From contig JAAVDF010000010.1 in NCBI GenBank assembly GCA_014801945.1, forward strand, positions 18,541-74,089: a stretch of DNA of 55,549 nt. Reading direction: 5' to 3'. Positions 1 to 55,549 of the stretch are shown piece by piece. A program made the translations under genes and the position numbers. Every line of letters begins with the position of its first letter. Positions within the stretch are counted from its first letter, which is position 1. The notes under the pieces were generated by a model. That model searched no databases. It saw only the letters and a list, made by a program, of their open reading frames with translations, and was not told the DNA's origin. The DNA comes from Bacteroides sp. (GTDB taxonomy: Bacteria > Bacteroidota > Bacteroidia > Bacteroidales > Muribaculaceae).

Positions 1-57
1 TTGACGAATAATATTCTGGTAATCAATATTTAAAATTAAGAAATATAGATTGCATTT

Positions 58-468
58 ATGACTGGAGCATTGATCATACTTGCGGTGACTGTGCTGGCAG
101 GGATTATTCTCCGCCTCACCCATCGTCCGGATGACAGGAAGGACAAAGCCGATGACCGGCAGGAAACTTCCGATACTGAAGCGGAAGTGTGCTGCGGTCT
201 TCACGCTGTTTGTGAGAAAGGTCTTAGTCCAGATGGAAAGGCTGTCTATTTTGACGATGAGGAACTTGACCGCTTTGCCGGACGCCGTCCCGATGAGTAT
301 TCTCCGGAAGAGATCGAGGAGTTCCGTGAAGTGCTCTATACACTTCTTCCGGCCGATGTCTATCCTTGGGGATTCTCGCTCACACAGCGCAACGTGGCTC
401 TCCCGACGGTACTGCGTGATGAATGGGTGATGATGGCCGGAGAATCGGACGGCGCAAAGAGAGTGTGA
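58..468 (+). CDS. Small single-pass membrane/hypothetical protein upstream of the metal ABC permease
   Basis: ORF with N-terminal hydrophobic segment (LIILAVTVLAGIIL) and acidic remainder; same strand and 28 bp from the next gene. Confidence 0.7.
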   Translation: MTGALIILAVTVLAGIILRLTHRPDDRKDKADDRQETSDTEAEVCCGLHAVCEKGLSPDGKAVYFDDEELDRFAGRRPDEYSPEEIEEFREVLYTLLPADVYPWGFSLTQRNVALPTVLRDEWVMMAGESDGAKRV

Positions 469-496
469 ATGAAGAAATAATTGAATTGATTGTCCT

Positions 497-1300
497 GTGG
501 AAATATTCGGATACGATTTTTTTCGTAATGCCTTGATAGGCATGATCCTGCTGAGTGTCGCATCGGCAGTGATCGGAACATACATTGTCACCCGACGTCT
601 TGTGTCTATTTCAGGAGGTATCACCCATGCCTGTTTCGGAGGTCTGGGGTTAGGTTACTTTTTAGGATGGAATCCGATCATCATGGCTGCGGTGTTTGCG
701 GTAGCGTCCTCCTTGGGTGTCCAGTGGATGTCGAAGCGTCATCGTGTCCGCGAGGATTCGGCTATAGCCGTCATCTGGGCTTTGGGCATGGCTGTCGGAA
801 CATTGTTCATCTTTCTTACACCGGGCTATGTCCCCGAACTTAATGCCTTTCTGTTCGGAAACGTACTAACGATAACCAAGGCCGATCTGTGGGCATTCGG
901 TTCCTACACGGTCATTCTGCTTCTCTTTTTCGCATTTTTTTTCCGGAAGATAGTGATATGCGCGTTTGATCCGGATTTCGCTACCGTGCGTCATCTGCCG
1001 GTCGGATTCATAACCACCGTGATGACTGTGCTTGTTGCGGTCTGCATAGTGTTGACCATACGTCTTGTGGGCGTGATGCTGCTGATGTCCATGCTTGCGT
1101 TGCCCCAGATGGTGGCCGAGACTTTCTGTCACCGTTTCAAGACCATGATGTGGCTCTCCATAGCTGTTTCGACCGCATGTTGTGTCTGCGGATTGCTGCT
1201 CGGAGCGGTGATCGACGTGCCTTGCTCGGCACTCATCGTCCTTACGATGACCGGGGTCTATGTGGTAACGCGTCTGTATGCGTTCATGAAACAGAAGTGA
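497..1300 (+). CDS. Metal (zinc/manganese-type) ABC transporter permease, ZnuB/MntB family
   Basis: Multi-TM protein with ABC-3 family features (RRLVSISGGITHACFGGLGLGYFLG; RLVGVMLLMSMLALPQMVAETF); GTG start. Confidence 0.88.
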   Translation: MEIFGYDFFRNALIGMILLSVASAVIGTYIVTRRLVSISGGITHACFGGLGLGYFLGWNPIIMAAVFAVASSLGVQWMSKRHRVREDSAIAVIWALGMAVGTLFIFLTPGYVPELNAFLFGNVLTITKADLWAFGSYTVILLLFFAFFFRKIVICAFDPDFATVRHLPVGFITTVMTVLVAVCIVLTIRLVGVMLLMSMLALPQMVAETFCHRFKTMMWLSIAVSTACCVCGLLLGAVIDVPCSALIVLTMTGVYVVTRLYAFMKQK

Positions 1301-1417
1301 AAAAACCGATATAAAACGAGCCGTTTTTTACGGAAAATGCAGAATCGTCAGGAGGAGGCGCGCATAACTTTTTGAATGTGCCGATTGTTATTTATCATAT
1401 AGACAATAACTTCGGCT

Positions 1418-1678
1418 ATGAAAAAGAAACACACACTCCGCCTATTTCTCTCGCTTGGAGCGGGAGTGGCACTGTCAGGCTTGCTGAGCGGTTGCGCCGG
1501 CATGTGGCTTGGGACTGACACCGATCTGAACTTTACCCAGCCCGGCGGTTTCGGAATCGATATCGGTGTCGGTGGCCCTATCGGTCGTCCGACTCCTCCC
1601 CCGCCTCCCGGTGGTCCCGGCGGACCTCCTCCTGCCGGACCTGTGACTCCCGCTGGTCCTCCTCCGTTCGGATGGTAG
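1418..1678 (+). CDS. Small lipoprotein with Pro/Gly-rich C-terminus
   Basis: Signal peptide with lipobox LSGC; C-terminal PPPPPGGPGGPPPAGP. Confidence 0.75.
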   Translation: MKKKHTLRLFLSLGAGVALSGLLSGCAGMWLGTDTDLNFTQPGGFGIDIGVGGPIGRPTPPPPPGGPGGPPPAGPVTPAGPPPFGW

Positions 1679-1687
1679 CTGATAGTT

Positions 1688-1719
1688 TTGGTGGGGTTAC
1701 AGATTTTTCGTACTTTTGC
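1688..1719 (+). promoter_or_regulatory. Bacteroidetes-type promoter (-33 TTTG, 20-bp spacer, -7 TACTTTTG)
   Basis: TTTG at 1688-1691 and TACTTTTG at 1712-1719, 33 bp before the likely ATG at 1752. Confidence 0.65.
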
Positions 1720-1751
1720 CTTTGAATCAAAAGCCAATTATCTCAACACTT

Positions 1752-3806
1752 ATGTCCCAGTATTCCTATCTGCACATCGCCCTGCGCGGCGAGCTTGAGG
1801 GAGCTACACGAACCATCTATGCCTATCCTGCCGCAGGCAGTGAGATTGATCCGCGCTGGAACTCAACTATGGTTGAACCGGGTGCGGCTATCAGACGTTT
1901 CCTGAACACTTCGGAATGTTATATACTTCAGTCGTCGCCCCGTGGCCATTATTTCTCTCTGATAACCCGCAATACGCTTAATCCTGATGCGGGCTACATG
2001 ATGATATCCATTCTCCTGAACAACGGTTGCGCCCTTACGGGACGCCAGTTGATCGGAGTGTTCAACAATATCAAAAAGACACTTGCCGATGAGGGATCGC
2101 TCACCGACGAGGCTGTCGAGGACGCTCTCAAGGATGCGGATGTGCCTGAAGAACCAATGATGCTTGAGGCTTGGATGTATCATGCACCGGAGGAGGATAT
2201 ACGCATGGAAGAGGCGGCTTACCGTACCTATATTTCGCAGCAGGAACTGGAATCCATCTTCTCGTTCCCTTGCCAGCCGGATTACGGTAAGTACAGATGT
2301 ATCATCGTGATTTCCGCTACGGCTTCCCTGCGTCCCGGAGTGAGGATGCCGCGTATCACCGCCCCTATCCGCAAACTCTATTCCGTGGTCTGTCCGGAGG
2401 GTGTGACCACTTCCGATAAGCAGGCTTACGAGGGTGAACGCCTTGAAATCATGTATGAGAAGGATGGTTTCCGCAAGCATAAGGAGAATGTGATTGTCGG
2501 AACACCTTCAGCCTACATAAAGTATGAGGGTTCGACGATGCAGGTAAGGACTGCAGTGCAGACCGGTATCCGTTTCGAACGCCGCATTCCTTTCAAGGTA
2601 GTTTCGGCCAAGGGGGGTGCTGTCAATGGCTATACCATTACCCTCAACGGACGGCAGGTCAATACGATGGTGCCGTATATCGAGTTTTATGAGAAGGATC
2701 TGAAGCCGGGAAGCGAGGTTGATCTCGTGGTGCGCTCAAATAATTTCCGTTCGCTTAAACTTAAAAAGGCTGCTGAGGAGATGCTCGTTACGGAGGAGCT
2801 TGAACTGGTGATGCAGCCTGTGGAACAGGGAATCACCCTGCGTCTGGACTTCGGTGACGGACGTGTGTTCGAGCAGCAGATATCGATTGAAAAGAACACT
2901 CCGGAATATAACCGTCTGCATTCTGGCAATTTCCATGGCTTCCGGGCCATGCGTCAGATTGCCGATGATGACAGCGAGGTCTATAACGTTGATGTCCGGG
3001 CTAACGGATCGGCCGTCGGAAATGACCGTAAGCAGCCGTCGGACAGTGATGAACCTAAGCAGGAGACTGTCAGCAAAGCACCTGTCTTTGAGAATATCTC
3101 TGATGAAGTTGCGGATGAACGTCCGAAGATCGACGCGACTCTTCCGACTACTGAGATAATCGAGGATAATACGGATGATAAAGATCCTGCCGATACACGT
3201 GAGAGCCGTATTCCCAGCTATTCCGAATATAATCCTGATGAGGATGATGAGGATGATTCTGACGGCCGTGCCGAAAGTGGGCAGGATCGCCGTAAGTCAT
3301 GGCTGTGGATCGGTCTGGGTGTGATTCTTGTGATCATTGCCGGCGTGATTTTCATTCCTCAGTATCTCGGTCCGTCGGATGAGGAGACTCCTGCCGAGGA
3401 AATCGAGGCCGAGGAAGCCGGCACACAGACTCCTGTAACCGTGGCCGCTATGACCCCTGAAGAGACCGAGGACGTCAATTATATGAACTCTTATCCTGTA
3501 TGGGAAGTTGCGAAGCTGAGGAGTCCGATGGCACATAGCCTTGTGAAGGCTATTACGGACGGTGATATTGATGCGGTGGTCAACAATGACTACTTCTCAG
3601 TTCCCGGACGTGCCACTAATGATAAGGCGATACTTTTCGCTGATCTGATGTGGCGTGCCAAAGGATCTTATAGCGAGTCGAGCAACCGCCGTGTGATGCG
3701 TTCGGCCATAAAGAACGGACAGCTGAATCTCAAGGAGTTTTCTGACAATCTTGCCAAACGCCGTCCTGCCGAAAGGGAAAATTCCGCTCCCCGCCCCACA
3801 AAGTGA
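1752..3806 (+). CDS. Large hypothetical protein: cytoplasmic N-terminus, acidic linker, single TM helix, C-terminal tail
   Basis: ORF track gives 1716 but the -7 box covers that start; ATG at 1752 (MSQYSYLHIALRG) fits better. TM SWLWIGLGVILVIIAGVIFIPQYL near the C-terminus; no signal peptide. Confidence 0.85.
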   Translation: MSQYSYLHIALRGELEGATRTIYAYPAAGSEIDPRWNSTMVEPGAAIRRFLNTSECYILQSSPRGHYFSLITRNTLNPDAGYMMISILLNNGCALTGRQLIGVFNNIKKTLADEGSLTDEAVEDALKDADVPEEPMMLEAWMYHAPEEDIRMEEAAYRTYISQQELESIFSFPCQPDYGKYRCIIVISATASLRPGVRMPRITAPIRKLYSVVCPEGVTTSDKQAYEGERLEIMYEKDGFRKHKENVIVGTPSAYIKYEGSTMQVRTAVQTGIRFERRIPFKVVSAKGGAVNGYTITLNGRQVNTMVPYIEFYEKDLKPGSEVDLVVRSNNFRSLKLKKAAEEMLVTEELELVMQPVEQGITLRLDFGDGRVFEQQISIEKNTPEYNRLHSGNFHGFRAMRQIADDDSEVYNVDVRANGSAVGNDRKQPSDSDEPKQETVSKAPVFENISDEVADERPKIDATLPTTEIIEDNTDDKDPADTRESRIPSYSEYNPDEDDEDDSDGRAESGQDRRKSWLWIGLGVILVIIAGVIFIPQYLGPSDEETPAEEIEAEEAGTQTPVTVAAMTPEETEDVNYMNSYPVWEVAKLRSPMAHSLVKAITDGDIDAVVNNDYFSVPGRATNDKAILFADLMWRAKGSYSESSNRRVMRSAIKNGQLNLKEFSDNLAKRRPAERENSAPRPTK

Positions 3807-3916
3807 TGCGAGCAAGAGGGTGTTTCATAACCAATGTTAAACCTTTCACGTTGGATTAAGTCAAACAAATTATAATCATATTACTCAATCTCTAATTTAA
3901 CCGACATTATTTAATC

Positions 3917-4777
3917 ATGAGACTACGCTCATTGACAATCGCAGCTGTTGCAGCTATGTTGGGCCTCACCGGATGTGTGAGCAACAAGAAATATGTGGCT
4001 CTTCAGGCAGAACACGAGTCGCTGCAGAAGCAGTACAATGCCTCGCAGGTAGAGCTTGCCGAGACCCGTGCCAACGGAAAGAGTCTTGAGACCCTTCTCG
4101 CACAGGCAAGGGCAAACAACGAGGAGTTGAAGCGCAGTCACGCTGCTCTCCAGAAATCGCTTGACAACAGTATCAATCAGAATACTCAGGGTAACGCCAA
4201 CATCTCCAAGCTTGTTGACGAGATCAACGCTTCGAACCGTTATATCAAGCAGCTTGTCGAGGCCAAGTCCAAGTCTGATTCACTTAACCTTGCCCTCACT
4301 ACCCGTCTGACCCGCTCACTGGATGCAAGCGAGATGGATGAGGTGAATGTGAAGGTGCTCAAGGGAGTTGTCTATATCTCGCTCGCTGACAATATGCTCT
4401 TCAAATCCGGTAGCTATGACGTCAACGAACGCGCCATGGAGACTCTCGGCAAGATCGCCAAGATCATCAAGGATTACCGTGACTATGACGTGCTTGTGGA
4501 AGGTAATACTGATCCTGTGCCCATCAACCGCACGAATATCCGCAATAACTGGGATCTCAGCGCACTCCGTGCAAGCTCCATCGTGCAGGTGCTCCAGAAT
4601 GATTTCGGCATTGATCCTTCCCGCCTCACCGCTGCTGGACGCGGCGAATTCAATCCTATCGCCGACAATACGACAGAAGTCGGCCGTCAGCGCAACCGCC
4701 GTACAGAGATCATCATTACTCCCAAGCTTGATCAGTTCCTTGATCTCATTGACAAAGCTCCTGAAACTCAGGAATAA
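3917..4777 (+). CDS. OmpA-family peptidoglycan-binding lipoprotein with coiled coil
   Basis: Lipobox LTGC, coiled-coil middle, OmpA C-terminal motif (VEGNTDPVPINRTNIRNNWDLSALRASSIVQVL...RLTAAGRGEFNPIADNTTEVGRQRNRRTEIII). Confidence 0.93.
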   Translation: MRLRSLTIAAVAAMLGLTGCVSNKKYVALQAEHESLQKQYNASQVELAETRANGKSLETLLAQARANNEELKRSHAALQKSLDNSINQNTQGNANISKLVDEINASNRYIKQLVEAKSKSDSLNLALTTRLTRSLDASEMDEVNVKVLKGVVYISLADNMLFKSGSYDVNERAMETLGKIAKIIKDYRDYDVLVEGNTDPVPINRTNIRNNWDLSALRASSIVQVLQNDFGIDPSRLTAAGRGEFNPIADNTTEVGRQRNRRTEIIITPKLDQFLDLIDKAPETQE

Positions 4778-4826
4778 ATCCATTTGCTGATGGTTTCCCT
4801 GTCAGATTACTGACATCACCCCCCAT

Positions 4827-4880
4827 AAAAGCAACAGGCTTTATCATCTACGTGAAAGGATGATAAAGCCTGTTGCTTTT
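4827..4880. terminator. Bidirectional Rho-independent terminator
   Basis: 22-bp perfect stem AAAAGCAACAGGCTTTATCATC / GATGATAAAGCCTGTTGCTTTT between convergent genes. Confidence 0.9.
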
Positions 4881-4921
4881 AGTCAGCTATAATGTATATA
4901 TGTAGATTGGATGAATATCAT

Positions 4922-5518
4922 TTACTGATTTCTCTCGCCGTAGCCGTCGGGACGGAGATCGATGACGGTTATATTGGGGTCCATCTTTGAAAACAGACGG
5001 GAGAGAGTTGAAATGGCTGATGCGCGTGCGCGCTTGACATAGCCCTTGGAGTAGAATGATTTCTTATAGCGTGCGGCCATACGTTTCTTGATCGCATTCT
5101 CCTCTGCGGCAGTAAGTTTGCGCAGACCGAGCAAGCTGCTGTCCCATGTGTCGATAACCTCGTAGGCATTGTCTGAGGTCGATTCATAAATATCGATTTC
5201 CTCTGGAGGAAGGATCACGAATACGGAATCGTTGCGCAGCTGATAGTCAAGGCGTTCGAGGTCGAAGCGAATATAGCCGTTGACAGTGCTTTTGGCAAAA
5301 ATCCACTTTCCGTTTATCGAATCCTTGAATGCGATGTCATCGCGTACCTCAAGGGAGCAAAGCTTCACCATTTCCTTTATTTCAGACAGTTTTGTCTCGG
5401 AAAATGACATGTTGGTCGAAGCCGAAGTGCTGCGCCATAGCAACAGACCGACACAAGCTATACTGGCGGCAAGCATGACAATTCCTGCCAGATGCATACC
5501 TATAAATTTCTTGAACAT
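4922..5518 (-). CDS. DUF4230-like membrane-anchored protein
   Basis: N-terminal TM and DUF4230-like body (VNGYIRFDLERLDYQLRNDSVFVILPPEEI); paralog of 5554..6141. Confidence 0.75.
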   Translation of the reverse strand: MFKKFIGMHLAGIVMLAASIACVGLLLWRSTSASTNMSFSETKLSEIKEMVKLCSLEVRDDIAFKDSINGKWIFAKSTVNGYIRFDLERLDYQLRNDSVFVILPPEEIDIYESTSDNAYEVIDTWDSSLLGLRKLTAAEENAIKKRMAARYKKSFYSKGYVKRARASAISTLSRLFSKMDPNITVIDLRPDGYGERNQ

Positions 5519-5553
5519 AATTGGGATTAGTGTGATTTGAGAGGTATCGTTAT

Positions 5554-6141
5554 TTATTGGAATGAGATCTCGCTGTCATAGCCATAGCTATGCAGGAGGA
5601 TGGTGAAAAAGCCACGGGCTTTGGCCTGTGCTTCCTTGACGAGCAGTGAACGGTATTCGGCATTACCCTCCACATCCTTTTTGAGAGCCTTGCTCATCTT
5701 GTCTTTAAGCATGGCGCGTTCCTTGGCTGTGATTTCTGACCGCAGCAGACTGACGCGGTAATGCTCCTCCTTTACACCGAGATCGCGGCCAATATAACGG
5801 GTCTGGACCGGAGGAAGTGTGAGTTTGACCAACTTACGTTTTTCATCGACCTCCACATCCTGATCGCGGAGCTGCCCTAAGTCAATGTAGGCCTCAATAT
5901 AGGTCTGGAAGGAATATGCGGCAATGCGGTCACCCACTTTCAGATTATTGACAAGAGCGTCGATACCTTTTGCCCCCTCATCGCTGATAGTGCCGACCTT
6001 GTTGAGCGACATCTCTGTCAATACAAGTTTCTGCACATCCTGAAGCTCATGAAACACGTTGATTTCCTGTTTCTTCTGACATGATACGGTCAGTGTCAGC
6101 CCCATCACAGCACAAAGTATAAATTTCAGTGTGTCATACAT
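5554..6141 (-). CDS. DUF4230-like lipoprotein
   Basis: Lipobox LTVSC; body resembles the neighbouring gene (YIEAYIDLGQL...VKLTLPPVQ). Confidence 0.75.
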   Translation of the reverse strand: MYDTLKFILCAVMGLTLTVSCQKKQEINVFHELQDVQKLVLTEMSLNKVGTISDEGAKGIDALVNNLKVGDRIAAYSFQTYIEAYIDLGQLRDQDVEVDEKRKLVKLTLPPVQTRYIGRDLGVKEEHYRVSLLRSEITAKERAMLKDKMSKALKKDVEGNAEYRSLLVKEAQAKARGFFTILLHSYGYDSEISFQ

Positions 6142-6196
6142 AGTTAAACTGATGCATTTTAGGAGAGTTAGTAATTATTTGCATGATCTCACTTCA

Positions 6197-6204
6197 CAAA
6201 AATA
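6197..6204 (-). promoter_or_regulatory. Candidate -7 box (TATTTTTG on minus strand) for the DUF4230 pair
   Basis: CAAAAATA on plus strand, upstream of the 6141 start; no clear -33 at the expected spacing. Confidence 0.4.
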
Positions 6205-6425
6205 CGAAATAAAATCATATTTCATCCGTAACCAATTATCTGAAGCAGAGATTTTAGACTTTTTTATAAGACTTTTTCATTCTCAAATGGTTTAAAATCG
6301 AAGGAAAATATACATAATCTACCCCCAAAATGAGTCAATCTGAATCAGTAAACCTATAAAACCAAGTCAACTTTTTTCAGGAACGGCCACTATATTTTAA
6401 GCTCATGGATAGGGCGGTGATTTTG

Positions 6426-6457
6426 TTTGGAAAAGTGGGAAATTGTGTGTAAATTTG
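6426..6457 (+). promoter_or_regulatory. Bacteroidetes-type promoter for dnaX
   Basis: TTTG 6426-6429, 20-bp spacer, TAAATTTG 6450-6457; ATG begins at 6463. Confidence 0.65.
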
Positions 6458-6462
6458 TGGAT

Positions 6463-8394
6463 ATGGAAAACTATATTGTCTCGGCAAGAAAATATCGTCC
6501 GGCGACGTTTGACAGCGTGGTCGGTCAGAAAGCTCTAACCGCCACCTTGAAGAATGCCATTGCCACCCACCGGTTGGCCCACAGTTATCTTTTCTGTGGT
6601 TCGCGTGGTGTGGGAAAGACTTCGTGTGCGCGTATCTTCGCCAAGACAATCAACTGTTCAAATCCTACGCCTGAAGGCGAGGCATGCAATCAGTGTGACA
6701 GCTGCCGTGCGTTCAACGAGGGCAATTCGCTTAATATAATCGAGCTTGACGCTGCCTCAAACAACGGCGTGGATGATATACGCCAGCTTGTGGAGCAGGT
6801 GCAGATTCCGCCGTCGCAGGGTGCTTACCGCGTGTTTATCGTCGATGAGGTCCACATGCTGTCGCCGGCTGCCTTCAATGCTTTCCTAAAGACTCTTGAA
6901 GAGCCGCCGTCCTACGTGATCTTTATCCTTGCCACGACCGAGAAGCATAAGATCATACCCACGATTCTCTCGCGCTGTCAGATTTATGATTTCAAGCGTA
7001 TTACGGTCAGGGATATGATTGATCATCTCGCGTATGTGGCCTCGCAGGAGGGCATGACGGCTGATCCTGCCGCGCTCAATGTAATTGCCCGCAAGGCTGA
7101 CGGAGCTATGCGCGACGCACTTTCGATATTTGATCAGGTTGCGGCCTCGTCGCGCGGAAATATCACGTATCAGAGTGCCATAGAGAATCTCAATGTGCTT
7201 GATTATAATTATTATAACAAGCTCCTTGATTGTTTTCTAAACGGGAAGGTGCTCGACACATGGCTGATATATAAGGAGATCCGTGACCGTGGATTTGACT
7301 CGCATTTCTTCATAAACGGACTTGCCGATTATATGCGTGATCTGATGGTCGCGCGTGATCCATCGACAATGGTCCTGCTCGAAGCCGACGATGAGGCAAG
7401 GAAGGCAATGGCTGCTACAGCAGCCAAATGTCCGCCTGAGTTCATCTATAAGGCTATGAACCTTTGCAATGAGGCAGACCTGAATTACCGCGCGGCTTCC
7501 AACAAGCAGTTCCTTATAGAGCTGACATTGGCAAAAATATGCCAATTGTTAAGCCCCTCTCCCGATAACAGTGGCGCAGGCGAGGGGCAGTTACAGAAGA
7601 TACAGTCCGCCACTTCACAGCCGCAGGCCAGACCGGCTGCTACAACGCACCCCGCAGCGAATCATCAGCAGACGGTCTCACAGCACCCCGCACAAACTGC
7701 TCCCGTTGCGACTCCAAATGTCCATAATGCTGCTTCACAACAGCCGGTATCAGCTCCGCAACCACGATCCGGCATGGTGACTCATGGTGGCGGGCAAACC
7801 GGTCAGAATCATCCCTCAACATATCCTCCGGCCACTCAGCAAGCCCCGACAGTAGCGGCTTCCCCTTCTGCATCTTACGGTGCAGTAGCCGGCACACCTC
7901 CGCCACCTTCACAGTCGGCGACAAAGCGTCCGCTTAAACGACCGACATCCACATTTTCCATCAACCCGGCCAAGGCTTCAGGCCAGAACGCTGCACAGAC
8001 ATCGGCATCCGCTACGGTGCAAGAACTGCGCAACGGTCTCTATTCGCGTGAACAGCTCAACAAAGTATGGCAGGATTTCATCAAGGCGCATCCTACAGAG
8101 CATATACTCATAAATACCATGCGTGCGTCTTTTCCCGCTCCGGTTGAGGGACATAACTACAAGATGATGGTGGAAAATGACATGCAGCTCAACGTGATAG
8201 ACCAAGTGACCCCGTCACTGCTTAAATTTATCCGTGACGCGCTTGAAAATGACCATTTCACGCTCACTGTCGAACTGAATCAAGGAGCGGCATCTCCGCA
8301 TACATGGAACGAGCGCGATGTACTTAAACACATGGTGGAAAATATTCCGGCTCTGCGTGGATTTATCGATGATCTTGGCCTGACTTTAGGCTGA
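6463..8394 (+). CDS. dnaX: DNA polymerase III subunit gamma/tau
   Basis: MENYIVSARKYRPATFDSVVGQ, Walker A GSRGVGKTSCARIFAK, Cys cluster CSNPTPEGEACNQCDSC, Walker B VFIVDEVHML, SRCQ sensor; ORF track start 6427 is a TTG inside the promoter. Confidence 0.96.
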   Translation: MENYIVSARKYRPATFDSVVGQKALTATLKNAIATHRLAHSYLFCGSRGVGKTSCARIFAKTINCSNPTPEGEACNQCDSCRAFNEGNSLNIIELDAASNNGVDDIRQLVEQVQIPPSQGAYRVFIVDEVHMLSPAAFNAFLKTLEEPPSYVIFILATTEKHKIIPTILSRCQIYDFKRITVRDMIDHLAYVASQEGMTADPAALNVIARKADGAMRDALSIFDQVAASSRGNITYQSAIENLNVLDYNYYNKLLDCFLNGKVLDTWLIYKEIRDRGFDSHFFINGLADYMRDLMVARDPSTMVLLEADDEARKAMAATAAKCPPEFIYKAMNLCNEADLNYRAASNKQFLIELTLAKICQLLSPSPDNSGAGEGQLQKIQSATSQPQARPAATTHPAANHQQTVSQHPAQTAPVATPNVHNAASQQPVSAPQPRSGMVTHGGGQTGQNHPSTYPPATQQAPTVAASPSASYGAVAGTPPPPSQSATKRPLKRPTSTFSINPAKASGQNAAQTSASATVQELRNGLYSREQLNKVWQDFIKAHPTEHILINTMRASFPAPVEGHNYKMMVENDMQLNVIDQVTPSLLKFIRDALENDHFTLTVELNQGAASPHTWNERDVLKHMVENIPALRGFIDDLGLTLG

Positions 8395-8435
8395 TCACAT
8401 ACCGACCTCCGGATTAACTTGACATACTTTTATTT

Positions 8436-9104
8436 ATGGATTACAATATCATACGTGAGCGTCATTCAGTGCGCTCATATACTAACGTACCGTTAAGCTC
8501 CGGAGAGATAACGCAACTTAACGAAGCAATCGACGCCTACAACTCGGAGGGAGGGCTTCATCTGCAGCTCGTCACTGACGAACCGGATGCCTTCGGGAAG
8601 TCCATAATGGCACGTTACGGTAAGTTTGAGAACGTCCGTAACTATGTCTGCATGATCGGTCCGAAAGGTGACGATACGGAAGAAAGGATAGGTTATTATG
8701 GAGAAGCATTCGTCCTGCTCGCGCAGGAATTGGGGCTCAACACCTGCTGGGTCGGCATGACCTTCAGCAAAGGTAGGATTCCGGCAGAAATAGGGGAGGG
8801 GGAGAAACTTTATGCGGTCATTGCGGTCGGCCACGGTACCACGCAAGGTTCAACACACCGGATCAAGTCTCCGGAGCAGATCTGTCGGGATATTGAAGCA
8901 GCTCCAGAGTGGTTCAGGCTTGGAATCGACTGTGCGCTTCTTGCACCTACGGCAGTCAATCAGCAGAAATTCCATTTTAAATGGTTGGGAGAGAATCGCG
9001 TCTCAGCCTCAACTTCATGGGGATTCTATACGAAGATAGATCTCGGTATAGCCAAACTTCATTTTGAACTGGGTTCACGGCCTACGGTCGTGGAATGGGT
9101 GTAG
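8436..9104 (+). CDS. Nitroreductase family protein
   Basis: N-terminal IIRERHSVRSYTNVPLS and the fold sequence GEAFVLLAQELGLNTCWVG. Confidence 0.85.
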   Translation: MDYNIIRERHSVRSYTNVPLSSGEITQLNEAIDAYNSEGGLHLQLVTDEPDAFGKSIMARYGKFENVRNYVCMIGPKGDDTEERIGYYGEAFVLLAQELGLNTCWVGMTFSKGRIPAEIGEGEKLYAVIAVGHGTTQGSTHRIKSPEQICRDIEAAPEWFRLGIDCALLAPTAVNQQKFHFKWLGENRVSASTSWGFYTKIDLGIAKLHFELGSRPTVVEWV

Positions 9105-9176
9105 CCAGATGTCGGTTACAGACGAATGGCTGCCGTAAGGGTATATGGTAAAATAGAAGAGAATTAAATATCTTAT

Positions 9177-9229
9177 AATAAATAGAATCGGGTCATCCAT
9201 TTTATGTGGATGACCCGATTCTATTTATT
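9177..9229. terminator. Bidirectional terminator
   Basis: About 23-bp stem AATAAATAGAATCGGGTCATCCA-type arms around TTTTATG, between convergent genes. Confidence 0.85.
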
Positions 9230-9251
9230 GGAGTGTCTCTATGAGAAAGAC

Positions 9252-11324
9252 TTACTTATAGAACTTGTTGATGTTGTTGCTTACCTTCTTATTACCGAGG
9301 AGGATACGGTCAAGAGAGTTCATCATGCGTGAAGCACCGCGCTGCTGATTGTAGCGGATTGAATTCTCTTGGAAGTCGTAGGGACGACCTTCGTTGTCGA
9401 TATCGGTCACCTGAAGTACGATCACAGAGTTGTTGGCCTGCATAGGACCTACGAGTGCACCTTTCTGTGCATTTGCGACCTTACCCTGAACCGCGCTTTC
9501 GCTCATACCGAGACCGGGAACCATGTACTGGCCGAAGTTGACAGTAGTAGTATCTACCGATACATTCATGAGCTGAGCGTAGCCTGCTACGTCCTTAGCC
9601 TTACCGTCGTAGTCAGCGAGGAGTTTGGCTGCTTTCTTGTCATTGCGTGCCTGAGCTGCAAGGATGGTGTGAACCTGAGCGTCGCGTGCAGGAACGTAGC
9701 CGCCGTCATAGATATCGTTGACAGCTACAGCGATGAAACGACCGGTCTGAACATCACCGAATACGGGTGAAACCTGACCCTTCTTGGCATCCATTACCCA
9801 AGCGACAGCTGCGTGTGAGTCATTGAGGTTGCCGATGGTAGGAGATGATGCGCTGACAGTAGCGGGGAAGGTAGTGTAGCCTGCCTCCTGAGCGTTTTCT
9901 ACAAAAGTCTTTGAGTCCTTGTTGTCATCTACATATTTGCGGAGAGCGGCATCAAGTTCGTTGATTGTAGCGTTGGAAGGCTCTGTTGTGAAAGTTATAG
10001 TTGCAAGATCATAAACGGTAACGGGAGCTTCACGCTGGCTTACACGCATGATGCGGCCGCCTTCAGCGAGAGTGTCCGGAGTGAAATATACACCGGTTGC
10101 ACGGCCATCGATGAGTTCCTTGACTGAAGCTGCATTGGCATCGAGGAGTGATACTTCCATATCCTTCTGAGCCTGCGCTACGAGGGGAGAAGCTGATACG
10201 CTGTCGAATGACACACCGGCGTTGAGCTGGCCGACGAGTGAGTCAACCTGTGCGCGGCTACCCTGAACAGCGAGGAAGTCGATCTTCACCTGTGCAACCT
10301 CCTGATCCTTACCGATGAGTTTGGCAAGAGTGTAGTCGTTACCGTTCTTGCTGACGAGAGTTGCACGGCCTACAGAGAGGCTGTCGAGGGCTGCTTTAAG
10401 ACGAGCCTGCTTATCGACATCAGACTGAGTGATTTTATTGCGGTCACCTACGAATTCAGGCATCGTAGCTATGCCCTGAAGTTCGGGATTGTTGTTGAGA
10501 GCCAAGAGAGCGTCCTCGACTTTCTTCTGACCGGCGAGAACGTCGGCTTCAGAGGGCACGATGTTTACAGCGATATAGCTGACAGTGCGGGTGGGTTCGT
10601 CGAGTGCGTAGCGGTTCTTATCCTTATTATAAAGAGCGTTGATGTCGCTGTCGCTTACTTCAAAGTCATCATCCTTGAGCGATGAGAAGTCTTTCTTGGC
10701 ATAAATGATGTGGGCTGTAGCGGCGTTGTCATCATAAAGAGCCTTGGCATCAAGTTCGTTGGCTACGAGTGTTCCGGCGAAAAGATTCTGGAATTTCTGC
10801 TGAAGGAGCATACGCTCGACATTGTTTTCGAGGTCGATCCAGTAAGCCTGAAGCTGCTGAGCCTGAGCCTGCTGCATGCCGTATTTAGTAGGGTTGAAAG
10901 CCATATCGTGGGCAGTCTTTGCGTCGGGTACACCGAGTTGCTGCTGCACCATACGATCGACATACTGTGAATTTTTGCCTACCATCATGTCAGTGAGTTC
11001 CTGATCAGTCACTGTAAGACCAAGATCCTTGATCTCCTGATCGAAGAGTTTCTCTGCGATCATGGCATTGAGCACCTGCTGCTGGAGCACGGCGTTGTCC
11101 ATGCGCTGATTCTGGGCCTGAGCCTGCTGCGAGGCGTCCTGCACGCGACGCTGGAATTCCTGAATGTCAATCTTGTTACCATCGACCTTTGCAATGGTGG
11201 TGCCGGTGCCGAAAATAGTGCGGCCCGAAGTAAAGAAGTCACCGATGATAAAAGCCAGCAGACCGGCTCCCACGATGATGAGCAAGAGGGCTGACTTGCT
11301 ACGGATTTTTTCTAATGTTGCCAT
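9252..11324 (-). CDS. ppiD: Membrane-anchored SurA/PpiD-type peptidylprolyl isomerase
   Basis: N-terminal MATLEKIRSKSALLLIIVGAGLLAFIIGDF anchor followed by a SurA_N-like region; length and layout fit PpiD. Confidence 0.85.
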   Translation of the reverse strand: MATLEKIRSKSALLLIIVGAGLLAFIIGDFFTSGRTIFGTGTTIAKVDGNKIDIQEFQRRVQDASQQAQAQNQRMDNAVLQQQVLNAMIAEKLFDQEIKDLGLTVTDQELTDMMVGKNSQYVDRMVQQQLGVPDAKTAHDMAFNPTKYGMQQAQAQQLQAYWIDLENNVERMLLQQKFQNLFAGTLVANELDAKALYDDNAATAHIIYAKKDFSSLKDDDFEVSDSDINALYNKDKNRYALDEPTRTVSYIAVNIVPSEADVLAGQKKVEDALLALNNNPELQGIATMPEFVGDRNKITQSDVDKQARLKAALDSLSVGRATLVSKNGNDYTLAKLIGKDQEVAQVKIDFLAVQGSRAQVDSLVGQLNAGVSFDSVSASPLVAQAQKDMEVSLLDANAASVKELIDGRATGVYFTPDTLAEGGRIMRVSQREAPVTVYDLATITFTTEPSNATINELDAALRKYVDDNKDSKTFVENAQEAGYTTFPATVSASSPTIGNLNDSHAAVAWVMDAKKGQVSPVFGDVQTGRFIAVAVNDIYDGGYVPARDAQVHTILAAQARNDKKAAKLLADYDGKAKDVAGYAQLMNVSVDTTTVNFGQYMVPGLGMSESAVQGKVANAQKGALVGPMQANNSVIVLQVTDIDNEGRPYDFQENSIRYNQQRGASRMMNSLDRILLGNKKVSNNINKFYK

Positions 11325-11418
11325 TTATGTTTAGATGATTTTTGATTTTAAGGGTTATAAATGCTGTAAATAGCCGTCAATAAGCCCCACATGGCAGAGG
11401 CTACGCGGATTTAAAGCA

Positions 11419-11449
11419 CAAAAGTACGATAAATTCCATTTAATTCAAA
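11419..11449 (-). promoter_or_regulatory. Bacteroidetes-type promoter for the ppiD-like gene
   Basis: Minus-strand TACTTTTG (11426-11419) and TTTG (11449-11446), 19-bp spacer. Confidence 0.55.
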
Positions 11450-11627
11450 ACGAACCTATTGAAAATCATTGGACACGGAGGGAAAAATGAGTGAAAAATT
11501 ATAAAAAATACTTCGTAAGAGTGTAATATACTTCCCGCTGTGTGCGTTTTTCTAAGCAAAGGAGTGGGTCGGAGTCAGTTCTGCCCCTTCCGAAAATAAG
11601 TTAATTCATCTAAACCCACCATTTGAC

Positions 11628-12329
11628 ATGCGCCGTCAACTATTTATTCTTTTGTTTACTCTCGTTTGCTGCTCTGTTTCGCTTTTTGCTGTTCAGCCAC
11701 GTCCCGGAGTGTCGATACTCGGTGACTCATATTCCACTTTCGAGGGTTATGTGACTCCGGATACCAACTATGTATGGTATTTTAAAGTCCCGAACACTCA
11801 ACAGACTGACGTGAGCGATGTCAAGCAGACTTGGTGGCAGCAGCTCATCCGTGATAAGAACCTTCGTCTCGTAGTCAACAATTCATTTTCCGGTTCTACG
11901 ATCTGTAACCGAGGATATCGCGGCGAGGATTATAGCGACCGTTCATTTCTGACTCGTGTGAAGGAGCTTGGTTCGCCTGATATAATCCTTGTGTTCGGTG
12001 GCACTAATGATTCATGGGCCGGCGTAGAGGTCGGTGAATATCTTGATGAGAACGGTCTTACGGCTGATGGCAGCGAACCGGATCTCTATACTTTCCGTCC
12101 GGCACTTGACCGTATGCTATCTACAATGAAGGATTACTATCCGGGGACGGATATATACTTCATCGTCAACACAAAGCTCCGACCCGAAATCACGGAATCA
12201 ATAGTGACCCTGTGTGGACGTTATGGAGTCGAGACGATAATGCTTGAGGATATTCACAAAAAAGCAAACCATCCCTCTGTCAAAGGGATGGCCGAGATTG
12301 CCCGACAGGTCGGGGAAAGATTGAAGTGA
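11628..12329 (+). CDS. Secreted SGNH/GDSL hydrolase
   Basis: Signal peptide; ILGDSYSTFEGY block I, VFGGTNDSWAGV block III, NHPSVKG C-terminal block. Confidence 0.88.
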   Translation: MRRQLFILLFTLVCCSVSLFAVQPRPGVSILGDSYSTFEGYVTPDTNYVWYFKVPNTQQTDVSDVKQTWWQQLIRDKNLRLVVNNSFSGSTICNRGYRGEDYSDRSFLTRVKELGSPDIILVFGGTNDSWAGVEVGEYLDENGLTADGSEPDLYTFRPALDRMLSTMKDYYPGTDIYFIVNTKLRPEITESIVTLCGRYGVETIMLEDIHKKANHPSVKGMAEIARQVGERLK

Positions 12330-12418
12330 TGCCGGAGGGATTAATCACTCTCTGACACAGTGTGTGATATCGATGGCGGCGTAGAATTTTTCCTTATCCC
12401 GCACGTTGCTAATTGCTC

Positions 12419-13438
12419 TTACAGGCTATCACGTTTGGCGAAGAGTCCGTCGAGCCAACGGGTGATGGTCTCAAGAGTAGTAGGGGAGACGTCCTCCGTG
12501 ATTGTCGCATACTCCTGTATCATACCGGTTTTGCAGCGTTGGAAAAGATGGTTATGCTCAGGGAGGAGCTTGATTATAGCTCCGGGATTGAGCTCGGAGA
12601 TGGTATTGAGATTTTCCGGAACCACCTGTAGGTCAAGAGTCCCGTTAAGCGCAAGCCAAGGTTTATTGATGGATTTTATCTCTGCGGTAGGATCATAACG
12701 GAGCATGTTGCGATACCACGGAGAAAGCATTGTCTCCACTTGCGCGGCCAATTGCTTTTGCACTTCGGGTAACTTCGCTCCTTCACCGAGACTTTCAGCG
12801 AGGGTCATGTAGATGGTTGTGTTGGCCTGCTTTGCGGGTAGATCGGATTTTGCTGTCTCAAGTATCCGGCGTTGGAGTGTCTCCCCGTCCCAGCGACCGG
12901 TCATGCGGGTAGCTATGGCGCGGGATTGGGACATTATGACTGAATCACCCTGCCATGCAGGAGCGGCAAGAGTGACGATAAATTCACATTTGGGGTTGTG
13001 TGCGGCATTGCGGATAGCTATTGTACCGCCTTCGGAGTGACCGATGACACCAACCGGAATCCGGGAGTAACAACTGTCAATATATGCCACTCCGGCCGCA
13101 ATATCATGGACAAAGTCGTCAGTAGTCGCCGAGGCGAAATCACCGCCGCTTCCGCCTATGCCACGGTCATCCATGCGCAGGACGGCGTAGCCGTTTGCCG
13201 TCAGATGGTCCGCTATGGTTTTAAACGGGCGGTGTCCGAGTATTTCTTCATCGCGGTTTTGCTGACCGCTTCCGGTGGCCATTACTATGGCCGCTTTTGG
13301 CTCTATGGTGTCAGGCACGGAGAGTGTCCCGGCAAGAGTTATTCCGTGGCAGTGGTTAGTGATGGTTACTTCTTTCTCCAGACCGTAGGCAGAGGCGGAG
13401 AGCATGAGAAGTGAGGTAATAACTATGATTCTATACAT
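12419..13438 (-). CDS. Secreted alpha/beta hydrolase
   Basis: Signal peptide, GHSEGG nucleophile elbow, DDRGIGGSGG, C-terminal PEHNHLFQ histidine. Confidence 0.9.
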   Translation of the reverse strand: MYRIIVITSLLMLSASAYGLEKEVTITNHCHGITLAGTLSVPDTIEPKAAIVMATGSGQQNRDEEILGHRPFKTIADHLTANGYAVLRMDDRGIGGSGGDFASATTDDFVHDIAAGVAYIDSCYSRIPVGVIGHSEGGTIAIRNAAHNPKCEFIVTLAAPAWQGDSVIMSQSRAIATRMTGRWDGETLQRRILETAKSDLPAKQANTTIYMTLAESLGEGAKLPEVQKQLAAQVETMLSPWYRNMLRYDPTAEIKSINKPWLALNGTLDLQVVPENLNTISELNPGAIIKLLPEHNHLFQRCKTGMIQEYATITEDVSPTTLETITRWLDGLFAKRDSL

Positions 13439-13769
13439 CTGATTCCGGAGTTAACGTTTTTTTATCCTTACGGTTGGGATTGGCGGGAAACCATCCGCGT
13501 GCCACACGTTTTTGCTGCTCGAAGATCTCACCTATGGTCCAGAAGGATGAGAAAGAGAACACTCCGAGCAGTGATGACCAGAACACATCATCGACGAGCA
13601 GTGAACCTGCAATCCCCGCTATGCCGAGAAGGAGAAACCACCACCAGCAGCGTGTGCCGAAATAGTACTCACATTTTATTGTGATCGGATGAAAGATTCC
13701 TATTATAAGAAAAGTGCATATCCCTATCGCAAGGCCAAGAAGATTATGATTTGAGAGTAATTCGCTCAT
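13431..13769 (-). CDS. DUF4491 family small membrane protein
   Basis: MSELLSNHNLLGLAIGICTFLIIGIFHPITIKCEYYFGTRCWWWFLLLGI; overlaps the hydrolase start by 8 bp. Confidence 0.85.
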   Translation of the reverse strand: MSELLSNHNLLGLAIGICTFLIIGIFHPITIKCEYYFGTRCWWWFLLLGIAGIAGSLLVDDVFWSSLLGVFSFSSFWTIGEIFEQQKRVARGWFPANPNRKDKKTLTPESDV

Positions 13770-13797
13770 TAAAATTCGGTGTATATGTGTATTCGGA

Positions 13798-14343
13798 TTA
13801 TGGTTTTGACGTTAATTCAGTCTCATTCGGGCCGTCGGCAAGATCTGTCATGGTTATATATGAGATCACCGTACATGTCACACGGTAGGGGGTGACATTG
13901 GCCACTCTCGGCTGACGGCCTCTATAATAATAGAAAGAGTTCTGTCTATCCCATGATGGAAATTCCACTCTGCGTGTCGCTCCGGCCGGAATATCATCAT
14001 GGAGGTCAATGACTTCCTCATGAAGTGTATGGCCGGACATGTCGGAATATGACAGCCGTATATTTAGACCAACGATTCGGCAGGGGAGTTTATTGCTTAC
14101 AAACATGCTTTCCTTGCGAGAATTGAGAGGTTTGTCATAACCGGAAAGGCGTATGTCGGCCTGTGAGGTGACGGCTATTGTGTCGAAACGTATCTTCTGC
14201 ACCTTTTTCTCCACTGAGGTCGCCCCAACTGCTTTTGGGCGCAGACGCCCCCGCAGAGTCTTTTCGGCATTGGCTTCAGTTAGTGCTCCTGCAAGCAGGA
14301 TTGACAGGAAAACGGTTAGAAGCCTTAGGGCGTGGATAGGCAT
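13798..14343 (-). CDS. Secreted hypothetical protein
   Basis: Signal peptide and codon usage consistent with coding; no family recognised. Confidence 0.7.
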   Translation of the reverse strand: MPIHALRLLTVFLSILLAGALTEANAEKTLRGRLRPKAVGATSVEKKVQKIRFDTIAVTSQADIRLSGYDKPLNSRKESMFVSNKLPCRIVGLNIRLSYSDMSGHTLHEEVIDLHDDIPAGATRRVEFPSWDRQNSFYYYRGRQPRVANVTPYRVTCTVISYITMTDLADGPNETELTSKP

Positions 14344-14399
14344 AGATGATTGTAGTGGTGAATTACTTGTGGGAAAATGGGAGAAACATTAGTAAGCCT

Positions 14400-15047
14400 T
14401 TAGAGATAGCGTGGTTCTGTGGGGATGGCAGGTGCGGGAAACACTCGCAGGCAACCGTCGATATCACCGGGACTTTTTTCCTGTTTTGTTATCAACCGGC
14501 GATACATGTATGGCAATAGTCTCCACCAGTTGAAGCGCAGGGAACTTCCGTAGCGGCTTATCACGAGGCGGCTTTCATCGTCACCGAGGGTGAGGGTGAC
14601 CTTTTTCGGCGAGTGGAGGGCAGTTCCTGAATCCGTGCGCCCGGTGTAGATACGTCCGTCATAGACCCCGCGTTTTGCTGTCGGTGACAGATAGCCCATC
14701 ACTGTGCCGGGACGCAACGCCATGTCGGCAGCACGCACTATGACCATGCGGTAGGTGACAGCACCGGCCTCGTCCCTTGCCGGATCATCATTATCCTCGC
14801 GTTCGATGGCCATCAGGGTTCCCTCGGCTGCAAAACGCCACAGACCTTCCACGGAATGGAGTGGTAGTGACTGCATCCGCTCCATGACTTCAGCGGCCGT
14901 ATCATAGCCATTTACGGTAGTTGAGATCCGTGGTGTCCCGTCAATAACCTTCTCCTCAATCAATTTAGGCAGCTCAGAACCGCCCGCAGTGACTGCTGCG
15001 GACCAGAGTAGGAGGGAGAGGGATATGAGCAGCCGGATCATTGTCAA
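14400..15047 (-). CDS. Secreted hypothetical protein
   Basis: Signal peptide (MTMIRLLISLSLLLWSAAVTAG); no family recognised. Confidence 0.7.
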   Translation of the reverse strand: MTMIRLLISLSLLLWSAAVTAGGSELPKLIEEKVIDGTPRISTTVNGYDTAAEVMERMQSLPLHSVEGLWRFAAEGTLMAIEREDNDDPARDEAGAVTYRMVIVRAADMALRPGTVMGYLSPTAKRGVYDGRIYTGRTDSGTALHSPKKVTLTLGDDESRLVISRYGSSLRFNWWRLLPYMYRRLITKQEKSPGDIDGCLRVFPAPAIPTEPRYL

Positions 15048-15124
15048 TAACTAAGGAGTAGGCTTATCTGTTGGTAGAAAAAGGTAGGGGAGAGGATATA
15101 GGGGTTCAGACGATATCGCCGTGT

Positions 15125-16540
15125 TTAGATCGAGGAGAATTTATAGGCGAATCCGAATGACAGGATCTCTTTGAGCTGAAGTTTATGCCAGTCTTCATTC
15201 TCGGTAGCAGGGGTGGTTGTGTCGTAACGCAGGTGGACATAGATCTGTGTCGAGAGGAAGCGGTTGATGTTGAATGAGAGGGTGTTTTCCCAGTCACCGT
15301 AGGCATACTCATAGTTCGTGAAGACAAAGAGACGCGAACGGAGATTTATATTTTCTGTGAGCACCCAGTAAAGTTTGGCTTCGGCATTGGAACCATACTG
15401 ACTGACGGTCTTGCGTCCCTCTTTTATTCCGTAAGAAGTCTCGTTCATGCGGTGGTTGATACATGTCTTCATGTTCCATGAGAACGGAGAGATCGAGGCA
15501 TCGAGGGTGAATGTCTTTTTGGGGTTTGCGTAGTTGTACGTCATACCGACGCCGACGTTAAGTTCGCCGGGCGACATGAATGCGCCTTTCAGGTCTCTTG
15601 TGTTGGGTTTGTAGTTGTTGAGGAACTGGGTCTTGAATGAGACGTTGGTTGAATAGTACCAGTATTTCGACGCTTTGTAACCGGCAAGAAGATTCCACTG
15701 GAAGAGGTCCTCGGACACTGAATAGTTGCGCAGAGAGTCATTTGGCGCGTCGTTCATGCCGAGTTTATACTGGAAGGTGGTCTCGAAAAGAAAATTTTTG
15801 TGGAAGGCAGGATTGAGCTTGACATTGTAGAAGAGATTGACAAGCGCATTTATGTTGTTATTACCGCCCTGATACCAGTTGGGAGACACGTATGCCTGAG
15901 AGAACTGTATGGAGCTTGTGAAGGTTCTCAGCCAGTGTCGGCGGTTGAACTGCACCTCCATCTGCTGTTTAGGTGCTTCCTTAACGGGAAGTTCAGCGAT
16001 TACGATTTTTGCAGTTTCGGGATCGACCTTAGCTTCGTATTTACGCGGGGCTTCGGGAAGTTTGGACTCATCGAAACGGACATACTCAGGAAGGTTCACA
16101 AAGAACGATTGCTTGGCACGACGCACGAGATTATTATGATAGTTGTCCGTTACAAGCCAGCCATACACGGGATCATTGAGTGATATGCCTGAATCGTTCA
16201 GAGGAAGATGTATGGAGTCGAGCAGCTGGAACGAATCGAACACTACGGGACGGAAATAATAGTCCGGCAGGGCTGTCGTCGGGACATACATGGTGTTGAG
16301 AAGGCTGTCGGTCGGTAGAGGCCATATAATGGAGTCAACCGCTTCCTTATTTCCAAGTGGATATGCGGACACAAGATTGACCTGATCGATCAAATCTACA
16401 ACATCAAGTGTATCTGGAAGTTGGTAATTGTAGATCTCCGAGCGATTAGAGGATGTTCCGAAGAAAGAACTTGTCTGACCGAGGATCTGAGAGAAGCCTA
16501 ACACAGTCAGAAATAAACCTGATAGAAATGTCCTTACCAT
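15125..16540 (-). CDS. DUF3078 domain-containing outer-membrane protein
   Basis: SPNWYQGGNNNINALVNLFYNVKLNPAFHKNFLFETTFQYKLGMN; start placed at the internal ATG preceding a signal peptide (MVRTFLSGLFLTVLGFSQ) rather than 16573. Confidence 0.82.
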   Translation of the reverse strand: MVRTFLSGLFLTVLGFSQILGQTSSFFGTSSNRSEIYNYQLPDTLDVVDLIDQVNLVSAYPLGNKEAVDSIIWPLPTDSLLNTMYVPTTALPDYYFRPVVFDSFQLLDSIHLPLNDSGISLNDPVYGWLVTDNYHNNLVRRAKQSFFVNLPEYVRFDESKLPEAPRKYEAKVDPETAKIVIAELPVKEAPKQQMEVQFNRRHWLRTFTSSIQFSQAYVSPNWYQGGNNNINALVNLFYNVKLNPAFHKNFLFETTFQYKLGMNDAPNDSLRNYSVSEDLFQWNLLAGYKASKYWYYSTNVSFKTQFLNNYKPNTRDLKGAFMSPGELNVGVGMTYNYANPKKTFTLDASISPFSWNMKTCINHRMNETSYGIKEGRKTVSQYGSNAEAKLYWVLTENINLRSRLFVFTNYEYAYGDWENTLSFNINRFLSTQIYVHLRYDTTTPATENEDWHKLQLKEILSFGFAYKFSSI

Positions 16541-16615
16541 AATGATTGATGAATCCTTGGAATGAATAAACATGTCCGGAGCCGGACAACCGATAACCTA
16601 AAATGTTATAATGTG

Positions 16616-16647
16616 CAAAATTAAAGAAAAAATCACTTAGTAGCAAA
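16616..16647 (-). promoter_or_regulatory. Bacteroidetes-type promoter for the DUF3078 gene
   Basis: Minus-strand TAATTTTG (16623-16616) and TTTG (16647-16644), 20-bp spacer. Confidence 0.65.
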
Positions 16648-16716
16648 AATTAGACCGTATTCGCAACAAAAATAAAGGGAATGATCATTTGGGAATGTTG
16701 GAACGATATCAAAAAA

Positions 16717-16748
16717 GACACGCGTCTGTTTTATGGCAGACGCGTGTC
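16717..16748 (-). terminator. Rho-independent terminator of the FadL-like gene
   Basis: GACACGCGTCTG / CAGACGCGTGTC stem followed by T6 on the minus strand. Confidence 0.88.
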
Positions 16749-16821
16749 GGACAAAAGATGGAGAAAAGTTTTGGTCATGAACGGATATTATCATCCATCT
16801 TTATTAATTACTACGGCATAT

Positions 16822-18228
16822 TTAGAAGCTATAGCTTAATCCTATTGACGGGATGAAAGCATGAAGCTTGTAGTCGGCAGTAAACTTACCGGTGGTGCTG
16901 AATCCGAACTGGTCAATCGCCTGAGAGGGGAGACCGGCAGCCTGAAGTTTTCCGATCATGGTAGCTCCGAGGAGATCGGAATATTCGCACGAAGCGTTAT
17001 CTACGCCTAATCCAGCCACATACATGAATGCAAGATCAATCGAAAGCGATGGGATAGGGCGGAATGACAGACCGACGGTCGGTTCGATCTTGGTCATGCC
17101 CGGAGTCTCAGGGTTATAGTAATTCTTGTTGACAGGTGACGTGTCTATCATGAGTCCGAGACGTGCATCGAAGCGATCCGTCACCGCATATTGTCCACCG
17201 ATCGAATAGCACCATGAATTTTTGTATTTCTTGGTGATGTTCTGATTGTAAGGGGTAAGTTGTTCGGCAAGAAATTCGATATCGAGACGCTTATATGCAT
17301 GCCATCCCGTAAGTCGGGCATCAAAAGCGAGGGTAAGACGGTCAACCGGTTTGTAGGCGATGCCGAGACCCATCACCCACGGACAGGGCATTTCAGCCGT
17401 GAAATTGGCTTCGTTTATTAGGTCGAGGCTTTCACCGAGAATCCCCTGCGCGATTTGATTAGCATACTTCACGTAGGCGTCTCCGGCTTTTACTTTCATA
17501 GCCATTTTTGAGCGGTAAGAAGCACCGACTGTGAGCTGATCGGTGATGTTGTACATTGCGCCGACGTTGAAGCCGACCACCATGTCCGCTTTTCCGTTAA
17601 GATTTACCGAGGCAGGAGTGGTGTTGCCGAAAGCCGGTGTTCCCTGAGGGAGCTGTCCGAGGGTGGTGAGTGTTGTGATGGCCTTGTCCATCGTCGAAGC
17701 CGTCACGAGTCCCTTGTTCAGATCCACCGTACCCCATGAGATCATGGCACCTGCTCCAATGGAGAACTTCGGTGTGATTGCCCATGAGAGCGTGGGTTGG
17801 ATGGTGAACACTTTCAGGCTTACATTCTGATTGAGCACTGCACCGGGCCAGTTGTCTGTCCAGTTGATCGATGATCCGTAGGGAGTGTAGAATGAGATAC
17901 CTCCTTTGAGGTTATCGTATATAGAGAATGCTCCGTTGACATTTATCGGAGTAGCGATACCGTTGTCGGTTTTATAATCAACTCCATCGACAGTGGCTGT
18001 GCAGGTTGGCATTATGCCTGTGACGGCTCCTGAAAGGTCAAGAGTCTTATCCATATAAGCCATACCGGCCGGGTTGAAGAACATGCTTTCAGCACCGAGC
18101 TTGAGGGCGATACCGGTGTGTCCCATACCGATCTGTTTTGCGGATAATGAATTGATCTGGTAGCCTTCGGCTAAAGCTGTATTGCCAATAGTTGCTACTG
18201 CAATAGCCGAGATAATGAATTTCTTCAT
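16822..18228 (-). CDS. OmpP1/FadL-family outer membrane transporter
   Basis: Signal peptide; EGYQINSLSAKQIGMGHTGIALKLGAESMFFNPAGMAYM N-terminus; C-terminal aromatic (SYSF). Confidence 0.92.
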   Translation of the reverse strand: MKKFIISAIAVATIGNTALAEGYQINSLSAKQIGMGHTGIALKLGAESMFFNPAGMAYMDKTLDLSGAVTGIMPTCTATVDGVDYKTDNGIATPINVNGAFSIYDNLKGGISFYTPYGSSINWTDNWPGAVLNQNVSLKVFTIQPTLSWAITPKFSIGAGAMISWGTVDLNKGLVTASTMDKAITTLTTLGQLPQGTPAFGNTTPASVNLNGKADMVVGFNVGAMYNITDQLTVGASYRSKMAMKVKAGDAYVKYANQIAQGILGESLDLINEANFTAEMPCPWVMGLGIAYKPVDRLTLAFDARLTGWHAYKRLDIEFLAEQLTPYNQNITKKYKNSWCYSIGGQYAVTDRFDARLGLMIDTSPVNKNYYNPETPGMTKIEPTVGLSFRPIPSLSIDLAFMYVAGLGVDNASCEYSDLLGATMIGKLQAAGLPSQAIDQFGFSTTGKFTADYKLHAFIPSIGLSYSF

Positions 18229-18320
18229 AGATAAATAGGTTAGTGAGAGTTGGCAGAGTGATCTGTTATATCAACAGGAGGTCTCTGCCTGAAATTTTTA
18301 ATATTTGTAGAAATTGTCGG

Positions 18321-18328
18321 CAAAGGTA
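18321..18328 (-). promoter_or_regulatory. Candidate -7 box (TACCTTTG, minus strand) for the FadL-like gene
   Basis: CAAAGGTA on plus strand; possible TTG at -33 (18349-18351). Confidence 0.45.
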
Positions 18329-18633
18329 GAGTTAAACCATGACATCCCCAATATAATACACACTTTTTAACGAAAAAATTTGACTAAAAGTCAGATTATT
18401 TGGTCTAAAATACATGTAGAATAATAGGCGAAAATTGTAGATTAAACTCTTTAATAGCTATAATTCAGAAGGATATGATTGCAGCATACTGTCCATTTTA
18501 CGGTATCTGTAAGCGATCCAGCCGGATGCTTCTTAAATATACACGTATGCAAAATAATAAACAGTCTGTATAATTTGTAAAATCAATGAATTTCAGCTAT
18601 ATTTGTAACATAAATCACATAATCTTCCGCCAC

Positions 18634-19512
18634 ATGAACTCTGCCTCTGCTACATTTATCAATCCACTGACTGACTTTGGTTTCAAATACCTTTTCGGTC
18701 AGGAGGAGCATAAACAATTTTTATTGTCGTTTCTCAACTCACTTATGACCGGTCAGCGTGTCATCACGGATGTGGAGTTTGTTGACAAGGAACGTATAAA
18801 TGAAGATAAGGATGGTCGTGCATTGATCTATGATCTGCACTGTAAGACGGCAGATGGTCATAAAATAATTGTCGAGATGCAGAACCGCTATCAGACATAT
18901 TTTCGTGACAGGGCAATATTCTACATGTCAGGTGATATCTATCATCAGGGACGCAGAGGTTCGGAGTGGAACTATTGTCTAACACCGGTTTATGGAGTTT
19001 TCATGATGAACTTCGATTGGCATGAAGGACAAGAGGAACCATTGCGTGAAGATGTTTGTTTGATGAATGAGTGTACACATGAAGTTTTCTCGGATAAAAT
19101 GAGGATGACATTCCTGAAGATTCCGATGATGGATAAGAATGCCGACGATTGCCGTGACACTTTTGATAGATGGTTGTATTTGCTAAAACACATGGATAAG
19201 ATGGAGGTGATGCCTAAAGTATTTATGAATGATCCGGTATTTCGCCGGTTAGGGGAAGTGGCAAAAGTTGCTGCTTTAACAGATAATGAACGGGAGGCTT
19301 ATGATAAGTCTCTTAAAGTCTATCGTGACAGCTATGCTATCGCCGAGACAGAACGTGCTGAGGGCCGGGAAGAGGGTCGTGCGGAAGGTCGTGCGGAAGG
19401 TCGTGCGGAAGAAAAGCTATCAAATGCCCGTAATCTGAAGAAATTAGGGATTCCGATAGACATTATTGCGAAAGGGGTAGGTCTGTCTGAATCTGAAATC
19501 GCGTCCTTGTAA
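18634..19512 (+). CDS. Rpn family / PD-(D/E)XK nuclease-family transposase protein
   Basis: NPLTDFGFKYLFGQEEHKQFLLSFLNSLM, YDLHCKTADGHKIIVEMQNRYQTYFRDRAIFYMS and EGRAEGRAEGRAEEK C-terminus; ATG at 18634 preferred to 18586. Confidence 0.92.
   Translation: MNSASATFINPLTDFGFKYLFGQEEHKQFLLSFLNSLMTGQRVITDVEFVDKERINEDKDGRALIYDLHCKTADGHKIIVEMQNRYQTYFRDRAIFYMSGDIYHQGRRGSEWNYCLTPVYGVFMMNFDWHEGQEEPLREDVCLMNECTHEVFSDKMRMTFLKIPMMDKNADDCRDTFDRWLYLLKHMDKMEVMPKVFMNDPVFRRLGEVAKVAALTDNEREAYDKSLKVYRDSYAIAETERAEGREEGRAEGRAEGRAEEKLSNARNLKKLGIPIDIIAKGVGLSESEIASL
19375..19410 (+). repeat. Tandem repeat, 3 x 12 bp (GGTCGTGCGGAA) inside the Rpn gene
   Basis: Three exact copies read directly; encodes (GRAE)n in frame. 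Confidence 0.95.
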
Positions 19513-19611
19513 TGCGCGTTTAAACATTGCGGGTAATTATTTTTTCATCATGATGAGGGGTTATGATGAAATCATCGTGACCTAATTTTATGGAATCACG
19601 GCAGAATTTTG

Positions 19612-19619
19612 TATCTTTG
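19612..19619 (+). promoter_or_regulatory. Candidate -7 box TATCTTTG upstream of sufE-trmB-mrp
   Basis: Exact TAnnTTTG; -33 element weak. Confidence 0.45.
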
Positions 19620-19701
19620 CGTGTTTTCAAGTGTAGGTAGGTAATGTGTACTCCAAGAAGTATGAGCCTGCCGCAGTAATAAGTACGAAAAAATTACAGC
19701 T

Positions 19702-20145
19702 ATGACCATTGATCAGATACAGAACGATATTGTCGATGAGTTCTCTGAAGTCGATGACTGGATGGATCGTTATGCCATGATAATCGACCTCGGTAATAAT
19801 CTTCCTGAGATAGATGAAAAATATAAGACTCCGGATCACCTGATCGAAGGGTGTCAGAGTCGTGTATGGCTCAACGCAGAGCTCTCAGAGGATGGAAAGG
19901 TACACTACACCGCCGACTCTGATGCTATAATTGTCAAAGGTATCATTTCGCTTCTCATACAGGTGCTCAACGATCAGACGCCCGATGATATCCTCAAATC
20001 AGACCTTCATTTCATTGACGAGATAGGTCTGTCTGAACACCTCTCGCCCACTCGTTCCAACGGCCTTCTTGCCATGGTGAAGCAGATGCGTCTCTACGCT
20101 CTTGCCTTTCAGGCTAAGCAGAACAAGGCCAGTCAGGAAAATTAA
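19702..20145 (+). CDS. sufE: SufE family protein
   Basis: LIEGCQSRVWLNAEL active-site motif, GLSEHLSPTRSNGLLAMV. Confidence 0.93.
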   Translation: MTIDQIQNDIVDEFSEVDDWMDRYAMIIDLGNNLPEIDEKYKTPDHLIEGCQSRVWLNAELSEDGKVHYTADSDAIIVKGIISLLIQVLNDQTPDDILKSDLHFIDEIGLSEHLSPTRSNGLLAMVKQMRLYALAFQAKQNKASQEN

Positions 20146-20164
20146 AACCGATTACTGTTGAATA

Positions 20165-20926
20165 ATGGGAAAAAACAAACTTAAAAAGTTTGCTGAGATG
20201 GAGACGCTTGCTTGCGTCCATCAATACCCGCAATCTGCGCTTAACGGTGAATGCCCCTTGCGTGGAAAGTGGGGGAGTGAAGTGTTCGGCAATTCCAATC
20301 CGATAGTTCTTGAACTCGGTTGTGGCAAGGGTGAATATGCAGTCGGGATGGGAAAACTTTATCCTGACCGTAATTTCATCGGGATCGATATAAAGGGTGC
20401 ACGTATGTGGACAGGAGCCAAGGAGGTGGATCAGCTCGGACTCACCAATGTGGCATTCCTGCGTACATCCATCCATCTTCTTCCGCATTTTTTCGCTCCC
20501 GGCGAAGTGTCGGAGATATGGATTACCTTCCCTGACCCGCAGATGAAGAAGGTGAACAAGCGACTGACTGGCACTCACTTCCTTGACATCTACCGTCAGG
20601 TTCTCGCTCCCGGTGGTATCATACACCTCAAGACCGACAGTCCCTTCCTGTTTGCCTACACAACGGCTATGCTTGAGCACAATTCAATAACGCCGCTTCA
20701 TGCCACGGCTGATCTCTACAACTCTCCGCTTGACGCAGTTGTACCTCCGATCAGGACATATTACGAGCAGCAATGGCTCGGACGTGGAATACCGAGTAAA
20801 TATATCGCATGGCGATTACCCTCCGATGAAGTCGTGCTTAGTGAACCTGACGTGGAGATCGAACCGGACACTTACCGCTCGTTCGGACGCGGCATTCTCC
20901 AGTCAACCCCTGAATATCAGAACTAA
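20165..20926 (+). CDS. trmB: tRNA (guanosine(46)-N7)-methyltransferase
   Basis: VLELGCGKGEYAVGMGKLYPDRNFIGIDIKGARMW; ITFPDPQMKKVNKRLTG. Confidence 0.95.
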   Translation: MGKNKLKKFAEMETLACVHQYPQSALNGECPLRGKWGSEVFGNSNPIVLELGCGKGEYAVGMGKLYPDRNFIGIDIKGARMWTGAKEVDQLGLTNVAFLRTSIHLLPHFFAPGEVSEIWITFPDPQMKKVNKRLTGTHFLDIYRQVLAPGGIIHLKTDSPFLFAYTTAMLEHNSITPLHATADLYNSPLDAVVPPIRTYYEQQWLGRGIPSKYIAWRLPSDEVVLSEPDVEIEPDTYRSFGRGILQSTPEYQN

Positions 20927-20996
20927 CTCTCCATAGCAACCCCGAAGCAATATTGCCCGTGGTTGAAACCATCAACAGATCAAATTTACAAAACTA

Positions 20997-22094
20997 ATGC
21001 AGCTATATCCCTCACTTATAACAGACGCGCTCAACACCGTCCGCTATCCCGGCAACGGAAAGACTCTCATTGAGGCCGGAATGGTCGAGGACGACATCCG
21101 CATCGACGGTGACAGCGTCAGCTTTTCGCTCATATTCGATAAACCGACCGATCCGTTCATCAAGTCAATGAAAAGAGCGGCAGAAACGGCGATCCATACC
21201 TACATATCTCCTGACGTGAAGGTGACAGTCAACGTTGTCTCTCATCAGCCTGCTCCTCTCAAGCCAACCCCTGTACTTCCCGGAGTGAAAAATATCATCG
21301 GAGTATCGTCAGGCAAGGGCGGTGTCGGCAAATCCACCGTGGCATCTAATCTTGCCGTGGCTCTGGCAGCCGAAGGCTATAAGGTTGGACTTCTCGATGC
21401 TGATATCTTCGGACCGTCCATGCCAAAGATGTTCGGTATTGAGGATGAGCAGCTTTACATCCACGATGTCGATGGCCGTCAGCTTATAATACCTGTTGAA
21501 CGCTATGGAGTTAAGCTCCTTTCGATCGGTTTCGTCGTAGATAAGGAAAAGGCAGTCCTTTGGCGCGGTTCGATGGCCTCCAATGCTCTCAAACAGCTCA
21601 TCACTGATGCAGACTGGGGTGAACTCGACTACTTTGTCATTGATATGCCTCCCGGTACGAGCGACATTCATCTCACCCTCGTGCAGACTCTTCCGATCAC
21701 AGGCGTTGTGGTAGTCACTACCCCTCAGGAAGTCGCACTTGCCGATGCACGCAAGGGTATAGCCATGTTCAAGGAAGATAAGGTCAATGTGCCTATACTC
21801 GGTCTTGTAGAGAATATGGCCTACTTTACTCCGGCAGAGCATCCGGACGAACGTTACTATATTTTCGGTAAGGAAGGAGGAATCCGTCTTGCCGAGAAAC
21901 TCGGTGTGCGGCTTCTCGCCCAGATTCCTCTTGTAGCCTCGATAGCTGATTGCGGTGATGCCGGTAAGCCTGTGGCTCTTACGGAGGGAATTACAGCACA
22001 TGCGTTCGCTCATCTGGCACATGAAGTCATTGATGCCGTCGCAGAGCGCAACCGTGAGCTTCCTCCGACACAGAAGGTCGAGCTCAAACACTGA
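20997..22094 (+). CDS. mrp: Mrp/NBP35 family iron-sulfur carrier ATPase
   Basis: N-terminal MIP18-like domain then GVSSGKGGVGKSTVASNLA deviant Walker A; DYFVIDMPPGTSDIHLTL. Confidence 0.95.
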   Translation: MQLYPSLITDALNTVRYPGNGKTLIEAGMVEDDIRIDGDSVSFSLIFDKPTDPFIKSMKRAAETAIHTYISPDVKVTVNVVSHQPAPLKPTPVLPGVKNIIGVSSGKGGVGKSTVASNLAVALAAEGYKVGLLDADIFGPSMPKMFGIEDEQLYIHDVDGRQLIIPVERYGVKLLSIGFVVDKEKAVLWRGSMASNALKQLITDADWGELDYFVIDMPPGTSDIHLTLVQTLPITGVVVVTTPQEVALADARKGIAMFKEDKVNVPILGLVENMAYFTPAEHPDERYYIFGKEGGIRLAEKLGVRLLAQIPLVASIADCGDAGKPVALTEGITAHAFAHLAHEVIDAVAERNRELPPTQKVELKH

Positions 22095-22298
22095 GCATTT
22101 TCCTCGTGACCACCGGGCATCTTGCACCGGTCAAGCTCATAGCACGTTAATTTTTGACTTTTCATTCCTGACTGAGATTCCAATGAATAAGTGTCATTCA
22201 CGGGAGGGTCACGTAACCTTTCTGCGGATGACATTTTTTCAAATTAGAGTAATTAGTCAATGTGAATCTCAACAAAGGCGTAAAATGATAACAATTAA

Positions 22299-24596
22299 AT
22301 GATCTTGAGAATGTACAGATTGATTCTGATCCTTATCCTTATAGTGGGGAATAGTTCGGAATGGATGCGGATATCTGCGACCGTAAAATCTTTTTCGACA
22401 GCTGATGGAATGTCGCATGACCGGATCGTGGGTCTATGTCAGGATGACAGGGGTGTGGTATGGATCTGTACGTGGTATGGGATTGATCGTTACGACGGCT
22501 ATGGATTCAAATCCTTCCATCCTCAGGGTAAGCAGGATACCTATAGTCGTTTTAAGAAAGCTTTTTTTCGTAATGACAGTATATTCGTCAGTACTGTAAA
22601 CGGTCGGAATCTTGTGTTTTCACTTGCTTCGCTCACATACGGGACTTATGACGGCCCAGTGCCGGACAAAAATCAGCGTTGCAGCGTTAATCTCATTGAC
22701 AGTGATGGAAATGAATGGGACGCTACATACGAAGGAGTGACACTTACTAAACGCGTGTCTGATAATTATCATCTGCTGACAAATCCGGCCTATCCTTTCG
22801 TACGTGCTCTTTACGAGGATTCACAGGGTAGGCTGTGGGTGGCATGGTGCGGTAATCCGGATGCCGGAATGTCGGATGGAGAAGTTATTGTATATGACTC
22901 CAATGGACATCCTACAGGATTGAAATTTGAGGGGAAGGTGGTATATTCTATCAATGAAGACAAGGATCATAATGTGTGGCTTGGGACGCGTCAGAATGGC
23001 CTCTCGATTTTGAGGCCTTCGGGTGGAAATGAGTTTACGGTGTATGATTATTATCACGATGATAACCCCAATTCTTTATCATGCAATAGAATATTTGATA
23101 TTTTGCAGGATTCATACGGACGGATATGGATTGCGACGCTTGGAGGAGGTGTCAATTTAGTTGAAAAAGGCTATGATGTCGCGGATCTCTCGTTTTCCGT
23201 GCCGGAAGAGTACCCGTTGGCAACCAATCCACGAGTGCGGTCCATTGAGGAATGTGAGGGGCTACTACTCATAGCTACTGATAACGGGCTTATCAAGACC
23301 AAGCTAAAATCCATGGGAGATAATCACAGATGGATTTTTCAACCGGTAACAATGGAAGTTGATGCGGATGGACCGGCAGAGGAACTCATACATATAATAA
23401 AAACGGAGAGAGGGAAAATCCTGATTTCCTCTTTCGGGAGGGGGATATGGGAGTATCAGATTGATAAATCGGCTTTCCGTCACGTGGCTGCTGATGACAT
23501 CGCTTACAAACAACCTGTATTTTCTGCTCTTCCGCAAGGCAGGGACTCGCTGTGGGTTGTTTCCCGCAGTAATCTGCTGCTGTATGATAAAAGCGGGAAG
23601 AATTTTATCACTCCGGTTAATCATGCCTATACAATGATTGAGACGAAACCGCTGAAAGACAGCAGTGGACGGAACTGGTTTGCAACAAATGACGGGCTAC
23701 TTTGTATTGAAAATCCTCTGGAAACCCCACGGATCGATGAAGGTTGTAGCCCTGTAGTTATATTTACGGAATTAGTACATGACCAAACAGAATCGTCCCG
23801 AAGTCTATCCTACACCGATTCCATAGTAACCATCATTCCGTCTCAACGAAATTCAACGCTTCTGTTCTCGTCACTTGATTACGGAAATTCCGACAGGATC
23901 AGATATTACTGGAGGATTGCTGAAAAAGATACAACATGGAGGGAGACGAGTCACGGACATTCATTATCCTTGGGAGAGATTCCACCGGGAAAATGGACGA
24001 TGGAAATCAGATCGACCGATGCGTCTGGACAATTACTTGATAATTCCGGCCGATTGCATCTTGATTTCGAGGCTTATTGGTATGAAAGGCAGGCTGTCAG
24101 GGTGGCAATTTATGCATTGATCGGTCTTTTTGTCCTTTTTGTCCTATGGCTTCTCATTAAATACCGACGGTTGCAGACCATATACTCCAAGCTTCTCGAT
24201 AGTCAGCCGGTCGCAGTGGTGAGTGCCGCTATGACGGAGATCAAGGATACGGAAGAATTGACCGATGCCGATAGAGAATTCATTGATACGATAAACATGA
24301 AACTCGAAAGTGGGCTTAGTGACACAGATTTTTCCATTGATGATCTTGTAGGATCATTAGGGATGAGTCGTTCGGTATTCTACAGGAAACTTAAATCCAT
24401 AGTGGGGCAATCACCTTCGGAGTACATAAATCAGTATCGCCTTCAAAGAGCAGCGGCAATGTTGCGTGCAGACGATAGTAAGGCCATATCGACGGTTGCG
24501 TATGAATGTGGCTTTTCTTCTCCCCAATATTTCAGCAACCTTTTCCGTAAACGTTATCAGATGACACCCAATGAGTGGAGAAAAAATGGACGATGA
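22299..24596 (+). CDS. Membrane-anchored regulator: beta-propeller sensor, Y_Y_Y-like domain, TM, AraC-type HTH; no histidine kinase or receiver domain
   Basis: Repeated propeller motifs (DDRGVVWICTWYGIDRYDGYGF; DSQGRLWVAW; DKDHNVWLGT; DSYGRIWIATLGGGVNL), TM VRVAIYALIGLFVLFVLWLLIKY, then directly SIDDLVGSLGMSRSVFYRKLKSIVGQSPSEYINQYRLQRA...ECGFSSPQYFSNLFRKRYQMTPNEWR. Confidence 0.9.
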   Translation: MILRMYRLILILILIVGNSSEWMRISATVKSFSTADGMSHDRIVGLCQDDRGVVWICTWYGIDRYDGYGFKSFHPQGKQDTYSRFKKAFFRNDSIFVSTVNGRNLVFSLASLTYGTYDGPVPDKNQRCSVNLIDSDGNEWDATYEGVTLTKRVSDNYHLLTNPAYPFVRALYEDSQGRLWVAWCGNPDAGMSDGEVIVYDSNGHPTGLKFEGKVVYSINEDKDHNVWLGTRQNGLSILRPSGGNEFTVYDYYHDDNPNSLSCNRIFDILQDSYGRIWIATLGGGVNLVEKGYDVADLSFSVPEEYPLATNPRVRSIEECEGLLLIATDNGLIKTKLKSMGDNHRWIFQPVTMEVDADGPAEELIHIIKTERGKILISSFGRGIWEYQIDKSAFRHVAADDIAYKQPVFSALPQGRDSLWVVSRSNLLLYDKSGKNFITPVNHAYTMIETKPLKDSSGRNWFATNDGLLCIENPLETPRIDEGCSPVVIFTELVHDQTESSRSLSYTDSIVTIIPSQRNSTLLFSSLDYGNSDRIRYYWRIAEKDTTWRETSHGHSLSLGEIPPGKWTMEIRSTDASGQLLDNSGRLHLDFEAYWYERQAVRVAIYALIGLFVLFVLWLLIKYRRLQTIYSKLLDSQPVAVVSAAMTEIKDTEELTDADREFIDTINMKLESGLSDTDFSIDDLVGSLGMSRSVFYRKLKSIVGQSPSEYINQYRLQRAAAMLRADDSKAISTVAYECGFSSPQYFSNLFRKRYQMTPNEWRKNGR

Positions 24597-24651
24597 CCTG
24601 ATTTTACACTTATAAGAATAGCATTTACAATTCTAAGAGTATGTTAATCTG

Positions 24652-24659
24652 TAATTTTG
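24652..24659 (+). promoter_or_regulatory. Candidate -7 box TAATTTTG before the first DUF1593 gene
   Basis: Exact TAnnTTTG 33 bp upstream of the ATG; no good -33 at standard spacing. Confidence 0.4.
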
Positions 24660-24691
24660 CCTCATCATAAAACCGTAGTTAAAAAAATATC

Positions 24692-26140
24692 ATGAGGTTA
24701 AAATCATTATTAATTCTTGTCTTTGGAACCATCAGTTCCAATTACTCGTTGTCCTTGGCTGCTGAGGCACAAAATGAGCTTCCGCGTGTGATAGTCCTGA
24801 CAGATGCGGAGACGGATGACCGTTGTTCGATGGTTCATTTCCTACTTCATTCAAATGACATGCAGGTGGATGGTATAGTCCAGACAAACTCATGCTTTCA
24901 GCGTAAAGGCTGGAGTCACGAGCCGTGGCTTAAGGAGATGATCGATGCTTACTCAAAAGTATATCCCAACCTTAAAGTTCATGATCCTTCATATCCGACA
25001 CCGGAATATCTGTTGTCGCGTGTATATGTCGGCGATGAGGATCCTGATCATATCATGCTTGGAGGCGGAGCATGCAAGCAGTTGCTACCCGGTGCTGAGC
25101 CGATAATAGATCCTTCACAATGGCCGGATACGCCCGGATCTGACCGTATAGTCGAAGTGCTTCTGGAGGATGATCCGCGACCTGTCTTTATCCAGTGCTG
25201 GGGCGGAGGTAACACTGCAGCGAAAGCATTCGATAAGCTTAAAGAGAAATATCCGGCTGATTATGACCGTGCGATACGCAAGGCGGTTCTTTATTGTATA
25301 TGGTATCAGGATGCTGCCGGTTCGTACATAGAAAAGTATCATCCGTCGGCAACAATATTGCTTAACCATCATTTCAGCGGGAGCTGGGATTACGGGACAA
25401 TGACAAATTCGACAGAGTTTGTGGATAAGTATATGCATAATGGGAAGAATCCTCTTGGCGATCTATATACCCAGCCTTACATAAGCGAGGGTGATACACC
25501 TGCTTTCCTTTATTCTCTTGATAATGGTCTGCGTTCCTATGAGCATCCTACCTTCGGAGGATGGGGTGGACGTTTCTATAAGGTCAAAGGAACAGAAAAT
25601 GTGTATCGTGATACCGGATTCGGGGAATTACGCGAATGGATTGAGCCTGCGATGCATGATTTTCAGGCCAGATTGGAATGGTGTGTCACCCCTGAATACG
25701 CCAAGGCCAATCATAAACCGGAAATTAGTGTCCCGATGGGCCTTGACCACACCGTATGTAGCGGTGACACCGTAAGGTTGAAAGCCGATATTAACGATCC
25801 GGATCAGTTTGATGTCGAGGCTACATGGAAATTGCGTGGCGACATGTGGTCGCAGAAAGGAATCACGAAGGAATTTGTCGCAGCCAATCCTGACCGATTC
25901 CATACTCCTTGGCGGTGTGCGTGGTATCAATATCCTTCAGGTTCTTACAAGGACTACGTCGATCTGCAAATAGGATCCGAAAGGAAAGCCGATATGTGGT
26001 TTGTAGCACCTGAAGTGGATGAGCCGCAGACAATACATATTGTTTTGGAAGCATACGATATGTCCGTGCCACGTCTGACATCCTACGCACGCTATATAGT
26101 CACTGTTGAGCCACGTAAGGCATCCACTGTATCAAAATAA
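24692..26140 (+). CDS. Secreted DUF1593 / nucleoside-hydrolase-like protein (Sde182 family), copy 1
   Basis: Signal peptide; PRVIVLTDAETDDRCSMVHFLLHSNDMQVDGIVQ; shared layout with the next gene. Confidence 0.87.
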   Translation: MRLKSLLILVFGTISSNYSLSLAAEAQNELPRVIVLTDAETDDRCSMVHFLLHSNDMQVDGIVQTNSCFQRKGWSHEPWLKEMIDAYSKVYPNLKVHDPSYPTPEYLLSRVYVGDEDPDHIMLGGGACKQLLPGAEPIIDPSQWPDTPGSDRIVEVLLEDDPRPVFIQCWGGGNTAAKAFDKLKEKYPADYDRAIRKAVLYCIWYQDAAGSYIEKYHPSATILLNHHFSGSWDYGTMTNSTEFVDKYMHNGKNPLGDLYTQPYISEGDTPAFLYSLDNGLRSYEHPTFGGWGGRFYKVKGTENVYRDTGFGELREWIEPAMHDFQARLEWCVTPEYAKANHKPEISVPMGLDHTVCSGDTVRLKADINDPDQFDVEATWKLRGDMWSQKGITKEFVAANPDRFHTPWRCAWYQYPSGSYKDYVDLQIGSERKADMWFVAPEVDEPQTIHIVLEAYDMSVPRLTSYARYIVTVEPRKASTVSK

Positions 26141-26150
26141 TATTCAGGTC

Positions 26151-27503
26151 ATGAAATGTTTATCTCTACTATTGTTTGCTGTGGTGCTGTCTGCTTGCAT
26201 GCGTATGGAAGCGCGTGACGCGACCGTTACCGAAAGACCGCGTATTCTCGTAAGCACTGACATAGGTGGTACTGATCCTGACGATAATCAGTCCATGATC
26301 CATCTGCTGATGTATGCCAATGAATTTGATATCGAGGGTCTCGTTTCCTCCCCATCTTTCGGTGAAGGTTCGAAAGAGGAAATATTTCGTATGATATCGC
26401 TTTACGAACAGGACCGTCCATCGCTCGTCAAAGGGCTTAGGAACAGCTTCGGCGACAGTCACGGGACATATCCGTCTCCTGAATATTTGACTTCAATCGT
26501 GAAACAAGGTCATAAAGGGAGTGCCCCGTTGTGTGGCTATGATGGATCGACCGAGGGTTCGGAATGGATAGTGAAATGTGCGCGCCGCGCCGATCAGCGT
26601 CCGCTGTGGATTCTTGTATGGGGTGCGCTTGAGGATGTCGCACAGGCTCTCCATGATGCTCCGGATATTTCCGAGAAGATCCGTATCTACTGGATAGGTG
26701 GTCCGAATAAGAAGTGGGGTTGCAATGCCTATAATTACATAGTTGAGAATTTTCCTTCGCTATGGTTCATAGAAAACAATGCCACTTATCGCGGATTTAT
26801 CGGCTCAACTTCGGATACATCAATCTATCAAAAAGGATTTTGGCCGACATTTATGGAACACGCCGGTGTGATGGGTAACGATTTCGTGAATTATTATGGA
26901 GGTATAGTAAAGATGGGCGATACACCCTCGCTGCTCTATCTGATGAAGGGAGATCCGGAGCGACCATCGTCTGATCATTGGGGCGGCCGTTTTGAAGTCA
27001 TGAATTATACGCCGCGTTATATCATTACCGGACCCTTATCTGCTTCGGACACTGTCCCATGTTATTCTCTCCTTGAGTGGCGGCTCAATGGACCGCAGAT
27101 TGAGCTTGCGCCAGACTCAGTGTGCTTTTCACTGACAATAGACCGGCAGAATTGGCCCGGATACTACGCCGGAGACGGAATTTATGTGGTCAGATACGCA
27201 CCGAAAGCACCTGCTACACTTGACTATACGGTGAATTCTAATATTGTAGGTTTCCCGATTCATGAAGGCACGTTTACCGTTGGTAAGAAATGGCCGGCCA
27301 TTGGAGATTACAGTCCCGGTAATCCTAATATTGTTGCAAATCACATCCCGTTGGGAAAAGTAGATGAGGATGGCAGGTATATGTCAACATGGTTCACCGA
27401 TATTCAGGACTATTCCTCCGCTTGGCAAGGTAGTTCCACTATATCCGGATGCCGGAATGATATCATGAAAGATTGGAGCTTACGTTTTCAATGGCTAAAA
27501 TGA
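26151..27503 (+). CDS. Secreted DUF1593 / nucleoside-hydrolase-like protein, copy 2
   Basis: ATG at 26151 precedes a lipoprotein-like signal (MKCLSLLLFAVVLSAC); PRILVSTDIGGTDPDDNQSMIHLLMYANEFDIEGLV. Confidence 0.87.
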   Translation: MKCLSLLLFAVVLSACMRMEARDATVTERPRILVSTDIGGTDPDDNQSMIHLLMYANEFDIEGLVSSPSFGEGSKEEIFRMISLYEQDRPSLVKGLRNSFGDSHGTYPSPEYLTSIVKQGHKGSAPLCGYDGSTEGSEWIVKCARRADQRPLWILVWGALEDVAQALHDAPDISEKIRIYWIGGPNKKWGCNAYNYIVENFPSLWFIENNATYRGFIGSTSDTSIYQKGFWPTFMEHAGVMGNDFVNYYGGIVKMGDTPSLLYLMKGDPERPSSDHWGGRFEVMNYTPRYIITGPLSASDTVPCYSLLEWRLNGPQIELAPDSVCFSLTIDRQNWPGYYAGDGIYVVRYAPKAPATLDYTVNSNIVGFPIHEGTFTVGKKWPAIGDYSPGNPNIVANHIPLGKVDEDGRYMSTWFTDIQDYSSAWQGSSTISGCRNDIMKDWSLRFQWLK

Positions 27504-27725
27504 GTGATGGAGGCTTCCGGTGTTAAGAGATCGGTTAAATGGCCGGTTTATTGCCTCATATCTAACAATTACGATATAAACTTATTGTAATATTCCATAA
27601 ATCTTCACCAAGATGGATGTAGTTTTAAAACTTTTGTGTAACTTCGCAGTGTTGACTCCTCGAAGAAGTTCCAAGTGTGATCCAACAACAACAATCATCA
27701 TCAGCTAACTACCTTAAAATAGAAT

Positions 27726-28550
27726 ATGAATAATCATGAATTAACTAAACAGGCAGAAATCAACCGTAAGAGACTGCTTGAAATTGTTTACAGTGCGAAA
27801 GCCGGGCACATTGGAGGCGACCTTTCATGCCTCAACATGCTCACTGCGTTATATTTCGACATTCTTAACGTTGATCCGGCCAATTCGGAAGATCCTGACC
27901 GCGACCGATTCATCCTCAGCAAGGGTCACTGTGTCGAGGCTCTTTACGTGACTCTTGAAGCCAAGGGTTACTATGGACGCGAACTGACGGATACTCTCGG
28001 AAAATTCGGTTCGATCCTTTCGGGGCATCCCACTATCGAAGTCCCCGGTATCGAGGTCTCGTCCGGTGCTCTCGGACATGGTCTGTCCATCGGTGTGGGA
28101 ATGGCCATCGCGGCCAAGAAGGACGGAAAGAGTTACAAGACATACGTCCTTATGGGTGATGGCGAACAGGGTGAAGGCTCTATCTACGAGGCAGCTATGG
28201 CCGGAAATCAATATAAACTCGACAATCTTGTGGCCATAATCGACCGCAACCATCTTCAGATCAGCGGTAACACCGAAGATGTGATGGCTTTGGAGGATAT
28301 CACCGCCCGTTGGTCGGCCTTCGGTTGGGACGTAAAGACTGTCAACGGTGACGACATCTGTGCTATTGTCGAAACACTGAAGGGTATCGATTTCAATAAC
28401 GGTAAGCCCCATCTCATTATTTCAGAAACCACCAAAGGCAAGGGTGTGTCGTTCATGGAGAATGTGGCCAAATGGCATCATGGAGTTCCCAATGAGGAGC
28501 AGTATGCCACAGCCATCAATGAGATCGAATGTCGAATCAACGAACTTTAA
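27726..28550 (+). CDS. Transketolase, N-terminal (TPP-binding) subunit
   Basis: AGHIGGDLSCLNMLTALYF, RDRFILSKGH, MGDGEQGEGSIYEAAMAGNQYKLDNLVAIIDRN. Confidence 0.93.
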   Translation: MNNHELTKQAEINRKRLLEIVYSAKAGHIGGDLSCLNMLTALYFDILNVDPANSEDPDRDRFILSKGHCVEALYVTLEAKGYYGRELTDTLGKFGSILSGHPTIEVPGIEVSSGALGHGLSIGVGMAIAAKKDGKSYKTYVLMGDGEQGEGSIYEAAMAGNQYKLDNLVAIIDRNHLQISGNTEDVMALEDITARWSAFGWDVKTVNGDDICAIVETLKGIDFNNGKPHLIISETTKGKGVSFMENVAKWHHGVPNEEQYATAINEIECRINEL

Positions 28551-28556
28551 TGAATT

Positions 28557-29483
28557 ATGAAAGCCTGTAGAAAAGCGTTTACAGAAACTTTGCTTGAACT
28601 CGCACGCAAAGATAAAGATATTATCGCGGTGACCACCGATGCCCGCGGATCAGTTACTCTCGGTGATTTTGCCAAGGAACTTCCTGACCAGTTTGTCGAA
28701 TGCGGTATTGCCGAGCAGAATGCCGTCGGTATCTCAGCCGGACTTGCCATGTGCGGCAAGAAAGCATACGTCTGCGGTCCTGCCTGCTTCTATGTTGCGC
28801 GCAGTCTTGAGCAGGTCAAGGTCGATGTGGCCTATAATCGCACCAACGTCAAGATTCTCGGTGTCAGCGGCGGTGTCGCTTACGGTGCGCTCGGTGCTAC
28901 TCACCATAGCCTCCACGACATTGCAGCTCTCCGTACCTTCCCCGGCATGAACGTCGTGCTTCCGTGTGATGCACGCCAGACCCGCCGACTCGTGGAGATG
29001 CTCGTCAACCGTCCCGAACCGGTCTATGTGCGTGTCGGTCGTGCGGATGTGCCTGACGTATATGAGAACGATGATTTCAGCTTTGAGTTCGGCAAGGCCA
29101 ATATGCTCCTCGACGGTACAGACCTTACTATCATCGCAACAGGTGAGACCGTCTATCATGCCTATCATGCCGGTCTGCGCCTGCGTGAACAAGGTATAAA
29201 TGCCCGTGTGCTCGATATGGCTTTCGTCAAACCTCTCGACACTGAAGCAGTGCTCAAAGCCGCAGCCGAAACAGGAAAAATAATCACCGTTGAGGAACAC
29301 AGCCGTTACGGCGGTCTCGGAGGTGCAGTCGTGGAAACGATCGCTGAAAATCCTGTGCCGGTTAAGATCATAGGTATTCCTGACGAAGATGTGATCCACG
29401 GTAATTCCAAAGAGATTTTCGCTCACTATGGCATGGATGCCGATGGCATTGTCAGGACAGCATTGGAATTTCTCAAGAACTGA
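28557..29483 (+). CDS. Transketolase, C-terminal (pyrimidine-binding) subunit
   Basis: FVECGIAEQNAVGISAGLAMCGKKAYV; VYVRVGRADVPDVY; TVEEHSRYGGLGGAVVE. Confidence 0.93.
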   Translation: MKACRKAFTETLLELARKDKDIIAVTTDARGSVTLGDFAKELPDQFVECGIAEQNAVGISAGLAMCGKKAYVCGPACFYVARSLEQVKVDVAYNRTNVKILGVSGGVAYGALGATHHSLHDIAALRTFPGMNVVLPCDARQTRRLVEMLVNRPEPVYVRVGRADVPDVYENDDFSFEFGKANMLLDGTDLTIIATGETVYHAYHAGLRLREQGINARVLDMAFVKPLDTEAVLKAAAETGKIITVEEHSRYGGLGGAVVETIAENPVPVKIIGIPDEDVIHGNSKEIFAHYGMDADGIVRTALEFLKN

Positions 29484-29536
29484 CACTCCGGAGCAGTCAT
29501 GGCGAATGCTTAACAATAAATACCTTACAATATATC

Positions 29537-31021
29537 ATGAAACATAAAATTATAGCGATTGACCAGAGTACGTCGGCCACGAAAGCGATGCTTTTTTCAG
29601 ACGAATGCAAGTTACTCGACCGACTCAACATAGAGCACCACCAATATTATCCCCGCCACGGATGGGTGGAGCATGATCCGACCGAGATCTACGATAATAC
29701 CGTCAAGGCCATTACCATGCTCATGGAATCAGTCGGTAAGGAAGATGACTGCGAATATTCGCTTGCCATAACCAACCAGCGCGAGACGGTCGTGGTGTGG
29801 AACCGTGTGACAGGCGAGCCGGTACATAATGCCGTCGTGTGGCAGTGTCAGCGCGGAGCGGAGTTGTGCAATCAACTCAAAAAAGCCGGTCACGAGCCTG
29901 TAGTGAGAGCCAAGAGTGGTCTGATGATCGATCCTTATTTCTCAGCTACGGGTGTGAAATGGATTCTTGATAATGTCGATGGAGCGGCTGAACTCGCCGC
30001 CAAGGGTGACCTGCTCATGGGGACTATCGAGTCATGGCTTATATGGAAACTCACCGGAGGCAAGACCCACGCCTGTGACTACACGAATGCATCGCGTACA
30101 CTGCTTTTCAATATCCACACGCTCAACTGGGACAGTGAACTGCTTGATATTTTCGGCATACCTGCCTCGATGCTTCCCGAAGCCAAACCATCGGACTCCG
30201 TGTTCGGTGAGACGACAATCGAAGGGCTCTTCGACAGTCCTATCCCTATCGCGGGTGCGATCGGTGACTCCCACGGAGCCTTGGTAGGGCAGATGTGTTT
30301 TAAATCCGGTATGGGTAAGGCTACTTATGGCACGGGATCTTCCGTGATGGTCAATATCGGTACGGATGCACTCAATCCGCCAGCCGGACTTGTCACTTCC
30401 ATCGGTTTTGCCGCACTCGGTAAGGTCCACTATGCTTTCGAGGGCAACATCCACTGCACGGGAGCTACTATCAAATGGCTTACCGATAAACTTGAACTGA
30501 TCAATTCACCCTCTGAGGTAGAGCGGTTTGCCCTTAGCGTTCCCGACACCGGAGGCGTGTATTTCGTGCCGGCTTTTGCCGGTCTCGGTGCTCCTTGGTG
30601 GAATTCGGAAGCCAAGGCAGCGATTGTCGGCATGACGCTTGCCACCGGCAAGGGACATGTCTGTCGTGCAGCTCTCGATGCCATAGCCTACCAGATCAAG
30701 GATCTGGTGGATACCATGACCTCAGGCAATGATGTCAGCCTCTCGGAACTGCGCGTGGATGGTGGACCGACCAAGAATAACTATCTCATGCAGTTTCAGG
30801 CCGATATGCTCGGTGTGGCGGTGAACCGTGCCGATATCGAGGAAGCCTCGGCTTACGGAGCTGTGCTTATGAACTGTCTGGCCCGCGGCGTATGGACCTC
30901 TCTCGATGAGGTAGCCGCTCTGCGCACGCACAATGATCTGATCATACCCGCTTCAGAAGCTGAAAAGAATGCAGCCCTTTATGCCGGATGGTGCAAGGCT
31001 GTCAAGCTCATCAATCAGTAA
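29537..31021 (+). CDS. FGGY-family carbohydrate kinase
   Basis: IAIDQSTSATKAMLF, AITNQRETVVVWNRVTGEPVHNAVVWQCQRG, GDSHGALVGQ, VDGGPTKNNYLMQFQADMLGV. Confidence 0.94.
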   Translation: MKHKIIAIDQSTSATKAMLFSDECKLLDRLNIEHHQYYPRHGWVEHDPTEIYDNTVKAITMLMESVGKEDDCEYSLAITNQRETVVVWNRVTGEPVHNAVVWQCQRGAELCNQLKKAGHEPVVRAKSGLMIDPYFSATGVKWILDNVDGAAELAAKGDLLMGTIESWLIWKLTGGKTHACDYTNASRTLLFNIHTLNWDSELLDIFGIPASMLPEAKPSDSVFGETTIEGLFDSPIPIAGAIGDSHGALVGQMCFKSGMGKATYGTGSSVMVNIGTDALNPPAGLVTSIGFAALGKVHYAFEGNIHCTGATIKWLTDKLELINSPSEVERFALSVPDTGGVYFVPAFAGLGAPWWNSEAKAAIVGMTLATGKGHVCRAALDAIAYQIKDLVDTMTSGNDVSLSELRVDGGPTKNNYLMQFQADMLGVAVNRADIEEASAYGAVLMNCLARGVWTSLDEVAALRTHNDLIIPASEAEKNAALYAGWCKAVKLINQ

Positions 31022-31092
31022 GCCGGTTCGTTCAGACAGAAACAAAGAATTTCTTATCTTATTATTTAATAACCAAACAAAAAACTGTTGCA

Positions 31093-32523
31093 ATGAAAAA
31101 AGATGCAATCAACGGTAAAGAGACTTTCGGTGTCATCATCGGAACTCGTGCCTATTTTAACTCTGACCTCGCAATTGATGTCCGCAAGACCCTTCTTTCA
31201 GATCTCGAAAAGGCCGGTTACGGCTATGTGATCCTTGATCCGTCCGACACTCCTACCGACGGCTCTATGGAAACTCTTGAGGACGGTAAGAAATGCGCCG
31301 AACTCTTCCGCAAATATCGTGACGAGATCGACGGTATCATCGTATCGCTCCCCAACTTCGGTTTTGAAATCGGTATCATCAACGCTATCAGCCGCGCTGA
31401 TCTCAATGTCCCTGTGCTCGTTCAGGCTTGCGACGATGAGAATGACAAGGTGGATCTCGACAGCCGTCGTGATGCCTTCTGCGGTAAGATTTCGGTGTGC
31501 AACAACCTCTACCAGTACGGTATTCCTTTCACCGATACAACTCTCCACACATATTCTATCCATAGCCCGCTGCTCATGCAGGACATCAACCGTTTCGCCG
31601 CTATCTGCCGCGTGGTCAAGAAGCTCACTCACTGCCGTATCGGTCAGATCGGTACCCGTCCTCTCGGCTTCAACACCTGCCGTTTCAGCGAGAAGCTCCT
31701 TCAGGCAAGCGGTATCACGGTAGTGCCCGTGGATCTCAGCGAGATTCTTGAAAACGCACGCCGTATTTCCGACGATGATCCCCGTCTCGCCGAGAAGATG
31801 GCTGCTATTTCGTCATACGCCACTGTTCCGGAGAATTACCGCGAGAAACTTCCCCTTCAGGCCAAGTTCGGCCTCGCTGTCGAGGACTGGATCAAGGCCA
31901 ACGAGATCGATGCATGTGCCATCCAGTGCTGGGACTCTCTCGAACAGAACTACGGTTGCGCAGCCTGCGTGACAATGAGTATGCTCAGCGACAAGCTTCT
32001 TCCCTGCGCATGTGAGACTGACGTTGCCGGTGCGGTGTCCATGTATGCCCTCTCACTCGCTGCCAAGGAAGCCTCTACGCTTCTTGACTGGAACAATAAC
32101 TTTGCCGAGGATCGCAACTGCTGCGTATGTACACACTGCGGTAATGCACCCAAGAGCTTCATGAAGGATGATCTCAAGCTCGGTCCTCTCGGTGTGCTCG
32201 GACGTACACTCGGTAAGATCAACACCTTCGGTGCCGTATATGGCAAGGCTGCTCCCGGCGACTTCACTTTCTTCCGCATTTCGACTGACGATACCCTCGG
32301 TGAGATCAAGGCATATCTCGGCAAGGGTGAGATCACAGCCGATCCCTACGGAATGGATGGCTGCATCGCCGTTACGAAGGTCGATAACCTCCAGCCCCTC
32401 ATGAAGTTCATCTGCAAGAACGGTTTCGAGCACCATGTAGCGATGGTGAGAACCGACGTTGTCGATATCCTGAAGGAAGCCATCGAGACTTATCTCGGCT
32501 GGAATCTCTATGTGCATGAATAA
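31093..32523 (+). CDS. L-fucose/L-arabinose isomerase-like sugar isomerase
   Basis: Fucose-isomerase-like layout (FGVIIGTRAYFN..., IGQIGTRPLGFNT, ACETDVAGAVSMYAL, CTHCGNAPKSF); ATG 31093 preferred over 30988, which overlaps the kinase. Confidence 0.87.
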   Translation: MKKDAINGKETFGVIIGTRAYFNSDLAIDVRKTLLSDLEKAGYGYVILDPSDTPTDGSMETLEDGKKCAELFRKYRDEIDGIIVSLPNFGFEIGIINAISRADLNVPVLVQACDDENDKVDLDSRRDAFCGKISVCNNLYQYGIPFTDTTLHTYSIHSPLLMQDINRFAAICRVVKKLTHCRIGQIGTRPLGFNTCRFSEKLLQASGITVVPVDLSEILENARRISDDDPRLAEKMAAISSYATVPENYREKLPLQAKFGLAVEDWIKANEIDACAIQCWDSLEQNYGCAACVTMSMLSDKLLPCACETDVAGAVSMYALSLAAKEASTLLDWNNNFAEDRNCCVCTHCGNAPKSFMKDDLKLGPLGVLGRTLGKINTFGAVYGKAAPGDFTFFRISTDDTLGEIKAYLGKGEITADPYGMDGCIAVTKVDNLQPLMKFICKNGFEHHVAMVRTDVVDILKEAIETYLGWNLYVHE

Positions 32524-32552
32524 GTCCCGACATCTTCAATACGACTTGTCAA

Positions 32553-33575
32553 ATGGTACTTGTTCATAACTATGTCCTCGCCATCATCTGCTGCTGCATC
32601 TGCTGCATCTGCTGGGGCTCGTGGGCCAATACCCAGAAGCTTGTTTCCACTCCCAAGTGGAGCTTCGAGCTTTATTACTGGGACTTCACGATCGGTGTCT
32701 TTCTGACGGCCGCTCTCGCAGCCCTGACTCTCGGCAGCATGGGGCCGGCGGACGACGGACGAAACTTCCTGAACGATCTCGCTAACCTTGACTGGAGCAG
32801 TGCGGGATGTGCGATGCTCGGCGGAGCGGTGTGGAATTTTGCCAATATCTTCCTGACCGCTGCCATTGCTATCGCCGGTATGTCTGTCGGTTTCCCCATC
32901 GGCGGAGGTCTCGGCTGGATCGGCGGCATCATCTTCAACTACCTTCTGGTCATCATTGCCGGACAGGCTTATCCGGGCAATCAAGGCCTGCTGTGGACCG
33001 GCGTTGCCATCATAATCATAGCCATCTATCTGTGTGCCAAGGCTTACGGTAACCTATCAACCGTCCGTAAGCAGACTCCTACCAAGGGTATAGTCCTCGC
33101 CGTAATTTCCGGTATCGGCCTTGTGTTCTTCTACGGTCTCGTGGTCAAGTCGCTTGATCCCATGTATGTCAGCGGAGGCACAGGCTCTCTTACCCCTTAC
33201 ACCGGAGTGTTCTTCTTCGCTCTCGGTGTGCTCATCACCACTCCTATTTTCAATACCTTCGTCATGCGTCACCCCTTCGAGGGCAGCAAGACTTCCTTCA
33301 AGGATTACCTTGCCGGCAGTTCACGCACACACCTCATCGGTATCCTTGGCGGATTCATCTGGATGGGCGGTATGGTGATCAGCTTCATGGGTACGAGCGC
33401 GGCCAATCCTGCCATTTCCTACGCGCTCAGCAACGCCGCGCCTATCGTGGCCATGATATGGGGTGTCTGGGTATGGAAGGAGTTCAAGGGTGCGCCCAAA
33501 GGCACTTATCCACTCATCGCAGCCATGTTCCTGCTCTTTATTGCAGGTCTTGTCCTCATCACTCTTTCAAACTGA
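32553..33575 (+). CDS. DMT-superfamily permease, RhaT/GRP sugar-transporter-like
   Basis: About ten hydrophobic helices; CWGSWANTQKL N-terminal, GFPIGGGLGWIGGIIFNYLL, C-terminal GVWVWKEFKGAPKGTYPLIAAMFLLFIAGLVLI. Confidence 0.87.
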   Translation: MVLVHNYVLAIICCCICCICWGSWANTQKLVSTPKWSFELYYWDFTIGVFLTAALAALTLGSMGPADDGRNFLNDLANLDWSSAGCAMLGGAVWNFANIFLTAAIAIAGMSVGFPIGGGLGWIGGIIFNYLLVIIAGQAYPGNQGLLWTGVAIIIIAIYLCAKAYGNLSTVRKQTPTKGIVLAVISGIGLVFFYGLVVKSLDPMYVSGGTGSLTPYTGVFFFALGVLITTPIFNTFVMRHPFEGSKTSFKDYLAGSSRTHLIGILGGFIWMGGMVISFMGTSAANPAISYALSNAAPIVAMIWGVWVWKEFKGAPKGTYPLIAAMFLLFIAGLVLITLSN

Positions 33576-33624
33576 TGACTGATCCTACCGGCCATCTTGG
33601 CAGGTAAGGGTTTACAATAATGCG

Positions 33625-33666
33625 GATCGCCGCTTCCATCATTCTTCATGAACGGAAGCGGCGATC
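33625..33666. terminator. Bidirectional terminator
   Basis: 13-bp stem GATCGCCGCTTCC / GGAAGCGGCGATC between convergent genes. Confidence 0.85.
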
Positions 33667-33696
33667 ATTGTATCCTGATAGGACTGTTCTGGATGA

Positions 33697-34323
33697 TCAG
33701 ATTGAGTTCTTGGTACGGTAATCGATCAATTCGGCTATTGAGATCAGTTTAAGTCCCCAGCGGTCAGCCATTTCGCGCAGCTGAGGCAGACGGGCCATTG
33801 TACCGTCACTGTTCATTACCTCGATCAGTGCGGCGGCGGGGTTCAGTCCGGCAAGGCGGGCGAGGTCAATGGCCGCCTCTGTGTGGCCGTTGCGTCCCAG
33901 AACTCCGTCATCATGGGCATAGAGCGGATTGATGTGACCGGGACGTCCGAAAGTCTCCGGGACAGAGCAAGGATCGGCCAATGCCCGGATGGTGGCTGCG
34001 CGGTCATGTGCGCTCACGCCGGTGGTGCATCCTTCAAGTTTATCCACAGTGACCGTGAATGGAGTTCCGAGAAGCGATGTGTTGTCAGCGACCTGCGGAT
34101 CGAGACGCAGATCCTTACACCGCGAGCGGGTGATGGGAGCGCAGAGGACTCCGCGTGCATTCATGAGCATGAAATTGACCTGTTCAGGTGTGATCTTTTC
34201 GGCGGCGATGATGAGGTCACCCTCGTTTTCACGATCCTCGTCATCGACAACGATCACGAATTTACCGTCGCGGATATCAGCGATAGCTTCCTCTACGGTG
34301 TCAAGCTTAATAGATTCCGGCAT
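33697..34323 (-). CDS. ribB: 3,4-dihydroxy-2-butanone-4-phosphate synthase
   Basis: [22 protein letters not shown]...[31 protein letters not shown]. Confidence 0.95.
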
Positions 34324-34355
34324 AATATGGTTATGGTTGATGTTGTTGGAATGGA

Positions 34356-35177
34356 TTAATACTGCTCGTGTTCGTTGGGGAAATCGGAGCTCTTGACATC
34401 TTTTATATAGTTACCGACAGCGTCTTCGATGATTGTGCCGAGATCGGCATATCGGCGGAGGAAGCGCGGTGAAAATCCTTTGTTGATACCGAGCATGTCC
34501 TGCATCACGAGCACCTGTCCGTCGCAACCGTTGCCTGCGCCGATGCCGATGGTAGGGATCGAAAGACTTTCGGATACCTTTTTCGCAAGATCGGCAGGGA
34601 TCTTTTCGAGTACTACGGCAAAACATCCGGCTTTTTCAAGAAGCTTGGCATCCTCCATAAGCTTGGCAGCTTCGGCCTCATCGCGGGCACGCACATTGTA
34701 TGTGCCGAATTTGTTGATGCTCTGTGGAGTGAGACCAAGATGACCCATCACCGGGATTCCGGCGGAGATAATGCGTTCGATCGATTCGATGATCTCAGAA
34801 CCGCCCTCAATTTTTACGGCTTCGGCATTACTTTCCTTCATGATTCGGATAGCCGAAGCAAGGGCTTCCTTGGAATTACCCTGATATGTTCCGAAAGGCA
34901 TGTCGCAGACAACGAGGGCACGCTTCACACCGCGGGTGACACACTGGGCGTGGTATATCATCTGATCAAGCGTAATGGGGAGTGTCGTCGCATAGCCTGC
35001 CATGACGTTTGCAGCAGAATCGCCGACAAGGATAGCATCCATTCCGGCTTCGTCGATGAGTTTGGCCATAGAATAATCGTAGGCGGTGATCATGGCGATT
35101 TTCTCACCCTTTGCTTTCATTTCCATAAGGCGACGGGTGGTCACCTTACGGGGATCTTCAACAGTGTATGTTGACAT
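34356..35177 (-). CDS. panB: 3-methyl-2-oxobutanoate hydroxymethyltransferase
   Basis: [57 protein letters not shown]. Confidence 0.96.
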
Positions 35178-35250
35178 TATGGATTAAATTAAGTGTAACT
35201 TTAAACTTATGAATTATGAAAATCCGGCCTTAATTCTACATTTGGCCGGA

Positions 35251-35282
35251 CAAAGGTATTAAGTTTATTTCAATAATTCAAA
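35251..35282 (-). promoter_or_regulatory. Bacteroidetes-type promoter for panB-ribB
   Basis: Minus-strand TACCTTTG (35258-35251) and TTTG (35282-35279), 20-bp spacer. Confidence 0.65.
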
Positions 35283-35284
35283 AT

Positions 35285-35629
35285 TCATAGGCGGTCATGC
35301 AAGTCTTGGATTACCGGACGAAGTTTTGGAATATCATCGACAATGGTAGTCCAAAGTTGTTCGGGTCTTATGGTATAATATCCATGAACGAGTACGTGAC
35401 GCATACACTCTATGACATCCCATTCTATCTCCTGATGCTCGTTACGGAAATCCTTAGTCAACTTATAGACGGCCTCACCGATAATTTCAATGTGCTTTAC
35501 AAATCCGAAAAATATTATGGGATCTGTCATTATGGTGTGCTGCTCGTATTTATCCTTGCTCTCTAATATGATGTTGATGGAGTCAAGGATATGGGCTAAC
35601 CGTATTTTATCTGTAAGCTTGTCTCTCAT
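35285..35629 (-). CDS. hepT: HepT-like ribonuclease toxin (DUF86)
   Basis: DKIRLAHILDSINIILE..., RHVLVHGYY matches R-X4-H-X-Y. Confidence 0.88.
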   Translation of the reverse strand: MRDKLTDKIRLAHILDSINIILESKDKYEQHTIMTDPIIFFGFVKHIEIIGEAVYKLTKDFRNEHQEIEWDVIECMRHVLVHGYYTIRPEQLWTTIVDDIPKLRPVIQDLHDRL

Positions 35630-35921
35630 ATATCAGGATACGGTCATGGTTCACCGAAGGGATGGCAAACGGTTTTAGACGTCCTTCTTCAACGATATCA
35701 ACTTTTCGACCAGTCAATTTTGATAAGGAGCATATCATTCTTGATATACCCATAAGCGATATGTTGCATTCCGGATCATAAGCAACCAATAGGTCTATGT
35801 CACTATCGGGCCGTTCGACTCCGCGCGAACATGAGCCAAATAGCCATGCTTTCGCAACAGGTTGTGTCGCAAAAAAGTCACGTATCGAAGGCAAAATCTG
35901 TGAGATAGAAGGATTGATCAT
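35607..35921 (-). CDS. mntA: MntA-like minimal nucleotidyltransferase antitoxin
   Basis: AWLFGSCSRGVERPDSDIDLLV matches GS-X10-DXD; overlaps the HepT start by 23 bp. Confidence 0.9.
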   Translation of the reverse strand: MINPSISQILPSIRDFFATQPVAKAWLFGSCSRGVERPDSDIDLLVAYDPECNISLMGISRMICSLSKLTGRKVDIVEEGRLKPFAIPSVNHDRILIYERQAYR

Positions 35922-35989
35922 GTAAATATTGGATTATAGCACACAAATATACGTCTTTATTCCCAATTTCCAAAACTCTCCGTGAAAGG

Positions 35990-36021
35990 TTTGGTTACCA
36001 TCAGTTAATTTGCTATTTTTG
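35990..36021 (+). promoter_or_regulatory. Bacteroidetes-type promoter for the HIT gene
   Basis: TTTG 35990-35993, 20-bp spacer, TATTTTTG 36014-36021. Confidence 0.68.
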
Positions 36022-36092
36022 CGGGGCATATACAGAAAAATGTATGCCCCGCAGAGATAAATAATCTATTAACCAAGAAAATACTTGTAAAA

Positions 36093-36527
36093 ATGAAAAG
36101 TGATCCCAAAGACTGCCTCTATTGCACCAACAATGAGACCCTCCACAATCTTATGATTGAAATTGCGAAGCTTGATGTTTCGCGCGTATTCCTTTTTAAG
36201 GAGCAGACCTATCATGGCCGCTGTCTCGTGGCTTACGACGGTCATGTCAACGATCTCTTCGAACTTTCGGATGAAGAGCGCAACGCTTTCATGAAGGATG
36301 TCACCCGTGTCACCCGTGCTATGGATAAGGTGTTCCACCCCGAAAAGATCAATTATGGAGCATATAGCGACAAACTTTCGCACCTCCATTTCCATCTTGC
36401 CCCCAAGTATGTGGATGGTCCTGACTACGGCGGCACTTTCCGCATGAATCCCGGTGAGGTATATCTCTCAGACGAGGAATATGCAGATATGGTTGCCAAG
36501 ATGCAGGAGGCACTGAAGGAAAATTAA
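36093..36527 (+). CDS. HIT family protein
   Basis: HIT-fold protein, HLHFHLAPKY histidine triad. Confidence 0.9.
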   Translation: MKSDPKDCLYCTNNETLHNLMIEIAKLDVSRVFLFKEQTYHGRCLVAYDGHVNDLFELSDEERNAFMKDVTRVTRAMDKVFHPEKINYGAYSDKLSHLHFHLAPKYVDGPDYGGTFRMNPGEVYLSDEEYADMVAKMQEALKEN

Positions 36528-36627
36528 AAAAACATAAGCATCGCGGGCGAAAACCCCTGCCATGCATGTCCGCGAAAAAATCACGGAGAAATTTTAAACA
36601 GATTTTAAAATTTCTCTGTATATTTGC

Positions 36628-36677
36628 ATCGGAGAAATCGGGTTTTCTCATCTTCACCCGGTTCTCTCCGATTTTTT
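36628..36677 (+). terminator. Hairpin plus T6: terminator of the HIT gene or leader attenuator of the next gene
   Basis: ATCGGAGAAATCGGGT / ACCCGGTTCTCTCCGAT (one-nt asymmetry) followed by TTTTTT. Confidence 0.75.
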
Positions 36678-36695
36678 ACGTTTATATCCTTCAAG

Positions 36696-38516
36696 ATGAC
36701 TTACAGCTTCCTTGACCTACTCTGCCTGTTGGGCTCAGTAGCCATGTTCCTCTACGGAATGAAAGTAATGAGTGAGGGCCTTCAGAAGGCTGCCGGCGAC
36801 CGTCTGCGCAATATTCTCTCGGCCATGACTCGTAACCGATTCACCGGTATGCTCACCGGTATAGTCATCACAGCTCTGATTCAGAGTTCATCGGCATCAA
36901 CCGTGATGGTGGTCAGCTTTGTGAATGCGGGTCTCATGACTCTGGCGCAGTCCATGGCTGTCATTTTCGGTGCGAACGTCGGCACGACCTTTACGGCGTG
37001 GATCATCGCATTGTTCGGTTTCAAGGTCGATACTTCCGCTTTCATTCTTCCGCTTATCGCCTGTGCCGTCCCGCTTCTCTTTGCAAGCGCAAGCCGCAAA
37101 AAATCCATTGGCGAATTCCTCATAGGTTTCGCCCTCATGTTCATGGGACTGGATCTTATCAGTGATTATGTCCCTGATTTGCAGAGCAATCCTGAGATGT
37201 TTGCCTTCCTCGAACGATATGCGTCGATGGGATTTGCATCTGTGCTTCTCTTCGTGTTGGTCGGTGTGATCCTGACGGCTATAATCCAGTCATCGGCTGC
37301 GACATTCGCCATAGTCCTTATCATGTGTACCAAGGGCTGGATCTCGTTTGACCTTGCCTGTGCCGTGGTGTTGGGCAGCAATATCGGTACCACCGTCACA
37401 CCGCTTCTTGCCTCTATGAGCGGTAATGTGGCCGCAAAGCGAACGGCAATGGGTCACCTGCTGTTCAATTTATTCGGCCTTGTTTGGACACTTGCAGTCT
37501 TCTATCCCTTTGTGAGATTGAATGTCAACATAACCGAATGGCTCGGACAAGGCAATCCGAACAGTATCTACAGTTATGTCAATGATCTTGAGGTGAACGA
37601 TCCGCAGCTCTACAACAGTATTTTTGACAATAGTCTTCCCGCCGGTCATCCTGTATTGCTCAAGATAGCGCAGATGCAGTTCAGTGTGTCGTTCGGTCTG
37701 TCGATGTTCCATTCGGTGTTCAATCTCATCAACGGTGCCATCATGATCTGGCTGACAGGGGTCTATGTCAAGATAGTCGAGAAGCTTGTGCCTGCCAAGC
37801 ACACCGGTGACGAGGAATTCCAGCTCAAGTTTATCTCCGGCGGTCTCATGAGCGCATCCGAGCTCAATATAGCTCAGGCTGAGAAGGAGATTGTGGTATA
37901 TGCCGAACGCGTGCAGCGGATGGTGGCTATGGCTCAGAACATAGTCCACACAAAGATCGGTGATGAATTTACCAAGCAATTCTCACGTCTTGAGAAATAT
38001 GAGGAGATTTCTGACCGCATGGAGATCGAGATCGCCAATTATCTCAACCGCTGTTCGGAGGGCCGCCTGTCCAACGAGGGTAAGCACCGCATCGCCGCTA
38101 TGCTCCGCATAGTCAGCGAGATCGAGAGTATTGCCGACTGCTGCTACGGAGTGGCTAAGATCCTCATCCGCAAGCAGGAGAGCCACGTCGATTTCAATGA
38201 GGAGATTTCAGAGAATATCGATTCGATGTTTATCGCTGTCGAGGCTGCCATGACAAACATGCTTCTGCTTCTCCGTCATTTCGAGACCGCTGATCAGGCC
38301 GACATCATCACCTCCTACAATCAGGAGCGCGAGATCAACAACAAGCGCAATCAGCTCCGTATGGCTAACGTCGAGAATATCAACGAGCATCATTACGAAT
38401 ATCAGGCCGGTATATATTACATGGACATCATCGGTTCGCTTGAAAAGGTCGGTGACTATATAATCAATGTGGTCGATGAGGTGAAGGATCAGTACCGCCA
38501 GAAGTCGGTGGGATGA
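36696..38516 (+). CDS. Na/Pi cotransporter family protein with PhoU-like C-terminus
   Basis: LLGSVAMFLYGMKVMSEGLQKAAGDRLR, two QSSSA/QSSAA repeats; ATG 36696 preferred because the upstream extension covers the hairpin. Confidence 0.94.
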   Translation: MTYSFLDLLCLLGSVAMFLYGMKVMSEGLQKAAGDRLRNILSAMTRNRFTGMLTGIVITALIQSSSASTVMVVSFVNAGLMTLAQSMAVIFGANVGTTFTAWIIALFGFKVDTSAFILPLIACAVPLLFASASRKKSIGEFLIGFALMFMGLDLISDYVPDLQSNPEMFAFLERYASMGFASVLLFVLVGVILTAIIQSSAATFAIVLIMCTKGWISFDLACAVVLGSNIGTTVTPLLASMSGNVAAKRTAMGHLLFNLFGLVWTLAVFYPFVRLNVNITEWLGQGNPNSIYSYVNDLEVNDPQLYNSIFDNSLPAGHPVLLKIAQMQFSVSFGLSMFHSVFNLINGAIMIWLTGVYVKIVEKLVPAKHTGDEEFQLKFISGGLMSASELNIAQAEKEIVVYAERVQRMVAMAQNIVHTKIGDEFTKQFSRLEKYEEISDRMEIEIANYLNRCSEGRLSNEGKHRIAAMLRIVSEIESIADCCYGVAKILIRKQESHVDFNEEISENIDSMFIAVEAAMTNMLLLLRHFETADQADIITSYNQEREINNKRNQLRMANVENINEHHYEYQAGIYYMDIIGSLEKVGDYIINVVDEVKDQYRQKSVG

Positions 38517-38578
38517 ACCTGAACAATCTATGTGGGCGGTCTTGACCGCATAATGTTGTGATATACTAACTATGTACA

Positions 38579-39982
38579 ATGGCTATGGCATCGCTTAAAA
38601 ACTATTTTGTACAGTATTTCTCGATGACCGATGATCTGCTTCCGCAAGCGGATGCGGAGAAAGCGATACGCGACGGCGTTTCTTTCAGGGGGACCAATCT
38701 TCTGATCCTTGTCCTTGCCATCTTCATCGCGTCCCTTGGCCTTAACACCAATTCAACAGCGGTGATCATCGGAGCGATGCTCATCTCTCCCCTCATGGGA
38801 CCCATCATCGGATTGGGACTTGCCATAGGTGTGCAGGATTTTCAGCTTCTCAAACGCTGTCTGCGCAATCTGTTGATGGCTGCCGGATTCAGTATGCTCA
38901 CATCGACCATTTACTTTCTCATATCCCCCGTGAGCGAAGGCCACAGTGAGCTCCTTGCCCGTACCTCCCCTACTATCTATGATGTGCTTATAGGATTTTT
39001 CGGCGGTGGTGCAGGTATTGTGGCCATAGGATCGAAGTCAAAAGGAAATGTGATCCCCGGAGTTGCGATAGCCACTGCCCTGATGCCACCGCTCTGTACG
39101 GCCGGCTACGGACTTGCAACTCTTCAGATGAATTATCTGTTTGGGGCGACATATCTTTTCCTAATCAATTCGATCTACATTGCCCTCGCCACTTTTATCG
39201 GGGTGAAGCTGATGCATTACAAGCCAAATGTTGCCGTGTCGGAGAATACGGATCGGGCGCGCAGGGTTCGCCGGGTTGTCTATACGGTGTCCATCCTCAC
39301 GCTTCTCCCGTCGCTCTATCTAACCTATAATATGTTGAACCAGTCACGTTTTGAGGCAAATGCTGACAGATTCATCGCACAGCAGTTCAATTTTCCCGCC
39401 ACTCAGGTGCTCAGCCGCAGTGCCACGATAGATCATGGTGAAAAAGTGATCACCGTCACGCTTATCGGAAAAGTCCTCCCCGCTGATTCCCTCCAGCTCG
39501 CCATGAGTTCCCAGCTGGCGCATTATGGTCTGGAAGGCGCGCATCTCCACATCATTCAAGGTGATTCGCCCGACCTTTCAGAACTCAAGAACGGGCTTCC
39601 GAACATGAGTGACATTTATGAGTTTGCCCGCACATCAATATCGGCACAGCAGGTGACCATTGATTCGCTCAAGAGCATAATTGCCCTCAATCAGTTCGGT
39701 GATACGATTGCCGGACGTATAGCCCCTGAGATCAAGGTCGTGTTTCCTCAGGTGGAAGAACTGGCTGTCAGCCGTGCGGTTTTCGGCAATATCAACAATC
39801 AGTCGCTCGATACGGTCAACGTGGTGCTCATCAAGTATGCTTCCGCTATGCCGGCCGCCAAGGAGCAGGAACTGCTCCGTTACCTTGAGGCCCGTATAGA
39901 ACGCAAACCGCTGCAGATCATAAATATAGGAAACCAAATAACATTTACAAAACAAAAAAGTCACAATAGAACAGAAAAATGA
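38579..39982 (+). CDS. DUF389 domain-containing membrane protein
   Basis: NTNSTAVIIGAMLISPLMGPIIGLGLAIGVQD; GNVIPGVAIATALMPPLCTAGYG. Confidence 0.93.
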   Translation: MAMASLKNYFVQYFSMTDDLLPQADAEKAIRDGVSFRGTNLLILVLAIFIASLGLNTNSTAVIIGAMLISPLMGPIIGLGLAIGVQDFQLLKRCLRNLLMAAGFSMLTSTIYFLISPVSEGHSELLARTSPTIYDVLIGFFGGGAGIVAIGSKSKGNVIPGVAIATALMPPLCTAGYGLATLQMNYLFGATYLFLINSIYIALATFIGVKLMHYKPNVAVSENTDRARRVRRVVYTVSILTLLPSLYLTYNMLNQSRFEANADRFIAQQFNFPATQVLSRSATIDHGEKVITVTLIGKVLPADSLQLAMSSQLAHYGLEGAHLHIIQGDSPDLSELKNGLPNMSDIYEFARTSISAQQVTIDSLKSIIALNQFGDTIAGRIAPEIKVVFPQVEELAVSRAVFGNINNQSLDTVNVVLIKYASAMPAAKEQELLRYLEARIERKPLQIINIGNQITFTKQKSHNRTEK

Positions 39983-41331
39983 GTCCAACCGCTCACGAAA
40001 CCACTTCGCCTGTCACAGCTCAGGAACTGCCGGCACTCCCCGATAACCTTAAAGGGAAGAAAGTAGTGCTCGTCAATCACTCCGACACTCTCGGAGGGGC
40101 GGCCGTCGTGACTTTCCGTCTGCTTCAGGCTCTGATACAGGCGGGCGTTGATGCCCGTATGGTAGTATATGCCAAAACTTCGCGCGAGGATCATGTGGAT
40201 GATGTCGGCACGCGTTTCCTGCGCGGAGTGTCGTTCATAGCCGAACGCCTGATGATCCTTCCGGCCGTAGGGTTCAACTATTCTAAGGTGTTCAAGGTAT
40301 CGACTGGATCATTCGCGTTAAATATCCATCATCATCCTTGGGTGAAGGAAGCCGATATCGTGTGCCTTAACTGGATCAATCAGGGGCTCTTGGGCATGAG
40401 AGGTATCCGCAAGCTTCACAAGCTGGGTAAGAAAATCGTCTGGACACAGCACGATATGTGGGCTATGACCGGTATATGTCATCATGCATACGAGTGTGAG
40501 AATTATCTCAAGGAGTGCGGTAACTGTCCCTTCCTAAGCAACGGGTACTCCAATGACCTCTCCCACAGAATATGGAAGAAAAAAAGGAAACTCTACACGG
40601 AAGTACCCATAAAATTTGTCACCGTCAGCAGTTGGCTTGAGAAGCTGGCCCGCAAATCCTCGCTTCTTCATGATCAGGACGTGCGAACTATCTACAATGC
40701 CTTTCCTGTGGATCAGTTCTATGTGACGCCACCTCATACTCTTCCAAAGTACGAGACTCCCGGTAAGAAGAATCTGATTCTTTTCGGAGCGGCCCGTCTG
40801 GATGATCCAATCAAGGGACTCGACTATACGATAGATGCACTCAATCATATTTTCGATAACAATCCGGAGGTAGCCCTCAATACATGCGTATTCTTTTTCG
40901 GGTCGATAAAGAATCCGAAGGCACTGGACCGTCTGCGTTTCTCTCACCGCAACCTCGGACTCATCACTGACTTTAAGACCCTGCGCTATCTCTATTCGAT
41001 AAGTAAAGTAGTGATCTCGACCTCACTTTACGAGATCCTTCAGGGTACGCTGATCGAAGGTCAGGCCGGGGGAGCTTTACCGGTCACGTTCGGTATCGAC
41101 GGGCGTGCGGACGTGGTGGAGCATCTCAAGACCGGTTACATAGCCAGATATAAAGATCCGAAAGATATCGCTGCAGGTATCATGTGGGCATTGAAGTCGG
41201 ACATAACGCGTGAATCCCTCCATGAAGCTGTCAGGGATAAGTTTGCATCTACGGCGATTGCTGAACAGTACATCGAGCTCTTCTCGGAGATGATGGACGG
41301 TGATGACAAGAATAAAACGAACGAAAAATGA
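39979..41331 (+). CDS. Glycosyltransferase (GT4-type, WcaC-like)
   Basis: VLVNHSDTLGGAAVVTFRLLQAL; WTQHDMWAMTGICHHAYECENYLKECGNCPFL; ATGA overlaps on both sides. Confidence 0.88.
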   Translation: MSPTAHETTSPVTAQELPALPDNLKGKKVVLVNHSDTLGGAAVVTFRLLQALIQAGVDARMVVYAKTSREDHVDDVGTRFLRGVSFIAERLMILPAVGFNYSKVFKVSTGSFALNIHHHPWVKEADIVCLNWINQGLLGMRGIRKLHKLGKKIVWTQHDMWAMTGICHHAYECENYLKECGNCPFLSNGYSNDLSHRIWKKKRKLYTEVPIKFVTVSSWLEKLARKSSLLHDQDVRTIYNAFPVDQFYVTPPHTLPKYETPGKKNLILFGAARLDDPIKGLDYTIDALNHIFDNNPEVALNTCVFFFGSIKNPKALDRLRFSHRNLGLITDFKTLRYLYSISKVVISTSLYEILQGTLIEGQAGGALPVTFGIDGRADVVEHLKTGYIARYKDPKDIAAGIMWALKSDITRESLHEAVRDKFASTAIAEQYIELFSEMMDGDDKNKTNEK

Positions 41332-42332
41332 AAGTTTTAATAGTCGGTGCAGGCGGTTTCATCGGCGGTTTTATTGCCCGCGAGGCTCTGTCGCGCGGAT
41401 ATGAGACATGGTGTGCGGTACGCGAGACCACATCGCGCCGCTATCTGACCGATCCTGCACTCAATTTCATAACTCTCGATTACGAGGACTCCGAAAAGCT
41501 GCGTGAAGGTCTCCAAGGCCATCACTGGGATTATATCGTCTATAATCTCGGCGCGACGAAATGTGTGAATTTCAGTGATTTCAATCATATCAATTTCACC
41601 TATCTCCGCAATTTCTGCGAGGCTCTCATAGCCAACGATCAGATTCCTGAACGCTTCCTGTACATTTCATCGCTTTCCGCCATAGGGCCGGGCGATGAAA
41701 AGACCTACGCGCCTCTCAACGGCTCAATGATACCCAACCCCAATACCCGCTACGGTGTGTCGAAAATCAAGGCCGAGACCCTTCTTCAGACTCTGCCGGC
41801 ATCCTTCCCTTGGATCATCCTTCGTCCTACCGGTGTCTATGGCCCTCATGAACAGGATTATCTGATGATGATCAAGAGTATCGACGCTCATTTTGACTTC
41901 GGAGTGGGTTTCCGCCGCCAGATGCTGACGTTCATATACGTCGAGGATCTTGCCTGTGCGATATTCGACGCCCTTGAGAAAGCACCTGTCCATAAGAAGT
42001 ACATTATCTCCGAACCGCGGGCTTATTCTCAGGCTGAATTCCGCAAGATAGTGGCGAAGGAGCTGGGGCGTAAACTCGTGATACCCGTGCGCCTTCCGCT
42101 TTGGGCACTGAAGATAGCCTGTCAGGTGTCCGAAAAGTATGGTGCGGCCAAACTTCAGGCCGTAACGCTGAACACGGACAAATACAAGATCATGGCACAG
42201 CGCAACTGGAACTGCGACATAAGCGATGCACAGCGTGACTTCGGTTTCAGTCCGCGCATAGATCTCGCGGAAGGAATAAGACGTACGGTCAGAGCCTACC
42301 GCAACACTCAGAACGACCGGAAGAATAAATAA
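41328..42332 (+). CDS. NAD(P)-dependent epimerase/dehydratase
   Basis: VLIVGAGGFIGGFIAREAL Rossmann motif; YGVSKIKAE. Confidence 0.93.
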   Translation: MKVLIVGAGGFIGGFIAREALSRGYETWCAVRETTSRRYLTDPALNFITLDYEDSEKLREGLQGHHWDYIVYNLGATKCVNFSDFNHINFTYLRNFCEALIANDQIPERFLYISSLSAIGPGDEKTYAPLNGSMIPNPNTRYGVSKIKAETLLQTLPASFPWIILRPTGVYGPHEQDYLMMIKSIDAHFDFGVGFRRQMLTFIYVEDLACAIFDALEKAPVHKKYIISEPRAYSQAEFRKIVAKELGRKLVIPVRLPLWALKIACQVSEKYGAAKLQAVTLNTDKYKIMAQRNWNCDISDAQRDFGFSPRIDLAEGIRRTVRAYRNTQNDRKNK

Positions 42333-42345
42333 TAAGTAGAGAACC

Positions 42346-42624
42346 ATGCCACAGAAAACACCGATCTGGATGACGCTGATCATCATAGTCTTTCTTCTCC
42401 CGGTATTCTCCTGTCCTTTCCTTATAGGGAATCTTCCGGCCGGCGATGAGGTTGCCAAGACTTTCGTGTGGATCTATCCTTTCTACATGGTCCTCTCGGC
42501 ATGGCTGGCATGGAGCGCGTATCCGCGCCGTCCATACGTCAGCTGGATATTGCTTATACTGATGGCTCTGTCAACTATGGCTGTCTGGACGATAGTCCTG
42601 CATCCGATGGACGTTGTCTATTGA
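42346..42624 (+). CDS. Small membrane protein
   Basis: Three predicted hydrophobic segments; 13 bp from the epimerase gene. Confidence 0.75.
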   Translation: MPQKTPIWMTLIIIVFLLPVFSCPFLIGNLPAGDEVAKTFVWIYPFYMVLSAWLAWSAYPRRPYVSWILLILMALSTMAVWTIVLHPMDVVY

Positions 42625-42663
42625 ACATATTGCTTAACATCAAGAATAAAATTATTAGAAACT

Positions 42664-43086
42664 GTGAAAATTCTGATCATAAACGGGCCGAACCTCAATC
42701 TTCTCGGCACGCGCGAGCCGGAGATCTACGGATCGCGTACATTCGAATCGTATCTTCAGGAGCTCCGTGAGATGATTGACGGAGATGAGATCGAGTATCT
42801 GCAGTCCAACCATGAAGGTGACATCATCGATTTCCTCCACAATACCGATGCGGACGGTGTGATCCTCAATGCCGGAGCATACACCCATACCTCTCTCGCC
42901 ATAGCTGATGCAATCGCCGGAATCTCCACTCCCGTCATCGAAGTCCACATTTCCAACACCGCCTCGCGTGAGGCCATCCGTCACACGTCGCTCATCGCTC
43001 CGGTGTGTCGCGGAACAATCACGGGCTTCGGCCTTAATTCATATTTCCTCGCCGCACAGGCATTCATAATGGGCCATGTCAGATAA
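42664..43086 (+). CDS. aroQ: Type II 3-dehydroquinate dehydratase
   Basis: ILIINGPNLNLLGTREPEIYG; SNHEGDIIDFLH; NAGAYTHTSLAIADA; GTG start. Confidence 0.96.
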   Translation: MKILIINGPNLNLLGTREPEIYGSRTFESYLQELREMIDGDEIEYLQSNHEGDIIDFLHNTDADGVILNAGAYTHTSLAIADAIAGISTPVIEVHISNTASREAIRHTSLIAPVCRGTITGFGLNSYFLAAQAFIMGHVR

Positions 43087-43711
43087 TCTCGACGAATATA
43101 TTCTGACCCATATCAGTGCCGAACCCGAACATCTGCGGCAGCTCTACCGTCGGACTCACCTTCGTCACCTCTATCCCCGCATGTGTTCCGGTCATCTGCA
43201 GGGGAGACTGCTCGCCATGCTCTCGGCTATGGTGAATCCGCAGCGTGTGCTCGAACTCGGTGCATATACGGGCTATTCCGCCCTCTGTCTGGCCGAAGGG
43301 CTTGCTGAGGATGGCCGTCTCCACACCATTGAGGTTGACGATGAGATGGAGGATGAGTTACTGGAACTATTCGCCTCAGCTCCCGGCGGTGATCGCATAA
43401 CACTGCATATCGGTGATGCCGAGGAGCTTATCGGTCAGATTGATGAAATCTGGGATCTTGTGTATATCGATGCTAACAAGCGTCGTTACGTCGAATATCT
43501 CGATCTCGTGCTTCCGCGCCTGAAGTCCGGAGGATTCATAATAGCGGATAATACTCTCTGGGACGGTAAAGTGACCGATACGGTCAGAAATCATGATGCA
43601 CAGACCGTGGCCCTTGACCGATTCAATCAATACGTGGCCTCGCGTGATGATCTTGAAACCGTGATCTTACCTCTGCGCGACGGTCTGACCCTTATGCGAA
43701 AGAAGTGTTGA
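43076..43711 (+). CDS. SAM-dependent O-methyltransferase
   Basis: VLELGAYTGYSALCLAEGL; DLVYIDANKRRYVEYLDLVLPRLKSGGFIIADNTLWDGKV. Confidence 0.93.
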   Translation: MSDNLDEYILTHISAEPEHLRQLYRRTHLRHLYPRMCSGHLQGRLLAMLSAMVNPQRVLELGAYTGYSALCLAEGLAEDGRLHTIEVDDEMEDELLELFASAPGGDRITLHIGDAEELIGQIDEIWDLVYIDANKRRYVEYLDLVLPRLKSGGFIIADNTLWDGKVTDTVRNHDAQTVALDRFNQYVASRDDLETVILPLRDGLTLMRKKC

Positions 43712-43774
43712 AGCCTTTTCGTTGACTTGTTGAACCTAATTATTAGTATCTGATACGATTTTATTAGTGATAAA

Positions 43775-43806
43775 TTTGCACGGTAAACAATGAAATTGTA
43801 AATTTG
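43775..43806 (+). promoter_or_regulatory. Bacteroidetes-type promoter upstream of the outer-membrane receptor-like gene
   Basis: TTTG 43775-43778, 20-bp spacer, TAAATTTG 43799-43806. Confidence 0.6.
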
Positions 43807-43849
43807 CGAACGAAAAACTAAGTGTCGGTGCGTTTTTCGTTCGCAAATT
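43801..43849. repeat. 18-bp perfect inverted repeat with 13-nt loop
   Basis: AATTTGCGAACGAAAAAC / GTTTTTCGTTCGCAAATT read directly. Confidence 0.95.
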
Positions 43850-43931
43850 ATCATTATCACGTTTAACTATAGAGATTTGAAATTGAGCATGTCCGGCGGT
43901 TCAATCATCAGTCTCTCTCAAATTTATCCCT

Positions 43932-46853
43932 ATGGCCATGAAATTACTGTTGAGATCCCTTCTCTTCCTATTTCTGTCATGCTCCCAAGTCTTTATGGTA
44001 TCGGCAGAGGAAACACCTCTGTTCATTTCCGGCCGAGTAAAGGATGCGGTCACAAAGCTTGATCTTACGGACGCTTATATCTGTCTCTATGATGCCGACG
44101 GAAAGCTTACGGACTCCATTCAGGCCAACAGAGGTAAAGCAGTCCGTGATGGAGAGATTATAGATCTCTCTTTCTTCAGTTTTCCGGTCTCACGTAATGA
44201 CTCTACTTACGTGTTCGATGTGGTCTGTTCCGGCTATAAGACTCAGACCATAACGTACAGTGTCGAGAGGGTAGGTAAGCGTGAAACGGATCGTCAGATG
44301 CCGCTGATCCTTATGGAAAGAGCCCCCCGTCAGCTTGGCGAAGTGACTGTGACAGCTTCCAAGATAAAGTTTTATAATAAGGGTGATACAATTGTCTATA
44401 ATGCCGATGCCTTTCAGCTCGCTGAAGGTTCGATGCTCGATGCGCTCATCGCGCAGTTACCCGGTGTGGAGCTTAACGATGACGGACAGATAAAGGTCAA
44501 CGGAAAATTCGTGGAGTCGCTTCTGCTCAACGGCAAGCAGTTTCTCGATGGCAACAACCAGCTGATGCTTGAGAATATCGGGGCTTATACGGTTAAGAAT
44601 ATTGAGGTGTATGAAGGACAGACCGAGCTTGAAAAATGGCAGGACGATCCGAATTCGGAGAAGCATCTCACGATGGATGTGAAGTTGAAGCGCGAGTATA
44701 ACCGTGGGATCATCCTTAACGCACAGGGTGGTTTCGGAACCAAGGACCGCTACAGCGGACGTCTGTTCAGTTCACTGTTCACCCCGACGACCGAACTTAC
44801 GCTCATAGCCAATATCAATAATCTTAACGACACACGTAAGCCCGGCAAGAACGATACGTGGACACCCGAACGTATGCCTTCAGGAACACGGACATACAAG
44901 ATGGCTACTTTCAACTACCGTCATCAGAACGTGACGGAGACGAAACAGTTCAACGGCTATGCGACAGTGGAGGAGACGTCAAGCAACGACCTCTCGACCA
45001 CCGCCCGTACAAACTTCCTCACGGGAGGCAACACTTATGACAACGCTTTCAGCCGCAATCATAGCCGTAAGCTCCTGCTTGACACCCGTAACTACCTCAA
45101 TTTTCACAGCGAACGTTTCTGGGGAGGGGGCATGTGGGTAGCACGTCATGCACGCCGCGACAATAATAGCTCGGATATATCCGCAACCTTCAATCAGGAG
45201 CAGACCGACATCACCTCCAAGGCTCTTGAGGCTCTCTACAGTGATGCCTCGCCCGAAAGGCTCGATGCGATAATCAACCGTGCCATAACCCGCAGTGACG
45301 GAAGCCGCCGGGAAACAGAGTTTCAGGCTTTCCCGCATCTGGAGTACAAGATACCGAGATCCCGTGACCGGCTCATTATGGAGCTTGGCATGAAATACAA
45401 GGATGAGAAGGAGGAACGCTGGCGTGACTATAACATCAACTACGGTTCAGATCCTGTGCCGGCAGTCACGCGCCGCCAATATTTCGATGATTCGCCCAAC
45501 CGTAGCCTTACGCTTGATGCCAGTGTTGGCTATGCCACAAATTTTCGTTTCGGTAAGGCCTCAGTTTCGTTCAGTTGTGACTATCAGTATCGCTTCGTCA
45601 ACCATGACAAGGATTCCTACATGTATGCACTCGATGCACTTGCCGATATGGGTATCTATGGTACTTTGCCCGGTAACTATCTTGATTCGTTTGATCCGTC
45701 CAACAGTTATACCTCACGGGAGATCAGCAATCGTCATACCATCAGCCCGCGCATTATGTTCCACATGTATTCCTATAATTCGATGCTGACCGTACATCTC
45801 TCTCCGGATCTTGGCCTGCTTCACCAGCATTTTGATTATTGGCGTGCCAACCGGTCGTATCTTGTCAGCCGTAACTCCTTCCTTGCCACGGTGAAAAACT
45901 ATCGGGCTAAGGTTGAATATCGTTTCGGTCGGGTAGAAGAAGGCAAACGCGTACGATACAGCAATACCCTCACCTATGACTACACAGTAGATACCAAGAC
46001 TCCGGATCTCGTCCACATGGTCGATGTGGTGAATGATGCTGATCCTCTTAACATTGCTCTGGGAAATCCTGATCTTAAAAATTCCTACATTCAGACTCAT
46101 TCATTGAGCTGGAATTACATATCGTCGGCAAAGCCACTCAACAATACTCTGCGTCTCAACTACTCCACTACGGCTGACGCACTTGTCCGAGGATACACAT
46201 ACGACACTTCGACAGGTATCCGCCGTAACCGCACGTATAATCTCGACGGTAACAATTCGTTAGGAGCAAGTAATACATTCAACCTGCAGTTCGGTCCGAA
46301 GCAGCAGTTCTCTCTCAGCTCCAGCACTGACGGCACGGTCATGAACTATGCTGATATGATCGGCGTGAATCGTGAAGAGCCTGAGAAATCCTCCGTCCGC
46401 TCTACCAATCTATCCGAGAGGCTTAAACTGGACTGGCAGATAGGCAAGCAGCAGATAGGACTGAATGTCAGCGTGACCAACCGCCACACTACATCGTCGC
46501 GCGAGGATTTCAACTCGATCAACGCCAACCATTATAATTACGGTATCCTCGGTCAGTTCCGTCTGCCCGGCGGCTTCGGCCTCAACACTGATTTCACCCT
46601 CTACACCCGCCGTGGCTACGGAGTGAAGCAGCTCGACACCACCGATGCTATCTGGAATCTGCGTCTGACCTATACTCCTAAGGGTGGTCATTGGGTGTTC
46701 ATGGTGGATGGCTTCGATATGTTGCATCAATTGTCAAACGTCAACTATGCCGTCAGTGCATCCGGACGTACGGTGACATATACCAATGCCCTTCCACGTT
46801 ATATTCTATGCTCCGTGCAGTATCGCCTCAACATCCAGCCTAAACGACGGTAA
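43932..46853 (+). CDS. Outer membrane beta-barrel, TonB-receptor-like protein with carboxypeptidase-regulatory-like N-terminal domain
   Basis: Signal peptide, ISGRVKDAVTKLDLTDAYICLYD, plug-like GSMLDALIAQLPGVELNDDGQIKVNGKFVESLLLNGKQFL, long barrel. Confidence 0.9.
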   Translation: MAMKLLLRSLLFLFLSCSQVFMVSAEETPLFISGRVKDAVTKLDLTDAYICLYDADGKLTDSIQANRGKAVRDGEIIDLSFFSFPVSRNDSTYVFDVVCSGYKTQTITYSVERVGKRETDRQMPLILMERAPRQLGEVTVTASKIKFYNKGDTIVYNADAFQLAEGSMLDALIAQLPGVELNDDGQIKVNGKFVESLLLNGKQFLDGNNQLMLENIGAYTVKNIEVYEGQTELEKWQDDPNSEKHLTMDVKLKREYNRGIILNAQGGFGTKDRYSGRLFSSLFTPTTELTLIANINNLNDTRKPGKNDTWTPERMPSGTRTYKMATFNYRHQNVTETKQFNGYATVEETSSNDLSTTARTNFLTGGNTYDNAFSRNHSRKLLLDTRNYLNFHSERFWGGGMWVARHARRDNNSSDISATFNQEQTDITSKALEALYSDASPERLDAIINRAITRSDGSRRETEFQAFPHLEYKIPRSRDRLIMELGMKYKDEKEERWRDYNINYGSDPVPAVTRRQYFDDSPNRSLTLDASVGYATNFRFGKASVSFSCDYQYRFVNHDKDSYMYALDALADMGIYGTLPGNYLDSFDPSNSYTSREISNRHTISPRIMFHMYSYNSMLTVHLSPDLGLLHQHFDYWRANRSYLVSRNSFLATVKNYRAKVEYRFGRVEEGKRVRYSNTLTYDYTVDTKTPDLVHMVDVVNDADPLNIALGNPDLKNSYIQTHSLSWNYISSAKPLNNTLRLNYSTTADALVRGYTYDTSTGIRRNRTYNLDGNNSLGASNTFNLQFGPKQQFSLSSSTDGTVMNYADMIGVNREEPEKSSVRSTNLSERLKLDWQIGKQQIGLNVSVTNRHTTSSREDFNSINANHYNYGILGQFRLPGGFGLNTDFTLYTRRGYGVKQLDTTDAIWNLRLTYTPKGGHWVFMVDGFDMLHQLSNVNYAVSASGRTVTYTNALPRYILCSVQYRLNIQPKRR

Positions 46854-46901
46854 AGACGACATTCAGTCCCTGCACGGAAATCGTACGATGCTGCAAAACT
46901 G

Positions 46902-46944
46902 CTACGGCTGTGGGATCTGCGTAAGCGCAGCCCCACAGCCGTAG
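46902..46944. terminator. Bidirectional terminator
   Basis: CTACGGCTGTGGG...CCCACAGCCGTAG with inner CTGCG/CGCAG stem, between convergent genes. Confidence 0.88.
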
Positions 46945-47015
46945 GTATAATAATTCTTTTAACACACTTTCGGGTGTATCTGATGACGATGCCAAGATTT
47001 ACGCGGCAGGTTCTG

Positions 47016-47942
47016 TCAGGATAGTATCTTGCGGGCTTTGGCCGCATCGCGTTCGAGCTGTTCGCGGAGCTTCTCGGTTGAGGCGAAGCGGCTTTCAGGA
47101 CGCAGGTATTTCATGAATTCAACCAAAATCTCCTCATCGTAGATGTAGCCGTTGTAGTCGAATATGTGCGCTTCGACGGAGATTTCTCCTCGGCCGTCAG
47201 GCTCGGCTACCGTAGGGCGGAAACCGATGTTGACCATGGCTGCACGCCTGATACCGTCAGGCGTGGTTATGTAGGCGGCGTAGGCCCCCGGTTTAGGCAG
47301 CAATGTCTCCTTGGAGTTAGGGTTGACATTGGCTGTCGGGAAGCCGATGGTGCGTCCGAGACGCTGACCTTTCACCACCATACCGCGTATGGCGTAGGGA
47401 TGGCCGAGAGCTTCAGCGGCTTTCTCCGGTTGGCCTGACTGAAGATGCTTTCTGATAACGGACGAGCTGACCGGTGAACCTGCCCCACGGTATTCAGGAG
47501 CCGGGATGACCTCCACACCTATTTCATCACCGATCTTGCGGTATTCTTCAAGGGTTTGCGGCCGGTCGTGACCGAAACGGTTGTTGAAACCGAGCACAAG
47601 GGTGTCGATTCCGTATGATTTGTGGAGCATCGAGAGGAATTCGCGGGCACTCTTGTAGCGCAGCTTGTCATTGAACGTAAGGATTATTATATCCTCAGCT
47701 CCGGCTGCTCCGAGAAGACGCAGACGTTCCTCAAGAGAGGTCAGGAGACCCGGCGCCTCAAGAGGACGAACCACAGAAAGCGGATGCTGCGAAAAAGTTA
47801 TTACGGCCGGGGTGAGCCTGCGGCTTCCGGCTTCGAGACGCAGGTAGTCAATAAGAAACTTATGTCCGGCATGGACACCGTCATACATTCCGACGGCTGC
47901 TATGCGTCGCCTCGATGTGTCGCTCTTCGTGATTATTCTCAT
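47016..47942 (-). CDS. ribF: Bifunctional riboflavin kinase/FAD synthetase
   Basis: AVGMYDGVHAGHKFLIDYL; GQRLGRTIGFPTANV; PKPGAYAAYI. Confidence 0.95.
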   Translation of the reverse strand: MRIITKSDTSRRRIAAVGMYDGVHAGHKFLIDYLRLEAGSRRLTPAVITFSQHPLSVVRPLEAPGLLTSLEERLRLLGAAGAEDIIILTFNDKLRYKSAREFLSMLHKSYGIDTLVLGFNNRFGHDRPQTLEEYRKIGDEIGVEVIPAPEYRGAGSPVSSSVIRKHLQSGQPEKAAEALGHPYAIRGMVVKGQRLGRTIGFPTANVNPNSKETLLPKPGAYAAYITTPDGIRRAAMVNIGFRPTVAEPDGRGEISVEAHIFDYNGYIYDEEILVEFMKYLRPESRFASTEKLREQLERDAAKARKILS

Positions 47943-48022
47943 TAGTGCTTGTTTGGATAATTCTTATTGATTAACACCCGGTGGGGTAGAGGAGTTTATT
48001 TCTTACTATGACAATCTGCTGA

Positions 48023-48643
48023 TTATGACACGTATTCTTTCAGAAGATCCGCAAATTCATCACCCGGTTTCACGAGCACGGCATTGAATCCGTAGGAACG
48101 TGCGGCATCAACGTTTGACTGCGAATCGTCAAAGAACAGTGTTTCCGAGGGGACGAGTCCTCCCTCACGTTCGGTATAGTCAAAGATCTCTTTGCCCGGT
48201 TTGCAGCATTTAGCCTCGTAGGAAGTGAAGATGCCGTCGAAATAGTCCGACATTTCAAGCCCTTCTTTACGGAACTCCTCGGCGATACGGCTGTCAAACA
48301 TTATAGGATTGGTGTTGGAGAGGAGACAGATCCGGTAGTTCTTGGTAAGTTCGCGGAGAGCCGCAAGACGATGGACGGGGATACCGACGAGAAATTCGAT
48401 GAAAGCATCGTCGATTTCCTTATCGGTCACGTCATCGCGCCCGATAAGCCCGCGTACCTCCCTGTGAAATTCATCAGGACCTATCTGTCCGGATTCGAGG
48501 GCGAGGAAAGCACCTTTCTGTCCGTAAACACCGAGGAAATCGTCGGCATCCTTCATGCCGAGTCGTTCGAACGCCCTGACGCAGCGGTCACGGTCAAGAT
48601 CCATGATCACGCCTCCGAGGTCGAAAAGCAGATTCTTTATCAT
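48023..48643 (-). CDS. HAD family phosphatase
   Basis: LLFDLGGVIMDLD; LLSNTNPI; KPGKEIFDY; FFDDSQSNVDAA. Confidence 0.93.
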   Translation of the reverse strand: MIKNLLFDLGGVIMDLDRDRCVRAFERLGMKDADDFLGVYGQKGAFLALESGQIGPDEFHREVRGLIGRDDVTDKEIDDAFIEFLVGIPVHRLAALRELTKNYRICLLSNTNPIMFDSRIAEEFRKEGLEMSDYFDGIFTSYEAKCCKPGKEIFDYTEREGGLVPSETLFFDDSQSNVDAARSYGFNAVLVKPGDEFADLLKEYVS

Positions 48644-48709
48644 TGGATGATTGTATCAAAAATTCTATTAAGTGAGAGCAAAATTAAGAAAATATCCCCG
48701 AATTTTTTG

Positions 48710-48717
48710 TAAATTTG
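48710..48717 (+). promoter_or_regulatory. Candidate -7 box TAAATTTG upstream of pyrG
   Basis: Exact TAnnTTTG; no clear -33. Confidence 0.4.
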
Positions 48718-48746
48718 CGCCTTAATTATCATTGGCACGTCGTTGA

Positions 48747-50390
<1,644 letters not shown>

Positions 50391-50436
50391 ATAAAAAAAC
50401 GAATCAAAATAAAAAACTACCCAGCAAAACCGACTC

Positions 50437-52524
50437 ATGGATAAAAACTCCATCATCGGGCTCATATTGATGGGCCTCATCATCTTTGGTTTCACCTATC
50501 TTAACCGCCCCTCGGCTGAGGAGCTTGAGCGTCAGCGCATAGAGCGCGAGCAGATGCAGGCTCAGGAGGCCGCAAAAGCTTCCGACAACGGGGCACTGAA
50601 ATTCGATTCAATAACTTCAGCCGAAGTTGCTGCTATCAAGAGTACTGTACGCGAACTTGGAGTGACCGACACTGTGACCGGTGTATCGGTTCTCCATGTC
50701 GATAAGGTGGATCTCCGTCTCACCGCAGCCGGTGAGCTTGAGGGAACTGTCGATGCGGACGGCCGCGTTGTGCCTGTGGCTGATATCATCAACAACAATT
50801 CCGGTCTCCCTGTCACCGTCGGCATTCCCGCTACCACAAATCTCCGGAAAGCACTTGCTACCGTGGCGCGTTACCGTGGTTTCGCCCGCCATCTCACCGG
50901 CGACAGCACTACAGTCCGTCTGGAAAACAAGATGCTCTCGCTTGAGATCTCCAACAAGGGTGGTGTGATTTCGCGTGCGTCGCTCCGCGACTATGACAGC
51001 TATGACTCCACAAAGGTCATGCTTCTCTCTCCGGAGACAGATATGTACAGTTTCACCCTCACATCCGCAAATCAGCGGTTCGAGACACGCGAGTTCTATT
51101 TCACACCTGTGCAGGTCAACGACTCGACTGTGTTCATGAAGCTTGATCTCGGCGACGGTGCCGTATGGGGTATAAAATACACTCTTCCTGCCGACGGTTA
51201 TCTGGTCGATATCGACATCGTTCAGGAGGGTATGCAGTCCATCATTCCGTCATCGGTAGCCTCGATGGATTTCACATGGCATCAGAAGATGCGCCGCAAC
51301 GAGGCCGGCCGAGTGTTCGAGGAGCGTAACTCCGCGCTTTACTATATGTATCCTGACGGCGATGTGGATCATCTGAGCGAAAGCGGTGATGACGATGAGG
51401 AAATCAATCAGCGTCTCAAATGGATCAGCTGCAAGAATCAGTTCTTCTCGGCAGTGCTCATGGCCCGCACCAACTTCAGCAGCGGTGTCCTCACAAGCAG
51501 CGAGCTGAAGGATAACCCCGATTTCATCAAGGAAATGAAGCTCGACATGACCCTTGAATACACTGCATCGGCAGCCAATCCCGCTTCGTTTGTGATGTAT
51601 CTCGGTCCTAACTCCTATCCCGTCATGAGCTCTCTTGAAAAGGAGATCTTCCCGGAGGAGAATATGCACCTTACCAAGCTCATCCCCCTCGGATGGCCGA
51701 TCTTCCGCTGGATCAACACCCTCATCATCATTCCGGTGTTTACCCTCCTCGGCAGCTTTATCTCCAACTACGGTATCATTATCCTTATCCTCACCATCTT
51801 CATCAAGCTCATCCTCTTCCCCTTCACTTACAAGAGCCTGATGTCACAGGCGCGTATGCGTCTCCTCGCTCCTGAGATCAAAGCTATCAATGACAAGTAT
51901 CCCGGAAATGAGAATGCGATGAAGCGTCAGCAGGAAACCATGGCACTCTACTCGCGTGCAGGTGCAAATCCGCTTTCAGGCTGTCTGCCCATGTTGCTTC
52001 AGATGCCTATCCTTGTGGCTATGTTCTGGTTCTTCCCGTCGGCCATCGAGCTTCGCGGTGAATCTTTCCTCTGGGCCAAGGATCTTTCCGCTCCGGACGC
52101 CATCATCTCATGGAACACCAACATTCCCTTCATCTCAAGCACATTCGGCAATCATGTGAGCCTCTTCTGTCTTCTCATGACCATCACCAATATCATCTAT
52201 ACCAGAGTCACCATGCAGACTCAGAATTCATCGGGTATGCCGGGCATGAAGTGGATGATGTATCTGATGCCGGTTATGTTCCTCTTCATCTTCAACAACT
52301 ATGCCGCCGGTCTGAGCTACTATTATTTCCTCTCGCTCCTCATCACCATCATTCAGACCTACATCTTCCGTAAAGTCGTCTCTGAAGAGAAGATGCGTGC
52401 CAAGATGGCCGCAGCTGCCAAGAAACCCAAAAAGAAATCCGGTTTCATGGCCCGTCTTGAGGAAGCGCAGCGTAAGCAGCAGGCCATGCTCCGCGAACAG
52501 CAGAAGCGTCAGGGTCGCCGCTGA
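50437..52524 (+). CDS. yidC: Membrane protein insertase
   Basis: N-terminal TM, large periplasmic domain, IILILTIFIKLILFPFTYKSLMSQARMRLLAPEI, GCLPMLLQMPILVAMFWFF. Confidence 0.97.
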   Translation: MDKNSIIGLILMGLIIFGFTYLNRPSAEELERQRIEREQMQAQEAAKASDNGALKFDSITSAEVAAIKSTVRELGVTDTVTGVSVLHVDKVDLRLTAAGELEGTVDADGRVVPVADIINNNSGLPVTVGIPATTNLRKALATVARYRGFARHLTGDSTTVRLENKMLSLEISNKGGVISRASLRDYDSYDSTKVMLLSPETDMYSFTLTSANQRFETREFYFTPVQVNDSTVFMKLDLGDGAVWGIKYTLPADGYLVDIDIVQEGMQSIIPSSVASMDFTWHQKMRRNEAGRVFEERNSALYYMYPDGDVDHLSESGDDDEEINQRLKWISCKNQFFSAVLMARTNFSSGVLTSSELKDNPDFIKEMKLDMTLEYTASAANPASFVMYLGPNSYPVMSSLEKEIFPEENMHLTKLIPLGWPIFRWINTLIIIPVFTLLGSFISNYGIIILILTIFIKLILFPFTYKSLMSQARMRLLAPEIKAINDKYPGNENAMKRQQETMALYSRAGANPLSGCLPMLLQMPILVAMFWFFPSAIELRGESFLWAKDLSAPDAIISWNTNIPFISSTFGNHVSLFCLLMTITNIIYTRVTMQTQNSSGMPGMKWMMYLMPVMFLFIFNNYAAGLSYYYFLSLLITIIQTYIFRKVVSEEKMRAKMAAAAKKPKKKSGFMARLEEAQRKQQAMLREQQKRQGRR

Positions 52525-52582
52525 TAAGCGCACTCGATATGTAAAAGAAAGTGGCGGATATCGGTATCCGTAACTTAAATAA

Positions 52583-52638
52583 AACTCCCCCTACCGGCAC
52601 TCAGTAGTTTTAAATATTCTCTGTCGGCAGGGGGAGTT
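52583..52638 (+). terminator. Terminator-like hairpin after yidC
   Basis: AACTCCCCCT / AGGGGGAGTT with flanking CCG/CGG pairs; TATCTTTG follows at 52640-52647. Confidence 0.7.
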
Positions 52639-52639
52639 C

Positions 52640-52647
52640 TATCTTTG
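52640..52647 (+). promoter_or_regulatory. Candidate -7 box TATCTTTG for purN
   Basis: Exact TAnnTTTG directly after the hairpin; weak -33. Confidence 0.4.
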
Positions 52648-52715
52648 GATTACTTGATGAATCAATCATTTCCATAACCTCTTATTATTGATCCATAAAC
52701 AGTGACATTATAATT

Positions 52716-53282
52716 ATGAGAAGGATTGCGATTTTTGCCTCTGGCAACGGTTCGAATGCTGAAAATATCATCCGATATTTCAACGAAGGTGATCATGGTG
52801 CGGTGGTGGCACTCGTGGTGTGTAACCGCCCCGGTGCGGGAGTGATCGGGCGTAGCGAGCGGTTGGGAGTTCCGGTGAGTGTGATGAGCGCGGCGGAGAT
52901 CAGGGATGCCGACCGCATGATGAAGGTTATGGACGAGTATGAGATCGACATTGTTGTCCTTGCGGGTTTTCTGTTGATGATACCTGCATTTCTCACGGAG
53001 CGTTATCATGACCGGATGGTCAATATCCATCCGTCGTTGTTGCCAAAGTTCGGCGGAAAGGGGATGTATGGGCGTCATGTCCATGAAGCGGTGGTTGCTG
53101 CCGGCGAAACCGAGACCGGTATCACAATCCATCTTGTCAGCGACGAGTGTGACGGCGGCCGTATAGTTTTTCAGGCGAGGGTAGGGCTAACGCCTGATGA
53201 CACTCCCGAAAGCGTGGAGCGTAAGATTCATGAACTCGAACGGGTGCATTTCCCGTGTGTGATAGAGGAAACATTCTGCTGA
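52716..53282 (+). CDS. purN: Phosphoribosylglycinamide formyltransferase
   Basis: IAIFASGNGSNAENIIRYF; VNIHPSLLPKFGGKGMYG; VSDECDGGRIVFQ. Confidence 0.95.
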   Translation: MRRIAIFASGNGSNAENIIRYFNEGDHGAVVALVVCNRPGAGVIGRSERLGVPVSVMSAAEIRDADRMMKVMDEYEIDIVVLAGFLLMIPAFLTERYHDRMVNIHPSLLPKFGGKGMYGRHVHEAVVAAGETETGITIHLVSDECDGGRIVFQARVGLTPDDTPESVERKIHELERVHFPCVIEETFC

Positions 53283-53454
53283 TACTGATGACCTTCCCGA
53301 CCTGACCATAACCATGATTTTAACATAAGCGCAAGGGTCGCAAATGTTAACTCACCGTGATTATTTACTTATAGGGGAGGTCTGATGTTATATAATACAC
53401 TTATACATAGTCATATAAACTTACCGCTCATTTACCCGTCAACATTACCCGATA

Positions 53455-53485
53455 TTGTGGGGATTTCACATAATAAGTAATTTTG
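53455..53485 (+). promoter_or_regulatory. Bacteroidetes-type promoter for the GH2 gene
   Basis: TTG 53455-53457, 20-bp spacer, TAATTTTG 53478-53485. Confidence 0.5.
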
Positions 53486-53588
53486 TATAAAGAGTGTTGA
53501 ACACTTGGTCATACCATAGAAAACGGTGTATTGCCCCCATCAGGCCATACACTTCTTGTCCTCTTAGCTTTTTATATAAAACCCTTTT

Positions 53589-55549
53589 ATGTTTGTCAAG
53601 CCTGTCATAGCTACCATGAAGTCATCACTACGGAAACATATTTCAGAAATCGGCCATGGATTTCCGGTCTTGCTTCCTTCCGTCATTGCCACGTTTGTGA
53701 TCTTTTCAGCGAGCTTTAAGATCCATGGATCTTCGCGTGATATCAGATCGATAAACGACGGATGGAAATTCTCATACGCCGGGGATACCTCATCAGTGAA
53801 GGTGCGTCTGCCCCACTCGTGGAACGGCGATGCTTACTCGCGTCGTGACTATCGTCGTGGTGAGGGAACATATATGCGCAGTCTTGCCCTTCCCGCCGGT
53901 TTTGAGGGAAAGAGGGTGTATCTGAAATTTGACGGTGCGGCATCTGCATCGGAAGTAAGCATAGACGATAAGAAGGCCGGGGATCACGTAGGTGCTTATT
54001 CATCGCATATTCTTGACATCACTCCCTTTGTCAGTCCGGAGACCCGACACCAGCTGACCGTCAAGGTGAATAATGCCGACCGGAATGTTCCGCCCTATTC
54101 CGCTGACTTTACATTTATGGGTGGCCTTTACCGCGACGCTTGGCTGATGGGCTTGTCACCCTTACATCTTGACATAGTTAACGGTCCGGAGGAGGGATTC
54201 AAGGCCACTCCGCTCCTGCTGCCTGACGGGACATGCCGCCTGACGGTCGAAGGACGTGTGGTCAACCATACCGGGAGTAATTCCAAACCGTCAGTCACAG
54301 TGACATTGCGCGACGCTTCGGGTAAGGTGGTCGGTAAGCGCAGCGAACGGTTAAATATCCCCGACGGGCAGGACCGCCCGTTTAAAGTGGATCTCGATAG
54401 ACTTGAGGGTCTGGACTTATGGTCGCCCGAATCGCCCGCACTTTACAGAGTGGAGACAGAGGTGACGGGACGCGACGGAAGCGTGACAGACAGCGGCGAT
54501 GCATGGATCGGATTCCGTTCGTTCAGCTTTGATGATGCCGGACGTTTCATTTTGAACGGCAAGCCATATAAACTGCGTGGAATGTGCCGCCATCAGGATC
54601 AGAAACCTATGGGTATAGCCCTGTCCGACGAACAGCATCGCCGCGATATGCAGCTCATCAAGGATATGGGTGCTAACTTTATCCGTATCAGCCACTACCC
54701 GCAGGATGATGCCGTGTTGGAGATGTGTGACCGCCTCGGTCTTATCGCATGGGAGGAAATTCCGGTGATAGACTATGTGCCTGAAGGGGAACGGTTCGCC
54801 GACAACAGTGAGATAATGCTGCGCGAGATGATACGCCGTCATTACAACCATCCCTCGGTGGTGATGTGGGGTTACATGAATGAGATTCTTCTGCGCACAC
54901 CCCGCGAGGGACGTGATGCGACGTATGCCCGTACACTCGATCTTGCCCGTCATCTTGAGGATGTGCTTGCCGAGGAGGATTCAACACGTATGAGCACCAT
55001 GGCTTTCCACGGAAGTGATGTCTATCATGAAGCAGGACTCGGCGAAATCACCGATGTCAAAGGCTGGAATCTCTATCAGGGATGGTATGGAGGCCGATTC
55101 CCTGATTTTGAGGCATATCTCTCGCGTCAGCACCGTGAACATCCGGATCATAAACTCATCGTGAGCGAGTATGGTGCGGGATCTGATCTGCGTATCCATT
55201 CCCTCCATCCTCAAGCCTTCGACTTCAGTATGGAGTATCAGCAGGATTATCTCGAACATTATCTTCCTGTCATCGAGGATTCTGTCTTTGTCGCCGGAGC
55301 TTCGCATTGGAATTTCATTGATTTCTCCTCTGCCAACCGTGCTGAATCAATGCCGCATATCAACAATAAGGGACTCGTCACGAATGACCGCCGTAAAAAG
55401 GACGTCTATCATTACTACAGGGCCAGATGGCACGATCTCCTTACGGATACTGTCGCCCACATAGCCGTCCGCGACTGGCAGGAGCGCACGGATGTCGATC
55501 CGGGTGAAGGCAAAGTGAACCGTCCGGTGAAGGTCTATACGAATCTTCC
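53589..55549 (+). CDS. Glycoside hydrolase family 2 protein (beta-galactosidase-like), truncated by window end
   Basis: Open frame to the window edge, so absent from the ORF track. SINDGWKFSYAGD...VRLPHSWNGDAYSRRDY, RGMCRHQDQKPMG, WGYMNEILLR (acid/base), KLIVSEYGAGSD (nucleophile region). In-frame alternative ATG at 53616. Confidence 0.92.
   Translation, partial: MFVKPVIATMKSSLRKHISEIGHGFPVLLPSVIATFVIFSASFKIHGSSRDIRSINDGWKFSYAGDTSSVKVRLPHSWNGDAYSRRDYRRGEGTYMRSLALPAGFEGKRVYLKFDGAASASEVSIDDKKAGDHVGAYSSHILDITPFVSPETRHQLTVKVNNADRNVPPYSADFTFMGGLYRDAWLMGLSPLHLDIVNGPEEGFKATPLLLPDGTCRLTVEGRVVNHTGSNSKPSVTVTLRDASGKVVGKRSERLNIPDGQDRPFKVDLDRLEGLDLWSPESPALYRVETEVTGRDGSVTDSGDAWIGFRSFSFDDAGRFILNGKPYKLRGMCRHQDQKPMGIALSDEQHRRDMQLIKDMGANFIRISHYPQDDAVLEMCDRLGLIAWEEIPVIDYVPEGERFADNSEIMLREMIRRHYNHPSVVMWGYMNEILLRTPREGRDATYARTLDLARHLEDVLAEEDSTRMSTMAFHGSDVYHEAGLGEITDVKGWNLYQGWYGGRFPDFEAYLSRQHREHPDHKLIVSEYGAGSDLRIHSLHPQAFDFSMEYQQDYLEHYLPVIEDSVFVAGASHWNFIDFSSANRAESMPHINNKGLVTNDRRKKDVYHYYRARWHDLLTDTVAHIAVRDWQERTDVDPGEGKVNRPVKVYTNL

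Follow-up and report, generated by a model that had tools for sequence, protein, structure and literature searches.

The window is the whole stretch of DNA analyzed (55,549 nucleotides), and the genes and sites described below between 22299 and 33575 lie on its plus strand. A single open reading frame, from the ATG at 22299 to a stop codon ending at 24596, encodes a 765-aa protein, exactly as an earlier sequence-only reading had placed it. From the ORF, Pfam matches and an AF2 model, the whole gene (22299..24596) specifies a kinase-less regulator with Reg_prop, Y_Y_Y, transmembrane (TM) and AraC parts. It is followed, after a gap of 95 bp, by two genes that are its predicted targets: one encodes a Sde182 nucleoside-hydrolase-like protein with a Sde0182_C domain (24692..26140), and the other a Sde182_NH-like protein with a DUF5060 domain (26154..27503). 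A split transketolase, an FGGY kinase, a fucose-isomerase-like protein and a sugar/ureide permease (27726..33575) are possible further targets. A gene for an Rpn family recombination-promoting nuclease/putative transposase (18586-19512) lies a few kb upstream of the regulator.

The regulator starts with a hydrophobic helix (residues 1-24, 22299..22370; hydropathy and AF2 model), a signal peptide or an anchor. The periplasmic beta-propeller region that follows (residues 25-480, 22371..23738; Pfam, AF2 model and Foldseek) matches Reg_prop in four stretches (E 2e-20) and, by our own reading of the AF2 strand list, consists of about 10 four-stranded sheets. A Y_Y_Y beta domain (residues 487-590, 23757..24068; Pfam match at 527-579, E 2e-6, and AF2 model) leads to a TM helix that runs on into the cytoplasm (residues 598-633, 24090..24197; AF2 model and hydropathy), whose core (602-620) is the single strongly hydrophobic internal segment of the protein. 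A juxtamembrane linker of low model confidence (residues 634-655, 24198..24263; AF2 model and ortholog alignment) then precedes an AraC-type DNA-binding domain (DBD; residues 677-763, 24327..24587; Pfam and ortholog alignment), which is matched by HTH_18 (residues 686-762, E 3e-22) and HTH_AraC (E 6e-23). Reg_prop, Y_Y_Y and both AraC models each exceed the Pfam cut-offs, and no HisKA, HATPase_c or Response_reg match was found in this protein at E<=1, in agreement with the domain content that the sequence-only reading had proposed to check by HMM scan. From the end of the TM segment (~625) to the start of HTH_18 (686) there are ~60 residues, the linker length estimated earlier. A receiver (REC) domain takes ~110 aa, so that there is no room for it or for an ATPase domain. 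With neither kinase nor receiver, the protein cannot carry out phosphotransfer within itself, and we infer that it signals without phosphotransfer.

The AF2 model (monomer, 13-row alignment, mean pLDDT 80, pTM 0.55) places propeller strands at 25-470, the beta domain at 487-590 and a continuous helix at 598-633; confidence is low at 635-652, and helices follow at 656-763. Foldseek matches it best to the sensor domains of three hybrid two-component systems (HTCSs), BT3049, BT4663 and BT4673. A PDB title labels BT4673 a 'putative one component system', so that the idea is not wholly new to the field. The Y_Y_Y match starts at residue 527, vs. 658 in a 905-aa kinase-less paralog and 710 in an HTCS of the same genome; the sensor is therefore shorter than in two-propeller relatives, as had been noticed from the letters. 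The Pfam matches, the predicted TM segment and the AF2 model all agree with the earlier proposal of a membrane-tethered DNA-binding protein without its own phosphorelay.

A GTDB pattern scan, through which alone it surfaced, yielded a sole true ortholog in an uncultured Prevotellaceae MAG (locus L034, 761 aa); searches of 27 genomes of the genus and 398 of the phylum turned up no close ortholog. The two proteins are 48% identical across residues 31-762 and have the same domain order, and the L034 regulator, too, has the Sde182 pair behind it (84 and 66% identical to the window copies). A degenerate kinase or REC region, looked for as evidence against the proposed architecture, was not found, and this closest relative is also kinase-less rather than a full HTCS, the outcome that speaks against a deletion artefact. 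The HTH is the most conserved region (72% identity), and the propeller (46%) and Y_Y_Y (39%) regions are less so. The differing fractions at codon positions 1, 2 and 3 are 0.44, 0.31 and 0.64. The shared architecture and context, the regional identities and the third-position bias argue that the gene is maintained. The linker (residues 634-655, 24198-24263, the SKLLDSQPVAVVSAAMTEIK region) is predicted to be disordered, yet it is 64% identical to that of L034, vs. 48% for the whole protein.

The 95 bp that separate the regulator from the first Sde182 gene contain an 18-nt direct repeat. Its half-sites, TTTACACTTATAAGAATA (24603..24620; repeat search and shuffles) and TTTACAATTCTAAGAGTA (24624..24641; repeat search, shuffles and comparison with L034), match at 15 of 18 positions with a spacing of exactly 21 bp. 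Of 3000 dinucleotide shuffles, one gave a repeat this good at a spacing of 20-22, a value that somewhat overstates the significance since several gaps were searched. Without mismatch, the half-site motif has no further occurrence in the window. Just downstream lies TAATTTTG (24652..24659; motif match), which fits the Bacteroidetes -7 consensus TAnnTTTG (PMC7366714). Predicted HTCS operators are direct repeats with a mean tandem-site distance of 21 bp (PMC3878776). At L034, TACTTTTG occupies the position corresponding to TAATTTTG, and the core of the promoter-proximal half-site (TTTACA-TT) and the -7 box are kept, as far from each other as in the window; the upstream half-site is weak and poorly conserved. 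L075, a locus from another family, encodes a kinase-less regulator of the same group; the gap between this regulator and a downstream GDSL-family gene (L075:6752-6909) holds a repeat of different sequence, 13/16 with a 21-bp spacing, and also a TAATTTTG box. No 21-bp repeat stood out at the L071, L076 and L028 loci. From these sequence comparisons we infer that the repeat at 24603-24641 is a putative operator of the window regulator. The gap before the transketolase genes has neither a half-site pair nor a TAnnTTTG box, and extension of the operator to these genes was dropped.

The block at 27726-33575 is a candidate D-apiose-type catabolic block. Its first three proteins, the split transketolase and the FGGY kinase, share 42, 36 and 40% identity with AptA, AptB and AplK, respectively, from the D-apiose cluster of E. 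coli SE15. Behind the L034 regulator, the transketolase block is missing. The FGGY kinase passes the GlpK cut-off, and E. coli AplK falls just below it; the gene product could be a glycerol kinase instead of an AplK-type enzyme. The SftI/sulfoquinovose pathway was ruled out (the isomerase scores 115 vs. a cut-off of 700). Strong matches to the first Sde182 protein were confined to 4 of 394 Bacteroidales genomes, which rules out the Sde182 pair as a universal companion of kinase-less regulators. In genome G639, a kinase-less regulator is divergent from an operon carrying Sde182 genes. At L071:2414-17296, the operon opposite a divergent kinase-less regulator encodes a pectate lyase and two Sde182 proteins, one of them fused to GH88. 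The Sde182 gene of L073 lies near an alpha-L-rhamnosidase; no relative of the window regulator was found near the Sde182 gene in L073 or L074. By its gene content, the L071 operon points to a possible role of Sde182 proteins in pectin use. Apiose is a pectin constituent. Given Sde182 genes beside pectin genes elsewhere and an Apt-like block downstream, a pectic, maybe apiose-bearing ligand is a fair guess, and we tentatively suggest that the regulator senses a pectin-derived oligosaccharide, possibly one that bears apiose.

Among the glycan-sensing regulators of gut Bacteroides, HTCSs form a major class. The genome of origin, a draft assembly (79% complete, 42 contigs) of a gut-type Bacteroidales bacterium, encodes four Y_Y_Y proteins. 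Two are full HTCSs, in frames of 1366 and 1376 aa, and the other two (765 and 928 aa) are kinase-less. The second kinase-less regulator (905 aa, L028:8468-11182, G000 contig C23) is divergent from a SusC/SusD-like pair, so called from gene size and order, and about ten genus members have relatives in its size class. Kinase-less frames in the 27 genus genomes fall into size classes of 734, 860-927 and 1066-1159 aa. A search of other Bacteroidales, suggested with the first description of the gene, found contiguous Y_Y_Y-TM-linker-HTH proteins in at least 23 of 394 genomes and 16 families (profile matched end-to-end, frames <=1100 aa). This is our own count of the matches listed, with the best candidates per genome scored; three or four of the 23 are short frames that lie at the end of a contig, which hides their upstream part, and the profile, built from kinase-less sequences, is biased toward such proteins. 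The window protein fits this group (one frame, contiguous Y_Y_Y-TM-linker-HTH, no relay). Recurrence in the genus and in Bacteroidales rules out a unique architecture, which is less unusual than the sequence-only reading had rated it. Our literature search, which covered open-access papers, found no description of kinase-less Reg_prop/AraC proteins as a class; these sensor-regulators appear to be a widespread, little-described class.

A tree of the Y_Y_Y-TM plus HTH columns (46 kinase-less and 31 HTCS sequences) places the window protein and its ortholog within an all-kinase-less set of 22 that spans at least six families and has an SH-aLRT of 95, and the remaining kinase-less proteins are interspersed among HTCSs. 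The tree requires 10 changes of state, although the starred branches force only two. This scatter and the number of state changes suggest that the kinase-less form likely arose more than once.

These data favor a reading that we consider probable: the window protein would be a one-component, membrane-tethered activator made of HTCS parts that docks on the 21-bp repeat at the Sde182 promoter. A periplasmic propeller/Y_Y_Y dimer (dimerization is assumed) would bind a saccharide. Much as in the scissor-like model put forward for BT4663, the C-termini of the Y_Y_Y domains would then move and pass this motion on to the one TM helix and the stretch that continues it into the cytoplasm. The two AraC domains, repositioned, would dock on the direct repeat with its 21-bp spacing and activate the adjacent Sde182 promoter; of this last step, the repeat and the promoter box are seen in the sequence.

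In HTCSs, DNA binding is normally held off without signal by an inhibitory REC-DBD contact, made by S/CHIP on the REC side and by D and K on the DBD side (PMC11253607). The REC side of this contact set is missing from the window protein, as REC is absent, and the DBD residues have counterparts in D658 and K697 (assigned by their 39-residue spacing and position), which, kept though REC is gone, may serve another role. K is replaced in 13 of 46 kinase-less proteins vs. 0 of 32 HTCSs (Fisher p 5e-4, shared ancestry uncorrected), and L034 has R at this position; D is not significantly relaxed among the kinase-less proteins. A broader proposal, which we advance tentatively, is that a widespread class of relay-free HTCS derivatives, evolved several times, transmits sugar binding mechanically to tethered AraC dimers by way of one TM helix, and that the juxtamembrane linker holds a new off-switch in place of the REC clamp.

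Other readings start from the same features. A ligand might trigger a cut in the juxtamembrane linker that frees the AraC domain to diffuse to DNA. The linker, predicted disordered and yet more conserved than the sensor, would suit such a cut, and a DBD on a tether may reach DNA poorly; however, neither a protease gene nor a cleavage motif was seen, the linkers of other kinase-less proteins differ, and linker conservation could equally mean a dimer or docking contact, so that proteolytic release seems unlikely. The absence of the REC clamp would also allow DNA binding without any signal, by a ligand-relieved repressor or a constitutive regulator. HTCSs with departures from the REC-DBD motif may bind unphosphorylated, and one of them, BT2391, represses its PUL (PMC11253607); the repeat, however, lies upstream of the -7 box, the usual position for an activator, rather than over it, and we give this reading little weight. 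The DBD counterparts D658 and K697, spaced 39 residues apart like the REC-contacting residues (PMC11253607), and the two full HTCSs of the genome would let a full HTCS or an orphan receiver clamp the window protein in trans, by heterodimerization or by REC docking on the DBD, but no kinase or receiver gene is adjacent and K is relaxed as described above, making control in trans improbable. A functionless remnant of a degraded HTCS or an assembly deletion is very improbable despite the draft assembly, given the intact frame, the third-position bias, the recurrent group and the L034 ortholog, whose identical architecture and downstream pair rule out an assembly deletion as the cause of the missing domains.

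Under the preferred reading of a tethered one-component activator, the window protein appears to activate genes directly across the membrane and to do without the kinase-receiver relay of its relatives. The HTCS kinase, receiver and REC clamp are viewed as fundamental (PMC11253607), and the class described here appears to be an HTCS variant without phosphorelay and without REC clamp. With the same sensor and output and nothing between, it offers a test of whether the propeller/Y_Y_Y signal acts mechanically on the DBD. Searches that demand kinase and receiver domains undercount glycan sensors; in this genome (79% complete), they would miss two of the four Y_Y_Y regulators.

The window protein resembles the HTCSs BT4663, BT3049 and BT4673 in its Reg_prop propeller and Y_Y_Y sensor, single TM helix and AraC output, consistent with the Foldseek matches; the direct repeat at its locus, a putative operator, has the HTCS-like spacing of 21 bp. 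It differs in that HisKA, HATPase_c and REC are absent and the sensor region is ~130-180 aa shorter, and it is not an HTCS, because the two defining features (HisKA plus HATPase_c, and a receiver) are both lacking. In the HTCS BT4236, Q replaces the phosphoacceptor His and phosphorylation-independent signaling has been proposed (PMC11253607). Phosphorylation-independent signaling would be common to both, but BT4236 is an HTCS, whereas the window protein is without kinase and receiver altogether. One-component regulators of the ToxR/CadC type are membrane-tethered and pass periplasmic sensing directly to a cytoplasmic DBD; the direct signaling from periplasm to tethered DBD would be alike, but their domains are unrelated and in the opposite order, with an N-terminal winged helix. 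SusR, a membrane protein with a periplasmic sensor and a cytoplasmic DNA-binding domain, is a precedent (PMC3878776). Its family (BT3705, BT3091) shares with the window protein a predicted layout of periplasmic sensor, TM segment and cytoplasmic DBD with no relay; compared by layout alone, the window protein differs in its HTCS-type Reg_prop/Y_Y_Y sensor and AraC output. As modeled here, it is a protein that would work like SusR, built from HTCS parts.
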